Below are positions 1 to 56,020 of a stretch of DNA of 56,020 bases, piece after piece (positions within the stretch are counted from its first letter, which is position 1; each line of letters starts with the position of its first letter). The DNA lies in contig CASDPB010000122.1 in the NCBI GenBank assembly GCA_949282305.1, positions 1 to 56,020 of the forward strand, given 5' to 3'. A program made the translations under genes and the position numbers. Origin of the DNA: an uncultured Lentisphaeria bacterium. Its GTDB lineage: Bacteria; Verrucomicrobiota; Lentisphaeria; Victivallales; UBA1829. The notes under the pieces are model-generated. The model made no database searches and had not been told where the DNA came from. It worked only from the letters and a program-made list of their open reading frames with translations.

Positions 1-139
1 ATAATCCGGAGACTGCTTGAGCAGTTGTCCGGGGATGGGGTGCGACTGGAGAACCAAGTTCAAAGCCCCTTGAGGGGCAGGCCGGTATCATGCCCTTATA
101 GGGCTGGAACAAGCCACCGGCTCAGCCGGTGGTTTTGAC
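1..139 (+). ncRNA. omegaRNA-like structured RNA at an IS200/IS605 right end (5' part outside window)
   Basis: Four stem-loops follow one another: 6-32 (outer CCGGA/TCCGG, inner ACTGC-TTGA-GCAGT), 65-78 (GCCCC-TTGA-GGGGC), 92-104 (GCCCT-TAT-AGGGC) and 114-132 (CCACCGG-CTCAG-CCGGTGG), then TTTTGAC. The order GAACCA, GCCCC hairpin, GCCGGTA linker, GCCC hairpin, GAACA, terminal GC-rich hairpin parallels the TnpB omegaRNA of ISDra2 as I recall it. In that family the RNA comes from the 3' end of tnpB and uses the DNA just outside the right end as guide. Here the guide would start near base 139-140. Frame 1 is open from base 1 to the TGA at 136-138 and could be the tnpB C-terminus, but I cannot confirm that. 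The alternative is a generic terminator or REP-like cluster. Confidence 0.55.
1..139 (+). mobile_element. Right end of an IS200/IS605-family element, partial
   Basis: The hairpin string ends in a perfect 7-bp stem at 114-132, the usual subterminal hairpin of single-strand IS200/IS605 transposition. Downstream sequence switches at once to coding sequence of an AraC regulator read on the minus strand. The exact boundary (about 137-140) cannot be fixed without the left end. Confidence 0.45.
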
Positions 140-1078
140 TTGCTCCCCGGCTGTTTTCGTCTTCTGGTGTTTCTGCGCTTCCATGCGGAATTCCGAGGGA
201 GACATCCCGGTTTTTTCCTTGAAGATTCGGGAGAAATGATATTGGTCCGTGAAATTCAGCTTTGCGGCGACTTCCGAAATAAGAACTCCCTTTCCCGCAA
301 GCATTGTCTTGCTGATGTCGATCTTGCGCATCAGGAAATAATCATACGGCGTTTGCCTGAGCTCCTCCTTGCAGACCTTGATGATTCTGTTGCGCGGAAT
401 GGCAATCTCGCGGCTCATCCGGCGCAGATCAAGTTTTTTATAAAGCATCCGGTCAAGATAATGCCGGATTTTCAACGCCCGCGAGGAGAGCGGTTTTTCT
501 CCGGCGGCATGTTTGGCAAGATACTGGATCAACTGCAGAAGCACTCCTGCGGCACGGTCGTTCATGTCGTGGCTTTTCAGCTGGAACAGTTCGATCATTT
601 CATCAAACAGGTGGCGGAAATATTCTCCCCTGCATTGCGGGAAATAAAACTTGTTTTCCAGATGATAACAGCGGAGCAGACGTTCCGGCAGGGTGCCGAT
701 GACGACAAAATAACGTTTGATCCATGGTGCATCGGCTTCGCTGAAAATCACATGATTCCGGTTCCGCGGCAGGATGTAGATGTCGTCCTGGGAAACGGAA
801 AACTGTTCATCCTCGATTTTCACATGTCCTTTTCCTCTGATGACAAGTTCAAAGCACAGGAACGGGAAGTTTTTACGTTCATATAAAAGAAAAGAATCCT
901 TCTGAGGAATTTCATTCGCATTGAGAAGAACGAGCGGCTGATCCAGATTCCTCAGAAATTCGTCCTCAAGGGATTTCTGTCCGTAAATCTGCATGAGAGA
1001 GTCACGCCCGATTTTTCTCTGCTCCTGAAGTGATGAATAAAGATTGTCCATTGCATATTCTACCTGATTATTTTTCAT
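122..1078 (-). CDS. AraC-family transcriptional regulator, C-terminal tail altered by an IS right end
   Basis: The protein has an N-terminal cupin-like sensor half (charged beta strands, 'ELVIRGKGHVKIEDEQ', then a 'YILPRNRNHVIF' strand) and a C-terminal double helix-turn-helix ending 'YHFSRIFKEKTGMSPSEF', the AraC signature. It probably senses a sugar and controls the divergent pseudopilin/secreted-protein genes at 1163-5508 (inference). The stop codon (bases 122-124 on the plus strand) lies in the loop of the terminal IS hairpin, so the last residues VKTTG are encoded by the element. The DNA-binding domain is complete, so function is probably kept. The start is uncertain: 1117, 1078 and 1051 are all in frame, none has a strong ribosome-binding site, and a TATAAT on the minus strand at 1092-1087 argues for 1078 or 1051. 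Confidence 0.85.
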   Translation of the reverse strand: MKNNQVEYAMDNLYSSLQEQRKIGRDSLMQIYGQKSLEDEFLRNLDQPLVLLNANEIPQKDSFLLYERKNFPFLCFELVIRGKGHVKIEDEQFSVSQDDIYILPRNRNHVIFSEADAPWIKRYFVVIGTLPERLLRCYHLENKFYFPQCRGEYFRHLFDEMIELFQLKSHDMNDRAAGVLLQLIQYLAKHAAGEKPLSSRALKIRHYLDRMLYKKLDLRRMSREIAIPRNRIIKVCKEELRQTPYDYFLMRKIDISKTMLAGKGVLISEVAAKLNFTDQYHFSRIFKEKTGMSPSEFRMEAQKHQKTKTAGEQVKTTG

Positions 1079-1086
1079 TTTATTAC

Positions 1087-1144
1087 TATTATACATCTTT
1101 TTGATGTCATTTTCCATTCCATAAGAATGAAAATGTGTTATAAT
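1087..1144. promoter_or_regulatory. Divergent -10 elements between araC and the pseudopilin gene
   Basis: TATAAT lies on the minus strand at 1092-1087 (toward araC) and on the plus strand at 1139-1144 (toward the pseudopilin, with AGGAAAAG just before its start). The -35 boxes are poor on both sides, which fits activator-dependent promoters. Confidence 0.35.
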
Positions 1145-1162
1145 TAATAGCAATAGGAAAAG

Positions 1163-2038
1163 ATGAACTCTCAAAACATATTTGCATTTATGAAGAAACC
1201 CTGTAAAAAGACATTTCATTTCCCAAGGCGTCAATTCGCGCCCTGTCTTATTTTCCCTTTCTTCTCTCAATTGTTCAATTGTTTTTCCACTTCTTCCTTC
1301 CGTATTCCCTGTTCAAATATTCTTCCTTCGAGGGTAAAAATGAAGATTTTCACCCTCATAGAGCTCCTCATCGTGATTGCGGTCATTGCAATTCTTGCGG
1401 CGATGCTTCTTCCGGCGTTGAACAGCGCCAGAGAAAAGGCAAGAGGCATTTCCTGTCTCAACAATCATAATACCATTGGCAAGGCGGCGCAGATGTACGT
1501 TTCGGACAATCAGGATTATTTTTTTCCTTACAGTTATTGGACCGGAGATGCTTCGGGAAGCGGGTCCCAGATCATCTGGTGGAATCGGACAAACGGGTTC
1601 ATCAATGAGTATCTTCAGCTGAAGAAGCCTGATACCAACGTGGGATACATTCTCGGGCGTGACACAGAAAGCTACGGATATGACAGACGTTCCCGGTTTG
1701 CCTGTCCGTCTCAGGATGCGCGCTCCGATCAGACTTTTACGATCAACTATTTCTACGGACTTGATTTCGTGCTGGTCACGAAGATAACACAGTACCGGTA
1801 TCCGTCCCGCACATTGAGAACTTCGGATTATCTGGATATGCAGACGACCGGAGCATACAATTATGCCGAGAAGGCGCCCGGCTCCTTCCGGCATAAAGGT
1901 TCTGCCAATGTTTCCTTTGCCGACGGGCATACCGAAACCCTTGCCCGGAATTATGTTCTGGCAAGGCAGAATGCGTATCACATACTGTTTCATCCGACCG
2001 GCATCTTTCCGGATACGGGACAATTCAACGGCTGGTGA
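1163..2038 (+). CDS. Type II secretion-like pseudopilin with long N-terminal leader
   Basis: Residues 63-78 read [16 protein letters not shown], the class III prepilin cleavage/methylation motif with Glu at position 5 and a single hydrophobic helix. The C-terminal part has '[18 protein letters not shown]', the H...DGH motif of the large DUF1559-like pseudopilin families of Planctomycetes-Verrucomicrobia-Lentisphaerota. The protein should be inserted in the inner membrane, processed by a prepilin peptidase and face the periplasm. About 60 residues precede the motif, far more than the usual 5-20, and are rich in Phe, Pro, Cys and Arg. The start at 1163 has AGGAAAAG five bases upstream. A shorter start at 1349 ([10 protein letters not shown]) would give a normal leader and cannot be excluded. 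The gene lies 45 bp upstream of a secreted-protein gene on the same strand. Confidence 0.85.
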
Positions 2039-2083
2039 CAAATCCGTTCATTTCATTATTGAACAACAGGAAAAGGAGATGGC

Positions 2084-2614
2084 ATGAAAAAAACAGGACT
2101 CATCACTGCAGCATTGCTGGCTTCGCTGGCTCTTTCCGCGGAAGAGGTGGACGTCAACGGCGATTTTCAAAAAATCACAAGATGGAACACTGCCGACGGA
2201 TGGTTCAACACGGATTCAAAGGGCAGGGCGGAGATTGTAAAGGACGGAGAACGGAACTCGGTTCGGATCTCGTTGAAGGAGAATGCGGAATATGATACAT
2301 ACCGCCGGCTGGCAAGTGTCCCGGTGAATGCGGATGATCTGGTGACGGTCCGCATGATCGCTTCAGGAAAGGGTTTTCTCAGCTGCGGCGTTGCCTGGAC
2401 AAAGAAAGGCGTCTATACGGAAAACAATCAGAAACGGTACCGGTTGACTTCCGAGCCGGAAGAATATGTTTTTACGGGAAAACTTGGTGAGCGCAGTAAA
2501 AAAGGCATGGACGGTTTTATTGTGACAGCGGTTCTGACGCCGGAAAAGCCGGGCGAAGGCGGCTGTTTTCTCAAGATTGATTCGGTTAAACTGGATGTCA
2601 GTCCCGCAAAGTAG
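2084..2614 (+). CDS. Small secreted protein, probable carbohydrate-binding beta-sandwich
   Basis: A strong AAAGGAGA site precedes the ATG. Residues 1-18 form a signal peptide (MKKTGLITAALLASLALS, cut before AEEVD). The remaining 158 residues look all-beta: short alternating hydrophobic strands, several Trp and Tyr, and an ending 'FLKIDSVKLDVSPAK' like the last strand of jelly-roll carbohydrate-binding modules. I do not recognise a named family. It sits 14 bp upstream of the DUF4838 gene and is probably co-transcribed with it, so a role in holding the same polysaccharide is likely (inference). It has 176 residues, no membrane helix after the signal peptide, and no lipobox. Confidence 0.7.
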   Translation: MKKTGLITAALLASLALSAEEVDVNGDFQKITRWNTADGWFNTDSKGRAEIVKDGERNSVRISLKENAEYDTYRRLASVPVNADDLVTVRMIASGKGFLSCGVAWTKKGVYTENNQKRYRLTSEPEEYVFTGKLGERSKKGMDGFIVTAVLTPEKPGEGGCFLKIDSVKLDVSPAK

Positions 2615-2628
2615 CTGGAGTTTTTCCC

Positions 2629-5508
2629 ATGAAGACAATCTTTGCGATTTTGCTTGGGATGCTGGTCTGCGGCATTTATGCGGGAGAACTCCCGCGCATC
2701 AATGAAACAGGTGGGCAGACGGAAAACGTTACCGCGTTTGAAATTGTCGTCCCGGAGAAAACGCCGCTTCTGAAGTTCGCCGCGAGAGAATTGCAGACTT
2801 ATCTGGAAAAAGTGACCGGTTCAAAGATGCCGGTTGCCGCAGAACAGACCGGAAAGGGTTTTGCCTTGGTTCTGGGAGACAATGCCGCGGCAAAGGCGGC
2901 GGGGCTGAATGTGGAACAGCTTGCGGATGAGGGATATTTCATCGTCCGCAAGGGAAATACCATCTATATTCTCGGCAGGGACGACCCGGAGAAGTCGCCG
3001 GATCAGAATCCGTGGAGCCATTGTTACCGGCGGGGCACGCTTTCCGGAGTTTATGATTTCCTGGAACGGTTTGCCGGGGTCCGTTTCTTCTTTCCCGGAG
3101 AGATCGGGACGGTTGCCGTCAGAAAAGGGTCTGTGACACTGCCGCAGAAGCTCTGTATTGTGGAACGGCCTGATTATATTGCCCGCAGATACATTTCTCC
3201 GAATGGCGTCTGGTATGAAGAGAACGACTTGTACAACGGTGTGCGGGGATATGGACTGAATTATGTCCGTCTGCGCATGGAGGAGCAGTCCATTTCGTTC
3301 GCACACGGATTGGGGCACCGCAGTTATGACAAGCGTTTCGGAGAGACGCACCCGGAATATTTCGCTCTCCTTCCCGACGGCAGACGCTTTATCCGGGAGA
3401 CTGATTCCGCGACGAGGCACGCACCGCAGCTTTGCCTTACCAGCGGCATCACCGAGGAGATTTATCTGGATGCGAAATCTTATTTCAAGGGGGAGAGCGC
3501 CGATGTCCGGAAGGCATATTGTTCTTATGGAAAATGGTGGCTTCACGGAAATGGCTTTCCGAGAAAATACTATTCCGTCATGCCGCATGACTGGCTCTAC
3601 TGGTGCGGATGCGGAAGATGCCGGAAGATCGCGGAACCGGGGCGCGACCAGACACAAAGCCAGCAGCAGGCTGTCAGTGACTTCATCTGGCAGTTCACGG
3701 CGGACATTGCGAACCGTCTTGCCGAAGAAGGAATCAGGGGAACCGTTACCCAGATGGCATACTCTCCGTATGACAGAATACCGAAGTGCGCAATTCCGGA
3801 CAATGTGGCGGTTCAGCTTGCAGTCATGGGACCCGGAAGACATAACCAGACGTATCATGACGGGCAGATCCGGCGCTGGAGCGAAAAACTCGGCGGGCGC
3901 AAGCTCAACGTGTGGGTTTATCCGGGAAAACACATGGGAAAAGCCGCTTTTGTCGGAATTCCCGCCATGCTGGCAAGATCTACCGCCGAATATTTCACGA
4001 AGCGCGGGAATCTGCTCAACGGCGTGTTTTATGAATCGGAAACCGATTATTTCATCTTCAATTACCTGAACTATTATGTTTTGTCCAAAGTGACATGGAA
4101 TTCGGATACCGATGTGGATGCTCTGCTGGAAGACCATTACAGAATCATGTTCGGTAGCGCCGCGGAACCGATGCGGGAATTTTTTGAAACGCTGGAAACG
4201 CTGTGGACGGAAAGAGTTCTCGGAAAAATCCGCGAAACCTCGTATGGGCCGTCTCCGGAACTTCCGAATATCCGTGACTTCTGGACGAAAATCTATACTC
4301 CGGAGCAGCTGGAACAGTTCAAGCTGCTTTTTCAACGGGCGAAAAGGCTTGCCGCGAAAGAGCCTGATGCGCGGAAACGCATTGTTTTCATGCGTGAAAA
4401 AATGCTCGGTCCCATCCTTGCCGAAGCAGAAAAATACCGGAAGATTCAGCAGTCCTTCGGTTCCTGGGAGTGTACCATTCCCGGCAGGGTTTACCTGCGC
4501 CCTTACAAAGGGGAAATTGCGGAAGTGAAGACTGTTGTGACTTTGTCCGAGGACAGCAACCATTCTGTTTTCAGGTATGAGTGCGAGGAACCGGAGATGA
4601 ACGGCATCATTGCCGATGCGAAAACTCCGGATGCGCCGAAACTGTATGCGGATTCCTGCGTGGAGCTGTTTCTGAATCCGTCCGGCGACCGCAGAAACTA
4701 TTTTCATTTTGCCGCCAACGCAAACGGCGTCCTTTATGATGCGAAGTGCACGTTGACCCCGTCCGGCATTCAGACGGATGTGAACTGGAACAGTGGAGCG
4801 CAGGTGCAGGTGACACGTTCGGAAAAAGCATGGACTGCGGAGTTCCGGGTTCCTAAAAAAATGCTGGGGAAGATCGAAGTGGCTGGTTTTCCCGTGAATT
4901 TTGCCCGCCATCGGGCGCTCGCGAATAAAAAATCCGAGATTTATTATCAGTGGAGTCCGGCTCCGGGCAGAAGTTTTCATGCCGTTGAGGATTTCGGCGT
5001 CATGAGGCGTGCCGGAACTCAGAGACGCAACCTGATTCCCGACGGCGGGTTCGATGTGACGAAGCAGTCATTCCGCTTCGGCTCCTGGAGCTCATGGACA
5101 TCGAACAAAAGCGGAAATGACAAGGCGGAACTGGATGACAGGATTTTCATCACAGACGGAAAAAGCATTCATTTTACCAACGTGACAGGCGGAAAAATGA
5201 ATGTCGTCAACTGGATCGACGGCATAAAGCCGAATACAAAATACCGCTTTTCCTGTTTTATCAGAACCCGGGGACTCAGATTGTCCGGAGATTCCAGTCT
5301 GGGAGCGGGCGTTTATATCTCGGACAATGCCGGGAAGTTCACTGTCCGGGGATTCGGACGCTATATCGGGACGAATCCATGGTTCCGCGAGAGCGTGGAA
5401 TTTACCACTCCCCCGGAAATCGGCGACAAAGTTGCCATCGGGCTTTGGATATGGGATGCCGTCGGAGAAGCATGGTTCGATGATGCAAGGCTGGAGGAAC
5501 AGCCGTGA
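2629..5508 (+). CDS. Secreted DUF4838 protein with GH67N-like N-terminal domain and C-terminal carbohydrate-binding modules
   Basis: The 959-residue protein begins with a signal peptide (MKTIFAILLGMLVCGIYA). Residues about 30-185 resemble the N-terminal domain of alpha-glucuronidases (GH67N): 'EGYFIVRKGNTIYILGRDD', 'GVYDFLERFAGVRFFFPGE'. Residues about 190-560 are the DUF4838 region, with a CxCxxC-like 'WCGCGRCRK' and conserved 'NYLNYYVLSKVTWN'. Residues about 620-780 look like a carbohydrate-binding domain ('SCVELFLNPSG', 'WTAEFRVPKKML') and about 790-959 like a CBM4/9 sandwich ('NLIPDGGFDV', 'FDDARLEE'). DUF4838 proteins are abundant in Lentisphaerota and tied to glycan breakdown, but the reaction is not known. 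Probably an extracellular or periplasmic hydrolase working with the preceding secreted protein. Confidence 0.85.
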   Translation: MKTIFAILLGMLVCGIYAGELPRINETGGQTENVTAFEIVVPEKTPLLKFAARELQTYLEKVTGSKMPVAAEQTGKGFALVLGDNAAAKAAGLNVEQLADEGYFIVRKGNTIYILGRDDPEKSPDQNPWSHCYRRGTLSGVYDFLERFAGVRFFFPGEIGTVAVRKGSVTLPQKLCIVERPDYIARRYISPNGVWYEENDLYNGVRGYGLNYVRLRMEEQSISFAHGLGHRSYDKRFGETHPEYFALLPDGRRFIRETDSATRHAPQLCLTSGITEEIYLDAKSYFKGESADVRKAYCSYGKWWLHGNGFPRKYYSVMPHDWLYWCGCGRCRKIAEPGRDQTQSQQQAVSDFIWQFTADIANRLAEEGIRGTVTQMAYSPYDRIPKCAIPDNVAVQLAVMGPGRHNQTYHDGQIRRWSEKLGGRKLNVWVYPGKHMGKAAFVGIPAMLARSTAEYFTKRGNLLNGVFYESETDYFIFNYLNYYVLSKVTWNSDTDVDALLEDHYRIMFGSAAEPMREFFETLETLWTERVLGKIRETSYGPSPELPNIRDFWTKIYTPEQLEQFKLLFQRAKRLAAKEPDARKRIVFMREKMLGPILAEAEKYRKIQQSFGSWECTIPGRVYLRPYKGEIAEVKTVVTLSEDSNHSVFRYECEEPEMNGIIADAKTPDAPKLYADSCVELFLNPSGDRRNYFHFAANANGVLYDAKCTLTPSGIQTDVNWNSGAQVQVTRSEKAWTAEFRVPKKMLGKIEVAGFPVNFARHRALANKKSEIYYQWSPAPGRSFHAVEDFGVMRRAGTQRRNLIPDGGFDVTKQSFRFGSWSSWTSNKSGNDKAELDDRIFITDGKSIHFTNVTGGKMNVVNWIDGIKPNTKYRFSCFIRTRGLRLSGDSSLGAGVYISDNAGKFTVRGFGRYIGTNPWFRESVEFTTPPEIGDKVAIGLWIWDAVGEAWFDDARLEEQP

Positions 5509-5520
5509 CATAGTGACAAA

Positions 5521-5544
5521 CCGGGAGCGGCAGAAAGCTCCCGG
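5521..5544. terminator. Hairpin between convergent genes
   Basis: CCGGGAGC (5521-5528) pairs with GCTCCCGG (5537-5544) across an 8-base loop. It lies between the convergent ends at 5508 and 5558. No T-run follows on either strand, so termination strength is unclear. Confidence 0.4.
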
Positions 5545-5557
5545 CCGTCACATTGAT

Positions 5558-7441
5558 TCAGCGGAGTTTTCCGGCGATTGCCCTGCGCAGTTCCGGCAGA
5601 TCGGTTTCCGCAAGAACTCCGGGGATCAGAACGGACAGCGCATTGCCCGCCGGAACCGGCGTCCGGACCATGGAATCCCAGGACTCCGGTCCGTTCATCA
5701 GTTTCAGCGATGTGATCTTATCGGAAAGAAGCGCCGCGATCAGGGCGGGAATTGTGCCTTGCCCGTTTGCCTGAACCTCGATTTCCGCACCTTTCTGCGC
5801 CAGCAGTTCCACGGCGCAGAGAATATCCTTGACTTTGCCGCTCAGATAGGGCTTGTCGAGCATGAGTCCGAGAGATGCATAGTGATAGTCGAATTGATAT
5901 TCATGGAAGAAATCGCGCAGATCCGGCTGGTCGCAGCCGGACGGGGTGCATTCGCCGATTCCGCGGATGTCAAGCCCGTATACCGTGAGGTCGTCCGGGA
6001 AGGACATTTCCGAAAGTTCATCCTGTGAATCCAGATGCGGAATGTAAAGGACGATCTTCTCCGCCTCCGGAAGATGGAAATAAAGCGTATTCCTTGTTTT
6101 CAGTTTCAACACGCTCATCAGGCGTCCATCCGGTTCCGTTTCGAGTCCGAAACGGGAGTAGTAGCCTTTGTCCGTATAGCGTCCGCGCAGAACACGGTAA
6201 TGGGGAATGAACGCCTCGTCAAGTCTCAGCAGATTCCGCATAACCGCGCAAAGTTCCTGTTTTGTGCGGGGCTTTCTGGCGGCAGCCAGTTCAGAAGCCT
6301 TTTCCGCCGCGAAATCGCGGACGTATTTATTGACCGGAAGGTTTCTGACCTGTCCCCCGGGAGCGCAGAGGATGTCCTGTTCAGGCGAGACGGTGATGTC
6401 ATCGGGTTCCGCGGCGGGCGCCGCGACTTTTGCCGTGTCGTTGAAGAGGGAATACATGGCTTCCCTGTTTTCCTTTGAGTATCCGTGATCGCCGTGCCCG
6501 ATCGTCAGGCGGATCGAATCTTCTGCGCCGAGAAGCCGGTAAACTCTGCGGACTTCTTCATAAGTTTCCCGGGTTCCGCGCGGATCGAAAAAGTCGTTGT
6601 TCTGTCCGAGGACGACAAGCGGACGGGGAGCGCGCGCAATCAGGAAATCGCCCATTTCGAGACCGGCAGCCAGAGTGCCGGGAGGCATCTGTTCCGAGTC
6701 GGCTGGAAGTTCGTTTTCCACATTGTGCACCCAGGTGGTGATGTAACAGCTCGGAGCCGCCATCGTCAGACGGTCTTCAAGAGCATTGACGAATGTGGTC
6801 ATGGTTCCGCCGCCGGAATTTCCGGTGAGTCCGACGCGCGTCGTGTCCACTTCCGGACGGCTCAGCAGGTAGTCGATTCCGCGGATTGCATCCCATGCGC
6901 GCCACGCTCCCATGGTTTCCCCCGTCAGAAGAAGCTGTTTTCCCATGGTGTTGTGTTCCTGGCAGCAATTGCCTTTGAAGCCGGGAACATCAAGGAGTTG
7001 AAGACGTTCCCCCTGACTCACGGGGTCGATTGCAAGAACGGCGTAACCTTTCATGGCAAGTCCCCGGCAGCAGGTCTGATAGACATCGGACGCCTTTCCG
7101 TTTCCGGAGTGACCGCAGAGGAAGAGAACCGCCGGAACTTTTTCCGTTGTTTTCGGCAGATAGAGATTGCCTGTCACCGGATATTCCGGACGGCTGAAGT
7201 AGATGATCCTGTGCATGACATAGGAACCGAAGTCAAGGGTTCCGGTTTCCCGGGCATCCAGCGGTGTTTTTTCCGCGGGGAGGGGAAACAGTTTTGCGAT
7301 CTTTGCCCTGACCTCGGCAACATACCGTTCCGCATCCTCCCTGGTGCGCAGTGCTTCAAGACGTGCTTTCCTTGCGGCGAAATTTTTCCTGACAAGATCC
7401 AGATAATAATCCTGGACCGCAGTTCCGAACAGAGGCGTCAT
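5558..7441 (-). CDS. Two-domain alpha/beta-hydrolase, acetyl-xylan-esterase-like
   Basis: The N-terminal half (about residues 1-340) is a full alpha/beta-hydrolase: 'PAVLFLCGHSGNG' before the oxyanion region, nucleophile motif GNSGGG in 'RVGLTGNSGGGTMT', an acid in 'NNDFFDPRG' and His in 'IGHGDHGYSKEN'. This resembles the acetyl xylan esterase/prolyl-oligopeptidase-like esterases of glycan loci. The C-terminal half (about 390-627) looks like a second, degenerate hydrolase domain: strand-rich, 'YGLDIRGIGECTPSGC', 'ANGQGTIPALIAALL' with Gly-Gln-Gly where a nucleophile Ser would be. There is no signal peptide, so it is probably cytosolic and deacetylates imported oligosaccharides. AAAGGAG precedes the ATG. 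It is transcribed alone from a strong promoter at 7496-7524. Confidence 0.8.
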   Translation of the reverse strand: MTPLFGTAVQDYYLDLVRKNFAARKARLEALRTREDAERYVAEVRAKIAKLFPLPAEKTPLDARETGTLDFGSYVMHRIIYFSRPEYPVTGNLYLPKTTEKVPAVLFLCGHSGNGKASDVYQTCCRGLAMKGYAVLAIDPVSQGERLQLLDVPGFKGNCCQEHNTMGKQLLLTGETMGAWRAWDAIRGIDYLLSRPEVDTTRVGLTGNSGGGTMTTFVNALEDRLTMAAPSCYITTWVHNVENELPADSEQMPPGTLAAGLEMGDFLIARAPRPLVVLGQNNDFFDPRGTRETYEEVRRVYRLLGAEDSIRLTIGHGDHGYSKENREAMYSLFNDTAKVAAPAAEPDDITVSPEQDILCAPGGQVRNLPVNKYVRDFAAEKASELAAARKPRTKQELCAVMRNLLRLDEAFIPHYRVLRGRYTDKGYYSRFGLETEPDGRLMSVLKLKTRNTLYFHLPEAEKIVLYIPHLDSQDELSEMSFPDDLTVYGLDIRGIGECTPSGCDQPDLRDFFHEYQFDYHYASLGLMLDKPYLSGKVKDILCAVELLAQKGAEIEVQANGQGTIPALIAALLSDKITSLKLMNGPESWDSMVRTPVPAGNALSVLIPGVLAETDLPELRRAIAGKLR

Positions 7442-7495
7442 TCTTCATCTCCTTTAATATGTGAGTTGAACCCGAAATCCGGTCTGAATTGTTTT

Positions 7496-7524
7496 ACTAT
7501 AAATGCCATCGTTGGCAAAATCAA
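7496..7524 (-). promoter_or_regulatory. Esterase promoter with palindromic operator in the spacer
   Basis: Reading on the minus strand: TTGATT (7524-7519), 17-bp spacer, TATAGT (7501-7496). The spacer contains the 14-bp palindrome TGCCA-TCGT-TGGCA (7504-7517), so a bound repressor would block the promoter. The TSS would be about 7489, some 48 bp before the start codon. Confidence 0.6.
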
Positions 7525-7629
7525 GACAGCTTTTCTGAAAAACTCTTGTTTTTATGAGCCGCGGATGAGGCGACGGGAACGGGAAGAGCGATGGAATGTC
7601 CGAGCAGGAAAAACAATAAATCTGAACTC

Positions 7630-7707
7630 ACTTCTCCTCTCCTCCGTCCCTGTTTTCAAGTTGGGAAGAGAGGAGTTTCACGATGCGAACGCATTGGTAC
7701 AATGCGT
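7630..7707. other. Two hairpins downstream of the GH2 gene
   Basis: CTCCTCTC (7634-7641) pairs with GAGAGGAG (7668-7675), and ACGCATTG-GTA-CAATGCGT spans 7689-7707. They follow the stop codon of the minus-strand GH2 gene and may stop or stabilise its mRNA. Neither has a T-run. Nothing else is visible in the 283-bp gap apart from the esterase promoter. Confidence 0.3.
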
Positions 7708-7724
7708 CTGTCGCCTTTGGCGGC

Positions 7725-9524
7725 TCAGAGCTTGCTCCAGACGGGTTTCATGGAGAAAATCTTGCGGATTGTCTCCGCATTGAACTTCGGAGTGCGGTCA
7801 TAGTTGTAGATGCCGTTCTGCTCCTGTTCGATGTCTGTAAGCTGTGTGTAGCAGTAGCCCGCCGCTTTCGGGTTCCGGACAATGCAGTCGGTAAGTTCCG
7901 CAATGCGTTTTTCCACTTCCTCCTGCGAGAGGGTTTCCTTGTTGTAGCCCCAGGAGTTGTCCGCATAAGGCTTGCGGTCTTCCGGGATGAAGCTGACTCC
8001 GCCGTATTCGTCCACGATGTAGGGCTGTCCGTGATACGCTTCCGCTTCGACTTCCGGCTGATACATGTAAACCGGCGACTGGTTCAGTGTGTTTGAAAGC
8101 TCTTTCTCTGTCTGGTGATAGGTATGCACCGTCCAGAGATCGGTTTTTGCATGGACGTAGCCGGATGTGTCGTTTACGGGGCGTGTGGGGTCCAGCGTGC
8201 GCGTGAGATCATAGATGTCGGCGATGATTCTCCGGTGTTCGTCCAGGTCATGGTATCCGTTGGTCTCGTTCAGCGGCGTCCATGCGATGATGGACGGATG
8301 GTTGATGTCGCGTTCGACAAGCGCCGTCCATTCCGCCATGTAGTCGCGGAAAGTCAGATTGTAATTCGGATGGGTTTTTCCGAATCCCTGCCAGAAGGAG
8401 ATTCCCCAGCTCGGATATTCCGCCCATGTGAGATAGCCGAGCCTGTCCGCCCAGTAGTGGAAACGTTCATCGAAAACCTTCTGGTGGAGACGCGCCCCGT
8501 TGAATCCGGCTTTCATGGAAAGTTCGATGTCATGCCTGAGCGCGTTGTCGTCGGGAGCTGTCCAGATGCCGTCTTCGTAAAACCCCTGGTCCAGCACGAA
8601 ACGCAGAAAGATCGGCTGATTGTTCAGGTAGCATTTACCGTCTTCGATATGAATTTTGCGGAGTCCCGCATAGGAGGAAACCTGGTCCAGGATATTTCCG
8701 TTTTCATCTTTCAGAACATAGCGGACGTCATAAAGGAACGGATGTTCCGTATCCCATGCCCGGGGATTTTCCAGTTTGAGCGTGACCATGCTGCCGTTTC
8801 CTGCGGCAACGGTCTCCGATGCGGCTTCCGCGCCGTTGTCCAGCAGGGTGACGGTGAGCCACAGACCGCGCCGTTCCTTGTGGAAAACCGGCAGGAAGGA
8901 GAATGCGCCGTTGTCGAAATCCGGGATGATGCGGCAGCTTTTCAAGGCATACGGAGAGACGGCTTCCATCCAGACCGTCTGCCAGATTCCGGTTGTTCTG
9001 GTATAGTTGCAGCCGCGGGACTTGAACGTGGGACACTGCTTGCCGAAAGGCTGAAGCCCGCTGCGGATATTGTCTTCCACCCGGATGACGAGATCATGCG
9101 CTTTTCCGGGTTCCGCCCTGCCGGTGAGGTCCACGGTGAAGGGCGAGGTACCGCCGGTATGCCTTCCCGCCTCCGTTCCGTCGAGATAGACGATCGTCTT
9201 GTAGTCGACTCCGCCGAAGTGAAGCAGGATTTTCCTGTTCGCCCATTCCGCGGGAATTTCGACTTTGCGGTGATACCATATCATTTCGATGAAATCTGTG
9301 AAGCCGACGCCGGAAAGACGGCTTTCCGGGCAGAACGGAACCGTGATCCTGCCTTCAAACGAGGTTGCTTTCCTCCATTCCCTTTCGTCGCCGCTGCGTG
9401 AGAAATCGAACGCATAGGTCCATTCTCCGTTGAGATTCAGCCAATCCGTCCGTTTAAACTGGGGCCTCGGATATTCATTTCTTGGTACCATAATTCTGTA
9501 AAACTCCTTGTTTTGGTGTTGCAT
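7725..9524 (-). CDS. Glycoside hydrolase family 2 (beta-galactosidase/beta-glucuronidase type)
   Basis: The 599-residue protein has the three-part GH2 layout: sugar-binding domain (about 20-180, 'LNLNGEWTYAFDF', 'ILLHFGGVDYKTIVYLDG'), immunoglobulin-like domain (about 185-285) and a TIM barrel (about 290-590). The acid/base Glu is in 'HPSIIAWTPLNETNG'; the nucleophile is probably the Glu of 'YIVDEYGGVSF'. No signal peptide is visible, so it acts inside the cell on imported oligosaccharides. It is shorter than LacZ (about 1000 residues) and near the compact GH2 size. Substrate cannot be told from sequence. AAGGAAAC lies directly upstream of the ATG. The divergent AraC gene across about 80 bp is its likely regulator. 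Confidence 0.9.
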   Translation of the reverse strand: MQHQNKEFYRIMVPRNEYPRPQFKRTDWLNLNGEWTYAFDFSRSGDEREWRKATSFEGRITVPFCPESRLSGVGFTDFIEMIWYHRKVEIPAEWANRKILLHFGGVDYKTIVYLDGTEAGRHTGGTSPFTVDLTGRAEPGKAHDLVIRVEDNIRSGLQPFGKQCPTFKSRGCNYTRTTGIWQTVWMEAVSPYALKSCRIIPDFDNGAFSFLPVFHKERRGLWLTVTLLDNGAEAASETVAAGNGSMVTLKLENPRAWDTEHPFLYDVRYVLKDENGNILDQVSSYAGLRKIHIEDGKCYLNNQPIFLRFVLDQGFYEDGIWTAPDDNALRHDIELSMKAGFNGARLHQKVFDERFHYWADRLGYLTWAEYPSWGISFWQGFGKTHPNYNLTFRDYMAEWTALVERDINHPSIIAWTPLNETNGYHDLDEHRRIIADIYDLTRTLDPTRPVNDTSGYVHAKTDLWTVHTYHQTEKELSNTLNQSPVYMYQPEVEAEAYHGQPYIVDEYGGVSFIPEDRKPYADNSWGYNKETLSQEEVEKRIAELTDCIVRNPKAAGYCYTQLTDIEQEQNGIYNYDRTPKFNAETIRKIFSMKPVWSKL

Positions 9525-9579
9525 TGTTTCCTTTTTCTTATAAATTATACTTCATGAAATGGAAATCTCCAATAGAGAT
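9524..9579. promoter_or_regulatory. Overlapping divergent promoters of the GH2 and araC genes
   Basis: Minus strand (GH2): TTGGAG (9572-9567), 17 bp, TATAAT (9549-9544). Plus strand (araC): TTGTTT (9524-9529), 16 bp, TATACT (9546-9551). The two -10 boxes overlap, so only one polymerase can bind at a time. A dyad ATCTC-CAATA-GAGAT (9565-9579) covers the GH2 -35 and is a candidate AraC operator. Confidence 0.5.
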
Positions 9580-9606
9580 AAAATCATAAACATGAGGATT
9601 ATGATC

Positions 9607-10437
9607 ATGTGCGCATGGAAAGAGACATTTTTTTCAATGCCGATGCCGCCGAAAGACGCTCCGCTGAAGCTTCTGCTGGCAGGATTCACGCATAAAGACG
9701 CCTCTTACCGGATTGTGCGGAACGGGCTGGACGACATCTATGTTCTGGAATATGTCATCAGCGGCAAAGGGCATCTCCACTGGGGGGATAAGTACTATAC
9801 GCCGACGGCGGGGGACGTCTATCTGCTTCAGCCTCATGTCAGCCATGAATATTATTCCGATCCCGCCGATCCCTGGGAGAAGATCTGGTTCAACCTGAGC
9901 GGTCCGCTGATGGACGCCCTGTGCGACGCCTACCGTCTGCACGGCGTCGTCTACTTTCATCACTGCCGTCTGGAAAAAGAGTTTCTGGATACCGCGGAAC
10001 TGCTTCGGCGGCAGGAACGGAATTTTTATCAGAAGTTCGCGCTCCGGATTCACCGCATCATATCTCTGATCGACCTCTGGCGCAGAGAGCATCCCGAGGT
10101 CAGGAAATCACCGGAGGGAGTCCGCCTGAAAGAGTATCTTGACGCAAACTGGCAGGAGGACATTTCCCTGAACAGACTTGCCGCGCTGATCCGCAGGTCT
10201 CCCGCGCAGACGCTGCGCATTTTTCAGAAGGACTGGAACTGCTCTCCCTACGCCTATCTGCAGGAACAGCGTTCCTTTCTGGCTCGCCAGTATCTGGAGA
10301 ACTCGGATTATCCGGTCAAGATTCTGGCTTCGATGCTGGGCTTCCATGACGAATTCTATTTCTCGAACTGGTTCAAGGGCAAAAATGGAATCTCCCCGTC
10401 CGCCTACAGAAAGAGATTCCGCGAAAGCCGGCTGTAA
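9607..10437 (+). CDS. AraC-family transcriptional regulator
   Basis: An N-terminal cupin-type ligand domain ('YVLEYVISGKGHLHWGDKYY', 'AGDVYLLQPHVSHEYY', the usual G-x-x-x-L-x-P-x-x-x-H pattern) is followed by a C-terminal AraC DNA-binding domain with two HTH motifs ('ISLNRLAALIRRSPAQTLRI' and 'VKILASMLGFHDEFYFSNWF'). It probably controls the divergent GH2 gene. In-frame starts exist at 9559, 9592, 9601 and 9607. I prefer 9607 because GAGGA at 9594-9598 is well placed and the predicted TSS is near 9558, which would make the 9559 start leaderless. It ends 1 bp before the convergent MarC gene, with no terminator between them. Confidence 0.9.
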   Translation: MCAWKETFFSMPMPPKDAPLKLLLAGFTHKDASYRIVRNGLDDIYVLEYVISGKGHLHWGDKYYTPTAGDVYLLQPHVSHEYYSDPADPWEKIWFNLSGPLMDALCDAYRLHGVVYFHHCRLEKEFLDTAELLRRQERNFYQKFALRIHRIISLIDLWRREHPEVRKSPEGVRLKEYLDANWQEDISLNRLAALIRRSPAQTLRIFQKDWNCSPYAYLQEQRSFLARQYLENSDYPVKILASMLGFHDEFYFSNWFKGKNGISPSAYRKRFRESRL

Positions 10438-10438
10438 A

Positions 10439-11041
10439 TCATTTCAGGTGGAATGCAAGTTTGATTCCCTTGATCATCATCTCGAACGCCATGGTGGTAA
10501 GCAGAAGCCCCATCAGCGATTCCAGCGCGGACAACGCCTTGACTCCGAGAAACCTGCACGCATAGCGGCCGCTCATGAGAATCAGGGCGCATGCCCCCCA
10601 TGCCGCAATCAGGGCGGCGCTTCCGGACAGGGCGGCTTCCATCCCGCCTTTGCCTCCGACAATAATCGCCGTGGACATTGCGGCGGGACCTGCAAACAGG
10701 GGAATGGCGAGCGGAACTATGAACGGTTCCTTCACGGGAGACGCCGGAGAGTCCGCATCCTTTGCCGCCGAAGAGAACACCAGTTTGATTGCGATCATGA
10801 ACAGGATGATTCCCCCGGACAGTTCAAGGGATGCCTGTGTCAGATGCAGGTATTTCAGAATTGCGCCTCCGCAAAACAGGAAGAGCAGCAGAGCGCCCAG
10901 GGCGATCAGGGATTCCCGGATGACGATCACACGGTATCTTTCCGCGGTGACTCCATCCAGCTCTGCAATGAAGACCGGCAGATTGCCGAGCGGATTCATG
11001 ACGAGAAAAAACAAAATCAATGTGGAAACAAAACCTTCCAT
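10439..11041 (-). CDS. MarC/UPF0056-family inner-membrane protein
   Basis: The 200-residue protein has six predicted helices in the MarC arrangement: 'FVSTLILFFLVMNPLGNLPVF' at the start (here with the conserved NPLGNLP), then 'LIALGALLLFLFCGGAILKY', 'LSGGIILFMIAIKLVF', 'PLAIPLFAGPAAMSTAII' and two more. The N-P-x-G and P-L-A-x-P-x-x-x-G-P motifs identify the family. MarC proteins were once linked to multiple-antibiotic resistance but their transport role is unproven. The start at 11041 has a GGGGG-type ribosome site; longer in-frame starts lack one. Confidence 0.9.
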   Translation of the reverse strand: MEGFVSTLILFFLVMNPLGNLPVFIAELDGVTAERYRVIVIRESLIALGALLLFLFCGGAILKYLHLTQASLELSGGIILFMIAIKLVFSSAAKDADSPASPVKEPFIVPLAIPLFAGPAAMSTAIIVGGKGGMEAALSGSAALIAAWGACALILMSGRYACRFLGVKALSALESLMGLLLTTMAFEMMIKGIKLAFHLK

Positions 11042-11060
11042 AAGCGCCCCCTTTTCCGTT

Positions 11061-11185
11061 ACCATAACACGAAATGCCGATTTTGCAAACCCGCAGCGGC
11101 AGGAAACTGTTTTCCGGACGGATGACTTTCCGGGATTTTCCGTTTGGTTTATGGAAAAATTGCTTTTCAGGAGTATATTACTCCT
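11061..11185. promoter_or_regulatory. marC promoter and palindrome in the marC/proB gap
   Basis: Minus strand: TTGCAA (11088-11083), 16 bp, TATGGT (11066-11061) can drive the MarC gene. Farther on, AGGAGTA-TAT-TACTCCT (11169-11185) is a perfect 7-bp-arm palindrome followed by TTTT, upstream of proB. It could be an operator or a small attenuator. I see no convincing -35/-10 pair for proB. Confidence 0.35.
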
Positions 11186-11240
11186 TTTATCTGTAGATGC
11201 TTCTTTCAAGTAATTTGATGATAATCAACGGGAATATGAG

Positions 11241-12374
11241 ATGAATACGGAAAATGTCGAATTGAGAAAGAATCTGATCCGGAATTGCCATCGGATTGTG
11301 GTCAAGGCGGGAACCCGTCTCCTGACTGATCCCGAATCGTTGCCCGTTCTGATCGGGCAGATCAAAATGATCCGGGACGCGGGGAAACAGGTCATCCTCG
11401 TTTCTTCCGGCGCGGTCGGGATCGGAATGAAAAGCCTGAAACTCACGAAACGTCCCCGCAGACTTTCCGAAGTGCAGGCATTGGCGGCACTGGGGCAGGG
11501 CAAGCTCATGGCGATGTATGAGGAGGAATGTGAAAAACTCGGCTTTCGCTGTGCACAGATTCTGCTGACGGCGGATGACCTGCGTTCGCGTGAACGGCAC
11601 CTCAATGCCCTGAACTGCATTGAAACACTGCTTTCCCAGGACATTCTGCCGATCATCAATGAAAACGATCCCGTGTCCGTCGATGAACTCAAATTCGGAG
11701 ACAACGACATTCTTGCCTCGCTCCTGGCGTCCATGACCCGCGCGGATCTGACGATTATTCTCACCACGGTGGACGGACTCAAGAAACCGAATGAAGACGG
11801 TTCGCTCGGAGATCGCATTTCCGTAGTGCGGGGCATCACGGACACGCAGCGTGCGATGGCGACCGGAACCGACGACGGCAATATGTCGATCGGCGGAATG
11901 ACCTCCAAGCTCAAAGCCGCCGATACGCTCAATTCCGCCGGTGAGGCTCTGTGGCTGGCGTCCGGGCGTGAACCGGATATTCTCAGACGTATTTTCAACG
12001 GTGAGGACGTCGGCACGATCTTCCTGCCGGCGAATGCAAAAAAGAAAATGGAGTCCAAGAAGCGCTGGCTCTCGACTTTTTCCCGTCCGAAGGGAAAACT
12101 TGTAATTGATGACGGCGCTGTGGCGGCGCTCAGGAAGAAAGGGTGCAGTCTGCTGGCGTCCGGCATTTTTGCCGTGAACGGGGAATTTGAACGAGGAGAC
12201 GTGCTCGAAATCGTGTCCGGTTCCAATACGCTGATAGCAAAGGGACTGACAAACTTTTCCGCGGCAGAGTGCCGTCTGCTGATGGGACACAAATCTTTTG
12301 AAAATCATCAGATTCTGCGCTATGATGCGGATGATGAAGTGATTCATCGCAATAACATGTATGTGGTAAAATGA
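11241..12374 (+). CDS. proB: Glutamate 5-kinase
   Basis: This enzyme phosphorylates L-glutamate to gamma-glutamyl phosphate, the first step of proline synthesis. Residues about 15-265 are the amino-acid kinase domain: 'VVKAGTRLL', 'VILVSSGAVGIGMKS' (51-65), 'INENDPVSVDELKFGDND' (139-156) and 'ILTTVDGL'. Residues about 285-370 are the C-terminal PUA domain ('GKLVIDDGAVAAL', 'RGDVLEIV'). Length 377 is normal. No proA (gamma-glutamyl phosphate reductase) is next to it. The gene overlaps miaB by 4 bp (ATGA), so the two are translationally coupled although functionally unrelated. Confidence 0.95.
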   Translation: MNTENVELRKNLIRNCHRIVVKAGTRLLTDPESLPVLIGQIKMIRDAGKQVILVSSGAVGIGMKSLKLTKRPRRLSEVQALAALGQGKLMAMYEEECEKLGFRCAQILLTADDLRSRERHLNALNCIETLLSQDILPIINENDPVSVDELKFGDNDILASLLASMTRADLTIILTTVDGLKKPNEDGSLGDRISVVRGITDTQRAMATGTDDGNMSIGGMTSKLKAADTLNSAGEALWLASGREPDILRRIFNGEDVGTIFLPANAKKKMESKKRWLSTFSRPKGKLVIDDGAVAALRKKGCSLLASGIFAVNGEFERGDVLEIVSGSNTLIAKGLTNFSAAECRLLMGHKSFENHQILRYDADDEVIHRNNMYVVK

Positions 12375-13738
12375 ACGTTTATATCAAGACCTACGGCTGT
12401 CAGATGAACGAGCGCGACTCCGAGTCCGCCGCCGCCATGCTGGTTTCCGCCGGACATCATATCGTAAATTCCGAGCAGGATGCCGACATCATCATCCTGA
12501 ATACGTGCAGCGTCCGCGAACAGGCGGAACGCAAGGCGATCGGCAAGCTCGGCATCCTCAAGAAGCTGAAGCGCGAGCATCCGCACATGATCTTCGGAAT
12601 CATGGGCTGCATGGCGCAGAGCCGGGGGGAGGAACTGCTGAAATCCGTCGAACATCTCGATTTTGCGGTCGGAACGGACAACATTCATGCAATTCCGGAA
12701 ATCGTCGGGGAAATTATCAGGGAAAAGCATAAAATCCGCCGCGATGACCGCAAGGGCGCGGATACGCCGGGAATTGATGCGCACCGCGTGAATGTGGACG
12801 CCGGACAGTTCAATGCGTTCATCTCGATTTCACGCGGTTGCAACCGTTACTGCTCCTACTGCATTGTGCCGTATGTGCGCGGACCCGAACGCAGCAGAAG
12901 CATGGACGGCATTGTGGCGGAAGCCGCGGAACTGGCGAAACACGGAATCAGGGAAATCATGCTGCTGGGACAGAATGTTGCCGCATACGGACTTGACGGA
13001 GTGCCGCCGCCGATTGCGGATGACAATTCCCCGTTCGCCGAACTGCTGGAGCGGATTTCCGCCATCGACGGCATCCACAGAATCCGTTTCACTTCGCCGC
13101 ATCCGGCATTTTTCAACAGAAAACTGATTGAGACGATTGCGCGTCTGCCGAAAGTCTGCAAGTGCATTCACCTGCCGCTGCAGTCGGGTTCGGACCGGAT
13201 TCTGAAACGGATGAACAGACCTTATGATTCCGCTCATTACATGAACATCGTCAACCGTCTGCGCGCACTGGTGCCGAGAATCAATTTCTCCACGGACATC
13301 ATCGTCGGTTTTCCCGGCGAGACGGAGGAGGATTTTGAAGCGACGCGCAGGATCATGCGCGAAGTGGCTTATGACAATGCGTTCATCTTCAAATATTCTC
13401 CCCGCAAAGGCACGGTTTCCTCCAGGATGAAGGACGATGTCCCGCAGGAGGAGAAGGAGAGGCGCAATGACGTGCTTCTGAAAGACCTTGCCGCAATCAA
13501 TGAGTTCAAGAACAATGAACTCGTCGGGCAGACCTTTGAAGTTCTTGCAGAGGGACCGAGCAAGCGCAACTCCGCGCGCTGGTCCGGCAGAACCGATACG
13601 TTCAAACTTGTGGTGTTCACTCCCCCCGACGGACTCAGGCCCGGCGATTTCATTCATGTGAGGATCGAGCGTGCCACCCCGATGACACTTTACGGGACAG
13701 TTTGTTCTCAGAGTGATGTTGCCGGAAGGACATCGTAA
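12371..13738 (+). CDS. miaB: tRNA-2-methylthio-N6-dimethylallyladenosine synthase (MiaB)
   Basis: This radical-SAM enzyme adds a methylthio group to isopentenyl-A37 of tRNAs reading UNN codons. The N-terminal UPF0004 domain carries the auxiliary [4Fe-4S] cysteines C10 ('KTYGCQMNERDSE'), C46 ('NTCSVREQAE') and C80 ('GIMGCMAQ'). The radical-SAM motif is C157-x3-C161-x2-C164 in 'SRGCNRYCSYCIVPYVRGPE'. The C-terminal about 60 residues form a TRAM domain. The QMNERDSE motif separates MiaB from RimO and MtaB. Length 455 is typical. The start codon overlaps the proB stop. Confidence 0.95.
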   Translation: MNVYIKTYGCQMNERDSESAAAMLVSAGHHIVNSEQDADIIILNTCSVREQAERKAIGKLGILKKLKREHPHMIFGIMGCMAQSRGEELLKSVEHLDFAVGTDNIHAIPEIVGEIIREKHKIRRDDRKGADTPGIDAHRVNVDAGQFNAFISISRGCNRYCSYCIVPYVRGPERSRSMDGIVAEAAELAKHGIREIMLLGQNVAAYGLDGVPPPIADDNSPFAELLERISAIDGIHRIRFTSPHPAFFNRKLIETIARLPKVCKCIHLPLQSGSDRILKRMNRPYDSAHYMNIVNRLRALVPRINFSTDIIVGFPGETEEDFEATRRIMREVAYDNAFIFKYSPRKGTVSSRMKDDVPQEEKERRNDVLLKDLAAINEFKNNELVGQTFEVLAEGPSKRNSARWSGRTDTFKLVVFTPPDGLRPGDFIHVRIERATPMTLYGTVCSQSDVAGRTS

Positions 13739-13788
13739 CGTCTGCGGCTGAAGAGGGCATCTGTCTGCCGGGGAAGGGGGAAAATGTA

Positions 13789-13816
13789 AAAAGCCGGAAC
13801 TCGGATTCCGGCTTTT
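13789..13816. terminator. Bidirectional rho-independent terminator
   Basis: AAAAGCCGGAA (13789-13799) pairs with TTCCGGCTTTT (13806-13816) across a 6-base loop, giving a T-run on both strands. It separates the convergent miaB (ends 13738) and the gene ending at 13824. Confidence 0.8.
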
Positions 13817-13823
13817 GTGTTTC

Positions 13824-14447
13824 TTACTTCTGTTTTTCAAAATGTTCCATGGGCGGAGGGCCTTTTCTTTTCTCCCGATGCGGACGGAGCTTGCGGCGTT
13901 CGGACTTCGGGGTGCACATCCATTTCAGGCGCATCTGGATCATTTTCTCCGCGTCCTTCTGATTTCGTTCATAATGTTCCTTGAGCCTCTGCAAATGCTT
14001 TTCCGCAGTCTTAAGCTGTTCTTCCGCATCGCGGATATTCCGTTTGGTGAATTCCAGGCGCTTGGCGAACTGGACGCGGATTGCGGCTTCCAGCTCTTTT
14101 TTGATCTGTGCCTTTTCCTCTTCCGTCTCAGCCGCCAGATATTTGTCGCTCAGCGCGGAAACCCGCTTGTCTTCCTCCGGGCGGTATTTCCGGAAAAGCT
14201 CCTGCATTCTTTTTTTGAGTTCGGGGAACTTCTTTTCCCGAATCAGTTTTGCAAGCTCGTCACGTTCCGCCTGTGTCAGTTTTTCCATGAAATAATCGTG
14301 GGGGCTTTTCATCCTCGGCGGAGGAGGCGGCCCCGGCGGCATATCCTCCGAAGGAATATGGGCTTTCTGCGGAGGCTCCTGAGCCGTCATGACGGCGGCG
14401 CTCAGCAGAAAGACGGCAGAAAGAAAAATCCTCAGTTTTTTACTCAT
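13824..14447 (-). CDS. Exported coiled-coil protein, Spy/ZraP-like
   Basis: A signal peptide (residues 1-22, MSKKLRIFLSAVFLLSAAVMTA) is followed by a Pro-rich linker (PPGPPPPP) and about 150 residues of charged helix. The phrase 'LTQAERDELAKLIREKKF' resembles the LTxxQ-type repeat of periplasmic Spy/CpxP/ZraP/CnrX proteins, which act as chaperones or metal sensors. The rest ('FRKYRPEEDKRVSALSDK', 'NIRDAEEQLKTAEKHLQRLK') is probable coiled coil; the tail is basic. It is the last gene of the operon that starts with an ECF sigma factor and anti-sigma factor, so it is probably an output of that envelope-stress system (inference). GGAAC precedes the ATG. 207 residues. Confidence 0.7.
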   Translation of the reverse strand: MSKKLRIFLSAVFLLSAAVMTAQEPPQKAHIPSEDMPPGPPPPPRMKSPHDYFMEKLTQAERDELAKLIREKKFPELKKRMQELFRKYRPEEDKRVSALSDKYLAAETEEEKAQIKKELEAAIRVQFAKRLEFTKRNIRDAEEQLKTAEKHLQRLKEHYERNQKDAEKMIQMRLKWMCTPKSERRKLRPHREKRKGPPPMEHFEKQK

Positions 14448-14460
14448 TACGGTGTTCCTT

Positions 14461-14895
14461 TCAAGGTGTCTGTTCCTGGGTTTCAGATTTTGTTTCGGAG
14501 ACGGTCTGCCGGGTTCCGGCGGTCTTTGCCTGCCTTGCCCCGCTGACGGGAACCGCTTCTCCGTTGATGACTCTGGAAGAAGTGCTGTCCGGATCAAGAA
14601 GCGGCTTCGCCACCGCCGGAGCCTGATAAGTTCGTGAAGTCCCTGTCTGCTTTGACCGATACGAGGGGGACTGCCGGTTGGTGCTGTCATAAGTCCTGGT
14701 CGTTGACGGTGTTTTCAATGACGACGCCGGCGGCATTGTGACCTTGCCGGGGGTATAGGAGGTGGAACGTTGCGAAAACGTGCGGAAATTCCCCGGGCGG
14801 GAAGAAAGCAGCGCCCCATGTGTCCCTGCGGCCTGAGCTGGACTCCCCGCGCAGAGGAACATCAGCAGGACAGCCGGAAAAAGGGTTTTGTTCAT
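14461..14895 (-). CDS. Exported Ser/Thr-rich protein of the sigma-factor operon
   Basis: The signal peptide MNKTLFPAVLLMFLCAGSPAQA is followed by about 120 residues of low complexity, rich in Ser, Thr, Pro, Arg and Tyr ('SRPGNFRTFSQRSTSYTPG', 'STTRTYDSTNRQSPSYRSK'), with almost no hydrophobic core, so it is probably disordered in the periplasm or on the surface. I recognise no family. The start overlaps the anti-sigma stop (ATGA) and has GGAGG upstream. It lies 13 bp before the Spy-like gene. 144 residues. Confidence 0.65.
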   Translation of the reverse strand: MNKTLFPAVLLMFLCAGSPAQAAGTHGALLSSRPGNFRTFSQRSTSYTPGKVTMPPASSLKTPSTTRTYDSTNRQSPSYRSKQTGTSRTYQAPAVAKPLLDPDSTSSRVINGEAVPVSGARQAKTAGTRQTVSETKSETQEQTP

Positions 14896-15368
14896 ATGCT
14901 GCCTCCGTTTTTCTGGGCGGTTTCCATGATCGAAGAGAGCACCGTCATGCTGAGGAGCTTGTCCGAGGTCTGCTCCAGCTGGGAAGTCAAAGCCAGCAGA
15001 TCGGAGTCCAGAGAATCCATTCCGCTGTATGCCTCCGGCATGTTGACCGGTGTCGCCATCTTTGTCTGCGGGATTCCGGGAAGCGCGGTATAGGCGATTC
15101 CGAAACAGATGAAAACTGCCGCCGCGGCAGGCATCCAGATGTATTTCAAACGGAAGCGTCTCTGCTTTTTGTGCAGTGCCGACGCCGCATAGTTTCTGAT
15201 GTTGGCAGAGAGCAGTTCCGGCACCTCCGGCAGAACAGAACCGTTTTTCACCGCTTCCCATGCGGAACGGGCGGCGGCGCATTCCGGGCATTCCGCGAGA
15301 TGTCCGCGAAGTTCCTGCGAGTCTTTCCCATCAAGGAAATCCATTCTGTAATCCCTGCATTTCTTCAT
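14892..15368 (-). CDS. Membrane anti-sigma factor with zinc-finger (ZAS/zf-HC2) domain
   Basis: The motif H23-x3-C27-x2-C30 ('LRGHLAECPECAAARSAW') is the zinc-binding ZAS signature of anti-sigma factors that hold ECF sigma factors. One transmembrane helix spans about residues 76-97 ('YIWMPAAAAVFICFGIAYTALPG'). The C-terminal about 60 residues lie outside and contain a short helical segment. The start at 15368 overlaps the stop of the sigma-factor gene by 4 bp, which gives matched amounts of both proteins. 158 residues. Release probably depends on cleavage or a change of the external part, but no protease is encoded next to it. Confidence 0.85.
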   Translation of the reverse strand: MKKCRDYRMDFLDGKDSQELRGHLAECPECAAARSAWEAVKNGSVLPEVPELLSANIRNYAASALHKKQRRFRLKYIWMPAAAAVFICFGIAYTALPGIPQTKMATPVNMPEAYSGMDSLDSDLLALTSQLEQTSDKLLSMTVLSSIMETAQKNGGSI

Positions 15369-15952
15369 TTTGCGCCTCCTTGTTTTTCCGACCAGTCTTT
15401 CAAAGCCTTCCGCATATTCTTCAACGCATACTGCATTCTGGCGAGCACAGTATTGATCGAACATTTCTGTATCTCCGCAATCTCCTTGAAGGGCACATCA
15501 TCGCGCCGCATCAGAAAAACCTCCCGCAGTTCCGGCGACAGCGAGTCGATCGCCGCGTCAATCGCTTTGGAGAGTTCCTCCCGGTGAAGTTCGCGCCACG
15601 GTTCGCTTGCCGGCGCCGCGATTTCATGCGGAGACTCCTCCTCGTCCAGGCTGATTTCCGTTTCTCCCGCGCGTGCGTTTCTGCGGAATCCGTCCACTGC
15701 AATATTGTGGGCAATCCGGATCAGCCACGCAAGGAACATCTGCTTGTGTTCATATTTCGGCAGATTGTCAACCGCCTTGATCCAGGTCTGCTGAAATATG
15801 TCGTCCGGCGACACCGCGCTTCCCGCCAGCATCTTGTTCAGATAAGCGTAAAGCTGGCGTTTGTAGCGTTCGTAAAGGGTGTTGAAATCCTCCGGGTTTC
15901 CCGCTAGATACCCTTTAATCAGCATTTCGTCGTTGATCCGCTTGTCATCCAT
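15365..15952 (-). CDS. RNA polymerase ECF sigma factor
   Basis: Region 2 is clear: 'EDFNTLYERYKRQLYAYLNK', 'PDDIFQQTWIKAVDNLPKY' (the DxxQ/ET region 2.2-2.3) and 'LAWLIRIAHNIAVDGFRR' (2.4). Region 4 is an HTH: 'LSPELREVFLMRRDDVPFKE' and 'IAEIQKCSINTVLARMQYAL'. Length 195 is typical of ECF factors. It heads a four-gene operon with its zinc-finger anti-sigma factor and two exported proteins, all joined by 4-bp overlaps or gaps under 20 bp. It probably directs its own operon, but I cannot pick out a bipartite ECF promoter upstream with confidence. Confidence 0.92.
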   Translation of the reverse strand: MDDKRINDEMLIKGYLAGNPEDFNTLYERYKRQLYAYLNKMLAGSAVSPDDIFQQTWIKAVDNLPKYEHKQMFLAWLIRIAHNIAVDGFRRNARAGETEISLDEEESPHEIAAPASEPWRELHREELSKAIDAAIDSLSPELREVFLMRRDDVPFKEIAEIQKCSINTVLARMQYALKNMRKALKDWSEKQGGAK

Positions 15953-16035
15953 GTTCCCTGCTTTTGTTTCAGTAAACGGATTGCTCTTCCCGTTTATTGT
16001 GCTGAAAAATATTTTTTTATGAAAAACTTGTCATT

Positions 16036-16470
16036 TCAGTCTGATTTTCCGGCGTTTTCCGCAAGAAGCACCGCAATGCCGACATCTGCCGGAAGCATGT
16101 TGACCGAGCCAAGCTCCGATGTTTCGAGCCACTCGACGCTCTGGTTTTCCTTCGGAGCCGGTTCCGGCGCGCCCTCCCTGATGACGGAGCGGATGAAGTG
16201 AAGATGGTAAATCCGGTCCGGCAGTTCGGCCCATGCCTGATATGCGGTGTCAAGGGTGTAAATTTCCGTGCCGAGTTCTTCCCTGATTTCGCGGCGGAGA
16301 CACTCGGAAAGAGTTTCGCCGGGTTCCGCCTTTCCCCCGGGGAATTCCTTGTAGCCGGCAAGTACAGTGCCGGGGGCGCGCCCGCAGATCAGGATTTTTG
16401 AACCCCGGCGGATGACTGCTCCGCAGACGTTGATGATCGGTTTCTGCATAATGACTGTCTGTTCCTTCAT
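16036..16470 (-). CDS. Nudix hydrolase, MutT/8-oxo-dGTP diphosphatase-like
   Basis: The Nudix box is complete: GGKAEPGETLSECLRREI followed by REELG, fitting Gx5Ex7REUxEExGU with the catalytic EE pair. The surrounding 'INVCGAVIRRGSKILICGRA' strand and 'EFPGGK' are those of MutT-type enzymes that clean oxidised nucleotides from the pool. 144 residues, near the MutT size. Other Nudix substrates are possible. It is divergent from the histidine kinase gene and has its own promoter. Confidence 0.88.
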   Translation of the reverse strand: MKEQTVIMQKPIINVCGAVIRRGSKILICGRAPGTVLAGYKEFPGGKAEPGETLSECLRREIREELGTEIYTLDTAYQAWAELPDRIYHLHFIRSVIREGAPEPAPKENQSVEWLETSELGSVNMLPADVGIAVLLAENAGKSD

Positions 16471-16483
16471 GGTTGGATGGAAA

Positions 16484-16548
16484 AGTATACCGCATAATTC
16501 CGGAAAATCAAGATTTTCTCTTGCATTTCAATTCCGGAATGGTATAGT
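16484..16548. promoter_or_regulatory. Divergent promoters of the Nudix and histidine kinase genes, each with a TTCCGGAA element in the spacer
   Basis: Minus strand: TTGATT (16511-16506), 16 bp, TATACT (16489-16484). Plus strand: TTGCAT (16521-16526), 16 bp, TATAGT (16543-16548). The plus spacer holds the palindrome ATTCCGGAAT (16531-16540), and the minus spacer holds ATTCCGGAA (16497-16505). One dimeric regulator could control both genes. Confidence 0.55.
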
Positions 16549-16596
16549 GTGTGACAAAATAGCACAACAAAAAGATTCGGAAAAGGTGTGTCATCT

Positions 16597-17808
16597 ATGC
16601 CCAGAAATGAATTTTTCAACAAATTTGTCTCCAAGCTGGATTCCCTGGATCCCGCCAGCATTAATTCCTATATTCACCTCCTATCGCGGGAACACGGCTT
16701 TCTGGAATCGGTGTTCAACTCAATCAAAGAGGGGATTGTCGTCATTGACTCCTCGTTCCGGCTGATTTACCATAATGCCGTCGCAAAGGAGATGTTCGGG
16801 ATTCCGGACCGCTTCGAGCACATCAAGATTTCACATCTGGTCAAGGGGATTTCATGGGATGATCTCGTCACGCCGGACAAAGAGAGTCCGTCAAGTGCAT
16901 ATCATGAGGTCGAGATTCTTTATCCGCGCCGCCGTATTCTGAAATTCTACGTCGCGCCCCGTCCTGATTCCGATTCGGAACAGCACTACGCCACGCTGAT
17001 TTTCAATGACATTACGGAGATGTACGACCGCATGAATTCCGCCGCGGAGTCGGAGCGCACCCAGCTGGTCTCCATGCTTGCCGCCGAAGTCGCGCATGAA
17101 ATCGGCAATCCGCTGAACAGTCTTTACCTGAATCTTCAGCTGTTCCAGCGCATGCTTGCCAAGGGGGAGCTGGACAAGGAGGAAGCCGCGGAAATGATCG
17201 GGGAGTCGCGCAAGGAGGTGGAACGGCTCGACAGCATTATCCATCAGTTCCTGCAGGCGCTTCGCCCGTCAAAGCCGGACATGCATGTGCTTGACGTCAA
17301 AAATGTTGTGCTGGAGTCCCTGACGTTTATGCGCCATGAAATCGAAGGGCGCGGCGTGACGGTGAACTGTCTGTTGAGCGACTCTCTGCCGAAAGTCCGG
17401 GGAGATGTCAATCAGTTGAAGCAGGCGTTCTACAATCTGATAAAAAACGCGGTGCAGGCGATGCCGCAGGGCGGCGCTTTGACGATCTCATGTTCTTATG
17501 ACGACCGTTCTGTTTTTGTGGAAGTCGCTGACAAGGGGAAGGGAATCCGTCCCGAGGACGCCGCCCGTCTCTTCAAGCCCTTTTTCACCACGAAGGAGAA
17601 AGGAAACGGGCTCGGACTGATGGTCGTTGAGCGGGTGATCCGTGAACACGGCGGGCGTCTCTCCTTTGAAAGCAAGGTGGGGAAGGGGACGAAGTTCACG
17701 ATTGCCCTGCCGCGCCTCGGCGCCCGGATCCGGGTTCTGCCGCCTCCGCCTGAAAACGCCGGTATCCTGCCGGAGCCTGAAGAAAAGCAACACCATGGAC
17801 AGGAGTAA
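16597..17808 (+). CDS. Soluble PAS-containing sensor histidine kinase, NtrB/AtoS class
   Basis: A PAS domain spans about residues 35-140 ('IKEGIVVIDSSFRLIYHN'). The HisKA domain has the phospho-acceptor H167 in 'AAEVAHEIGNPLNSLYLNLQ'. The HATPase domain has the N box 'FYNLIKNAVQAM' (about 278-289), the G1 box 'DKGKGIRPEDA' and the G2 box 'KGNGLGLMVVERV'. No transmembrane helix is present, so it senses a cytosolic signal. It lies 3 bp before a sigma-54 response regulator and should phosphorylate it. ATG 16597 fits the AAAAGG site at 16581-16586; the GTG at 16588 is too close to that site. Confidence 0.93.
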   Translation: MPRNEFFNKFVSKLDSLDPASINSYIHLLSREHGFLESVFNSIKEGIVVIDSSFRLIYHNAVAKEMFGIPDRFEHIKISHLVKGISWDDLVTPDKESPSSAYHEVEILYPRRRILKFYVAPRPDSDSEQHYATLIFNDITEMYDRMNSAAESERTQLVSMLAAEVAHEIGNPLNSLYLNLQLFQRMLAKGELDKEEAAEMIGESRKEVERLDSIIHQFLQALRPSKPDMHVLDVKNVVLESLTFMRHEIEGRGVTVNCLLSDSLPKVRGDVNQLKQAFYNLIKNAVQAMPQGGALTISCSYDDRSVFVEVADKGKGIRPEDAARLFKPFFTTKEKGNGLGLMVVERVIREHGGRLSFESKVGKGTKFTIALPRLGARIRVLPPPPENAGILPEPEEKQHHGQE

Positions 17809-17811
17809 GTT

Positions 17812-19182
17812 ATGGCTGTTTCCAACAAGAAAAGCAAACCGATGATTCTGATTGTGGACGATGAACGCGGAACCCGGGAAGTCCTGGCGAAGTTTCTCCG
17901 TGCCGACTATGAGGTGACACTTGCCGAGGACGGCGAGATCGGGCTGAATCTCCTGAAACGCAATCATTATGATCTGGTGCTGAGCGACATCCGTATGCCG
18001 GGCGCGACCGGAATGAAGATTCTCGAAGCGACGCTCAAAATGACGCCGCCTCCGCCGTGCATTCTCTTTACCGCCTACGGCTCCATTGAAACCGCGGTCG
18101 AAGCCATGAAACACGGTGCTTTCGATTTCGTGACGAAGCCTGTCAATTTCGATCAGCTTGAAATCCTGATACAGCGGGCGCTGGAATCGGGGCGTATCAA
18201 AGAGGAGAATGCGGAACTCCGAAAACGGCTGGATTCCAAGTTCGGAGCGGAAAACATCATCGGCAATTCCGCGGCGATTCAGCGGGTGATCGACAATGTC
18301 CGGCAGGTCGCCCCGACTCGCGCGACGATCAGCATTACGGGTGAAAGCGGAACCGGAAAGGAGCTGATCGCCCAGGCGGTTCACCAGCTCAGCGGCCGCA
18401 CCGGAAAATTCATCGCGGTACATTGCGCGGCGCTGCCGGAGACTCTGCTGGAAAGCGAGCTGTTCGGGCATGAGCGCGGAGCGTTCACCGGCGCCACGGA
18501 GCAGAGAAAGGGGCGTTTCGAGCTTGCGGACGGCGGAACGCTGTTTCTGGATGAGATCGGTGAAATTCCGCTTTCAACGCAGGTCAAGCTGCTTCGTGTC
18601 TTGGAGACCCGTTCCTTTGAACGGATCGGCGGAACGGAGACGATTACCGTCGACACCCGGGTCGTGACCGCGACCAACCGCGACCTGATGGAAATGGTGA
18701 GGCAGGGGACGTTCCGCGAGGATCTGTTCTACCGTCTGGATGTCGTGACGATTCACCTGCCGCCTCTGCGCGAACGTCAGGAGGACATTCCGCCGCTTGT
18801 GAAATATTATCTTGATTATTTTGCAAAGGAGAACGGAAGACCGCTGTTCTCCGTTTCCGAAAGTGCGATGTCCGCACTGTGTTCCTATTCATGGCCGGGC
18901 AATATCCGGGAGCTCAAGAACTGCATGGAGCGCATGGTCGTTCTGACGCGCGGTTCTCAGATCGACATTGAAAATGTTCCCGTGAACATCCGGGAAAAGA
19001 TCAATCCCGGCATTTCCAAAACGATTCTGAACCCGTCAACGTGCGACCTGGAGAAGAATGAGAAAATATTGATTCAGCGCGCATTGAACGAGTGTGACGG
19101 CAACCGCACACGCGCCGCCGAGAAACTCGGGATCAGCCGCCGCACGCTTCACCGCAAACTGGCGCTTTACGACATTCAGTGA
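17812..19182 (+). CDS. Sigma-54-dependent response regulator, NtrC/AtoC family
   Basis: The receiver domain has the acidic pair 'VDDERG' and phospho-acceptor D59 ('[12 protein letters not shown]'). The AAA+ domain has Walker A 'GESGTGKE' (K183), the sigma-54 contact loop GAFTGA (223-228) and Walker B '[12 protein letters not shown]' (241-252). The C-terminal Fis-type HTH is '[20 protein letters not shown]'. It activates transcription from sigma-54 promoters after phosphorylation by the preceding kinase. I found no convincing -24/-12 (TGGCAC-N5-TTGC) promoter in this window, so its targets are probably elsewhere. 456 residues, standard size. Confidence 0.95.
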
Positions 19183-19186
19183 AGAA

Positions 19187-19228
19187 CGGGAAGGGAGCTT
19201 TTCCCGGCTCCTTTCCCGCAGTATTTTT
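19187..19228 (+). terminator. Rho-independent terminator of the kinase/regulator operon
   Basis: CGGGAAGGGAGC (19187-19198) pairs with GCTCCTTTCCCG (19207-19218) with one wobble, followed by GCAGTATTTTT. It ends at the stop codon of the convergent DUF134 gene. Confidence 0.65.
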
Positions 19229-19992
19229 CAGTCGTGGCATTTGCATCCGTTCCGGTGTCCGTGGCACTCCCCGCCGTGTTCATGGTCATGATGGTGGTGG
19301 CTGCATTGGAAATCGGGATTGGTTTTCAGTTCTCCGGCAAGATATTCCCCGACGGCTTTGATGACATTGCCGCTGACTCCGCCGACAACCTTGATTCCGT
19401 TTTCCGCAAGCGCCGCCTGAGCGCCTCCGCCGATTCCGCCGCAGAGAAGGACGTCCACATTGTGCTCTTTGAGGAATCCGGCAAGCGCGCCGTGTCCGCT
19501 GTCGCCCGTCGGGACGATCTGCATTCCGCTGATGAGTCCGTCCTGAATCTCGAAGATTGCGAAGGACGGGGTGTGCCCGAAGTGCTGGAAGATTTCTTCG
19601 TTTTCACATGTTGCCGCGATGATCATTTTGCGTTCTCCTGTTTTATGAGTTTGATTCTGTTCGCTGCGCCGGCAGCAGTGACGACATGCCGGCTGATGCT
19701 GAGTGCAGTCTTCCGGCGGCTCGAAATCTCCGTCCGGAATCACAATGTTCATGCCGGAAACCAGCGCGGAAACGACTTTGCCGCGTCCGGAGTAGAGCAG
19801 ACGCTGGATCGTGCCGCGCGAAATCCCCATTCTGGCGGATGCTTTCCCCTGTTCCATCTGTTCCAGGTCTACAAGACGCATTGCCTCCAGTTCGTCCAGC
19901 GGAAGCTCCACGGAACGTTCCGCCGATTCCGCCTGAAAGCGTCTGCACGCCGGACGGCAGCAGACCCGTCTGCATTTTTTGGTCCGAGCCAT
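19228..19992 (-). CDS. DUF134 / NifX-NifB-like fusion protein with metal-binding tail
   Basis: Residues about 1-95 are a DUF134 domain, a small HTH-type DNA-binding domain ('RSVELPLDELEAMRLVDLEQ', 'ISRGTIQRLLYSGRGKVVSA'). Residues about 120-230 match the dinitrogenase iron-molybdenum cofactor-binding (NifX/NifB C-terminal) domain ('IIAATCENEEIFQHFGHTP', 'DVLLCGGIGGGAQAAL'). The tail is rich in His and Cys (HHHHDHEHGGECHGHRNGC) and should bind metal. No nitrogenase genes are nearby; in non-fixers such fusions are common and of unknown role, probably iron-sulfur or metal handling coupled to regulation. A Cys-rich start (CRRVCCRPACRR) adds to this. AGGAAA lies upstream of the ATG. The gene is convergent with the response regulator. 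Confidence 0.85.
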   Translation of the reverse strand: MARTKKCRRVCCRPACRRFQAESAERSVELPLDELEAMRLVDLEQMEQGKASARMGISRGTIQRLLYSGRGKVVSALVSGMNIVIPDGDFEPPEDCTQHQPACRHCCRRSEQNQTHKTGERKMIIAATCENEEIFQHFGHTPSFAIFEIQDGLISGMQIVPTGDSGHGALAGFLKEHNVDVLLCGGIGGGAQAALAENGIKVVGGVSGNVIKAVGEYLAGELKTNPDFQCSHHHHDHEHGGECHGHRNGCKCHD

Positions 19993-20116
19993 GATGATTT
20001 TCCTATATTGTGTGCATATGCACATAATATAACATTCAAAAAGGAAGATGCAAGCGGAAAATGAACTGTTTTGCCGTAAGCTGCGGGATATTGGAATGAC
20101 GAAAGCCTGAAATCGT

Positions 20117-20530
20117 ATGGTGCAGGTCACTGACCTGTTGCGAGCCAACTGCATAAGTTGGTCGCCGCAGGCGAAATCCCTCCGGCGGCGGTTCCACCGC
20201 TACCGGACGGGAAACGGAGCTTCGAGAGCCGCCAGCAACGCTGACCACAGGAGAACGCCCGGAGCTCTCGAACTTTCCCATTGGAAAAATTCTCGCCATT
20301 GAGCAGTTTGGACCGCTCCGGGCGGAGATTTCGCGCTATACGCTACCAGCGGTTTGCCGTTGGACCGCGACAAGGGCAAAGTTCTTGACTCGAGAAGAAT
20401 GCATTCGCATTTTTCCGTCTCAAAGCCGATCCATAGGGGCGGGGTATGGAAAAAAGAATGAAAATCTTGCCGGCATGGAGAAAAGTGACGCTTTTCACAT
20501 GAATTGTGACACGGCTTTTGCGGAAAGCCA
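20117..20530. other. Gene-poor, highly self-complementary block
   Basis: In the 590 bp between 19993 and 20582 I see no gene with a ribosome-binding site. The sequence is unusually self-complementary: CAGGTC-ACT-GACCTG (20123-20137), GCGA-G-CCAACT-GCATA-AGTTGG-TCGC (from about 20140), TTCGAGAGC (20221-20229) with GCTCTCGAA (20264-20272), and GCGAAAT/CTCCG (about 20171-20186) with CGGAG/ATTTCGC (about 20319-20333). Together these could fold into one closed multi-branch structure of about 160-200 nt. On the minus strand 20440-20530 resembles the pseudopilin leader at 1195-1260. It may be a noncoding RNA, a decayed gene start or a dispersed repeat. Confidence 0.35.
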
Positions 20531-20559
20531 TTGACTTTTGCTTCGGGATATTGTATAAT
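20531..20559 (+). promoter_or_regulatory. Promoter of the lacI-GH16-MFS operon
   Basis: TTGACT (20531-20536), 17-bp spacer, TATAAT (20554-20559): near-perfect sigma-70 consensus. The TSS would be about 20566 and the leader only about 17 nt, with AGGTGG as ribosome site. Confidence 0.75.
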
Positions 20560-20582
20560 CCGTATCAGAAAACAGGTGGCGT

Positions 20583-21569
20583 ATGGAACCAAGACAAGGG
20601 ATCAACAAAGTTAATTTCAGAGAACTGGCGCGGGAACTGGATATCAGCGTCATGACACTTTACCGTGTCCTGAACAATGTACCTTCTGTCAGGCCCGAAA
20701 CGCGCAGGCGCGTGATCAACGCGCTCAACCGACATGGCTTTTATGCGCTCAGGCAGACGAAACGCATCCGGGTCATTTTCGATTTTTCCGAAAACCAGTA
20801 TCAGCAGCACTACGGAATGCAGTTGATGCAGCGGCTTTCTTCCCGCGATTACAGTTGCGTGATCACGGACCACCGGAAGAATCTCTCCCGTTTTCAGGAC
20901 GCCGCCGCGGAAAGCGACATTCTGGTATTCTGCTCGATTCCTGAAACGTCAACTGTGGAGGCTGTCCGCAGAATCAATCCTGAAATCTATACGATCTGCC
21001 TCTGGACCCGATGCGGTGCGGACATCACGATCTCTTCTGACAACACGCTCGGCGGGGAACTCGCTGCGGAACATCTTCATAAAATGGGGCATCGCCATGT
21101 TGCCGTGAATCTTGCGCTTGCGCATCCGACGCGCCTTGAACGCTACCAGAGTTTTTACGGGCGCATGAAAGTGCTGGACCCCGGTTGCCGGATTGATCCC
21201 GTGGAGGAGGAGCCCGGAGCGGGGATGTGCGGGACTCTGCTGCGGTATCTGGAGTCCGCGGCGCCGCAGCCCACGGTTCTTTTCTTTCCCGCGGGAGGAT
21301 TTGCGCAGGTCTTCTATGAGGAAGTCATAGCCCGTGATCCTGAACGTTTCAAAGACCTCAGCATCATGAGTTATGACCGTCCCTGCGATTTCTGGCCGCT
21401 CCATGAAAGAGTTCATGAGTTCGACCGGATCGAATTCCGTTCGGAAGATTTGCTGAACTGGACCGAATATTATATCATCAACCGTCCGATGATGGAAAAA
21501 CGCACTCCGATTCACACCAGTATCCGGACGACTCTCAAGGTGGTCGGAAGTGTAAGGAAAATGAACTGA
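20583..21569 (+). CDS. LacI-family transcriptional regulator
   Basis: The N-terminal HTH is 'NFRELARELDISVMTLYRVL' followed by the hinge 'VRPETRRRVINALNRHGF'. The rest is a periplasmic-binding-protein-like effector domain ('IRVIFDFSENQYQQHYGMQL', 'LGGELAAEHLHKMGHRHVAV'). It is first in an operon with a GH16 enzyme and an MFS transporter, so it probably responds to the sugar they release and import. The strong promoter at 20531 suggests steady expression or autoregulation. The HTH lacks the usual start 'TIKDVA' but keeps the overall pattern. 328 residues. Confidence 0.9.
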   Translation: MEPRQGINKVNFRELARELDISVMTLYRVLNNVPSVRPETRRRVINALNRHGFYALRQTKRIRVIFDFSENQYQQHYGMQLMQRLSSRDYSCVITDHRKNLSRFQDAAAESDILVFCSIPETSTVEAVRRINPEIYTICLWTRCGADITISSDNTLGGELAAEHLHKMGHRHVAVNLALAHPTRLERYQSFYGRMKVLDPGCRIDPVEEEPGAGMCGTLLRYLESAAPQPTVLFFPAGGFAQVFYEEVIARDPERFKDLSIMSYDRPCDFWPLHERVHEFDRIEFRSEDLLNWTEYYIINRPMMEKRTPIHTSIRTTLKVVGSVRKMN

Positions 21570-21611
21570 TCTTATTTTCCCATGCAGTGATAAAATCAGA
21601 AAGGCTGAAGA

Positions 21612-22523
21612 ATGAAAAGCTCCAATGTATTTTTTTGTCTGGCTGTACTGCTTCCCCTGCTGTCCGGCGGGGAAGAATCAGCCGTTAACAATTCAATTTA
21701 TGTAAATCAGAAAGGCAACTTGAAAATGAATTTGGAAAAACCGGGCTGGAAGCTGACTTTCCACGATGAGTTCGACCGTCCGCAGTTGAATGACATCTAC
21801 TGGTATCCGGCATACCGTTCGGGGCGTGTCGAGTATCTGAACCGGTGCGGTCTTGAACAGCGCTGGGTGGATCACAATGCGCATTATGTGATTGAGGATG
21901 GCATTCTGAAACTTCGTATTTCGGAAAAACTGCCGTACCGTCCGGACAGGAGTCATCGCTGCGTAAGCTGCATTACGACCTCCGATCACCGTATCGGCGC
22001 CACGCCTGAACAATACCGTGTGATGGATAAATTCTCCCAGAAATACGGCTGGTTCGAGATTCGCTGCCGCATTCCGCGCGGGGAGGGGCTGATGAGCGCT
22101 TTCTGGCTTCATCAGGTCGATCCGTCAAAACAGGAGTATACAATTGACGGCAGGAGAAAGACAAACAGGGACGGTGCGCTTGAAATCGACATTTTCGAGC
22201 AGCAGGGACGCCACATCACGGACACGGAAAGCAAAGTTGACCTGAATATCCATTTCACGGAGAAAGGGCATTTCCTGCATACGGAACCGGTCGATGTTTC
22301 GGACGGCTTCCATGTGTGGGCGATGGAGTGGGAGGAGGGGCGGATCCGCTGGTATCTCGACGGCAGGGTGATGGAGACGTACGAAGGGCCGACTCCGCCG
22401 GAGAAGATGTTCATCCTGATTGCCCTGTTTCAGTATTCCGGCTGGATCGGGAACGTCGATCCGAATTTGAAGTATCCTAAGGATTTTGAGATTGATTATG
22501 TCAGGGTTTATGCGAAGGAGTGA
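21612..22523 (+). CDS. Secreted glycoside hydrolase family 16 (endo-beta-glucanase/galactanase type)
   Basis: The signal peptide MKSSNVFFCLAVLLPLLSGG is followed by a GH16 jelly roll. The catalytic motif ExDxxE is present as 'LEIDIFEQQG' (nucleophile and acid/base Glu flanking Asp). Other family marks are 'WKLTFHDEFDRPQLND' near the start, 'YGWFEIRCRIPRGEGLMSAF' and the last strand 'FEIDYVRVYAKE'. It cuts internal beta-1,3 or beta-1,4 bonds of a polysaccharide such as laminarin, lichenan, agar or carrageenan; which one cannot be told here. Position between lacI and an MFS transporter (gaps 42 and 4 bp) suggests regulate-cleave-import logic. No carbohydrate-binding module is attached. 303 residues. 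Confidence 0.9.
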   Translation: MKSSNVFFCLAVLLPLLSGGEESAVNNSIYVNQKGNLKMNLEKPGWKLTFHDEFDRPQLNDIYWYPAYRSGRVEYLNRCGLEQRWVDHNAHYVIEDGILKLRISEKLPYRPDRSHRCVSCITTSDHRIGATPEQYRVMDKFSQKYGWFEIRCRIPRGEGLMSAFWLHQVDPSKQEYTIDGRRKTNRDGALEIDIFEQQGRHITDTESKVDLNIHFTEKGHFLHTEPVDVSDGFHVWAMEWEEGRIRWYLDGRVMETYEGPTPPEKMFILIALFQYSGWIGNVDPNLKYPKDFEIDYVRVYAKE

Positions 22524-22527
22524 GGAA

Positions 22528-23796
22528 ATGGCGGACCCGGTGCGGTTGCGCGCGGAACGTCTGGCGACCGCTTCGTCGTGCTGCGGCTTTCTGGGGGAGG
22601 TGACGCTGACGGACAGTGCCGTGATCATCCTGTTTGCCGGAATGCTCGGCGCCGGAGATGCACTTTCCATGATCACGACCTCAGTTCTGCCTCTCCTGAA
22701 CGGACTGTGCATCATTCCGATGGCGGGCCTTGCAATGAAAATCGGGATGCGGAGACAGATTCTTCGGGCGTGTTTCTGCGCTTCCGCCGCCTATTTCACC
22801 GCGGTCGCTTCGCCGTTCTTCGGGGAGGCGGGGGTGATGGTGCTGATTGCCTCAGTTTTCCTTTTTGCGTTCAGCCTGACGGGATTCATTGCAGGCTGGT
22901 TTCCACTGCTCGACACCTTTCTGGAACCGGAGCGCAGAACCCTGTTTTTCAGCAGGATGCGCTTCTGCCATCAGTTGAGCGGGACCGTGTTCCTGTTTCT
23001 TGTCGGCTTCGTGATCGGCGGGAATCCGCCTGTATGGGGACTGCAGCTTGTCCTGCTGGCTGCCGCCGTCATCTTCACCGGGCGTGCGGCTGCGATCTCG
23101 CGGATCCCCGTATTCGAGGGGCGGCAGAACGAGAGCGCCGGATTTCTCTCCGGCTTGAATACGGCGGTCGGAAACAAGCCCATGGCAGGATTTTCCCTGT
23201 ATTTCTTTCTGTTGAATCTGACTGCGTTCGGCACGGTTCCCCTGATGATGCTGTATCTGAAAAATGGGCTGAATGCCCCGGACAATGTCATTGTGCTGAT
23301 CTCCGCATGTTCCCTTTCCGGTATGCTTTTCGGGTATCTCTGCATCGGGCGGCTCCTGAAACGGATTGGAATGAAACATACGTTTCTGCTGCTCCACTTT
23401 ATCTTTTTCGCCGTGAACGGCGGGCTGTTTCTTATCGGCGGCAGGAGTATGGCGACCTACCTGCTGATCGCCTTTTTTCTGCTGGTCTACTCTTTTGCGG
23501 CTGCCGCTTCGTCCATTGTCGCTTCGGCGGAAATGATGAAACTGGCGTCTCCCGGGAATAAAATCATGGCAATGGCATTCAACGGTGCCTTTTTCTACGG
23601 CGGTTCCGGTCTCTCCCGCTTTCTCACTTCCCTGCTGCTGGGATCGGGCATGTTTGCCGCGGAATGGCAGCTTGGGGCGACGACGGTCTGCCGCTACCGG
23701 ACTTTTCTGCTGTTGTACTGTGCGGCGATTCTGCTTGCCGCGCCGTTTCTCCTGCTGGTCCCCGCCGTAAATTCCGGAAAGTCAAACAAACCTTAA
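22528..23796 (+). CDS. MFS transporter, probable sugar/oligosaccharide importer
   Basis: About 12 hydrophobic helices are visible, e.g. 'LTDSAVIILFAGMLGAG', 'ALSMITTSVLPLLNGLCIIP', 'GVMVLIASVFLFAFSLTGFI', 'ATYLLIAFFLLVYSFAAAAS' and 'FLLLYCAAILLAAPFLLLV'. A short loop 'GLAMKIGMRRQ' resembles the MFS loop 2-3 motif. The start ATG at 22528 has AAGGAG upstream and lies 4 bp after the GH16 stop, so the two are co-expressed. Substrate is inferred only from context. 422 residues. Confidence 0.8.
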   Translation: MADPVRLRAERLATASSCCGFLGEVTLTDSAVIILFAGMLGAGDALSMITTSVLPLLNGLCIIPMAGLAMKIGMRRQILRACFCASAAYFTAVASPFFGEAGVMVLIASVFLFAFSLTGFIAGWFPLLDTFLEPERRTLFFSRMRFCHQLSGTVFLFLVGFVIGGNPPVWGLQLVLLAAAVIFTGRAAAISRIPVFEGRQNESAGFLSGLNTAVGNKPMAGFSLYFFLLNLTAFGTVPLMMLYLKNGLNAPDNVIVLISACSLSGMLFGYLCIGRLLKRIGMKHTFLLLHFIFFAVNGGLFLIGGRSMATYLLIAFFLLVYSFAAAASSIVASAEMMKLASPGNKIMAMAFNGAFFYGGSGLSRFLTSLLLGSGMFAAEWQLGATTVCRYRTFLLLYCAAILLAAPFLLLVPAVNSGKSNKP

Positions 23797-23812
23797 CCTG
23801 CGAGGGGTGACG

Positions 23813-23914
23813 ATGTATCTTTTTTTCAATGATGTGCAAGGCCGGTTCCATATTGGAAAGTCCTGCCGCGGAAGCCGGGCGGCGCAGAGCCGTCGAATGG
23901 ATGCGCGGACCTGA
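23813..23914 (+). CDS. Possible 33-residue small protein
   Basis: A GAGGGG site lies seven bases before ATG 23813. The frame runs to TGA at 23912-23914: it starts MYLFFNDVQGRFHIG and ends in Arg/Ser-rich sequence. It could be a real small gene at the end of the MFS operon, or the start of a gene lost by mutation. Codon use is not decisive at this length. Confidence 0.22.
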   Translation: MYLFFNDVQGRFHIGKSCRGSRAAQSRRMDART

Positions 23915-23916
23915 AA

Positions 23917-24684
23917 TCAGCAAGGTTTACCTGGAGACTTACCGCCATCGGCGCCGGGTGACGGACAGCCGCTCAGCCTGCCGCAGAGATAGGCGAGGGC
24001 GAATTCCACGCGCAGGATATGGCGTCCGAGCGTGACCGGAGCATAACCGATGCGGAGAAACGCTTCGACTTCTTCGGGGGTGTATCCTCCCTCGGGACCG
24101 ATTGCGATCCAGGTCGCGCCCCGGCTTCCGCAGGGGCAGGGGGGAGCATCGTTCATGGGGTGGGCGATGATCTTTTCCGCATTCTTCGAGAGCTCCGCAA
24201 GTTCGCCGCCGGATACGAAGTCACGGAAGGAACGGCGGAACTCCAGCTGCGGGAGAACGGTGTCAACTCCCTGTTCCAGACCGAGCAGAAGCTCTTCCCT
24301 GATGGCGCCGGGCGTCATGGCTCCGCTCTTCCAATAACTTTTCTCGACCTTCGCAGAAGCGATGAAAAAGGCTTTCTTTATGCCGGAAGATGCGATAAAG
24401 TGAAGTGTCTTTTTGAAACTCTGAGGACGCGGCAGGGAAATCACCGGAACGATCTCCGAAGATTCCGGAGGGGCGATGTCAAATGCCGGACAGACAAGTT
24501 CGACGCAATTGCGTTCCACTTTCCGCAATTCCGCGATTCCGATGTTTCCTCCGACAAGCCCCGCCTTGACGTGTCCGCCGGGAACGGCGCGAAGTACACA
24601 TTTGATGTGTTCCGCGCGGCGTCCGGCGACTTGAAACAGATCTCCGGAGATCCGGTCGGCTTCGGTCAGGAGCAGCAGGTTCAT
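23917..24684 (-). CDS. rsmE: 16S rRNA (uracil1498-N3)-methyltransferase
   Basis: RsmE methylates N3 of U1498 in the 30S decoding region using SAM. It has an N-terminal PUA-like part ('EHIKCVLRAVPGGHVKAG') and a C-terminal SPOUT knot: 'WIAIGPEGGYTPEEVEAFL' and 'PVTLGRHILRVEFALAYL', the signature GPEGG and LGxxILRxETA-type motifs (here VEFA for the usual ETA). Length 255 is normal. It overlaps the upstream HAD phosphatase gene by 4 bp (ATGA). Confidence 0.92.
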   Translation of the reverse strand: MNLLLLTEADRISGDLFQVAGRRAEHIKCVLRAVPGGHVKAGLVGGNIGIAELRKVERNCVELVCPAFDIAPPESSEIVPVISLPRPQSFKKTLHFIASSGIKKAFFIASAKVEKSYWKSGAMTPGAIREELLLGLEQGVDTVLPQLEFRRSFRDFVSGGELAELSKNAEKIIAHPMNDAPPCPCGSRGATWIAIGPEGGYTPEEVEAFLRIGYAPVTLGRHILRVEFALAYLCGRLSGCPSPGADGGKSPGKPC

Positions 24685-25466
24685 TTGCGGAGCTGCTCCA
24701 TAAGCTCATCCAGTCCGCGCATGACGTGGCGCGGACGGTATGGAAAACGCGGCAGGTCATTGACCGCAGTCACACCGCTGAGCACGAGGACGGTATCGAC
24801 TTCCGCCTCGATGCCAGCCACAATGTCCGTGTCCATGCGGTCGCCGATGATGACGGTGTCGCGCGACATGGCGTTCAGGTGCTTGACCGCTCTGCGCATC
24901 ATCAGCGGATTGGGTTTTCCGACGAAATATGCCTTGCGGCGCGTCGCCAGTTCGATCGGAGAGATCAGCGCCCCCGTGGCGGGCATGATGCCGTGCTCCG
25001 TCGGACCCGTTATGTCGGGATTGGTGCCGATGAGCTTTGCCCCGTTGAAGACAAGCTGCACCGCCTTCTCAATGCGTTCCAGACTGTAGGTGCGGGTTTC
25101 TCCGACGACTACGTAATCGGGCGAGGAATCGTTCATTGAGATTCCTTTTTCATAAAGAGCGTTGTAAAGTCCCGCTTCGCCGATTACGAATGCGGAGCAT
25201 CCCGGATGCTGTTTCGCCAGAAAGTCCGCGGTCGCCAGGGCGCTGGTGTAGAAATGGGTTTCATCGACCTGAATGCCGAGACGGGAAAGTTTCTCCGCCA
25301 GTTCGCGCGGCGTTCTTTCACTGGAATTGGTCAGGAAAAGAAACTTCTTCTTATGCTCCGTCAGCCAGTCTACGAAGTCGGACGCCCCCGGCAGCAGTTT
25401 GTTGCCGTGATAGACCACTCCGTCCATATCGGAAATGAATGTGCTTTTGTTTTTCAGCGATTCCAT
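24681..25466 (-). CDS. HAD-IIA (NagD-like) sugar/phosphoglycolate phosphatase
   Basis: Motif I is 'FISDMDGVVYHG' (nucleophile D13, acid D15), motif II 'FLFLTNSSERTPREL', and motif IV 'VIIGDRMDTDIVAGIEAEVD'. The large cap between motifs II and III and the TNSS signature place it in the NagD/4-nitrophenylphosphatase (HAD-IIA) family, whose members dephosphorylate nucleotides, sugar phosphates or phosphoglycolate. 261 residues. GGGGG precedes the ATG at 25466. The downstream rsmE start overlaps its stop, so they form an operon. Confidence 0.9.
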   Translation of the reverse strand: MESLKNKSTFISDMDGVVYHGNKLLPGASDFVDWLTEHKKKFLFLTNSSERTPRELAEKLSRLGIQVDETHFYTSALATADFLAKQHPGCSAFVIGEAGLYNALYEKGISMNDSSPDYVVVGETRTYSLERIEKAVQLVFNGAKLIGTNPDITGPTEHGIMPATGALISPIELATRRKAYFVGKPNPLMMRRAVKHLNAMSRDTVIIGDRMDTDIVAGIEAEVDTVLVLSGVTAVNDLPRFPYRPRHVMRGLDELMEQLRK

Positions 25467-25557
25467 GGCGGAACCCCCTTTCTGCTGTGTGTTCCGGCAA
25501 TATACATGAAAAACGGCTGCATTGCAAGCGGAAACTTGCCGGAAGCGGACGGGCAAA

Positions 25558-26715
25558 TCACCTTTCATGCGCCGTCAGATAGTCGGCGGCGATGCCGGAA
25601 AGGAAGATCATGCCGGTTTTCAGCACGCTGTCATCAAACTCGAAACGGCTGCTGTGCAGCGCCGCATGTTCGCCCAGTCCCAGATGACAGAAGACGCCGC
25701 TGCTTTTCCGGAGGAAATAGGCAAAGTCTTCGCTGCTCATCGAGGATTCCCTCATCAGAACGAAACGTCCGTCGCCGAGATATTTTTCCGTTACCTTCCT
25801 TGCAAGTTCGGCACCTTCGGCAGAACTGGCAGTCACCGGATAAGTCACGGTGTAATCCAGCTTCCAGGCTGCGCCCTCCTCCGTGCAGATCCGTTCCACG
25901 ACATTGCGGAAAACCGTTTCAAGTTCCCTGCCGACCTCGTCTTTCAGAAAACGCACCGTGCCTTCTATTTTTGCAGTCGCGGGAATGATGTTGGTATTGT
26001 TTCCGCCGTCAATGTGACAGACGGTGCAGACACCTTCCCGCGGGCACTCTTTCCGCAGGGCGTCCACGATCCGCGCGATGACATTGATCGGGTTCAGTGC
26101 CTTCGACGGCATACTGCCGTGTCCGCCGCGCCCGATCACGGTCAGGTAAAAGAATCCTGCCGCCGCCATGACCGCGCCCGCTCTGGTGGAGATGCAGTTG
26201 TATTTCACATTCGGCCATCCATGCAGAGCCGCGCAGAAATCCATTTTCGGGACATCCACCGCGCCCGCCTCGATCAGCGGCTTTGCCAGCGCCGCGACTT
26301 CCTCGCCCGGCTGAAACAGAATTCTGACGGAACCCGGAAGCCTGTCCCGCAGATCGCAGAGAATCCGCGCCGCGCCGTAGAGCATCGCCATGTGCCCGTC
26401 ATGCCCGCATGCGTGCATCATCCCCGGATGCGTCGAGACGTGATCCGAGCAGTTCTCCTCCGTGACGGGAAGCGCGTCAATATCGGCGCGGAGAGTCACA
26501 TTGCATCCGGGACGGCTGTCGTTCAGGAGCGCCACGACATCCGTTTCCAGAAAAGGATCAAGCACTTTCAGGGGCAGGGCTCCCAGACGTTTCCGCAAGA
26601 GAGCGGAAGTCTTGAACTCCTTTCCGGCGATTTCCGGGATTTTGTGGAGTTCATGCCGCAGGGCGGCAGCTTCCTCCAGATGCCTGTCGGCGAGTTTCAG
26701 AATTTCCTCTTTCAT
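25558..26715 (-). CDS. M20 family amidohydrolase (N-acyl-amino-acid or hippurate hydrolase type)
   Basis: The metal-binding motifs of the M20D branch are present: 'VTLRADIDALPVTEENCSDH', 'MMHACGHDGHMAMLYGAAR' (the HACGHDxH motif), 'ILFQPGEEVAALAKPLIEAG' (catalytic Glu pair) and 'GRGGHGSMPSKALNPINV' (lid domain). Such enzymes release amino acids from N-acyl or N-acetyl forms in the cytosol. The start at 26715 has GAGGAAA upstream and lies directly after the stop of the esterase gene, so both are on one transcript. 385 residues. Confidence 0.9.
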   Translation of the reverse strand: MKEEILKLADRHLEEAAALRHELHKIPEIAGKEFKTSALLRKRLGALPLKVLDPFLETDVVALLNDSRPGCNVTLRADIDALPVTEENCSDHVSTHPGMMHACGHDGHMAMLYGAARILCDLRDRLPGSVRILFQPGEEVAALAKPLIEAGAVDVPKMDFCAALHGWPNVKYNCISTRAGAVMAAAGFFYLTVIGRGGHGSMPSKALNPINVIARIVDALRKECPREGVCTVCHIDGGNNTNIIPATAKIEGTVRFLKDEVGRELETVFRNVVERICTEEGAAWKLDYTVTYPVTASSAEGAELARKVTEKYLGDGRFVLMRESSMSSEDFAYFLRKSSGVFCHLGLGEHAALHSSRFEFDDSVLKTGMIFLSGIAADYLTAHER

Positions 26716-26716
26716 T

Positions 26717-27496
26717 TCAGGTTTCCTCATGATCCGTCCGTTTCTGCGCGAAGAGCCAGTCCAGCCCATTGTCATCCGCAAAAAACGGATCCCATACATT
26801 ATGATTGACGCCGGGCAGTTCCCGGTAGACGATATTCGGGTTTCCCGTCCGGCGCATTGCCTCAAACATGCTGCGGGCGCGGATGACCGGAACGGCGCTG
26901 TCGTCTGTGCCGTGGATCAGGAAGGCGGCGACATGCCGGAGACGGGGCGCCTGAGACGTGTCCGCACCTCCGCACATGACGGCGACCGCGGTGAAAAGCT
27001 CATTCATGCGGCACGCCATGTCCCATATTCCGTAACCGCCCATTGAGACGCCCAGCCCGTAAATGCGCCGGAGGTCAGGTTTGAATTCCGCGATCTTTGC
27101 ACGCACCAGCTCCATGGCAAGGGATTGGAACAGGGAAGGAACTTCCGGCATGACATGCGACTCGGAATTCCACGGGACATCCACCCACTGATACCCCTGT
27201 TCGCATTGCGGAAAAAGCAGAACCGCCTTGATTCCGTGTTTTTCGCAGTAGCGAATCAGCGGGACGGCGGGGATGCGTATCTGCAGAAAATTGTCGTGTC
27301 CGACGGAACCGACGCCGTGCAGAAAGACAGCGAGGACAGGTTTTCCGGGACTGTCTCCGCAGGTGATCCGCTGGCAATACGGCAGAGAATGCCCGCCCGT
27401 CTCAAAAGTCAACTGGCTGATCTGCAGATTGCGGATCAGCTCCGGCGTCCGGGCAATTTCTCCGGCACTGTTGTGAATTGAAATTTTCTCCTGCAT
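26717..27496 (-). CDS. Alpha/beta-hydrolase, phospholipase/carboxylesterase-like
   Basis: The fold is shown by 'LAVFLHGVGSVGHDN' (oxyanion region), nucleophile Ser in 'YGLGVSMGGYGIWDMAC' (GVSMGG), Asp in 'LIHGTDDSAVPVIRA' and His in 'ELPGVNHNVWDPFF'. This set matches prolyl-oligopeptidase/esterase-type hydrolases of about 260 residues often annotated as putative esterases in glycan loci. No signal peptide, so it is cytosolic. GGAGAG precedes the ATG. It is followed without a gap by the M20 amidohydrolase, which suggests both act on acylated compounds (inference). Confidence 0.82.
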   Translation of the reverse strand: MQEKISIHNSAGEIARTPELIRNLQISQLTFETGGHSLPYCQRITCGDSPGKPVLAVFLHGVGSVGHDNFLQIRIPAVPLIRYCEKHGIKAVLLFPQCEQGYQWVDVPWNSESHVMPEVPSLFQSLAMELVRAKIAEFKPDLRRIYGLGVSMGGYGIWDMACRMNELFTAVAVMCGGADTSQAPRLRHVAAFLIHGTDDSAVPVIRARSMFEAMRRTGNPNIVYRELPGVNHNVWDPFFADDNGLDWLFAQKRTDHEET

Positions 27497-27678
27497 GTTC
27501 CGGTCTCTCCTGCGGAAATCCGTCTTACTATACAACGCGGCAGCTCCATCGGCAAGCGGAAAACGCGGGAAACGGGAAAAATGGCATTCCCGGCGGAAAT
27601 GATGAAACAAATCCGGAAAAGCGCTGTCAATTATCCGATATACGACAGAAAACACTTGCAACTTTTTCAGGAGACCTC

Positions 27679-28863
27679 ATGAGCAATATGAAAATCATCT
27701 TATTCTCCGTTCTCGCCGCATTCATCGGCGCCGCTTCGGCACTGGTGACGCGCGGGATTTTCGCCGCGCCGGCTGCCCCGGAAACGCCGGTTCCGCCGCA
27801 GGAGTTCAATCAGCTTCCGCCGCTCCCGCCGAATACGAAGGCGGCGGAAACTCAGGACATGTTTTCCGCGGCAATTCAGCGCTCCATGCCTGCTGTCGTG
27901 CTGATTACCGCACAGCGCGTCGTCGGCGTGCTTTCCCCTTATTTCGACTTGAACAACTATCGCCGCCGCATTGATTATATGGAAGTTCCGTCGGGGCAGG
28001 GATCGGGATTCTTCATTCGCAAGGACGGATACATTCTGACCAATTACCATGTTGTCCGCGATCAGGACTCCTTCTGGATTACGACCCATGACGGAGGGGA
28101 ATACCCCGCCCAGGTCGTGGGAATTGATCCTCCGACCGATCTGGCGCTGCTGAAAGTGAAAAGCGACAGGAAAACAACGTTCCCCGTTCTTGAGTTCGCA
28201 GACCCGGAAAAGCTGCAGATAGGACACTGGGCGATTGCCATCGGCGCGCCGTTCAGCCTCAGTCGGACCGTAACTGTAGGAATCGTGTCAAACAAAAAAC
28301 GCAACGGTGTGGGGGTCAATCTGCACGAGAACTATGTGCAGACCGACGCCTCGGTCAATCCCGGCAATTCGGGCGGACCTCTGCTGGACATCCAGGGACG
28401 TGTGATCGGGGTGAACGATTTCATCCTTTCGCCCTCCGGCGGCAATATCGGCCTGAGTTTCGCGATCTCTTCCGAAATAGCAAAACGCGTCGCTCATGAA
28501 CTGATTGCAAAGGGACATGTGGAACGTCCGTGGCTCGGCGTGACACTGGCGCCGCTCGACCGCGAAATGAAACGGAAATACAATCTGCCGCACGGCGGCG
28601 TCATCATAGCGCAGATATTCCGCGGTTCTCCCGCGGCGGGCGTTCTGCGTCCCGGCGACATTGTCATCAAGGCAAACGGCAAAGAGATCACATCGCCTTC
28701 CGATCTTCAGGGCTGCATCTTCGGAGCCCAGGTCGGCGCAGTGATCGAGATGGAAGTTCTTCGTTCCGGCACCGTCCGCAAACTGAAGGTCACGGTGGAA
28801 AAATCCCCGTCCGCACTTTTTTCCGGCAGCTTCCGGCAGAACGAACGCGCCGTGGGTTACTGA
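27679..28863 (+). CDS. HtrA/Deg-type periplasmic serine protease with one PDZ domain
   Basis: An N-terminal signal or anchor (residues 1-29) is followed by a trypsin-like domain with the full triad H124 ('ILTNYHVVRD'), D154 ('DPPTDLALLKV') and S231 ('NPGNSGGPLLD'). A single PDZ domain spans about 285-385 ('GGVIIAQIFRGSPAAGVLRP', 'GDIVIKANGKEI'). Deg proteases degrade misfolded envelope proteins and can cut anti-sigma factors. One PDZ makes it DegS-like in layout. CAGGAGA precedes the ATG at 27679. 394 residues. It stands alone between the esterase operon and a gene remnant. Confidence 0.92.
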   Translation: MSNMKIILFSVLAAFIGAASALVTRGIFAAPAAPETPVPPQEFNQLPPLPPNTKAAETQDMFSAAIQRSMPAVVLITAQRVVGVLSPYFDLNNYRRRIDYMEVPSGQGSGFFIRKDGYILTNYHVVRDQDSFWITTHDGGEYPAQVVGIDPPTDLALLKVKSDRKTTFPVLEFADPEKLQIGHWAIAIGAPFSLSRTVTVGIVSNKKRNGVGVNLHENYVQTDASVNPGNSGGPLLDIQGRVIGVNDFILSPSGGNIGLSFAISSEIAKRVAHELIAKGHVERPWLGVTLAPLDREMKRKYNLPHGGVIIAQIFRGSPAAGVLRPGDIVIKANGKEITSPSDLQGCIFGAQVGAVIEMEVLRSGTVRKLKVTVEKSPSALFSGSFRQNERAVGY

Positions 28864-28903
28864 TTCGGGAAAAACATTCCGCGGGGAGCCGGAAACCGCC
28901 CGT

Positions 28904-29223
28904 TTACGGCAGGGCTTTCCCGACCACGGAAAAAACAACGGTTGAAACGACGGCTCCCATGCGCGCCTGAAGTGTATGGGGGTCTTTTCCGATTTCCAGA
29001 TGCTTTTCGCTGAAATTTCCGAGATACGCTCCGCAAGATACCAGTGAAGTTTCCTGCCGTTTTCCGCACTCAGCTTCATGCGCAGACTCCCCCCCCTTCC
29101 GCAAGATTTCCGGAACCGGGGGCGCCGATGCCCTTTTCCCCGCGGTCTGAAGATGGACGTTGAGTGCGACGGAGCCAGCAGGAAGACGGCGGCAAAGAGA
29201 GGAAGAAGCTGAGACATTTTCAT
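28904..29223 (-). pseudogene. Frameshifted remnant of a small exported protein
   Basis: Start 29223 opens a clear signal peptide (MKMSQLLPLFAAVFLLAPS). The best coding signal then jumps between frames: 'VALNVHLQTAGKRASAPPVP' in a second frame, back to the first frame after a run of eight G (about 29095-29088 read on the minus strand) with 'LSAENGRKLHWYLAERISE', and again to the second frame near a C5 run with 'TLQARMGAVVSTVVFSVVGK', ending at 28904. The judgement rests on codon flavour only. Either the gene is decaying or the sequence has indel errors. No family recognised. The rest of the 580-bp gap 28864-29443 holds only the upstream region of the XRE gene. Confidence 0.35.
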
Positions 29224-29390
29224 ACAGTGAATGAAAATTCAATTTGACCGGATGAGGAGCAGGAAACGGCGCGGAGCATTCCCCGTCTTTTGATTCTGCA
29301 TTCCTCCCCGTCGATTTTTTCCTTGCCGGACAATTTTTCAGATGAAAAATGCAGTATTTTTTAATGAATTTAATTATATTTAACACGATG

Positions 29391-29405
29391 GCAATGCTAT
29401 ATTGC
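29391..29405 (+). promoter_or_regulatory. Dyad GCAAT-GCTAT-ATTGC upstream of the XRE-cupin gene
   Basis: The perfect 5-bp arms overlap a possible -10 (TATATT, about 29398-29403), 39 bp before the start codon. It is a candidate autoregulatory operator. The -35 region is weak. Confidence 0.35.
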
Positions 29406-29443
29406 AGGAAAGTCCAGTTCATATCGGCAAAAGGAAAGCAGAA

Positions 29444-30001
29444 ATGAAGGAAAACCGTTTAGGAAAAATGATCCGTCAGTTCCGAAGAGAGAAAAGTTTG
29501 TCAATCAGGGAGTTTTCGGAACTTTGCGGAATCAGCACAGCGCTGGTGAGCCAGCTGGAGCGCGGAATCGGAAATCCCAGCCTGAACGTATTGCGGGCGA
29601 TTGCATCGACGCTGGGGGTGGCGCTCTCCTCGCTGTTTGTGGGGGAAATCAGCAACGAATCACTGATCCGGCGCCGTGCGGATCAGGAAAGAATCCATAA
29701 TCCGAATGAAAAAGGGGCAGTTTACCACGGTCTTACGCCGGGGCCGCTGAAATCGAATGTGGAACTTCTCATGATGTCGCTGTCGCCGGATAATGAAACG
29801 AATGAGGGATTCTCGCAGCATTTTGAGGAGGAGATCGCCTATGTTGCGGAAGGGGAGGCGGTGATCCTGTTTGAAGATGAAGAATTTGTTCTGTCCCGGG
29901 GAGACACGGTCCGCATTCTTCCGTCCCGCAAACATAAATTCCGGAATCCGGGAAACGTTCCCGTGAAGATTCTGTTCATCAAAAGCAAGGTGAACTACTG
30001 A
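29444..30001 (+). CDS. XRE-family regulator with C-terminal cupin domain
   Basis: Residues about 5-62 are an HTH_3/XRE domain ('IRQFRREKSLSIREFSELCG', 'ISTALVSQLERGIGNPSLNV'). Residues about 110-183 are a cupin_2 barrel ('EEEIAYVAEGEAVILFEDEE', 'LSRGDTVRILPSRKHKFRNP'). This layout (about 185 residues) is that of PuuR/SinR-like regulators that sense small metabolites. The start at 29444 follows GGAAAG. Its end overlaps by 7 bp the end of the convergent BASS transporter gene, so the two mRNAs are antisense at their 3' ends. Confidence 0.9.
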   Translation: MKENRLGKMIRQFRREKSLSIREFSELCGISTALVSQLERGIGNPSLNVLRAIASTLGVALSSLFVGEISNESLIRRRADQERIHNPNEKGAVYHGLTPGPLKSNVELLMMSLSPDNETNEGFSQHFEEEIAYVAEGEAVILFEDEEFVLSRGDTVRILPSRKHKFRNPGNVPVKILFIKSKVNY

Positions 30002-30945
30002 CCGGAACCATGCGCGCTGTTCTCGCGGTGATGCGGGATCTGCTTCCGCATTTGCAGTTTTCTTGCATGGCGGCGGTCATGGATCAGCATCTGTGCGGCA
30101 TTCCAGAGGTTGTGCCAGAGCACATAGAATGTGGGGCCCATCGCAACGAGAGGATTGGCAAACTGAAGCGCAAGGAACATGGTGAAGGTGGTGTTCTTCT
30201 GTCCCAGGGACTGACTTGATTCCCTGCGGTAGCGTCTTTCCCCCATGAAACGCCCTCCGGCGAAGTTGACCGCGCAGATAAATGCGCTTAAAAGTCCAAT
30301 CTCAATCAGAACCAGCGGCGAGAGTTCCGGATTGTGATGAATGAAGAACGATGCGGAACCGGCAATGATGAAGAGGGTCACGACCCAGAGGAAGAACGAG
30401 AAGTTCGCCAGTTTCGAGGGCCATTCCTTCGCCTGTTTGAAGAACATGCGCGTCACGGTTGCCGCGGCAATCGGAACTCCGATGATGATTGCCAGATTGA
30501 TTGCGACGTCCTTGAAGAAGAGCAGTGAGAAATTGCCCGTGACCAGCGGCAGGAGCCCCAGCAGAGAGGTGCTGACACCCAGATTTGTGATGACAAACGC
30601 CGCCACGACATAACTTACGTTTCCCCCCAGAAAACGGATGATGACCGGAGCCGCATTCGCCGTAGGCGTGATCGCCGTGAAGAAAGCAACTTCGGCAAGG
30701 GCATCCTGCCCGCAGAGTTTCAGGATTCCCCACAGTATCAGAGGCACGAGGATGTTGAATCCGAGAATCTTCCAATGACTGAAATGCGGTCTGAGCTGTT
30801 TGAATTTGACTTGCAGACAGACCAGATAGAGCATAATCAGCAGGAGGATGCGGATCATCCAGTTGTATTCATGCGCCCAGGGACAGAAATATCCGGCAAT
30901 AAATGCCGCACCGATCATAAAAGGACGAATCAACGCTTTCAGCAT
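29995..30945 (-). CDS. Bile acid:sodium symporter (BASS) family transporter
   Basis: About 9-10 hydrophobic helices are visible ('MIRILLLIMLYLVCLQVKF', 'ILGFNILVPLILWGILKLCG', 'VVAAFVITNLGVSTSLLGLL', 'DVAINLAIIIGVPIAAATV'). The motif 'FFTAITPTANAAPVIIRFLG' is the unwound TM4 region typical of this superfamily, and 'FALQFANPLVAM'-like sequence sits near the end. Members carry organic anions such as bile acids, pantoate or keto acids with sodium. 316 residues. The start at 30945 (MLKALIRPF) fits the promoter at 30983-31011. The C-terminal tail is strongly basic and rich in His. Confidence 0.82.
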   Translation of the reverse strand: MLKALIRPFMIGAAFIAGYFCPWAHEYNWMIRILLLIMLYLVCLQVKFKQLRPHFSHWKILGFNILVPLILWGILKLCGQDALAEVAFFTAITPTANAAPVIIRFLGGNVSYVVAAFVITNLGVSTSLLGLLPLVTGNFSLLFFKDVAINLAIIIGVPIAAATVTRMFFKQAKEWPSKLANFSFFLWVVTLFIIAGSASFFIHHNPELSPLVLIEIGLLSAFICAVNFAGGRFMGERRYRRESSQSLGQKNTTFTMFLALQFANPLVAMGPTFYVLWHNLWNAAQMLIHDRRHARKLQMRKQIPHHRENSAHGSGQ

Positions 30946-30982
30946 GGCTGCAATCACACTTTCCGAAAAATATGAAAAGATT

Positions 30983-31027
30983 AATATACTTCCGTTGTCT
31001 TGCAAAATCAATGCCGGCATGTATATT
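30983..31027. promoter_or_regulatory. Back-to-back promoters of the BASS and RNA helicase genes
   Basis: Minus strand: TTGATT (31011-31006), 17 bp, TATATT (30988-30983). Plus strand: TTGCAA (31000-31005), 16 bp, TATATT (31022-31027). The two -35 boxes abut, and the palindrome ATGCCGGCAT (31011-31020) lies in the plus spacer. The plus TSS would be near 31034, giving the helicase mRNA a leader of about 160 nt. Confidence 0.6.
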
Positions 31028-31098
31028 ATATGCCTTAATTCAATAAAAGGCGTGACTGCATCCGGCGGAAACGTCTGTCCGGGTCAATCGTGGAACTG

Positions 31099-31182
31099 AT
31101 GCCGTCCGATTCCCTTTGTAAGAATTTCATAATCTGATGTCAGATTTGCCGTTTCTTACGTGACATGATTTTTGGACGGCAT
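31099..31182 (+). promoter_or_regulatory. Nested hairpin in the 5' leader of the DEAD-box helicase mRNA
   Basis: Three collinear perfect stems nest inside each other: ATGCCGTCC (31099-31107) with GGACGGCAT (31174-31182); GTAAGAA (31118-31124) with TTCTTAC (31153-31159); AATCTGA (31131-31137) with TCAGATT (31140-31146). The structure ends 3 nt before the ribosome site AAAAGG (31186-31191). It could control helicase translation, as long leaders do for cold-shock genes. Confidence 0.55.
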
Positions 31183-31196
31183 GGCAAAAGGTTATG

Positions 31197-32897
31197 ATGA
31201 AAGAAAATTCCAGATTCCGTCTGCTCGGTATTTCCGAGAGGATTCTTGACGCTCTCGACAAAAAAGGTTTTGAAGAACCGACTCCCATTCAGGAACTTGT
31301 GATTCCACTTCTGATGAACGGCTCCGGGGACGTCATCGGACAGGCGCAGACCGGCACCGGAAAGACCGCCGCTTTCGGAATCCCGATCATCGAATCCGGC
31401 AGACGCTCAAAAGACGGTCCCGGAGCGTTGATTCTTGCTCCGACGAGGGAGCTCTCCATGCAGATAGCGGAGGAGCTGAACTCCCTGAAAGGGGAAAATC
31501 CCCTCCGCATCGCGGCGTTCTACGGCGGACAGAATATTGCTGTCCAGCTGAAACTCCTGAGCGCCGGGATTGACGTCGTCATCGGCACCCCCGGACGCAT
31601 CATCGACCTCATGGAACGAAAAAAGCTGCACTTCGGCAATATCAGATTCGCCGTCCTTGACGAAGCCGACGAGATGCTTGACATGGGATTCATTGAAGAT
31701 ATTGAACGCATTCTTTACGCAACGCCGGAGGACAAGCGGATGCTGATGTTTTCCGCGACCATGCCGAAAGAAGTGCTGGCGATTGCGGAACGTTTCATGC
31801 GGGATTACGAAATCGTCCGGACAAAGACGGCGGAACAGTCCAATGCGTTGACCGAGCAGATTTATTACGAAGTCCGACGGGAAAACAAGTTCGAGGCGCT
31901 TTCCCGTCTCATCGACATGGAAGAAGATCTTTACGGCATTGTGTTCTGCCACACCCGCGGCGAAGCGGATGAACTGGCGGAACAGCTGCAGCAGCGCCAC
32001 TATCCGGCGGAGGTGATTCACGGCGACATTCCGCAGTCCCGGCGGACAAAAGTAATTGCGGACTTCAAGGAGAGAAAGTTCAGACTGCTGATCGCAACCG
32101 ACGTCGCCGCCCGCGGAATTGACGTGAATGACCTTACGCATGTCATCAATTATTCGGTTCCGCAGAGCCATGAAACTTACATTCACCGCATCGGACGCAC
32201 CGGACGCGCGGGAAAGAGCGGCACCGCCATTACGTTTGTCGCGCCGGGAGACCAGCGCAAACTGAACATGATCCGCAAAAAAGTCCCCGGCGAAATCACG
32301 CGCAGGAATCTGCCGCGGACATGGGAAGTCGCCGAGGCGAAGAAAAAACGTTTTGCCGCATTGCTGGATTCGATTATCAGAGAGGAGAAGCATAAACAGT
32401 ATCTCTCTTTCGCCGACCTTCTTCTTTCGGCGGGGCATACGCCTTCGGAACTGCTTGCCGCGTTCCTTTATGACCGTTTCAAAGAGGAACTCGCAGCGGA
32501 GGAAGTCGTCAGCCTGTCGACGGACGATGCGTTCATCCCTCCGGAAATGCACGACCATTCTCAAATCTACATTGCCCTCGGCTATGACGCCGGTTACAAC
32601 AAGCGGAAACTCCTGGATCTGATTTTCAGGCGCTCCGGCGTCGGATGCGAGCGCCTCGGAAAAGTGGAATGTTCCAAAACGCATACTCTGGTCAATGCCT
32701 CCGCGGCGGATGCGGAACGGATCGTCAAGGCATTTCATGGCAAAAACAATCCGGAAACAAGAATCTCGGAGCAGTCCATATCGGATGACTCCATTCCGGA
32801 AAAGAGCCGGGGACCGTTGGAGCGCCGTTCCGGTGCCAGGTCGCGCAGAGGCTTTTTTCACCGGCAGCGCGGAAAAAAACTCCGTCGGGGCGAATAG
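31197..32897 (+). CDS. DEAD-box RNA helicase, DeaD/CsdA-like, with C-terminal RNA-binding domain
   Basis: The helicase core (about 1-365) has the Q motif 'FEEPTPIQELVIP', motif I 'AQTGTGKT', Ia 'PTRELSMQ', II 'VLDEADEMLD', III 'MFSATMP' and VI 'YIHRIGRTGRAGKSG'. A dimerisation-like helical region follows, then a DbpA-type RNA-binding domain (about 465-545: 'IYIALGYDAGYNKRKLLDLI', 'RRSGVGCERLGKVECSKT'), and a short basic tail ('RSRRGFFHRQRGKKLRRGE'). Such helicases help ribosome assembly and mRNA decay in the cold. ATG 31197 is favoured over 31194 because AAAAGG would be only 2 nt from the latter. 566 residues. Expression probably depends on the structured leader. Confidence 0.93.
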   Translation: MKENSRFRLLGISERILDALDKKGFEEPTPIQELVIPLLMNGSGDVIGQAQTGTGKTAAFGIPIIESGRRSKDGPGALILAPTRELSMQIAEELNSLKGENPLRIAAFYGGQNIAVQLKLLSAGIDVVIGTPGRIIDLMERKKLHFGNIRFAVLDEADEMLDMGFIEDIERILYATPEDKRMLMFSATMPKEVLAIAERFMRDYEIVRTKTAEQSNALTEQIYYEVRRENKFEALSRLIDMEEDLYGIVFCHTRGEADELAEQLQQRHYPAEVIHGDIPQSRRTKVIADFKERKFRLLIATDVAARGIDVNDLTHVINYSVPQSHETYIHRIGRTGRAGKSGTAITFVAPGDQRKLNMIRKKVPGEITRRNLPRTWEVAEAKKKRFAALLDSIIREEKHKQYLSFADLLLSAGHTPSELLAAFLYDRFKEELAAEEVVSLSTDDAFIPPEMHDHSQIYIALGYDAGYNKRKLLDLIFRRSGVGCERLGKVECSKTHTLVNASAADAERIVKAFHGKNNPETRISEQSISDDSIPEKSRGPLERRSGARSRRGFFHRQRGKKLRRGE

Positions 32898-32907
32898 AAT
32901 CATATCC

Positions 32908-32997
32908 CGGCGGCATTCTGTGAATCAGAATGGATGGCAGGGACAGAGCGGGAGAAAGAACAAGGAGCAGTAATCGGCGGCATTCTGTGAATCAGAA
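32908..32997. repeat. Two copies of a 23-bp direct repeat, each a dyad
   Basis: The 23-bp sequence CGGCGGCATTCTGTGAATCA + GAA occurs exactly at 32908-32930 and 32975-32997. Each copy holds TTCTG-TGAAT-CAGAA; in the first copy the arms extend to CATTCTG/CAGAATG. They lie between the helicase stop and the gntR promoter, 120-210 bp upstream of that promoter. They could be operators or a small dispersed repeat. Confidence 0.65.
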
Positions 32998-33117
32998 ATG
33001 GAAGCCGGGGAAAATCCCCGGGACAGCCGAATCCTTTCCACGTTCTTTGTTCTTTTCCTTGCCGCATTCTTGCCGCCGGCGGAAATGCAGTTTTTCCGGA
33101 AAATCTTTTTCCGGCGT

Positions 33118-33145
33118 TTGCAAAAAAGAATAATTGTAGTACAAT
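33118..33145 (+). promoter_or_regulatory. Promoter of the gntR-aldolase operon
   Basis: TTGCAA (33118-33123), 16-bp spacer, TACAAT (33140-33145). The leader would be about 35 nt with AAGGAGG at 33175-33181 before a GTG start. Confidence 0.5.
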
Positions 33146-33186
33146 AGTATTTTAGAAAATGAACGGATGACAATAAGGAGGCTCCT

Positions 33187-33885
33187 GTGAAAATAACTCC
33201 GATCAAGCCTAAAAGCACTCTGGACTGTGCAGTGGATGCGATTCAGGCATACATCCTGAATAACCGTCTGAAGCCCGGAGACGTGTTGCCGACAGAAACA
33301 GAGCTTGCGCAGAAACTGGGAATCAGCCGCAACATTCTCCGCGAGGCAATGAGGCATTACCGCACGCTCGGAATCATTGATTCAAAGCCGAAACTCGGGG
33401 CGACGATTGCCCGTCTTCTGCCCGACAATCCTTATGCGGGTTATCTCCCGTTTTTTGCCGCGGGAGAAAATTCCCTGCGTGAACTTTTTGAAATACGCAG
33501 CAGTCTGGAAGTCGGTGCCGCTCCTTTTCTCGTCAGAGCAGTTACAAAGGAGGGACTTGCGCTTCTGGAGGACATTCACCGGCGGATGGAGGGTGAAAAA
33601 AGCGAAGAGGCTTTCACTGCGCTGGACCGGCAGTTTCACATGGAGCTTCTGCGCATGATGCGGAACCGGATTCTGGACGGGCTCCTGCCGTTTCTCATTG
33701 ACTTTTTCAACGAACTCAGGAGACAGCGGAAACTGCGCCCGTGGGGAATGACTCCGTACAGCAAAACGATTGCCGAGCATCGCGCCATTCTCGACGCATT
33801 GGAAAGGCAGGATGCGGAACAGCTTGCGGAAGCGGTCGGGAAACATAATGAAATCTATTTCAAGTTACTGGAACTGAACAAATAA
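33187..33885 (+). CDS. GntR-family regulator, FadR (FCD) subfamily
   Basis: The winged HTH is 'LKPGDVLPTETELAQKLGIS' then 'RNILREAMRHYRTLGIIDS', typical of GntR proteins. The C-terminal part (about 90-225) is an all-helical FCD ligand domain with likely metal ligands in 'LDRQFHMELLRM' and 'TIAEHRAILDAL'. The start is GTG with a perfect AAGGAGG six bases upstream. It lies 14 bp before an HpcH/HpaI-type aldolase and probably controls it, sensing a sugar acid. 232 residues. Confidence 0.92.
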   Translation: MKITPIKPKSTLDCAVDAIQAYILNNRLKPGDVLPTETELAQKLGISRNILREAMRHYRTLGIIDSKPKLGATIARLLPDNPYAGYLPFFAAGENSLRELFEIRSSLEVGAAPFLVRAVTKEGLALLEDIHRRMEGEKSEEAFTALDRQFHMELLRMMRNRILDGLLPFLIDFFNELRRQRKLRPWGMTPYSKTIAEHRAILDALERQDAEQLAEAVGKHNEIYFKLLELNK

Positions 33886-33899
33886 CACAGAGGTGAACA

Positions 33900-34700
33900 A
33901 TGAACACTCCGAGGAAAAGCAGGGTTCTGGCAAAAATGCGCGCAGGCGGGAAGGCAATTGCCTACAAATGCAATCTCTCCTGTCCGCGCGCCGTGGAAAT
34001 CGCCGCGATTTCCGGTTTCGATGCCGTCTGGATCTGTCAGGAGCACGTCCCGACGGATCAGCATGTGATGGAAATGCAGATTCTTGCCGCGAAAGCACAT
34101 GACGCGGATTGCATTGTAAGAGTTGCAAAAGGATGTTACAGCGATTATATCCGTCCGCTGGAAGCCGACGCATCCGGTATTATGATACCGCACCTGATGA
34201 GTCTGGAGGAGGCACGGGAAATCGTTCAGACAACGCGCTTTCAGCCTTTGGGACGGCGTCCCGTGGATGGCGGAAACGCGGACGGGCTTTATTGCAGATT
34301 CGATTTCAGGGAATACATCCGTTTTGCCAACGAGAACCGTATGGTGATTGTCCAGATCGAGGATCCCGAACCGCTGTCCGAACTGGACGAAATCTGTAAA
34401 GTGCCGGGAATTGACATGATTTTCTTCGGTCCCGGCGATTTCAGCCATGCGATCGGGCATCCCGCCGAGTTTGACCACCCGGAGATCCGGCGTGTCCGCC
34501 GGCTGGTCGTCGACACCGCCCACAAATACGGCAAATTCGCCGGAACGGTTACGGGGATGTCCACCATGAGGGAATATTATGACATGGGGTATGATTTCCT
34601 GAATTGCAGCGCGGACGTCATCGCAATCGGCGCGGACTGCGGCGCAGTGCTCAAGGCATATGCCGGCGCAGTGGAGGATGCCGCAGGGAAAAACGGCTGA
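33900..34700 (+). CDS. HpcH/HpaI-family aldolase (2-keto-3-deoxy-sugar-acid aldolase type)
   Basis: Class II metal-dependent aldolases of this family split 2-keto-3-deoxy acids (e.g. 2-keto-3-deoxyglucarate or -rhamnonate) to pyruvate and an aldehyde. Residues in line with the HpaI active site are the His in 'VWICQEHVPTD', Arg in 'CIVRVAKG', Glu in 'MVIVQIEDPEPL' and Asp in 'IFFGPGDFSHAIG' (metal ligands E and D). The motif 'EADASGIMIPHLMSLEEAR' is also typical. 266 residues. Co-transcribed with the GntR gene. The exact substrate is unknown. Confidence 0.88.
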   Translation: MNTPRKSRVLAKMRAGGKAIAYKCNLSCPRAVEIAAISGFDAVWICQEHVPTDQHVMEMQILAAKAHDADCIVRVAKGCYSDYIRPLEADASGIMIPHLMSLEEAREIVQTTRFQPLGRRPVDGGNADGLYCRFDFREYIRFANENRMVIVQIEDPEPLSELDEICKVPGIDMIFFGPGDFSHAIGHPAEFDHPEIRRVRRLVVDTAHKYGKFAGTVTGMSTMREYYDMGYDFLNCSADVIAIGADCGAVLKAYAGAVEDAAGKNG

Positions 34701-34781
34701 CGCCTTGTCCTGTTCCGTCACTCTCCGGCAGCGGACTCCGCCTGGAAAATCGGCTTTTTCCGAAAAATACCGGATTCTGAT

Positions 34782-34809
34782 TTGCACTGAACCGCACTTA
34801 TGGTAAATT
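34782..34809 (+). promoter_or_regulatory. Promoter upstream of the esterase gene at 34832
   Basis: TTGCAC (34782-34787), 16-bp spacer, TAAATT (34804-34809). It would start a short leader with AAGGAG before the ATG at 34832. Confidence 0.45.
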
Positions 34810-34831
34810 GTGGAATCAAAAAGGAGTTCTC

Positions 34832-35632
34832 ATGAAACTGGAAAACGGAAAAGAAATGCCTCTGTGGAGCGGAAAGGCTCCGCTTGCTCTTGAAAACGAT
34901 ACGGAACATCTGCCGACGATCACGCCCTACATTCCGAGCGCATGGAAGTTCAATCATAAAGCCGTCATCATCTTTCCCGGCGGTGCGTATTCCCATCTTG
35001 CCGATCACGAGGGCAGGGGATACGCGGAATATCTGGCGTCCAGAGGATACTTCTGCTTTGTCGTGAAGTACCGTCTCGGCTCGAACGGCTATCACCATCC
35101 GGCGGAACTTTCCGATGCGGCGCGCTCTGTCCGCCTTGTCCGCGCACTTGCTCCGGAGCTGGGCATCAGGCGGGACCGGATCGGCGTGATGGGGTCTTCC
35201 GCCGGCGGGCATCTTGCCGCGTCGCTTGGGAATCTTTATGAACAGGGACTCCTGGAGGACGGCGAAGACCGGAATATCTCCTCGCGCCCGGACTGGCTGC
35301 TTCTCTGCTATCCGGTCATTACCCTTGAACCGCCGTTCGCGAACTCTTATTCCGGCGAGATGCTGATGGGAACCAAAAATCCCGCACCGGAACTGGTGCG
35401 TCTGCTGAGCTGTGAACAGAATGTTACAAAGAATACGCCTCCGGCATTCATCTGGCACACATACGAGGACAACGCGGTTCCAGTGGAAAACAGCCTGATG
35501 TATGCCTCCGCCCTGCGGAGGGCGGGAATTCCCTTTGAGCTTCATATCTATGAAAAGGGGGCGCACGGCACCGGACTTTTCGACGGGCATCCGTGGGCGG
35601 AGGAAGCTGTCCGCTGGATGGATAAATTCTGA
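34832..35632 (+). CDS. Alpha/beta-hydrolase, acetyl-esterase (BD-FAE/Axe-like)
   Basis: The oxyanion motif is 'AVIIFPGGAYSHLADHEG' (PGGAY replacing the usual HGGG), nucleophile 'IGVMGSSAGGHLAASLG' (GSSAGG), Asp in 'WHTYEDNAVPVENSLM' and His in 'YEKGAHGTGL'. This is the pattern of intracellular xylan/pectin acetyl-esterases often called endo-1,4-beta-xylanase-B-like hydrolases. No signal peptide. 266 residues. AAGGAG precedes the ATG, and the next gene starts 14 bp after its stop, so it probably shares a transcript with the AAC(3)-like and glycine-cleavage genes. Confidence 0.87.
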   Translation: MKLENGKEMPLWSGKAPLALENDTEHLPTITPYIPSAWKFNHKAVIIFPGGAYSHLADHEGRGYAEYLASRGYFCFVVKYRLGSNGYHHPAELSDAARSVRLVRALAPELGIRRDRIGVMGSSAGGHLAASLGNLYEQGLLEDGEDRNISSRPDWLLLCYPVITLEPPFANSYSGEMLMGTKNPAPELVRLLSCEQNVTKNTPPAFIWHTYEDNAVPVENSLMYASALRRAGIPFELHIYEKGAHGTGLFDGHPWAEEAVRWMDKF

Positions 35633-35646
35633 ATGCGGAGCGTCTC

Positions 35647-36399
35647 ATGCACACGAAGGAATCCTTGACGGAAGACTTGGTTCATACGGGCATTCTGCCG
35701 TCGGACACGTTGCTTGTGCACTCATCCATGAAGAGCATCGGCGAGGTGGACGGCGGAGCGGATACGGTGCTGGATGTTCTGATGGATTATTTCCGGGAGT
35801 CGGGACTTCTTGTCTTTCCCACCCTGACGTACGACTTGAACTCGTCGAATCCGGTGTTTTATGTGAACGAAACACCGTCGCAGACGGGGGTGCTGTCCGA
35901 CCTGTTCTGGCGGCGCCCCGGTGTCTTCCGGTCGCTCCATCCGACACATTCCGTTGCGGCATGGGGACGGGATGCGGAGGAGTTTGTCGCGGGGCATGAA
36001 CTGTTCAGCACGCCTTGCGCGAAAGGTTCCCCCTGGGGAAAGCTGGCGGAACGCAATGCGAAGATTCTTTTCATCGGCACCGGAACGATTGCCTGCTGCA
36101 CGTTTCTGCACGGGGTGGAGGAGTGGTTCGGAGTTCCCGGAATGCTGACGGATTCGCGGGAACGTCTGCTTTCAATTGACGCGGACGGGATTGAGCATGT
36201 CGTGCCGTCGCGCCGTCATGTCGGCTCTCATTCGCGTTACTACGGCAAGATGCGGGGATTGTTTGAAAGTTACGGCATCCTGAAGCATGTCAAGTTCGGA
36301 GACGCCGCATGTTTCCTGCTGGAGAACGCAAGGATGGCAGGGGATGTCGTCATGGAGTGCCTGAAAGTGGATCCCCTGCTTTTTACACATGAATCATAG
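35647..36399 (+). CDS. AAC(3)-family N-acetyltransferase (YokD-like)
   Basis: Family marks are 'SDTLLVHSSMKSIGEVDGGA' near the start, 'GLLVFPTLTYDLN', 'FRSLHPTHSVAAWGRDAEEF' and 'TPCAKGSPWGKLAERNAKIL', all conserved in aminoglycoside 3-N-acetyltransferases and their housekeeping relatives. They transfer acetyl from acetyl-CoA to an amine. The gene sits in a metabolic cluster with no other resistance gene, so its natural substrate may be an amino-sugar or another amine rather than an antibiotic; resistance cannot be claimed from sequence. 250 residues, a little shorter than AAC(3)-II/III enzymes (about 270-286). Confidence 0.85.
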   Translation: MHTKESLTEDLVHTGILPSDTLLVHSSMKSIGEVDGGADTVLDVLMDYFRESGLLVFPTLTYDLNSSNPVFYVNETPSQTGVLSDLFWRRPGVFRSLHPTHSVAAWGRDAEEFVAGHELFSTPCAKGSPWGKLAERNAKILFIGTGTIACCTFLHGVEEWFGVPGMLTDSRERLLSIDADGIEHVVPSRRHVGSHSRYYGKMRGLFESYGILKHVKFGDAACFLLENARMAGDVVMECLKVDPLLFTHES

Positions 36400-36416
36400 A
36401 GAAACGAGAGGTGAGT

Positions 36417-37535
36417 ATGTCGGAAGAAGTTTTGCTGGAGACGCCGCTTGCGGCGGAACATGTCGCGCTGGGAGCGAAAATGGTGCCTTTTGCCGGCTGG
36501 AACATGCCGGTGCAGTATGCGGACGGAATCCTTGCGGAACATAAACACACCCGGGAGGCGGTGTCTTTGTTTGACATCTGCCACATGGGAGAGCTTCGGG
36601 TGAAGGGGCGGGGGAGCGCGCAGGCTCTGGATGCGGCTCTCGCGCGCGGCGTCGCGGATCAGAAGATCGCTTCCTGCCGTTACAATTTTCTGCTGAACGA
36701 AAAGGGCGGCGTAATTGACGACCTGATTGTCTACCGTATTTCCGAAGAGGAATTCTTCATTGTGGTGAATGCCGCGCGGCGTCCGGTCGATTTTGCGGAA
36801 CTGGCAAAGCGTCTGCCGCGGGAATGCACGGTCTCCGATGAATCCGACAGAACGGCAAAACTTGACCTGCAGGGTCCCCTTTCCGCCGGAATTCTGACTG
36901 AGCTCGGAATTCCGGAAGATGCACTCCCCGCCTACTATCACTTTGCCGATGTGAAAATCGACGGCGTCGATGTTCTGCTGAGCCGCACAGGTTATACCGG
37001 TGAACTCGGATACGAACTTTACTTCCATGCGGAGAGCGCGGTCGGGATGTGGCGCAGACTGCTCGCGTTCCGTGATGTGAAGCCCGCCGGACTCGGCGCG
37101 CGCGATACTCTGCGCCTCGAAATGGGGTATCCGCTCTACGGACATGAAATGAATGAAAGCACGACGCCGGTGGAGGCGGGATTCGGAGCAATGCTGAAGC
37201 TGGAGGAGAATCCCCGGAAATTCATCGGTTCGGATGTCCTGCGGGGGAGCAAGCCTTCCAGGGTGTTGACGGGGCTTCTGCTGGAAGGCAGGCGCGCCGC
37301 ACGGGAAGGCTGTGCTGTTCTTTACGGGGGCGACGCGGTCGGGAAGGTTGCTTCGGGAGCGTTCGCGCCGTCTTTGGAGCGTGCGGTTGCGATGGCTTAT
37401 CTTCCTCCGGAGCTTGCGGGCGATATGGATGCCGTGTTTGAAGTGGATACCGGCAGAGTCCGCATTCCGGCGAAAATTGAGCCTCTCCCTTTCTATAAAG
37501 AGGGAACGGCAAGAAAAAAAATCAAAAAAACTTGA
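36417..37535 (+). CDS. gcvT: Glycine cleavage system T protein (aminomethyltransferase)
   Basis: GcvT moves the methylene group from the lipoyl arm of H protein to tetrahydrofolate and frees ammonia. Signature parts are 'MVPFAGWNMPVQYADGILAE' near the start, 'SLFDICHMGELRVKG', 'LSRTGYTGELGYELYF', 'GARDTLRLEMGYPLYGHEM' and the C-terminal barrel. ATG 36417 is preferred to the GTG at 36411 because AGAGG lies just before the latter. 372 residues. gcvH follows after 82 bp. No gcvP (glycine decarboxylase) lies in the window downstream, unlike common gcvTHP operons. Confidence 0.94.
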   Translation: MSEEVLLETPLAAEHVALGAKMVPFAGWNMPVQYADGILAEHKHTREAVSLFDICHMGELRVKGRGSAQALDAALARGVADQKIASCRYNFLLNEKGGVIDDLIVYRISEEEFFIVVNAARRPVDFAELAKRLPRECTVSDESDRTAKLDLQGPLSAGILTELGIPEDALPAYYHFADVKIDGVDVLLSRTGYTGELGYELYFHAESAVGMWRRLLAFRDVKPAGLGARDTLRLEMGYPLYGHEMNESTTPVEAGFGAMLKLEENPRKFIGSDVLRGSKPSRVLTGLLLEGRRAAREGCAVLYGGDAVGKVASGAFAPSLERAVAMAYLPPELAGDMDAVFEVDTGRVRIPAKIEPLPFYKEGTARKKIKKT

Positions 37536-37617
37536 ATTGTTTCTTGACAGAAAGCGGAATACATGCTTTTTTACCGCTGAAAAGCGAAAACGTGAAAAAA
37601 CAACGTAGGAGTCAAAT

Positions 37618-37992
37618 ATGACCAAGTATTTCTCTAAAACACATGAATGGGTTGAGATTGACGGCGACGATGCCACAGTAGGCGTTTCCGCCTATGCGAC
37701 CAAAGAGCTTGGCGACATTACTTATGTGGAGCTTCCGAAAGAAGGGTCTGATGTGATTGTCGGCGATTCTCTCGGTGTGGTCGAATCCGTGAAGGCGGCT
37801 TCCGATGTATATTCCCCGATCAGCGGAACCATCATAGCAATCAATAAGAATCTGGATGACGATCCCGGAATCGTTTCCAATTTCCCCGAGTCCAAAGGAT
37901 GGATTTGCAAGCTGGACAACATCGACCTCGATGAACTTGAGGATCTGATGACCGAAGAAATGTATGCAAAATATCTCAAGACGCTGGGATAA
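37618..37992 (+). CDS. gcvH: Glycine cleavage system H protein
   Basis: The lipoyl domain is complete: 'SLGVVESVKAASDVYSPISG' carries the lipoylated K59 in the ESVKA motif. The start 'YFSKTHEWVEIDGDDATVGV' is typical. H protein carries the aminomethyl group between P, T and L proteins. 124 residues, normal. It is preceded by gcvT; TTGACA at 37544-37549 in the gap lacks a good -10, so a separate promoter is doubtful. Confidence 0.95.
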   Translation: MTKYFSKTHEWVEIDGDDATVGVSAYATKELGDITYVELPKEGSDVIVGDSLGVVESVKAASDVYSPISGTIIAINKNLDDDPGIVSNFPESKGWICKLDNIDLDELEDLMTEEMYAKYLKTLG

Positions 37993-38013
37993 TTCTTGCC
38001 CCGATATGCTTAT

Positions 38014-38032
38014 GGACGGCTTTGCGCCGTCC
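38014..38032 (+). terminator. Hairpin between gcvH and the next gene
   Basis: GGACGGC (38014-38020) pairs with GCCGTCC (38026-38032) over a 5-base loop. Only a weak T-rich tail follows, so it may be an attenuator or partial terminator. Confidence 0.4.
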
Positions 38033-38059
38033 TTGTCCGTTTAAGAAGGAGTGTTTGAA

Positions 38060-38536
38060 ATGGATACCAGTGCAATCAAGAAATTCATCGCGGAGAAAGT
38101 TCCGCAGGGATACAGCCTTTCCAAAATACAGGATATGCTCAAGGAGCAGAATGTGAACATCACATTCATGGAACTGCGTCTTCTGGCTTCCGAGCTTGAA
38201 AGCGAAGTCTGGAAGGAGACCGAGGCAAAGACTGAGGCGGAGCGGAAAAAAGAGGAGCCGGCAGCGGAAAAGGAAAAGGAACCTGTCGATGCGGAAGACT
38301 CTTCGGAGGAAACAGCTCCTGCGGATCAGACGGTTTCCGGCAGGACGACGGTGGAAGTCAGCCCGATTGCGCGTCCCGGCGCTGTTGCCAGCGGTTCGGT
38401 CAAATTCGGTTCCGGTGTGACGGCGGAATGGATGCTTGACCAGTTTGGACGCCTCGGACTCGACAAACCGACAGGCAAGCCGACGGAACAGGACATCAAA
38501 GAGTTTCAGATTGAACTTCAGAAAGCGCTCGGCTGA
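38060..38536 (+). CDS. Uncharacterised acidic protein with helical ends and Glu/Lys-rich linker
   Basis: I do not recognise a family. Residues 1-55 form amphipathic helices ('IKKFIAEKVPQGYSLSKIQD', 'ITFMELRLLASELE') that look like a small HTH or coiled-coil domain. Residues about 58-95 are a Glu/Lys/Ala linker ('EKEKEPVDAEDSSEETA'). Residues about 100-158 are folded again: 'SGSVKFGSGVTAEWMLDQFG' and 'LGLDKPTGKPTEQDIKEFQI'. No signal peptide or membrane segment. It follows gcvH with AAGGAG upstream of ATG 38060 and ends in a strong terminator, so it may be the last gene of the cluster. Confidence 0.75.
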   Translation: MDTSAIKKFIAEKVPQGYSLSKIQDMLKEQNVNITFMELRLLASELESEVWKETEAKTEAERKKEEPAAEKEKEPVDAEDSSEETAPADQTVSGRTTVEVSPIARPGAVASGSVKFGSGVTAEWMLDQFGRLGLDKPTGKPTEQDIKEFQIELQKALG

Positions 38537-38561
38537 ACCTGCCGTTCCGTTTTTATTTTTC

Positions 38562-38601
38562 AAAATCCCGGCTGTGAAAAAACACAGTCGGGAATTTTTT
38601 T
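38562..38601 (+). terminator. Strong rho-independent terminator
   Basis: ATCCCGGCTGTG pairs with CACAGTCGGGAAT across an A-rich loop (38565-38593), followed by eight T. It closes the gcv-containing cluster. Confidence 0.85.
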
Positions 38602-38617
38602 GTCTTGAAGAAAACAG

Positions 38618-38657
38618 AAAAAGCAGGGCGGAAAGAAATTTTTCCTGTCCCTGCTTT
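38618..38657 (-). terminator. Terminator of feoAB
   Basis: Read on the minus strand, AAAGCAGGG (38657-38649) pairs with CCCTGCTTT (38628-38620), continuing into further T. It lies 25 bp after the feoB stop and is convergent with the terminator at 38562-38601. Confidence 0.65.
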
Positions 38658-38681
38658 GTATCTGGAAAGTGCATGAGCGCA

Positions 38682-40985
38682 TCAGCCGATCAGCTTTGTC
38701 CCGATCTGCAGAATGGACCCTGCCTGATATACGATCAATGTCATGAGATACGCCAGTGCGAACAGCCCGATCGCTTCCGCGATTGTCAGTTTCCACGAAT
38801 TCAGCTCCCGCCTCATGATTGCCAGCGTGGCGAGACATGGAATCGAAAGCAGACAGAACAGCATGATGCAGAATCCCTGCAGAGGCGTATAATTCCTTAT
38901 CAGCTGTTCCCGGAGCGGAACGGACTCTTCATCCGCTTCCCCTTCGGCATAGAGAATTCCAAGCTGAGAGACGAACACCTCTTTCGCCGCCAGGGCTCCG
39001 ATGCTGGCTGTCGTCAGCTTCCAGTCGAATCCTATGGGACGGAAGAACGGCTCCAGCAGATGCCCGACTCTGCCTGAAATCGTATATTCCATCATTTCCG
39101 CCAGCTTTTCATTTTCCAGCATGACGACTGCACCGTTGCGTTCTTCCGCCGCGCTCACAACAGCTTTCTGGACGTCGGAAAGCTCTTTCCCTTTGAGCGT
39201 TTCAATCTGTTCCTCGGAAAGCGCACCGGACGCTTTCAGTTCGGAGACGGCTTCCATTTCCAGCAGCTTCGAGTCTTCCAGAACCTTGATCTGGGCGTCG
39301 GTCAGAGCCTTGTCTTTCTGTATCTGCTCAATTTCAGCATCGTAATTTCTGGAAAATTCCGTCTTCTCCGGCCAGGTATTGCAGATGTAGAGAAGGATGC
39401 TGGCGGCGAGAATGATTGTTCCGGCTTTCTGCACATACATTTTTCCGCGATCCCACATGTGGAGCATCAGGCTTTTGAACGTCGGCATCCGGTAGGGGGG
39501 AAGTTCCATCAGATAGACTTCGCCTTCTCCCTTGAAAAGCGTCGACTTCATGATGCGTGCCCCGATCAGTGCGACGATTACTCCGATGAGGTAGATCAGC
39601 CACATGACAAAAGCCTGATACTTCACGACGAAAAACGCCGGAATAATCAGCGCGTAGATCGGAAGACGCGCCCCGCAGCTCATCAGCGGCAGAACCATGA
39701 TGGTTGTTTTCCGGTCGCGTTCCGATTCAATGCAGCGTGTCGCCATGATCGCGGGAACGGTACACCCGAAACCGAGGATCAGCGGGACGAAGGAACGTCC
39801 CTGAAGCCCGAATTTGCGCATGACGCCGTCCATTACGAACGCGGCGCGCGCCATGTAGCCGGAATCCTCCAGAAGCGCGATGGCGAAGAAGAGAAACAGG
39901 ATGTTCGGCAGAAAGACCAGCACCCCGCCGACGCCCCCGATGACGCCGTCCGTGAGAAGGGAACGCAGATACGGCAGACTGCTTTCTGGCCAGCAGCCCT
40001 TGATGAAGTCCGACAGCCAGGCAAAGCCGTCTTCAATGTATCCCATGAACGGATCGGCACATGTGAAGGTGAACCAGAACGTTGCATAAATAATCAGGAA
40101 GAAGAGCGGCAGCCCGATGTATTTGTTGGTCATCACCACGTCAATCTTGTCGGATATTTCGCGGCGGCGTTCCAGACTCATGGAAATCGTGTCGCGACAT
40201 GCGCCGGCAAGCATCGCGTAACGGCAGTCCGCCATGAAGGTGTCGGTTTCTATCGCATGTTTTTCCAGCAGATGTTTGATCTGTGCTTCCACTTCCTCGT
40301 GAACCGGCTTGAATTCATCAAGTCTCTGAACGCACGTGTCATGCTCCAGAAGTTTGATGGCGAAAAAGCGCGACGGGATATGCTTGTAGCGCTCAATGCC
40401 GAGAGCATCGATTTTGTCGGCAATTGCCTTGACCGCATCATCAATATCGCCCCCGTAGGAAAGCATCGGCACCCCGTGGTCTTCCAGCTTGCTCAAGGTG
40501 TCGGCAAGTTTTTCAAGGAGCGGCTCAACCCCTCCGACTTTGCAGCCGACCGTCTGAACGATTGGAGAGCCGAAATATCTTTCAAGTTTCGGAATATCGA
40601 ACTTCAGACCTTTCTTTTTCGCGTCATCGCTCATATTGAAGGCAAGAAGCATCGGAATATGAAGCTCGGCAAGCTGTGTGGTCAGATACAGGCTGCGCTG
40701 CGGAATGGTGGAGTCAACCACATTCAGGATCAGGTCGATGCCGGGCTTCGTCAGCTCCTGAAATGCGACATCCTCTTCCGGCGAACTGGAGGACAGCGAA
40801 TAGACTCCCGGCAGGTCGATCAGCGTGATTTTCATCCCGTTCAGAATGAAATATCCGGATTTACTTTCCACCGTGACGCCGGGATAATTCCCCACATGCT
40901 GACGGGCTCCCGTCAGGGCGTTGAAGATGCTGGTCTTGCCGCAGTTCGGATTTCCAGCCAATGCGACCGTAAAATGTGTTTTCAT
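38682..40985 (-). CDS. feoB: Ferrous iron transporter FeoB
   Basis: FeoB imports Fe2+ through the inner membrane. The N-terminal G-protein domain has G1 'GNPNCGKTS' (11-19), G3 'DLPGVYSL', G4 'AFNMSD', then a GDI-like helical part. The membrane part carries the Gate motifs 'GFGCTVPAIMATRCIESERD' and 'LPLMSCGARLPIYALIIPAF' with the conserved Cys, and ends 'STIGALAAKEVFVSQLG'-like sequence (here 'ASIGALAAKEVFVSQLGILY'). Between them about 100 residues (about 545-650) are a Glu/Lys-rich helical insert ('LEDSKLLEMEAVSELKASGA'), longer than in typical FeoB. 767 residues. It overlaps feoA by 4 bp. Confidence 0.95.
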   Translation of the reverse strand: MKTHFTVALAGNPNCGKTSIFNALTGARQHVGNYPGVTVESKSGYFILNGMKITLIDLPGVYSLSSSSPEEDVAFQELTKPGIDLILNVVDSTIPQRSLYLTTQLAELHIPMLLAFNMSDDAKKKGLKFDIPKLERYFGSPIVQTVGCKVGGVEPLLEKLADTLSKLEDHGVPMLSYGGDIDDAVKAIADKIDALGIERYKHIPSRFFAIKLLEHDTCVQRLDEFKPVHEEVEAQIKHLLEKHAIETDTFMADCRYAMLAGACRDTISMSLERRREISDKIDVVMTNKYIGLPLFFLIIYATFWFTFTCADPFMGYIEDGFAWLSDFIKGCWPESSLPYLRSLLTDGVIGGVGGVLVFLPNILFLFFAIALLEDSGYMARAAFVMDGVMRKFGLQGRSFVPLILGFGCTVPAIMATRCIESERDRKTTIMVLPLMSCGARLPIYALIIPAFFVVKYQAFVMWLIYLIGVIVALIGARIMKSTLFKGEGEVYLMELPPYRMPTFKSLMLHMWDRGKMYVQKAGTIILAASILLYICNTWPEKTEFSRNYDAEIEQIQKDKALTDAQIKVLEDSKLLEMEAVSELKASGALSEEQIETLKGKELSDVQKAVVSAAEERNGAVVMLENEKLAEMMEYTISGRVGHLLEPFFRPIGFDWKLTTASIGALAAKEVFVSQLGILYAEGEADEESVPLREQLIRNYTPLQGFCIMLFCLLSIPCLATLAIMRRELNSWKLTIAEAIGLFALAYLMTLIVYQAGSILQIGTKLIG

Positions 40986-41299
40986 TTTGCCATTTCCTCA
41001 CGCTTCATCATCACGTTGGCGGCATCGTCACGGTGCAGCGCCATACTGGTTTCCATCACCCTGACACGCAGAAGTCCTCCGAACGGAGCATGTGCCTCCA
41101 TCACAAGTTCCGTCCCCGCCACCAGCCCGATGTCGGCAAATTTCTTCCGCCCGCGCCAGTCCGGCATGACCTTGAGAATGGTTGCCGTGGTCCCTACCGG
41201 CAAATCCGCCAGCGTCATTTCCTTTTTGCCGACGGAATATTCTTTCATCGTCTTCGGCATCGTGCCGCAGCCGCAGGAACATCTTTGATTCTTGCTCAT
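40982..41299 (-). CDS. feoA: FeoA-family protein with Cys-rich N-terminal extension
   Basis: Residues about 29-103 are the FeoA SH3-like domain ('TLADLPVGTTATILKV', 'RKKFADIGLVAGTELVMEAH', 'GGLLRVRVMETSMALHRDDA'). FeoA binds FeoB and is needed for Fe2+ uptake. The first 28 residues add a basic Cys-rich stretch (MSKNQRCSCGCGTMPKTM) that normal 75-residue FeoA lacks and that could bind iron. The stop overlaps the feoB start. ATG 41299 is chosen over the TTG at 41305; AAAGGA lies 12 bp upstream. Two TTAG-N6-CTAA sites upstream suggest iron regulation. Confidence 0.9.
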   Translation of the reverse strand: MSKNQRCSCGCGTMPKTMKEYSVGKKEMTLADLPVGTTATILKVMPDWRGRKKFADIGLVAGTELVMEAHAPFGGLLRVRVMETSMALHRDDAANVMMKREEMAK

Positions 41300-41338
41300 G
41301 TTCAATATCCTTTCGCCATTATCTCATATTTTTTCATT

Positions 41339-41462
41339 ATTAGATTATTCTAATTCTCTTGTTCTGAAAAAGCACGCCCCGCTTCCGCAACAGGCGTGCG
41401 ATATATTTTTTGACAGGAAATATAATGCAGAAAACATAAAATTCAATTAGAGAATGCTAATT
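41339..41462. promoter_or_regulatory. feoAB control region with two TTAG-N6-CTAA dyads
   Basis: ATTAGA-TTAT-TCTAAT (41339-41354) and AATTAG-AGAATG-CTAATT (41445-41462) are perfect dyads sharing TTAG-N6-CTAA, the core of DtxR/IdeR/MntR-type metal-regulator boxes (TTAGGTTAGCCTAA). A minus-strand promoter TTGAAT (41446-41441), 16 bp, TATATT (41424-41419) has its -35 overlapping the second dyad. The rest of the 342-bp gap (41300-41641) holds one terminator hairpin (41367-41399) and, toward 41641, nothing I recognise. Confidence 0.55.
41367..41399 (-). terminator. Terminator or attenuator before feoA
   Basis: On the minus strand GCACGCC (41399-41393) pairs with GGCGTGC (41378-41372), followed by TTTTT. 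It lies downstream of the predicted feoAB promoter but upstream of feoA, so it either ends the transcript of the gene at 41642-42490 or acts as an attenuator in the feo leader. Confidence 0.6.
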
Positions 41463-41641
41463 TTATTTGTTTCCGGCAGAAATCTGCGGTTTGCCGACAG
41501 AGACTCAGAAACATAACGGAAACTTTTCTCCCGGACAATAAATCCTGAAAAGGAACACTGAGAGACACGATGCGATGTCTGAAAATGACGGAAAATCATT
41601 CCCCGCGGCGTGTCGTCCCAATGTGATTGCTTTCTGTGGAA

Positions 41642-42490
41642 TTACTTTGAAGTGTCAGCGACTGTTTTCTTTTTCTGCTTTCCGGCAGAAGCCGCAGTTT
41701 TCTTTTCCTGCTTGGCAGCGGTAGCCGGAGCGACTGCTTTTTTCTCCTGTTTAGCAACCGTAGCGACTGCTTTTTTCTCCTGTTTAGCAACCGTAGCGGT
41801 AGCCGGAGCAACGGCTTTTTTCTCCTGTTTAGCAGCTGGAGCCGGAGCGGTAGCCGGAGCTACAGCTTTCTTCTCCTGTTTAGCAGTCGTAGCGGCGGCT
41901 TTCTTTTCCTGCTTAGCAACCGGAGCCGTAGCGGCGGCTTTCTTTTCCTGTTTAGCGGCCGGAGCCGGAGCGGCAGCTGGAGCAACAGCTTCTTTCTCCT
42001 GTTCAGCAGCCGTAGCGGTAGCCGGAGCAACGGCTTTCTTTTCCGAAACAGCAACGGCTTTCTTCTCCGCTAACATTGCGGTAATTTCAGTTCTTGTTTT
42101 CGCCCGCAGTTCGATGATTCGGCTTCTTGTGGCGGCACGCGGCTTGGATTTGGCACGCTCCCACAGAAAGATGGAATTCGGATTGACATCGAGCAGAAGT
42201 GCCATTTCCTGTCTGTTCAACCCCAGACGGGTTCTCAATTTCAGGATTCCGGAGGCGCCGAGCCGTTTCTGTTTTTCCTGCGGAAGAGATGCGGGAGATT
42301 CCGCATCGGAATGGTTCGGAGCTTCCCGAACGACAAGCTGTCTCTGAAGTCCGGCGATCTCTTTTTTCAGAAAGGCGTTTTGGCGTTTCAGTTCCTGCAT
42401 TGCGGCGGTAAGGTTCTTTATTGCCGTTCTGACTTCCTTGCGGGAGAGACGGAGAATCTCATCCTTAAAAATTTGACCAATATTGGACAT
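41642..42490 (-). CDS. HTH protein with coiled coil and histone-H1-like Ala/Lys/Pro repeat tail
   Basis: Residues about 15-55 are a probable coiled coil ('LTAAMQELKRQNAFLKKEIA'). Residues about 84-130 form an XRE-like helix-turn-helix ('LRTRLGLNRQEMALLLDVNP' then 'NSIFLWERAKSKP'). From about 140 to 282 the protein is a repeat tail built of 'AKQEKKAVAPATA'-like units (about nine), ending KKKTVADTSK. Such Ala/Lys/Pro-rich tails resemble eukaryotic H1 and bacterial H1-like (HctB, AlgP/AlgR3) proteins and should bind DNA. It is probably a nucleoid-associated or regulatory protein. The combination with an HTH is unusual. AAAGGATG precedes the ATG. 282 residues, intact despite the repeats. Confidence 0.75.
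   Translation of the reverse strand: MSNIGQIFKDEILRLSRKEVRTAIKNLTAAMQELKRQNAFLKKEIAGLQRQLVVREAPNHSDAESPASLPQEKQKRLGASGILKLRTRLGLNRQEMALLLDVNPNSIFLWERAKSKPRAATRSRIIELRAKTRTEITAMLAEKKAVAVSEKKAVAPATATAAEQEKEAVAPAAAPAPAAKQEKKAAATAPVAKQEKKAAATTAKQEKKAVAPATAPAPAAKQEKKAVAPATATVAKQEKKAVATVAKQEKKAVAPATAAKQEKKTAASAGKQKKKTVADTSK
41700..42060 (-). repeat. Tandem, variable in-frame repeats encoding the H1-like tail
   Basis: On the plus strand the unit TTTTCTCCTGTTTAGCAACC plus 'gtagcg'/'gccgga'-type linkers recurs about nine times at intervals of 36-60 bp (e.g. near 41741, 41777, 41819, 41867). All intervals are multiples of three, so the reading frame is kept. Such repeats expand and contract by slippage. 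Confidence 0.75.
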
Positions 42491-42532
42491 TTCTACATCC
42501 TTTCTGTTTGAAGAAAAATATTACACATTTAT

Positions 42533-42563
42533 ATTATATTATCGGTTATTTCTGAAAAGTCAA
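42533..42563 (-). promoter_or_regulatory. AT-rich promoter of the HTH/H1-tail gene
   Basis: TTGACT (42563-42558 on the minus strand) is followed by an AT-rich stretch with TAATAT (42541-42536, 16-bp spacing) and TATAAT (42538-42533, 19-bp spacing). The exact -10 is uncertain. Confidence 0.35.
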
Positions 42564-42705
42564 ATAAAATATTGTCAGGAATATTGTTTTTCCTGTCATA
42601 ATGTTCCGCATGGCGGGAATGAATTGTGTTTGTTTTATGTCATGCGGCGCGGATGCAATGCCGTTTTTCATGGCGGTAAAAAGTGTAACAACAGGGTTTG
42701 CAAGT

Positions 42706-43494
42706 ATGTTTTTTATTGATACCCACTTTCATGCGGGTGAATATATCCCGGACATGAGGGAATACTGCCGGGAGGCAGCGGCGGAGTCCGTTACGAAGCT
42801 GATTCTCTGTTCCGGGAACCTGGGGGAATCGAAACGCGCCGCACAGCTTGCGGCGGAAAACGAAGCTGTCTATTTCGCCGCGGGAGTGCATCCGCACGAG
42901 GCGGACAGCATGACAGACGGTGTTGCGGAGTTCAAGGCGTTCTCCTCCTCGGGCAAATTCGTGGCGGTCGGGGAGATCGGACTTGACTTCTATTATGAAA
43001 CGTCCGGGCGTTCCGTTCAGCAGAAAGTTTTTGCCGTTTTCCTGGAGCTTGCCCTTGAACTCAATGTTCCCGCATTGATTCATTGCCGCGACAAGGATGG
43101 ATGTTTTGACGCTTATGATATTTCTCTCGAAATGCTGACGGAGTTTCACCGGAAAGGCGGAAAATATCTTCTGCACTGTTTTGCCGGAAACCGGGAGTAT
43201 GCGGAGAAATTCATGGAGGCGGGAGCAATGTTCGGGGCAGGGGGGATGCTGACTTTCAAGATGGCGGAAAATATCCGGGAAACCATAGCCGCCATACCGA
43301 TGGAGCGTCTGATGCTTGAGACCGACGCACCGTATCTTGCGCCCGTCCCCTACCGGGGCAAGCCGAACCATTCAAAATACATTCCCCTGATTGCGCAGAA
43401 ACTGGCATGGCTCAAGGGGATCACACTGGAACAATGTGCCGCGCAGACTGCCGGCAATGCAATGCGCTTTTTCAATCTGCCGAAAGGAGCCTGA
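42706..43494 (+). CDS. TatD-family metal-dependent deoxyribonuclease
   Basis: The TIM-barrel metallo-hydrolase has 'FIDTHFHAGEY' (HxH metal ligands), 'FVAVGEIGLDFYYETSGRSV' (bridging Glu), 'NVPALIHCRDKDG' (His), 'YLLHCFAGN' (His) and 'LMLETDAPYLAPVPYRGKPN' (Asp). TatD enzymes have 3'-5' exonuclease activity in DNA repair or RNA turnover. Start at 42706 (MFFIDTHFH) gives the family's usual N-terminus; upstream in-frame codons exist but have no better ribosome site. 262 residues. The UbiA-like gene starts 5 bp after its stop. Confidence 0.9.
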   Translation: MFFIDTHFHAGEYIPDMREYCREAAAESVTKLILCSGNLGESKRAAQLAAENEAVYFAAGVHPHEADSMTDGVAEFKAFSSSGKFVAVGEIGLDFYYETSGRSVQQKVFAVFLELALELNVPALIHCRDKDGCFDAYDISLEMLTEFHRKGGKYLLHCFAGNREYAEKFMEAGAMFGAGGMLTFKMAENIRETIAAIPMERLMLETDAPYLAPVPYRGKPNHSKYIPLIAQKLAWLKGITLEQCAAQTAGNAMRFFNLPKGA

Positions 43495-43499
43495 CTGGA

Positions 43500-44516
43500 A
43501 TGAGCGAAATGACCTTTACCGGAAAACTGCGCGCATGGGGACGGCTTCTGCGTATTCCGAACCTGTTTACCGCCCCGTGGGACCCCGTCTGCGGTTTTTT
43601 GATTGCAGGAGGGGTATTTTTCCAGACAATAGATATGGGGGACATCAGCGATTGTGTCGGGATACATCCTGAAAAGATCGTCTCTCTTGCGGTCGCCGCG
43701 CTGTGCGCCTATGCTTTCGGACTCGTCACCAATGACATTGCCGACCTGAAAACGGATATGGCGGAACGTTCGGAGCGCCCGCTTCCCTCGGGTGAAATTT
43801 CAATGAAAGAGGCGTCTATTGCGGCGGTAGTGCTCTGCATCGTCGCATTGGAACTGACCTCTTTTGCAGCAGAGACCATGTATACCTGTTTCTGCATGAT
43901 GCTGCTTCTGGTCGTGATTCTGCTTTACAATTACTGCGGACGCAGATCCGCGTTGCTGAGTTCAGCGCTGATGGCTCTCTGCCGTGTGCTCAGTTTCGGG
44001 ATCGGTGTCGCCGCCGTCTATCCGGAAATTCCCTTCCCGGACATGATGCTGTGCGCGTTGTATGCCGCAGGCATGTTTCTTTTTATTCTTGGAATCACTC
44101 TGGTCGCACGGCGTGAAACGGAGACATTGAAATCCCGTCCGGGGCGCATTTTCATTCCTGCCGGAGCGCTTCTGATGGCGCTTGCCGCCGGTCTCCGGAT
44201 TTTGTCGTCCACCCCTTCCTGCGCAATTTCCATGACAGCCTCCGGCAGAGTTTCTTCCGCCGGCGAACTGGATATAATCATGCTGCCGGGGCTTCTCCTT
44301 CTCCTGCTTTTTTTCGGAGCATCGGCGGAAGCATGGCTTGCATTCGGAAAGATGCAGGAACCCGCTGCCGTCCAGAAGAAAATCGGTTTTCTGATACGGA
44401 CTTTGATTCTTGTCCAGTGTGCCGTCATCCTGCCGTTTTCTCTTTCGCTGGGAATTACGGCTACATGTTGTTTTCCTCTGGCATGTCTGACATCACGGAA
44501 ATTTTACGGGAGCTGA
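43500..44516 (+). CDS. UbiA-family membrane prenyltransferase
   Basis: The first Asp-rich motif is 'LVTNDIADLKTDMAERSERP' followed by 'LPSGEIS', the NDxxDxxxD...RPLPSG signature of UbiA enzymes that join a prenyl chain to an acceptor. About 8-9 hydrophobic helices are visible ('IVSLAVAALCAYAFGLV', 'MMLLLVVILLYNYCG', 'MLPGLLLLLLFFGA'). The second motif region is 'LYAAGMFLFILGITLVARRE', weaker than in classical 4-hydroxybenzoate transferases. The nearest analogues are the SCO1-like/EboC UbiA proteins that sit near TatD-type hydrolases in the eboABCDEF set; here only the TatD-UbiA pair is present. 338 residues. Confidence 0.8.
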   Translation: MSEMTFTGKLRAWGRLLRIPNLFTAPWDPVCGFLIAGGVFFQTIDMGDISDCVGIHPEKIVSLAVAALCAYAFGLVTNDIADLKTDMAERSERPLPSGEISMKEASIAAVVLCIVALELTSFAAETMYTCFCMMLLLVVILLYNYCGRRSALLSSALMALCRVLSFGIGVAAVYPEIPFPDMMLCALYAAGMFLFILGITLVARRETETLKSRPGRIFIPAGALLMALAAGLRILSSTPSCAISMTASGRVSSAGELDIIMLPGLLLLLLFFGASAEAWLAFGKMQEPAAVQKKIGFLIRTLILVQCAVILPFSLSLGITATCCFPLACLTSRKFYGS

Positions 44517-44519
44517 GAA

Positions 44520-44828
44520 ATGTCCGACTGGATTGATATTCAAAAAGACCCGAGGCACATCGCCCGGGAGCGGGAAAAGGCAAGGGAACTTAGGAAAAGC
44601 GCATGGTGGCGCAGTCTGCTGGACAAGGGAATCTGCCACTACTGCGGCAAAAAGTTCAAACCGGAGGAGCTTAGCATGGATCATGTTGTCCCCGTTGCCC
44701 GCGGCGGACGCTCCAATAAAGGCAATATCGTGCCCTGCTGCAAAGAGTGCAACAACAAAAAGAAATACCTGACTCCGGCTGAAATGATTCTCGCGGAACT
44801 GGAACGGAAGAACAATCTTCCGGAATGA
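44520..44828 (+). CDS. Small HNH endonuclease
   Basis: The zinc-stabilised HNH motif is intact: CxxC in 'ICHYCGKKF', the first His in 'LSMDHVVPVARGGRSNKGN' and the second CxxC with Asn in 'IVPCCKECNNKK'. 102 residues, the usual size of free-standing HNH proteins. It starts 3 bp after the UbiA stop. No phage, restriction or intron context is visible, so its role is open: DNA nicking or repair-like processing is possible. Confidence 0.88.
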   Translation: MSDWIDIQKDPRHIAREREKARELRKSAWWRSLLDKGICHYCGKKFKPEELSMDHVVPVARGGRSNKGNIVPCCKECNNKKKYLTPAEMILAELERKNNLPE

Positions 44829-44851
44829 TTTCGACGGGATAAAATGAAAAA

Positions 44852-44887
44852 ACGGTATTTTGCGCTGAAACAGCCGCAAAATACCGT
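44852..44887. terminator. Bidirectional terminator with perfect 13-bp stem
   Basis: ACGGTATTTTGCG (44852-44864) pairs perfectly with CGCAAAATACCGT (44875-44887) over a 10-base loop. It separates convergent genes ending at 44828 and 44908; A-rich flanks give U-tracts mainly for the minus strand. Confidence 0.7.
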
Positions 44888-44907
44888 GAAGAAATCAAAT
44901 GCCGCGA

Positions 44908-46143
44908 TTACTTGACCCTGCCGGTATAGGCATCCGCAGCCGTGTTGTCAATGACATATTGGAAGAATTTCTTCTCCGCCTCTGCACGTGCTTTCTGCCA
45001 GGGACGCGGCTGTCCGCAGAGTTGCACAACCCACAGCTTCAGCTCCTTGCGATGCCAGTTGACCATGCAGTTCGTACCCCATGCACCGCCGTGTCCGAAC
45101 CAGGAGTTTTCCTGGTCTTCTTCCGGAGCAGTCAGACCGAGAGAATAGCCGCCCATCCCTTTCGGGCGAGTCGATTTTGCCAGCAGTTCCCTGACGGTTT
45201 CCTCTTTGAGAATTCTTACGCCGTTGTCTCCCACGCCGAGATTCATCAGCATCTTGTAAAATTTCAGCTGATCGTTTGCGGTGGTCCAAAGTCCCGCGCC
45301 TGCCGAAGCAAAGACATTGGGACCGTTGTAGGGACGCTGCTGCATGTCATTCTGCCGCCGGTATTTTGCCGGAGCGTCTTTCACACAGTCATACATTTCG
45401 ACCTGTGTTTCCAGCTGCCGGTCGGTCGGGCGAAACGAGCTGGAATTCATACCGAGCGGAATCAGAACCCGCTCTTTGAGGAAATCTTCCCAGCGCTGTC
45501 CCGTCACCACCTCGACAACGGCGGCGCCGATGTCAATTCCGGTGTTGGAATACTGCACTTTGGTGCCGGGTTCAAACAACAGCGGAGAGGCCGCGGCAAT
45601 GGCAGCCGTCTGGCGGATCGGTGCGCCGCCGCTCCAGCCGCCGCCTTTGATGTTGCCCTGTTTTGCTGAAATTTCAAACGGAAATCCGCCGGTATGGTTC
45701 ATGACCATGCGGATGGTAAGCGTGTTCTTCGCCCTGACAAGTGTTTTCACTCCATCCTTATTGGATTTCAGCACCCAGAGTTCTTTGAATTCCGGCAGAT
45801 ATTTGGAAACGGGATCATCCAGAGAGATTTTGCCTTCTTCAATCAGCATGGCAATGGTCACACCGCAAAATCCCTTGGTCTGCGAACACTGCATATAAAC
45901 ATCGTTCATCGTGATGGGACGTTTCGCCGCGACATCCGCATATCCGACGCAGGCGGTCTCCTGAATGCCGTTTTTGTAGAAAACATTGATTGCGCCGGGA
46001 AGCTGTCCGCTTTTGACAAAAGGCATCAAAGCGTCTTTTGCAAAAGTTGTTTCCGCCTCTTTCGGGGCGTTGGGAACCGACTGGCACCCTGCGATGATCG
46101 CCATAGCGGCGACGAGCATGATTTGTCTCATCACTTGTTTCAT
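44908..46143 (-). CDS. Class C beta-lactamase-like serine hydrolase lipoprotein
   Basis: The N-terminus is a lipoprotein signal peptide with lipobox ending at Cys20 ('MLVAAMAIIAGCQSVPNA'), so the enzyme is anchored on the periplasmic side. The S-x-x-K active site is 'YMQCSQTKGFCGVTIAMLIE'; the second motif is YxN ('VQYSNTGIDIGAAVVEVV'); a His-Gly-Gly third motif occurs in 'SWFGHGGAWGTNC'. This family includes AmpC, EstB esterases and D-Ala-D-Ala peptidases. Most non-AmpC members are esterases or peptidoglycan peptidases, so lactam hydrolysis is not implied. 411 residues, normal. Confidence 0.87.
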   Translation of the reverse strand: MKQVMRQIMLVAAMAIIAGCQSVPNAPKEAETTFAKDALMPFVKSGQLPGAINVFYKNGIQETACVGYADVAAKRPITMNDVYMQCSQTKGFCGVTIAMLIEEGKISLDDPVSKYLPEFKELWVLKSNKDGVKTLVRAKNTLTIRMVMNHTGGFPFEISAKQGNIKGGGWSGGAPIRQTAAIAAASPLLFEPGTKVQYSNTGIDIGAAVVEVVTGQRWEDFLKERVLIPLGMNSSSFRPTDRQLETQVEMYDCVKDAPAKYRRQNDMQQRPYNGPNVFASAGAGLWTTANDQLKFYKMLMNLGVGDNGVRILKEETVRELLAKSTRPKGMGGYSLGLTAPEEDQENSWFGHGGAWGTNCMVNWHRKELKLWVVQLCGQPRPWQKARAEAEKKFFQYVIDNTAADAYTGRVK

Positions 46144-46290
46144 CTTGTCTTTACCCTTTGATTGTTGATTTTTTCTATCAGTCCTCGACTGCGCCGGGGC
46201 ACTGCATATTTAAGATAGTTTTCTTTACTGAAATTGCAACTCAGCCGAAACATTTGTCATCCGTTTTTGAGAAAACGGAAGCCCGGAAAG

Positions 46291-46321
46291 AAAAACTCCC
46301 GTCCGACAGTATGGACGGGAG
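46291..46321 (-). terminator. Terminator of the P-type ATPase gene
   Basis: Read on the minus strand, CTCCCGTCC (46321-46313) pairs with GGACGGGAG (46304-46296) over an 8-base loop and is followed by TTTTT (46295-46291), 8 bp after the stop codon. Confidence 0.8.
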
Positions 46322-46328
46322 CGCTTGC

Positions 46329-49007
46329 TTATGCTTTTTTGTTCATCCTGACAATCAGGCGGACAATTTCGCCGATTACAAGGATCAGCGCGCTGAACCC
46401 GATCAGGGAAAGCCATTGATTCAAATTCAGCGGAACCGTTCCGAACATCTTTCCGCCGAACTGCGTAATCAGAATCTGCCCGACAGGAATGATTGCGGCA
46501 ATAATCCAGAAGGTCGGATTTTCCCTCCAGGCGGAAAAGACGGAGCGTTTCGTTCCGAAGCATTTCACATTCAGCAGGTTCCAGAACTGGAGCAAGACAA
46601 AGCCGCTGAAGATGATGCACCTGTCTTCATCTGAAACCCCGTTTTTATCCGCATGCGTGAAGACATACCAGATGAAGATGCCGATGAACACCGCCGCGGT
46701 AACGAAAATATCCAGAGCCATCTTTCTGGTGACGATGAATGCGTCCGGATCGCGCGGCGAACGTTTCAGCAGTTCCGGATTCGGCGCCTCGGTCGCAAGC
46801 GCGAGCGCCGCCATCGTATCCATGATGAGGTTGATCCAGAGCATCTGGATGACGGTCAGCGGCAGGGAGATTCCGATAAACGGTCCCAGCAGGGCGATGC
46901 CGACCGCCGCCACATTGATCGTGAGCTGGAACACAAGGAAGCGCTGAATGTTGAGATAGAGCGAGCGTCCCCAGAGAACCGCCTTGACAATACTGCTGAA
47001 AGAGTCGTCCAGCAATATGATGTCCGATGCTTCACGGGCAATCGCGGTGCCGGTTTTTCCCATCGCGATACCGACATTCGCATAATTCAGCGCCGGCGCG
47101 TCATTGGTGCCGTCGCCCGTCACTGCCACAACCTCGTTGTTTGCCTGGAGCGCCTTGACCAGCTTCATCTTGTCATCCGGGCGCGCCCGTGCGATCAGTC
47201 GGAGCTGTCTTACCTCTTTTATCGTCTCGGGTTCAGAGAGCTTCGCGAAGTCGCGCCCCTCTATGAGCGAGCCTTCCGGGGGACGCGGGGTATTCCATAG
47301 TCCGATCTGACGACCGATCTCGGACGCCGTTCCGGGCGTGTCGCCGGTCACGACCTTGATCTGGATTCCCGCATCGCGGCACGCCTGAACCGCCGCGGGA
47401 ACTTCCGGGCGGACAGGATCGGCGATGCTGATGAAACCGAGATAGACCAGATCCCGTGCGGCATCGGCGAGCTCTTCATAAAGGCTGTCCGTCTCCCGAT
47501 ATGCCAGCGCCAGCGTGCGGCATCCGGTTCCCTGCGCCTGATAAAGTTTTTCCATGATTGCATCACGGTCTGCCTGAGTCAGTTCCCGCAGACCGTCTGC
47601 GGTTTTCACCCGGGAACATTTGGAAAGCACGATTTCCGGAGCGCCTTTGACATACAGCACCTGTTTTGAAAGAAGCGCGGAATCGCCCTGTGTCGCCATC
47701 ATTTTTGTTTCCGTGGTGAATGTCCACTGGCGCTCCAGCTTGAAGGAGGAGCGTATTTCCTGATATGGGAAACCGTTCCGGCGGACGAATTCCAGGAGCG
47801 CGCCTTCGGTCGGATTACCGATCACCTCAAGCTCCGCGCCGTCGCCATGAAGATTCGCAGTCGAATTCGCACAGATGGATTCCACGATGAACTTCGCCGT
47901 CTCATCCTTCGGGTTTAAGGCTTCGGTGCCGGGAAGCGAGGGAAGATCAATGGCGCGCGTCCGCATCTGGTTCATGGTCAGAGTGCCGGTCTTGTCCGTG
48001 CAGATGACCGTTGTTGCGCCGATTGTTTCACAGGCGTGCAGTTTGCGGACCAGACAGTTGCTTGCGGTCATCCGGCGCATGCTGTAGGCAAGACTCAGCG
48101 TGACGCTCATTGCGAGTCCCTCCGGCACCGCCACGACAATCAGCGTGACGGCGACCATGAACAGTCCCAGAAGCGTATTGACATTCTCCCACTGTGCGTA
48201 AGCGGAAATGGAACCCGGAAGCGAACCGTTGGAAAGCCCCTTCACAATGAGGATTGCGAGCAGAGTCAGTGAGAGGGTTGTTCCGACGATCGCAATCAGC
48301 TTTCCGAGCCGGTTCAGCTGTTTCTGGAGCGGCGTTTCAATGGAAGTGATGTCCGTTGCCGCGCTTGCCGTTCTGCCCATCTCCGTATTGCCGCCGACAG
48401 CAGTGATGCGCACGTAGCCATATCCTTCGAGAACGGTTGACCCGCGCAGAAGCTGGTCATAAGGATAAGTCGCATTGCGCATGGATTCCGGGACTTCGCC
48501 GTCCTGCTTCGGCATTTTGGGCACGGGTTCCGGTTCACCGGTGAATTTGGACTGATCCACATGCAGGTTGACTGCGGAGAGAACCTGCGAATCCGCGGGA
48601 ACCTCTTCCCCGGTTTCCAGAAATACAACATCGTCCACGACAAGATCCTGTTTCGGAATCTGGACGAATTCCCCGTTGCGGATTGCCTTGAAGGGCAGGG
48701 AGTCGTCAACCTTGTTCAGAATGTCGAACTCCTTGTTGGCGCGGTACTCATTCAGGAATGCGATTCCCGTTGCAAGAATGACCGCAAGAATGATCCCCGC
48801 GCCTTCGATAAAGCCGCCGGTGAGAGCGGATATCAGTGCCGCCGCCAGCAGAATGCAGATGATCGGATCCTTGAATTTTTCAAAAAAAAGTTTCCAGGGC
48901 GAAGTCCGCTGGGGCGGGGGAAGCGCGTTGATGCCGTGTTTTGCGCGGCTGGCTTCCACCTCCGCATCGGTGAGTCCTGTGTATTCGCATTGTGATTTCT
49001 GTGTCAT
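46329..49007 (-). CDS. Calcium-translocating P-type ATPase (PMCA/SERCA type)
   Basis: The cation-ATPase N-terminal domain ('YTGLTDAEVEASRAKHGINA') leads to the actuator motif TGEPEPV, TM4 'VAVPEGLAMSVTLSLAYSM' (PEGL calcium site), the phosphorylation motif 'CTDKTGTLTMNQM', the nucleotide site 'LYVKGAPEIVL' and the hinge 'TGDGTNDAPALNYANVG'. TM5-TM6 include 'INLIMDTMAALALATE' with the Asp/Asn ligands of site II. It pumps Ca2+ (or Mn2+) out of the cytosol. The start at 49007 has GGAAAGG upstream; the sequence before it is non-homologous leader. 892 residues, normal. Confidence 0.92.
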   Translation of the reverse strand: MTQKSQCEYTGLTDAEVEASRAKHGINALPPPQRTSPWKLFFEKFKDPIICILLAAALISALTGGFIEGAGIILAVILATGIAFLNEYRANKEFDILNKVDDSLPFKAIRNGEFVQIPKQDLVVDDVVFLETGEEVPADSQVLSAVNLHVDQSKFTGEPEPVPKMPKQDGEVPESMRNATYPYDQLLRGSTVLEGYGYVRITAVGGNTEMGRTASAATDITSIETPLQKQLNRLGKLIAIVGTTLSLTLLAILIVKGLSNGSLPGSISAYAQWENVNTLLGLFMVAVTLIVVAVPEGLAMSVTLSLAYSMRRMTASNCLVRKLHACETIGATTVICTDKTGTLTMNQMRTRAIDLPSLPGTEALNPKDETAKFIVESICANSTANLHGDGAELEVIGNPTEGALLEFVRRNGFPYQEIRSSFKLERQWTFTTETKMMATQGDSALLSKQVLYVKGAPEIVLSKCSRVKTADGLRELTQADRDAIMEKLYQAQGTGCRTLALAYRETDSLYEELADAARDLVYLGFISIADPVRPEVPAAVQACRDAGIQIKVVTGDTPGTASEIGRQIGLWNTPRPPEGSLIEGRDFAKLSEPETIKEVRQLRLIARARPDDKMKLVKALQANNEVVAVTGDGTNDAPALNYANVGIAMGKTGTAIAREASDIILLDDSFSSIVKAVLWGRSLYLNIQRFLVFQLTINVAAVGIALLGPFIGISLPLTVIQMLWINLIMDTMAALALATEAPNPELLKRSPRDPDAFIVTRKMALDIFVTAAVFIGIFIWYVFTHADKNGVSDEDRCIIFSGFVLLQFWNLLNVKCFGTKRSVFSAWRENPTFWIIAAIIPVGQILITQFGGKMFGTVPLNLNQWLSLIGFSALILVIGEIVRLIVRMNKKA

Positions 49008-49066
49008 AAAGTCGATAGCCTTTCCGGTTTCAGATTGTTTGCTGCAATAAAAAAATGAGTTCGCGG

Positions 49067-49441
49067 TCAGACTGCCCGGGGACCCGCCCGCACCGGCCGG
49101 CAGTCGGAAAGGAGCAGTCCCGGATTTTCGTGCTTTGACAGGAAGGAGACACAAAACGGAACGTTTCGGCGTTCCGGCTGGATTTCCGTCGTGCGGCGTT
49201 CCGGCAGCGGCGTTTCCAAAGCGGGAACGAGTTCCTCTTTCATTCCCTTCAGACGGCTGGAGCGGAGCCCCGAATTGTCAGGAGTGAAAAAATCGTTGTC
49301 ATACGGATTGGTGTCGCTGTTGACATCCAGGACAGCCTGCGGAATTCCGCCTCGTGTAAACGGTTCAAAGAAAGTGTAAGATGCAAGCGCCGTCAGAATT
49401 GTCATGGACAGCAGAAACATCAATGTTCTGAATCGTATCAT
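49067..49441 (-). CDS. Small protein with N-terminal signal anchor, unknown family
   Basis: GAGGAACC lies four to five bases before the ATG, and a promoter sits at 49477-49504, so this is probably a real gene. Residues 1-24 form a hydrophobic segment (RTLMFLLSMTILTALASYTF). The remainder is polar: 'SDTNPYDNDFFTPDNSG' and a charged C-terminus, without recognisable domain. It lies 59 bp upstream of the P-type ATPase on the same strand and could be a membrane partner (inference only). 124 residues. Confidence 0.6.
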   Translation of the reverse strand: MIRFRTLMFLLSMTILTALASYTFFEPFTRGGIPQAVLDVNSDTNPYDNDFFTPDNSGLRSSRLKGMKEELVPALETPLPERRTTEIQPERRNVPFCVSFLSKHENPGLLLSDCRPVRAGPRAV

Positions 49442-49476
49442 GGTTCCTCGTCATTATATTTTTTCAATGGCACCAT

Positions 49477-49504
49477 ACTATAACCTGCTTCGCAGGAGTT
49501 TCAA
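49477..49504 (-). promoter_or_regulatory. Promoter of the 49067-49441 gene
   Basis: Minus strand: TTGAAA (49504-49499), 16 bp, TATAGT (49482-49477). A small hairpin CCTGC-GAA-GCAGG lies in the spacer. The P-type ATPase 59 bp downstream may be read from the same promoter. Confidence 0.5.
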
Positions 49505-49597
49505 GTTGCAAAGCTGCAAGTTTCGGACGGGGAAAGGAAGCAGGGTGCGGAACCCCCGGCAGGATTTTTCTTAACCCGGCAGCGCCGGAATGCCGCG

Positions 49598-49627
49598 AAA
49601 AAAAAGCCTCCCGGTAATCCGGGAGAC
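49598..49627 (-). terminator. tyrS terminator
   Basis: On the minus strand CTCCCGG (49625-49619) pairs with CCGGGAG (49613-49607 region) over ATTA, followed by GC and eight T (49605-49598). Confidence 0.85.
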
Positions 49628-49653
49628 TCTGAAAAGATTCCGTGAAATGAAAA

Positions 49654-50922
49654 TTATTTCAGCACAATGCGCTTGATATTCTTTTTTCCGGCTTTCACAA
49701 TGGCGGCGCCATCGGGGAAGTCAGCGGCCGTTGCCGTGAAGTCGGGATCGCTGATCCGTCTGTCATTCAAGTAGGCGCCGCCCCCCTGAATCAGTCTGCG
49801 CGCTTCGCCGTTGGATTTGCAAAGCCCCGCCTCCACCATCAGTTTCGGGAACCAGACGCCTTCCTCCGGGAGTGCCAGTTCGCAAGTCGGCAGATCGTCA
49901 ATCACGGCTTGGTCCGTGTTGACTTTTGCAATTGCGCTGGAAGTCGGGATTTTGCCTTCCTTGTCGGAGAATCCGAATTTCGCTCCGGCGGCGAGATACG
50001 CCTTTGCCGCCTCCTCCTCGCTGTGGGCGAGAGCCGTGGCTTCAAACGCAAGAATCTCCTTCGCACGGTTGATGGATACGGAACAGATGTCTTTGATCTC
50101 ATCGACAGGAAGCGCCGTGAAGTAGAGCATCAGCTTCTGCACATCGGCGTCATCCGTGTTGCGCCAGAACTGATAGTAGTCGAATACGGAAGTCTTGTTC
50201 TTATCGAGCCAGACTGCGCCGCCGACGGACTTGCCGAACTTCTGCCCCGTGCTGCTGTTGATGAGGAGCGGCATCGTGATTCCATGGACTTCCTGCTGGG
50301 AAAGTCTGCGGACGAGTTCCGTTCCGGCGACAATATTGCCCCACTGATCCTGACCGCCCATTTCGAGTTTGCAGCCGAATTTCCTGTTGAGCATATAGAA
50401 GTCATACGCCTGAAGAATCATATAGTTGAATTCAAGGAAGGAGAGCCCCGTTTCAAGGCGCATTTTGACGGATTCCGCAGTCAGCATTCTGTTGACGCTG
50501 AACTTGGAACCGATGTCGCGCAGAAAATCAAGATAGAGCATGTTGTTGAACCATTCCGCATTGTTCACGAAAATGGCGTTTTCCTCTGAAATAAAACGCG
50601 AAAGCTGTTTGCGGATGCACTCGGCATTGTGCGCAACGACTTCCTTGGAGAGAATTACGCGCGCCTCGCTTTTGCCGGAGGGATCGCCGATCTGCCCGGT
50701 CGCACCGCCGACCATGACGATGGGAACGTGTCCCGCCTGCTGCAGACGGCGCATTGCCATCACAGGAAGAAGATGACCGACGTGAAGGCTGTCGCCGGTG
50801 GGGTCGAATCCCACGTAATAATACACCTTTTCCTCCGAGAGAAGTTTTTTGATTGCATCTTCGGAAGTGTTCTGGTAAATGAACCCCCGGACTTTCAGAT
50901 CCTCAAACGGGCACGACGACAT
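49654..50922 (-). CDS. tyrS: Tyrosyl-tRNA synthetase
   Basis: This class I synthetase has the HIGH-type motif 'GDSLHVGHLLPVMAMRRLQQ', the tyrosine pocket 'LEFNYMILQAYDFYMLNRKF' and 'EMGGQDQWGNIVAGTELVRR', and the KMSKS-type loop 'STGQKFGKSVGGAVWLDKNK' (KFGKS). The C-terminal about 65 residues are an S4-like tRNA-binding domain ('LCKSNGEARRLIQGGGAYLN'). 422 residues, the TyrS type I (bacterial) size. It has its own terminator. I saw no T-box in the upstream 260 bp. Confidence 0.95.
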   Translation of the reverse strand: MSSCPFEDLKVRGFIYQNTSEDAIKKLLSEEKVYYYVGFDPTGDSLHVGHLLPVMAMRRLQQAGHVPIVMVGGATGQIGDPSGKSEARVILSKEVVAHNAECIRKQLSRFISEENAIFVNNAEWFNNMLYLDFLRDIGSKFSVNRMLTAESVKMRLETGLSFLEFNYMILQAYDFYMLNRKFGCKLEMGGQDQWGNIVAGTELVRRLSQQEVHGITMPLLINSSTGQKFGKSVGGAVWLDKNKTSVFDYYQFWRNTDDADVQKLMLYFTALPVDEIKDICSVSINRAKEILAFEATALAHSEEEAAKAYLAAGAKFGFSDKEGKIPTSSAIAKVNTDQAVIDDLPTCELALPEEGVWFPKLMVEAGLCKSNGEARRLIQGGGAYLNDRRISDPDFTATAADFPDGAAIVKAGKKNIKRIVLK

Positions 50923-51125
50923 TTCTGTAACCTTTCATCTATGTTTTTTTTGTTTTGTCATAATGACACGAAAACCGTATAAACTATCACTGATTCCCGG
51001 ATATTGCAAGTTTCGTTCATATTTTTATTGACTTTTTTGGAGGCGGTTCGACTGGTCGGGGAAAGTCACGCCCGGGCTTTCGGCTCTTCCCGGATTTTTC
51101 AGAACGGCATCCCGGTGTTTCCCGC

Positions 51126-51154
51126 TTGCAAATTTCACGGATATGGAATATAAT
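51126..51154 (+). promoter_or_regulatory. Promoter of the TSCPD gene
   Basis: TTGCAA (51126-51131), 17-bp spacer, TATAAT (51149-51154). It lies across the in-frame ATG at 51143, which rules that codon out as start and supports 51188. Confidence 0.72.
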
Positions 51155-51187
51155 ACGGACTTCAAAAAAAATCAGGAGAAAATCAAG

Positions 51188-51469
51188 ATGGGCAATGCAA
51201 AAGGCAATGTGGATAAAATTACGTTCCGCACTTCGGATATGGTTTGCAGCGAGGAAATCATCCTGGAAATCAAAGATGATAAAATTGAATCTCTGGAATT
51301 TGTCGGCGGATGCCCCGGCAATTTGCTCGGAATTTCAAAACTGGTACAGGGGATGGACATCGACAGCGTCATTCAAAAACTTTCCGGCGTCAGATGCGGC
51401 GGAAAGCCGACTTCCTGTCCGGATCAGCTTGCCGCGGCGCTGAAAATGTACAAGGCAAAGAAGAAATGA
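51188..51469 (+). CDS. TSCPD domain protein
   Basis: The 93-residue protein is a single TSCPD domain, named after its motif: 'RCGGKPTSCPDQLAAALK' at the end. Other conserved cysteines are in 'DMVCSEEIILEI' and 'VGGCPGNLLGIS'. The same domain occurs at the C-terminus of adenosylcobalamin-dependent ribonucleotide reductases, where it binds metal; free-standing copies are of unknown function. AGGAGA lies upstream of the ATG. It is monocistronic, from a strong promoter. Confidence 0.88.
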   Translation: MGNAKGNVDKITFRTSDMVCSEEIILEIKDDKIESLEFVGGCPGNLLGISKLVQGMDIDSVIQKLSGVRCGGKPTSCPDQLAAALKMYKAKKK

Positions 51470-51638
51470 AGCGGTCCGGAGCGGAGAGATGCGCCGTTTT
51501 CCGGGCGTGCCCGCAGGCTGTGTCTGCCACGGCAGATTATGGCAAATGAGAATAAATACGGGAATGTTGACTAGCTCCGGATTGTTTTTTCCGGTATGTC
51601 CATTATATTAAAAGGTCGAAAAAAAATAAAACAGCGGT

Positions 51639-52490
51639 ATGGCGGTAAGAATGAATGAGGCGGCGTTAAAGGCTGAAAAGGCGGCACGGAACGTGCCGGC
51701 GGAAAAGACGGCAGTTCCGGATGATCCGTATGCCCTGACGCGAATCGACCGCGCAAGTATCGCCGCGGATTCCCACAGGGGACTTGTCCGGAGAAACAAC
51801 GAGGACAATTTTTTTTATGCGCTGGATTCGGACGGCTCCCGGGTCATTGCGGCTGTGGCGGATGGAATCGGCGGCAACGAAAACGGAGAAATCGCAAGCC
51901 GTCTCGTCTGCAAAATGCTTCTCATGCGCTGGCGGCGCCTGATTTCCTCAACGGAAAAGACTGCATCGCGGGAAGCCGCGGATTTTCTGGAACGTTCCAT
52001 TATGGAAATCAACGACGCCATATACAAAATCAACGATTCCTACGGCAGCAAGCCCATGGGGACAACGCTCGCTGTCATCATCATATCGGACGACTGGGTC
52101 GTGGCGGCACATTGCGGCGACAGCCGTTTTTACCGTCTGCGCAACGGGGAATTGAAGCTGCTGACGACAGATCACAGTCTGGTGAACGAATTGATCCGGT
52201 GCGGGGAACTGACGCAGACGGAAGCCAAGACACACCCTTATGCGCATGTCATCACCCGTTCCGTCGGACCCGCGGAACATGCGGAACCGGAGATTCATAT
52301 TCACGACCGCCAGTTTGGCGACCGCTATCTGCTTTGCTCGGACGGTCTTACGCTTCATGTCGGCGGAGACGAAATCCGCGGGACTTTATTTGATGCGTTT
52401 GAACCGTCACAGGCGGTGCGCCGTCTGATGCACCTTGTGCTCCAGCGGGGAGCGCGGGACAATACAACCATGATAAGTGTGTTTGCATGA
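51639..52490 (+). CDS. PP2C-type Ser/Thr protein phosphatase
   Basis: The Mg/Mn-dependent phosphatase motifs are in order: 'GLVRRNNEDNFFYA' (motif 1), 'IAAVADGIGGNENGEIAS' (DGxGG), 'MGTTLAVIIISDDWVVAAHC' then 'GDSRFYRLRNGEL', 'LLCSDGLTLHVGGDEI' (SDGL) and 'RGARDNTTMISVFA' (DN). A 40-residue Ala/Glu/Lys-rich start precedes the domain. Cytosolic; such phosphatases reverse Hanks-type kinase action, but no kinase gene is in the window. Its stop overlaps the next gene by 4 bp. The ribosome site at 51639 is weak, and 51651 is an alternative start. Confidence 0.92.
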   Translation: MAVRMNEAALKAEKAARNVPAEKTAVPDDPYALTRIDRASIAADSHRGLVRRNNEDNFFYALDSDGSRVIAAVADGIGGNENGEIASRLVCKMLLMRWRRLISSTEKTASREAADFLERSIMEINDAIYKINDSYGSKPMGTTLAVIIISDDWVVAAHCGDSRFYRLRNGELKLLTTDHSLVNELIRCGELTQTEAKTHPYAHVITRSVGPAEHAEPEIHIHDRQFGDRYLLCSDGLTLHVGGDEIRGTLFDAFEPSQAVRRLMHLVLQRGARDNTTMISVFA

Positions 52491-54529
52491 AATACCTACA
52501 GAATATTCTGCACAGGCTTTCCGCATCTCCCGCTTTGTTTTTTCCCCTTCTGCTTCTGCCGGGACTGCTCCTGCGGGCGTTTCATCTTGCGGATTATGCT
52601 TCCCTGCCTCTGATTTCCGTTGTGATCGGTCCGGATGTTTCGGAATACAATGCCCACGCCATGCGGATTTTGTCCGGGGAACTGCTTCCGTCAACACTCC
52701 AGATTCATGCGCCGCTGTATGCTTTTTTTCTGGCATTGCTGCTGAAAATCTTCTCCCTGGATTACTTTGCCGTCCGTTTGGCGCAAGGCGTTATCCTGAT
52801 GGCGGTTACGGCGCTGCCCGTGTTCCTGCTCCTGAGAAATGGCAGGAAAGAGGAACCGGACGGAGAGCGTTTTCTGCCTTATCTTTCCGTTCTGCTGCTG
52901 GGACTTTACCCGCCGCTGGCGGTCTATCAATGTGAACTGATCAGCGAACCGCTGATGATCGCGCTGAGTCTGTGGGGACTCTTTTTTGCCTCAATGACGG
53001 AAACCGCCCGATGGCGGACTGCGGCATTCTGCCTGTCGGGGCTTTTCTGCGCCTTGTCGATGATTACGCATCCGTCCAGCGTCATATTCTGCGGATTTCT
53101 GTTTCTTTTTCTGTTATGGAGAATGAGGCGGGACAGCTGGAAAGGAATATTGAAAGGGGTTTGCCTGTTTGCCGTTCCTCTTCTGGTGATCGTTCTGCTG
53201 TTGTCTGCCTGGAACACTCATATCGCGGGAAGACCGGTCTTCATTCAGGCGAACAGCGGATTCAATTATTATCTCGGGAACAATCCCTCCGCAAACGGCA
53301 CCTGCAGCATCCCTCCCGGTTTTCTCTGGGACACCGTTCACCGCTTCGCCGCTCGCGAGGCTGAAAAATCCGGCATTTCCGCCGATGCCTATTTTCTGAA
53401 GGAGGCGTTTCATTACATGGCTCATCATCCGCGTCATTTCATCGGCATGCTTGCGAAAAAAGCGGCAATGGCGCTGAACGGACAGGAGTTCACCACATGG
53501 TCGGATATTGCGGTTCTGCGGGAGCTTGCTCTGCACCGTTATGCGTTTCAATGGTGTTTTTCGCTTCTTCTGCTTCTGGGACTGCCGGCGTTGCTCTGCG
53601 GTCTTGCGGAACCCGTCTTCCGTGACAGGATGAAATGGTTCATCCTTTATTTCGCCGCTTTTTACGCTTCGCAGATTCTGTTTCTGACCGCAGGGCGGTA
53701 TCGTCTGCCTCTGGTGGCGTCATTGTGCGTGTTTGCGGCATTCTTCCTTTGCAGTCTTCCGGAGCGTTTTTCCTCAAACCGGCGGGCGGCGCGCTGGGGG
53801 GCGGTGCTGCTCTTGACGGCAGCTGTGACGTTTTATCCTTTCAAAAGAAATATCGCATGGGAAGAAAATTATGCTGCAACCGTGCTTGCGGAGTCCTGGC
53901 TGAGGGCAGGGGAGGCGGGGAAGGCGGAAGAACTGCTGGCAAAGTTCGCGGGCAATTCACTGTTCAACGACCGCCGTTACAATCTTCTGGGGGAAATCCG
54001 GCTGGCAAAAGAGGATCCGGAAACCGCCGCCATGTGGTTTTCCAAAGCCGTGAGGGAATACCCGGAACAATATCAGGGTTACATGAATCTCGGTGCGCTC
54101 CTGCTGGATGCGAAACGTCTGCGAGAGGCGGAGGAGCAGTTCGGGAAAGCGCGTCCTCTGGTCGGGAGCAGCGGGGGAATGGCGGATCTGGATTACAACA
54201 CCGGGCGTCTTTTTCATGCGCGCGGCGATATGGAAAAAGCGGAGGAATACTACAGAAAAGCATTGTCTCTCGTCCCTTCTCACCGGAAAGCATTGAACAA
54301 TCTTGGAACTCTTGCCCTGGCGGAAAAGGACTATGCGGAGGCGATCCGTCTTTTCCGGAAGGCATGTGCTCTGGAACCGGAAAACGACCGGCTGCGCACC
54401 AATCTCGCCCTGGCTTATTTTTTTGCCGGAAACAGAACCGAAGCCCTGGACGCCCTGCATGATGCTTTACGCCTGAATCCCGATTCCGGACAGGCGCGCC
54501 GTCTGCTGGAGGATCTTCAGAAGGAGTGA
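52487..54529 (+). CDS. Membrane glycosyltransferase (GT39/PMT-like) with C-terminal TPR repeats
   Basis: The first about 440 residues are a polytopic membrane domain with about 11 helices, starting 'ALFFPLLLLPGLLLRAF' and an acidic loop 'VVIGPDVSEYNAHAMRIL', as in the GT-C fold where the first lumenal loop holds the catalytic Asp. 'GLYPPLAVYQCELISEPLMI' is also typical of the ArnT/PMT-like group. Residues about 455-680 are tetratricopeptide repeats ('PEQYQGYMNLGALLLDAKRL', 'KALNNLGTLALAEKDYAEAI'). Such proteins transfer sugars from lipid-linked donors to lipids or proteins. Coupling to a PP2C gene by ATGA suggests control by phosphorylation (inference). 680 residues. Confidence 0.83.
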   Translation: MKYLQNILHRLSASPALFFPLLLLPGLLLRAFHLADYASLPLISVVIGPDVSEYNAHAMRILSGELLPSTLQIHAPLYAFFLALLLKIFSLDYFAVRLAQGVILMAVTALPVFLLLRNGRKEEPDGERFLPYLSVLLLGLYPPLAVYQCELISEPLMIALSLWGLFFASMTETARWRTAAFCLSGLFCALSMITHPSSVIFCGFLFLFLLWRMRRDSWKGILKGVCLFAVPLLVIVLLLSAWNTHIAGRPVFIQANSGFNYYLGNNPSANGTCSIPPGFLWDTVHRFAAREAEKSGISADAYFLKEAFHYMAHHPRHFIGMLAKKAAMALNGQEFTTWSDIAVLRELALHRYAFQWCFSLLLLLGLPALLCGLAEPVFRDRMKWFILYFAAFYASQILFLTAGRYRLPLVASLCVFAAFFLCSLPERFSSNRRAARWGAVLLLTAAVTFYPFKRNIAWEENYAATVLAESWLRAGEAGKAEELLAKFAGNSLFNDRRYNLLGEIRLAKEDPETAAMWFSKAVREYPEQYQGYMNLGALLLDAKRLREAEEQFGKARPLVGSSGGMADLDYNTGRLFHARGDMEKAEEYYRKALSLVPSHRKALNNLGTLALAEKDYAEAIRLFRKACALEPENDRLRTNLALAYFFAGNRTEALDALHDALRLNPDSGQARRLLEDLQKE

Positions 54530-54654
54530 TTCCCCCGGTCATCCGGAAAAGCGGCTTGGATAGTGGAGGCATGAGAATAAAATGCTTCTTATTCATCATT
54601 ATATAATAACATTGCTTGTATTTTTTTTATTTTTGATGTAGAGTACGGGCTATT

Positions 54655-55146
54655 ATGAGTAGTAGCACAGCACATCAGATTAGTTCCGTTGCTTTTGTCG
54701 AAAGGCGAGAGCCGGTCGTCCGCCCTTATCAAAGCGGGCAGTGCAAAAGACATACGGAAACAGAAAACATTGCCGGAGCTCATCCTGATACGACAGGAAA
54801 ACGGGTAAGAAGTCGGGAAAGTTCCGGACTCGGACAACTGAAATCAGTAGACGAAGGCGGTCGCCCGGTTGGAAACTGCCGTCGTCTGTCGCCTCAAAAA
54901 CCGGTAAAACGAGCGTATCAGCGGAATTATGCCGCCGTTCAGGACTGGTTGAAAAACAAGTTCCCCCCGATCCGAAAACAGGCGGAAACCGAAGCTGCCG
55001 ACATTTTCCGGGAGATGAACCCGGAACTGAAAATGATGACCGAAGGCTGGAACTCATTCCCCGTCACAAAAACGTTTCATACAGAAAGTTCACTATATGC
55101 AAGTCAAGTTAATATTCAAAACAATAATATTCAAAAAATAAAATGA
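54655..55146 (+). pseudogene. Decayed IS630-family transposase
   Basis: Residues encoded by 54883-55008 read 'LSPQKPVKRAYQRNYAAVQD' and 'WLKNKFPPIRKQAETEAADI', which match the IS630 segment just before the first catalytic Asp (consensus like FTPQKPVKRAYQRND...WL...YPAIK...KAEIFWGDE). In this copy the expected Asp region is FREMNPE, so the active site is lost. The N-terminal 75 codons and the 40 codons after the match do not resemble transposase, so frameshifts or deletions have scrambled it. An AT-rich stretch (54590-54650) lies upstream; no clear inverted repeats were found. Confidence 0.6.
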
Positions 55147-55172
55147 TGTAAAAGAATCTGGAGGTAAAATTT

Positions 55173-55883
55173 ATGTCATGGATTGATTGGCTGATCGTCG
55201 TCCTGCCGATCGTGTTCGTCGTTTGGATCGCTTTCTTTTCCAGACGATACGTCAAAGGGGTGGTAGATTATCTGGCAGCCGGCCGTGTGGCGGGGCGTTA
55301 TGTGATCTCGGTAGGGGACTTGATGGCCGGGCTTTCCGTGATTACCCTGGTCGCCAATGCGGAACAATATTACCAGACCGGATTCGGAGTGGCTTTCTGG
55401 GCAAACATCACCGCGCCGGTCGGAATCGTGCTGGCACTGACCGGCTTCTGCACCTATCGCTGGCGCGAAACCAGGTGTCTTTCCAAAGGTCAGTTTATTG
55501 AACTGCGCTACGGCAGCAGGAGTTTTCGTTTCATCACCGCCTTCGTCAGCACGATGGCGGAGATGGTGACAAATGCGATCGGACCAGCCATCGCAACCAA
55601 CTTCTTCATCTATTTTCTCGGTTTGCCGCATGAGGTGATGATCTGCGGAATCAACCTGCCGTGTTACGCAATCATCGTCGTGATGTGTCTGACGCTTGCG
55701 ACGCTGATTATCTGGCCGGGCGGCCGTGTTTCCCTCCTGGTGACGGATTCAATCCAGGGGTTGATGAGCTACCCGATCTTCGTGGTCATTATCGGCTTCG
55801 TGGTACTGAAATTCTCCTGGAACGTCGACCTTGCTCCGATCCTTCTCGACCGTGTCGAGGGGGAAAGTTTCCTCAATCCCTAG
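55173..55883 (+). pseudogene. Sodium:solute symporter gene, truncated by an IS5 element
   Basis: GGAGG precedes the ATG. About six helices of an SSS-family transporter are present ('IDWLIVVLPIVFVVWIAFF', 'GDLMAGLSVITLVANAEQYY', 'NITAPVGIVLALTGFCTYRW', 'CYAIIVVMCLTLATLIIWPG'), with the family motif 'RCLSKGQFIELRYGSR'. SSS proteins have 13-14 helices and 450-600 residues; this one stops after 236 at a TAG formed where the IS begins (CTAG, 55880-55883). It carried a solute, perhaps a sugar or its acid, with sodium. The truncated protein should not transport. The missing half may lie beyond the IS outside the window. Confidence 0.85.
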
Positions 55884-56020
55884 GTTGTGTCGTCAATAGA
55901 TTTGTGCTATATTATGCAAACGTCAAAAAAGGATATAGGGAAAATGGCGAATGCATACGAACGACATGATATATCGGATGAATCTTGGGCTAAAATCGAA
56001 TTTTTGCTACCGGGGCGTAA
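55884..56020 (+). mobile_element. IS5-family insertion sequence, left end only
   Basis: The element starts after CTAG, a YTAR-type target used by IS5-group elements, with the left end GGTTGTGTCGTCAATAG. A promoter-like TTGTGC...TATTAT region and the transposase start follow. The right end is outside the window. Confidence 0.75.
55944..56020 (+). CDS. IS5-family transposase, N-terminal 25 codons
   Basis: ATG 55944 follows an AGGG site. The translation MANAYERHDISDESWAKIEF then LLPGR is the conserved start of IS5-family transposases with a DUF4096-type N-terminal domain (typical: AYERHDISDE.W..IEP.LPGRK). The catalytic DDE domain lies beyond the window, so whether the copy is active cannot be judged. 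25 codons plus 2 bases are visible. Confidence 0.85.
   Translation, partial: MANAYERHDISDESWAKIEFLLPGR

Follow-up and report, generated by a model that had tools for sequence, protein, structure and literature searches.

The Helicase Locus

The sequence analysed here, referred to as the window, is a stretch of 56,020 nucleotides from an uncultured Lentisphaeria bacterium; it carries a gene for a DEAD-box RNA helicase, preceded by a leader in which several structural elements are predicted (Table 1). Regarding the protein, its Pfam matches are DEAD, Helicase_C and DbpA, while the top NCBIfam model is CshA, with a score under the cut-off of the model; the nearest models are CshA and DbpA, and both matches fall below the curated cut-offs. 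Translation most likely starts at 31197 rather than 31194, since the GTGKT motif then follows after 49 codons, a distance seen in almost every relative in which this motif was located.

As for transcription, a consensus scan found no plus-strand promoter-like site between the promoter at 31000-31029 and the start codon, and it predicted a divergent promoter-like site on the opposite strand. A TATA-type box is readable in relatives at the position corresponding to the window promoter. Given the promoter-like site and the divergent one on the other strand, the helicase leader is likely to be about 160 nt long. At the other end of the gene, two copies of the direct repeat GGCGGCATTCTGTGAATCAGAA occur immediately past the helicase stop codon (32907-33000).

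Table 1. Features of the helicase leader and of its surroundings; positions are those of the window, except for the tRNA genes, which are placed on the loci of the relatives
Feature	Position	Strand	Basis
Sigma-70-like promoter (predicted), TTGCAA, spacer of 16 or 18 nt, TATATT/TATTAT	31000..31029	+	consensus scan
P1 hairpin (predicted), AGGCGU-GA-CUGC, loop AUCCG, GCGG-AA-ACGUCU	31048..31076	+	covarying helix, 6 leaders
P2 hairpin (predicted), GGG-UC-AAUCG, loop 31091-31106, CGAUU-CCC	31081..31114	+	covarying helix, 6 leaders
P3 5′ strand (predicted), AUGCCGUC, end of the P2 loop	31099..31106	+	complement in -36..-7, 6/6 leaders
Variable insert with two inner stems (31118-31124/31153-31159; 31131-31136/31141-31146)	31115..31173	+	present in the window
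Candidate sequestering strand UUCAUAAUCU against Shine-Dalgarno/start; UGCCGU (31147-31152) against the P3 3′ strand	31126..31152	+	duplex energy, fold
P3 3′ strand (predicted), GACGGCAU, immediately 5′ of the Shine-Dalgarno sequence	31175..31182	+	ACGGC conservation
Shine-Dalgarno sequence, AAAAGG	31186..31191	+	sequence
DEAD-box RNA helicase with DbpA-type RNA-binding domain	31197..32897	+	Pfam; start by comparison with relatives
tRNA runs	L029 3824-4118; L030 3480-3666; L031 3342-3633	opposite to the helicase	Rfam search of the relatives' loci

Related Leaders

A search with the helicase gave a match at E ≤ 1e-80 in 14 of 36 genomes of the family; in the order, with the cut-off set at E ≤ 1e-120, 72 of 137 genomes had one. 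The leaders were read from these 72, and many of those outside the group that aligns with the window are short or different. Leaders that align with that of the window come from the genomes G032, G033, G034 and G035 of genus g10, and from G016 (genus g8), all of them Victivallaceae; the comparison set thus consists of six leaders, the window and these five, three of which are from close species.

A tree built from 25 helicase proteins joins that of the window and that of G016 as sisters (support 0.983) and sets the g10 proteins on a separate branch; hence, the leader would either predate these splits or have moved with the gene. Direct DNA comparison with three congeners of the window (G001-G003) returned no leader match, and these genomes, which belong to other species of the same genus, had no helicase match at E ≤ 1e-80; the lack of the helicase in them versus its presence in other genera of the family suggests gene loss or transfer. 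The leader is also absent from G018, a genome of the same genus as G016. A mobile or repeated element was ruled out because the leader is single-copy within its own genome, the remaining matches being all short. In three g10 genomes, the helicase is followed by similar tRNA genes in runs of two or three, which are encoded on the opposite strand.

Hairpins P1 and P2

The loop of P1 is AUCCG in the window, AUUCG in G016 and GACCG in G035, which gives a conserved pattern NNNCG closed by C-G; as for P2, its arms in G016 are GGGAAAAUCGU and ACGAUUUCCC. Covariation was evaluated on alignment A3, made of five leaders aligned without structure; L032 (from G035) was excluded because its P2 arm was misplaced by MAFFT, and it later served as a held-out test. 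In A3, pairing occurs in 90.9% of 55 cells against 76.2% (sd 4.3) in the shuffled controls (0/500), the covariation score is 0.527 against 0.290 (1/500), and pairing falls to 27-52% when the partners are slid by 1-3 columns. The alignment of all six leaders (A4) has pairing in 92.4% of 66 cells, with both-sided changes in 6 of 11 pairs; however, A4 was fitted to the covariance model and is biased towards its own structure, and for this reason every possible 5- or 6-bp helix was scanned on the unfitted A3 and A1. The four scans, with the 8 best helices taken from each, gave 32 in total, of which 30 were P1 or P2 in neighbouring registers; in the other two, the loop region of P1 is paired with the strand in the P2 loop.

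Regarding the held-out leader, a covariance model built without G035 returned it as the best non-training match among 77 sources (E 0.062), at the correct place and strand, with 11/11 pairs standard. Covariation across related leaders was the check suggested with the original prediction, and it is found in both P1 and P2; the nested anatomy described there had left out these two hairpins, which are the best supported elements, while its broader claim of a structured regulatory leader before a DEAD-box helicase is supported.

P3 and the Pseudoknot Layout

The complement of the P3 5′ strand found at -36..-7 is 7, 5, 5, 5, 7 and 6 bp long in L028-L032 and L034, respectively, with chance values of 0.00085, 0.087, 0.072, 0.069, 0.0015 and 0.017. 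The pairing is kept via changed pairs, CGCCGG/CCGGCG in G016 versus UGCCGU/ACGGCA in the window, and its core GCCG/CGGC is invariant in all the leaders compared. Between the ACGGC-type strand and the Shine-Dalgarno sequence there are 1-8 nt, and ACGGC is retained inside diverged flanks; of 16 leaders from the genera g1, g8, g10 and g47, 8 have it at -36..-8, versus a single case among the 56 remaining helicase leaders, and, among the open reading frames of the window, it precedes only one of 39, the helicase gene itself. The comparison shows that the predicted P1, P2 and P3 complementarity is conserved across the six Victivallaceae leaders.

According to the alignments, the P3 5′ strand abuts the P2 3′ strand with a 0-nt junction in 6/6 leaders; as in H-type pseudoknots, the loop strand pairs outside the first stem, and the short junction permits stacked stems. 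We infer from this layout that the two helices P2 and P3 coexist, stacked on each other in an H-type pseudoknot. An alternative partner for the P3 strand exists in g10 and G016, where the loop region of P1 could bind it.

As for tests of P2 plus P3 on single leaders, 16 leaders with 500 shuffles each gave P values of 0.03-0.51 in the 13 of 16 with the motif, mostly not significant. Another test, on 23 leaders with 100 shuffles each, had no shuffle as good (0/100) only for L028, L123, L126, L127 and L143; the structures picked in L028, L127 and L143 differ from P2/P3, L028 having used another P2, and in L029, L030, L031, L032 and L034 the combination was not better than the 100 shuffles of each. 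Regarding g47, whose leaders were kept out of the alignments, a P2-like hairpin with a UGCCG loop is found in G126 and G131 (P 0.17 and 0.03, respectively), along with ACGGC before the Shine-Dalgarno sequence, and the hairpin was not seen in G129 and G134; the g47 leaders may represent a remote variant of the one described here.

Folding of the Window Leader

The original prediction had described three perfect stems nested in one hairpin. The 9-bp stem (31099-31107/31174-31182) and the 7-bp one, GTAAGAA/TTCTTAC (31118-31124/31153-31159), are both present; the third (31131-31137/31140-31146) has the seven complementary bases, but they are separated by a 2-nt gap, which limits the stem to 6 bp closed by an AUGU loop. 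The three stems stack as described, and the stack ends 3 nt before the Shine-Dalgarno sequence. All the parts of the nested hairpin exist in the window, but only the 9-bp stem is conserved, with the sequences of the inner stems missing from all five other leaders. The conserved stem corresponds to P3 extended by 31107, which joins it once P2 opens.

Regarding stability, a 177-nt stretch is weakly stabler than its shuffles (z -1.82, 11/200), and the 88-nt hairpin alone, with bounds chosen after the fact, has -31.3 kcal/mol against -16.85 (sd 2.96) for the shuffles (z -4.88, 0/200). The folding computations consider nested structures only, and the best nested fold of the window by RNAfold has P1 and P3 and lacks P2; with P2 enforced and without P3, the energy is -45.2 versus -49.3 kcal/mol of the best fold.

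In the window, the candidate sequestering strand gives a duplex of -15.5 versus -10.7 (sd 2.1) for the shuffles (2/60). At 37 °C, the closed fold (31126-31152 with 31175-31198) has -48.8 kcal/mol versus -49.3 kcal/mol of the open one, that is within 0.5, and at 20 and 10 °C it becomes the best predicted fold. An RNA thermometer would have its Shine-Dalgarno sequence paired in the cold and free in the warm; the predicted pairing of this sequence is 0.50 at 10 °C and 0.16 at 37 °C, values that hold for the window and involve a strand not shared by g10. The ribosome site of the window is also more open than that of 59/60 shuffles. When the same measure was applied to g10, none of its four leaders had a sequestering strand that surpassed the shuffles (48, 26, 47 and 25 of 60), three of them showing no strand of this kind, and in G016 it is weakly stronger (5/60); since none of the g10 leaders exceeds the shuffles, this strand is treated as a refinement at the level of the window.

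Specificity of the Element

When the covariance model was run on the 36 family genomes, the five training leaders scored 57-72 bits and no other match among those listed exceeded 27; in the 137 order genomes, the next matches were L202 and L203 (29.4 and 27.5 bits, respectively), and in both sets the element was found above 57 bits only before this helicase. The search of 387 phylum genomes gave no further match beyond E 1e-4. Both L202 and L203, and also L187-L191 (26.8, 26.7, 24.7, 24.4 and 23.3 bits), are within long open frames and were taken as chance matches.

A known RNA family was ruled out, as Rfam gave no match above the gathering threshold for the window, nor a credible one in a permissive search, and only tRNAs in the loci of seven relatives. 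The element was not found on several genes of one pathway, as metabolite riboswitches are, but on the helicase gene only. An attenuator based on an upstream open reading frame was discarded, too: the leader of the window has ATG frames of 12, 8 and 10 codons, which are not conserved, considering that four of the other five leaders have no ATG frame of at least 8 codons and one has an unrelated frame of 67 codons. The open-licence papers searched did not reveal any structured leader described for CshA/DeaD-type helicases of Lentisphaerota, and the element is probably a family-level leader RNA of the pseudoknot type, absent from Rfam.

Proposed Mechanism and Alternatives

The reading that we consider probable is that the leader, with P1 and the stacked pseudoknot of P2 and P3, sets the translation initiation of the helicase, with the helicase as the most likely controller. 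The helicase mRNA would start with a cis-regulatory leader of about 160 nt built of P1, P2 and P3, the latter joining the P2 loop to the ACGGC-type strand before the Shine-Dalgarno sequence; the pseudoknot would be placed inside the ribosome landing site, and its making or breaking would set translation initiation. The window would have a competing fold that takes up the P3 3′ strand and conceals both the Shine-Dalgarno sequence and the start codon, so that in this leader the formation of P3 would keep the site open. As for the controller, the helicase itself would be the first candidate, since the element is on no other gene; autogenous control is proposed tentatively, with less than even confidence, and cold may be a controlling signal.

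The same leader could be a binding site for some other factor (a ribosomal protein, a small RNA or a metabolite), its structure being the receptor of another signal. The conserved P1 loop, NNNCG closed by C-G, does resemble a recognition site, but metabolite riboswitches do not usually have a single target gene, and no Rfam family matches the leader, so that this possibility appears rather unlikely. A switch between two states without any pseudoknot is an unlikely explanation, a little more so than the previous one: the nested hairpin would keep the ribosome site open and 31126-31152 would close it by pairing with 31175-31198, with temperature or an unwinding factor shifting the balance. It agrees with the nearly equal energies of the two folds at 37 °C, with the closed one prevailing at 20 and 10 °C, and with the strength of the anti-ribosome-site strand (2/60) at a site that is more open than in 59/60 shuffles; however, it leaves the covarying P2 without a role, its inner stems are missing in the other five leaders, and its closing strand does not exceed the shuffles in any of the four g10 leaders and does so weakly in G016.

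That the structure is due to chance, in an ordinary GC-rich 5′ region without a regulatory role, would fit with the weak fold of the whole leader (z -1.82) and with single-leader pseudoknot tests that are mostly not significant; however, the covariation tests on P1 and P2, the recovery of the held-out G035 leader and the retention of ACGGC amid diverged flanks make it quite improbable.

Returning to control of translation initiation by the pseudoknot, a bolder version, to which we give little credence, considers the leader an RNA with which the helicase senses its own unwinding activity, and has self-sensing evolve repeatedly in Victivallales. P3 and its competitors (31126-31152 in the window and, for g10 and G016, the loop region of P1) would vie for the same strands; with this competition, the level of free helicase would set its own translation by remodelling P3. 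In other Victivallales lineages, this gene is preceded by leaders of different kinds, a part of which contain anti-ribosome-site strands; this, if the sensor exists, would point to a repeated origin of self-sensing. If these proposals are true, the phylum Lentisphaerota has a family of leader RNAs that Rfam does not list, in which a pseudoknot is placed on the gene of an enzyme that could unwind it, and the self-regulation of the helicase can be tested in vitro with one leader and one protein.

Comparison with Known Systems

The leaders of S15 (rpsO) and L20 are H-type pseudoknot translational operators that bind a ribosomal protein; like the putative one of the helicase, the pseudoknot is at the ribosome site of the controlled gene, but sequence and layout are unrelated to those of the window leader, as far as Rfam shows. 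The cspA-type leader is a long leader on a cold-shock gene, and the window, too, has a long leader on a gene of a type linked to cold shock, although without an Rfam match. Autoregulation of DeaD via its own leader has been reported.

CrhR from Synechocystis, an autoregulated and cold-induced DEAD-box helicase, shows that an enzyme of this type can autoregulate (PMC3485376). The similarity consists in a DEAD-box helicase gene whose product affects, or here would affect, its own expression; in CrhR, the autoregulation was shown experimentally through transcript and protein levels, whereas the structure of the window leader is deduced from sequence, and the leader structure proposed here has no counterpart named in the available part of that report (PMC3485376). 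The uORFC-6-1 motif upstream of hflX is likewise a structured element before an RNA helicase gene; according to the available part of its description, it is based on an upstream open reading frame and belongs to Bacillales, while the leader of the window lacks a conserved upstream frame (PMC8632094).

Other Helicase Leaders in the Order

In g47, ACGGC (GCGGC in L125) stands ahead of the Shine-Dalgarno sequence in 4/4 leaders (L123-L126); L123, L124 and L126 have UGACAACU in common, and the P2-like hairpin with the UGCCG loop is found in L123 and L126. The short leaders L039 and L040 (genus g6) have, just upstream of the helicase start, the strand GCUCCUU complementary to the Shine-Dalgarno sequence; the duplex of L040 is -13.1 kcal/mol versus -6.7 (sd 1.7) of the shuffles (0/60), and L039 gave 5/60. 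The last 120 nt before the start are strikingly alike within genus g45 (L142 and L150) and within genus g44 (L134 and L140), and in both L150 and L142 AAUCCUUCAG is complementary to CUGAAGGAU at the Shine-Dalgarno sequence. The helicase leader of G088 (L046/L152) contains the terminator-like GACCGGCGCGTTGCCGGTTTTTTTG, as if it were under transcription attenuation control. Finally, L144, L145 and L148 (genus g30, family f8) and L170 (genus g28, family f7) have in common the hairpin GACTTAGTTACTT ... GGCTAAGTCA, whose stem is identical in 4/4.
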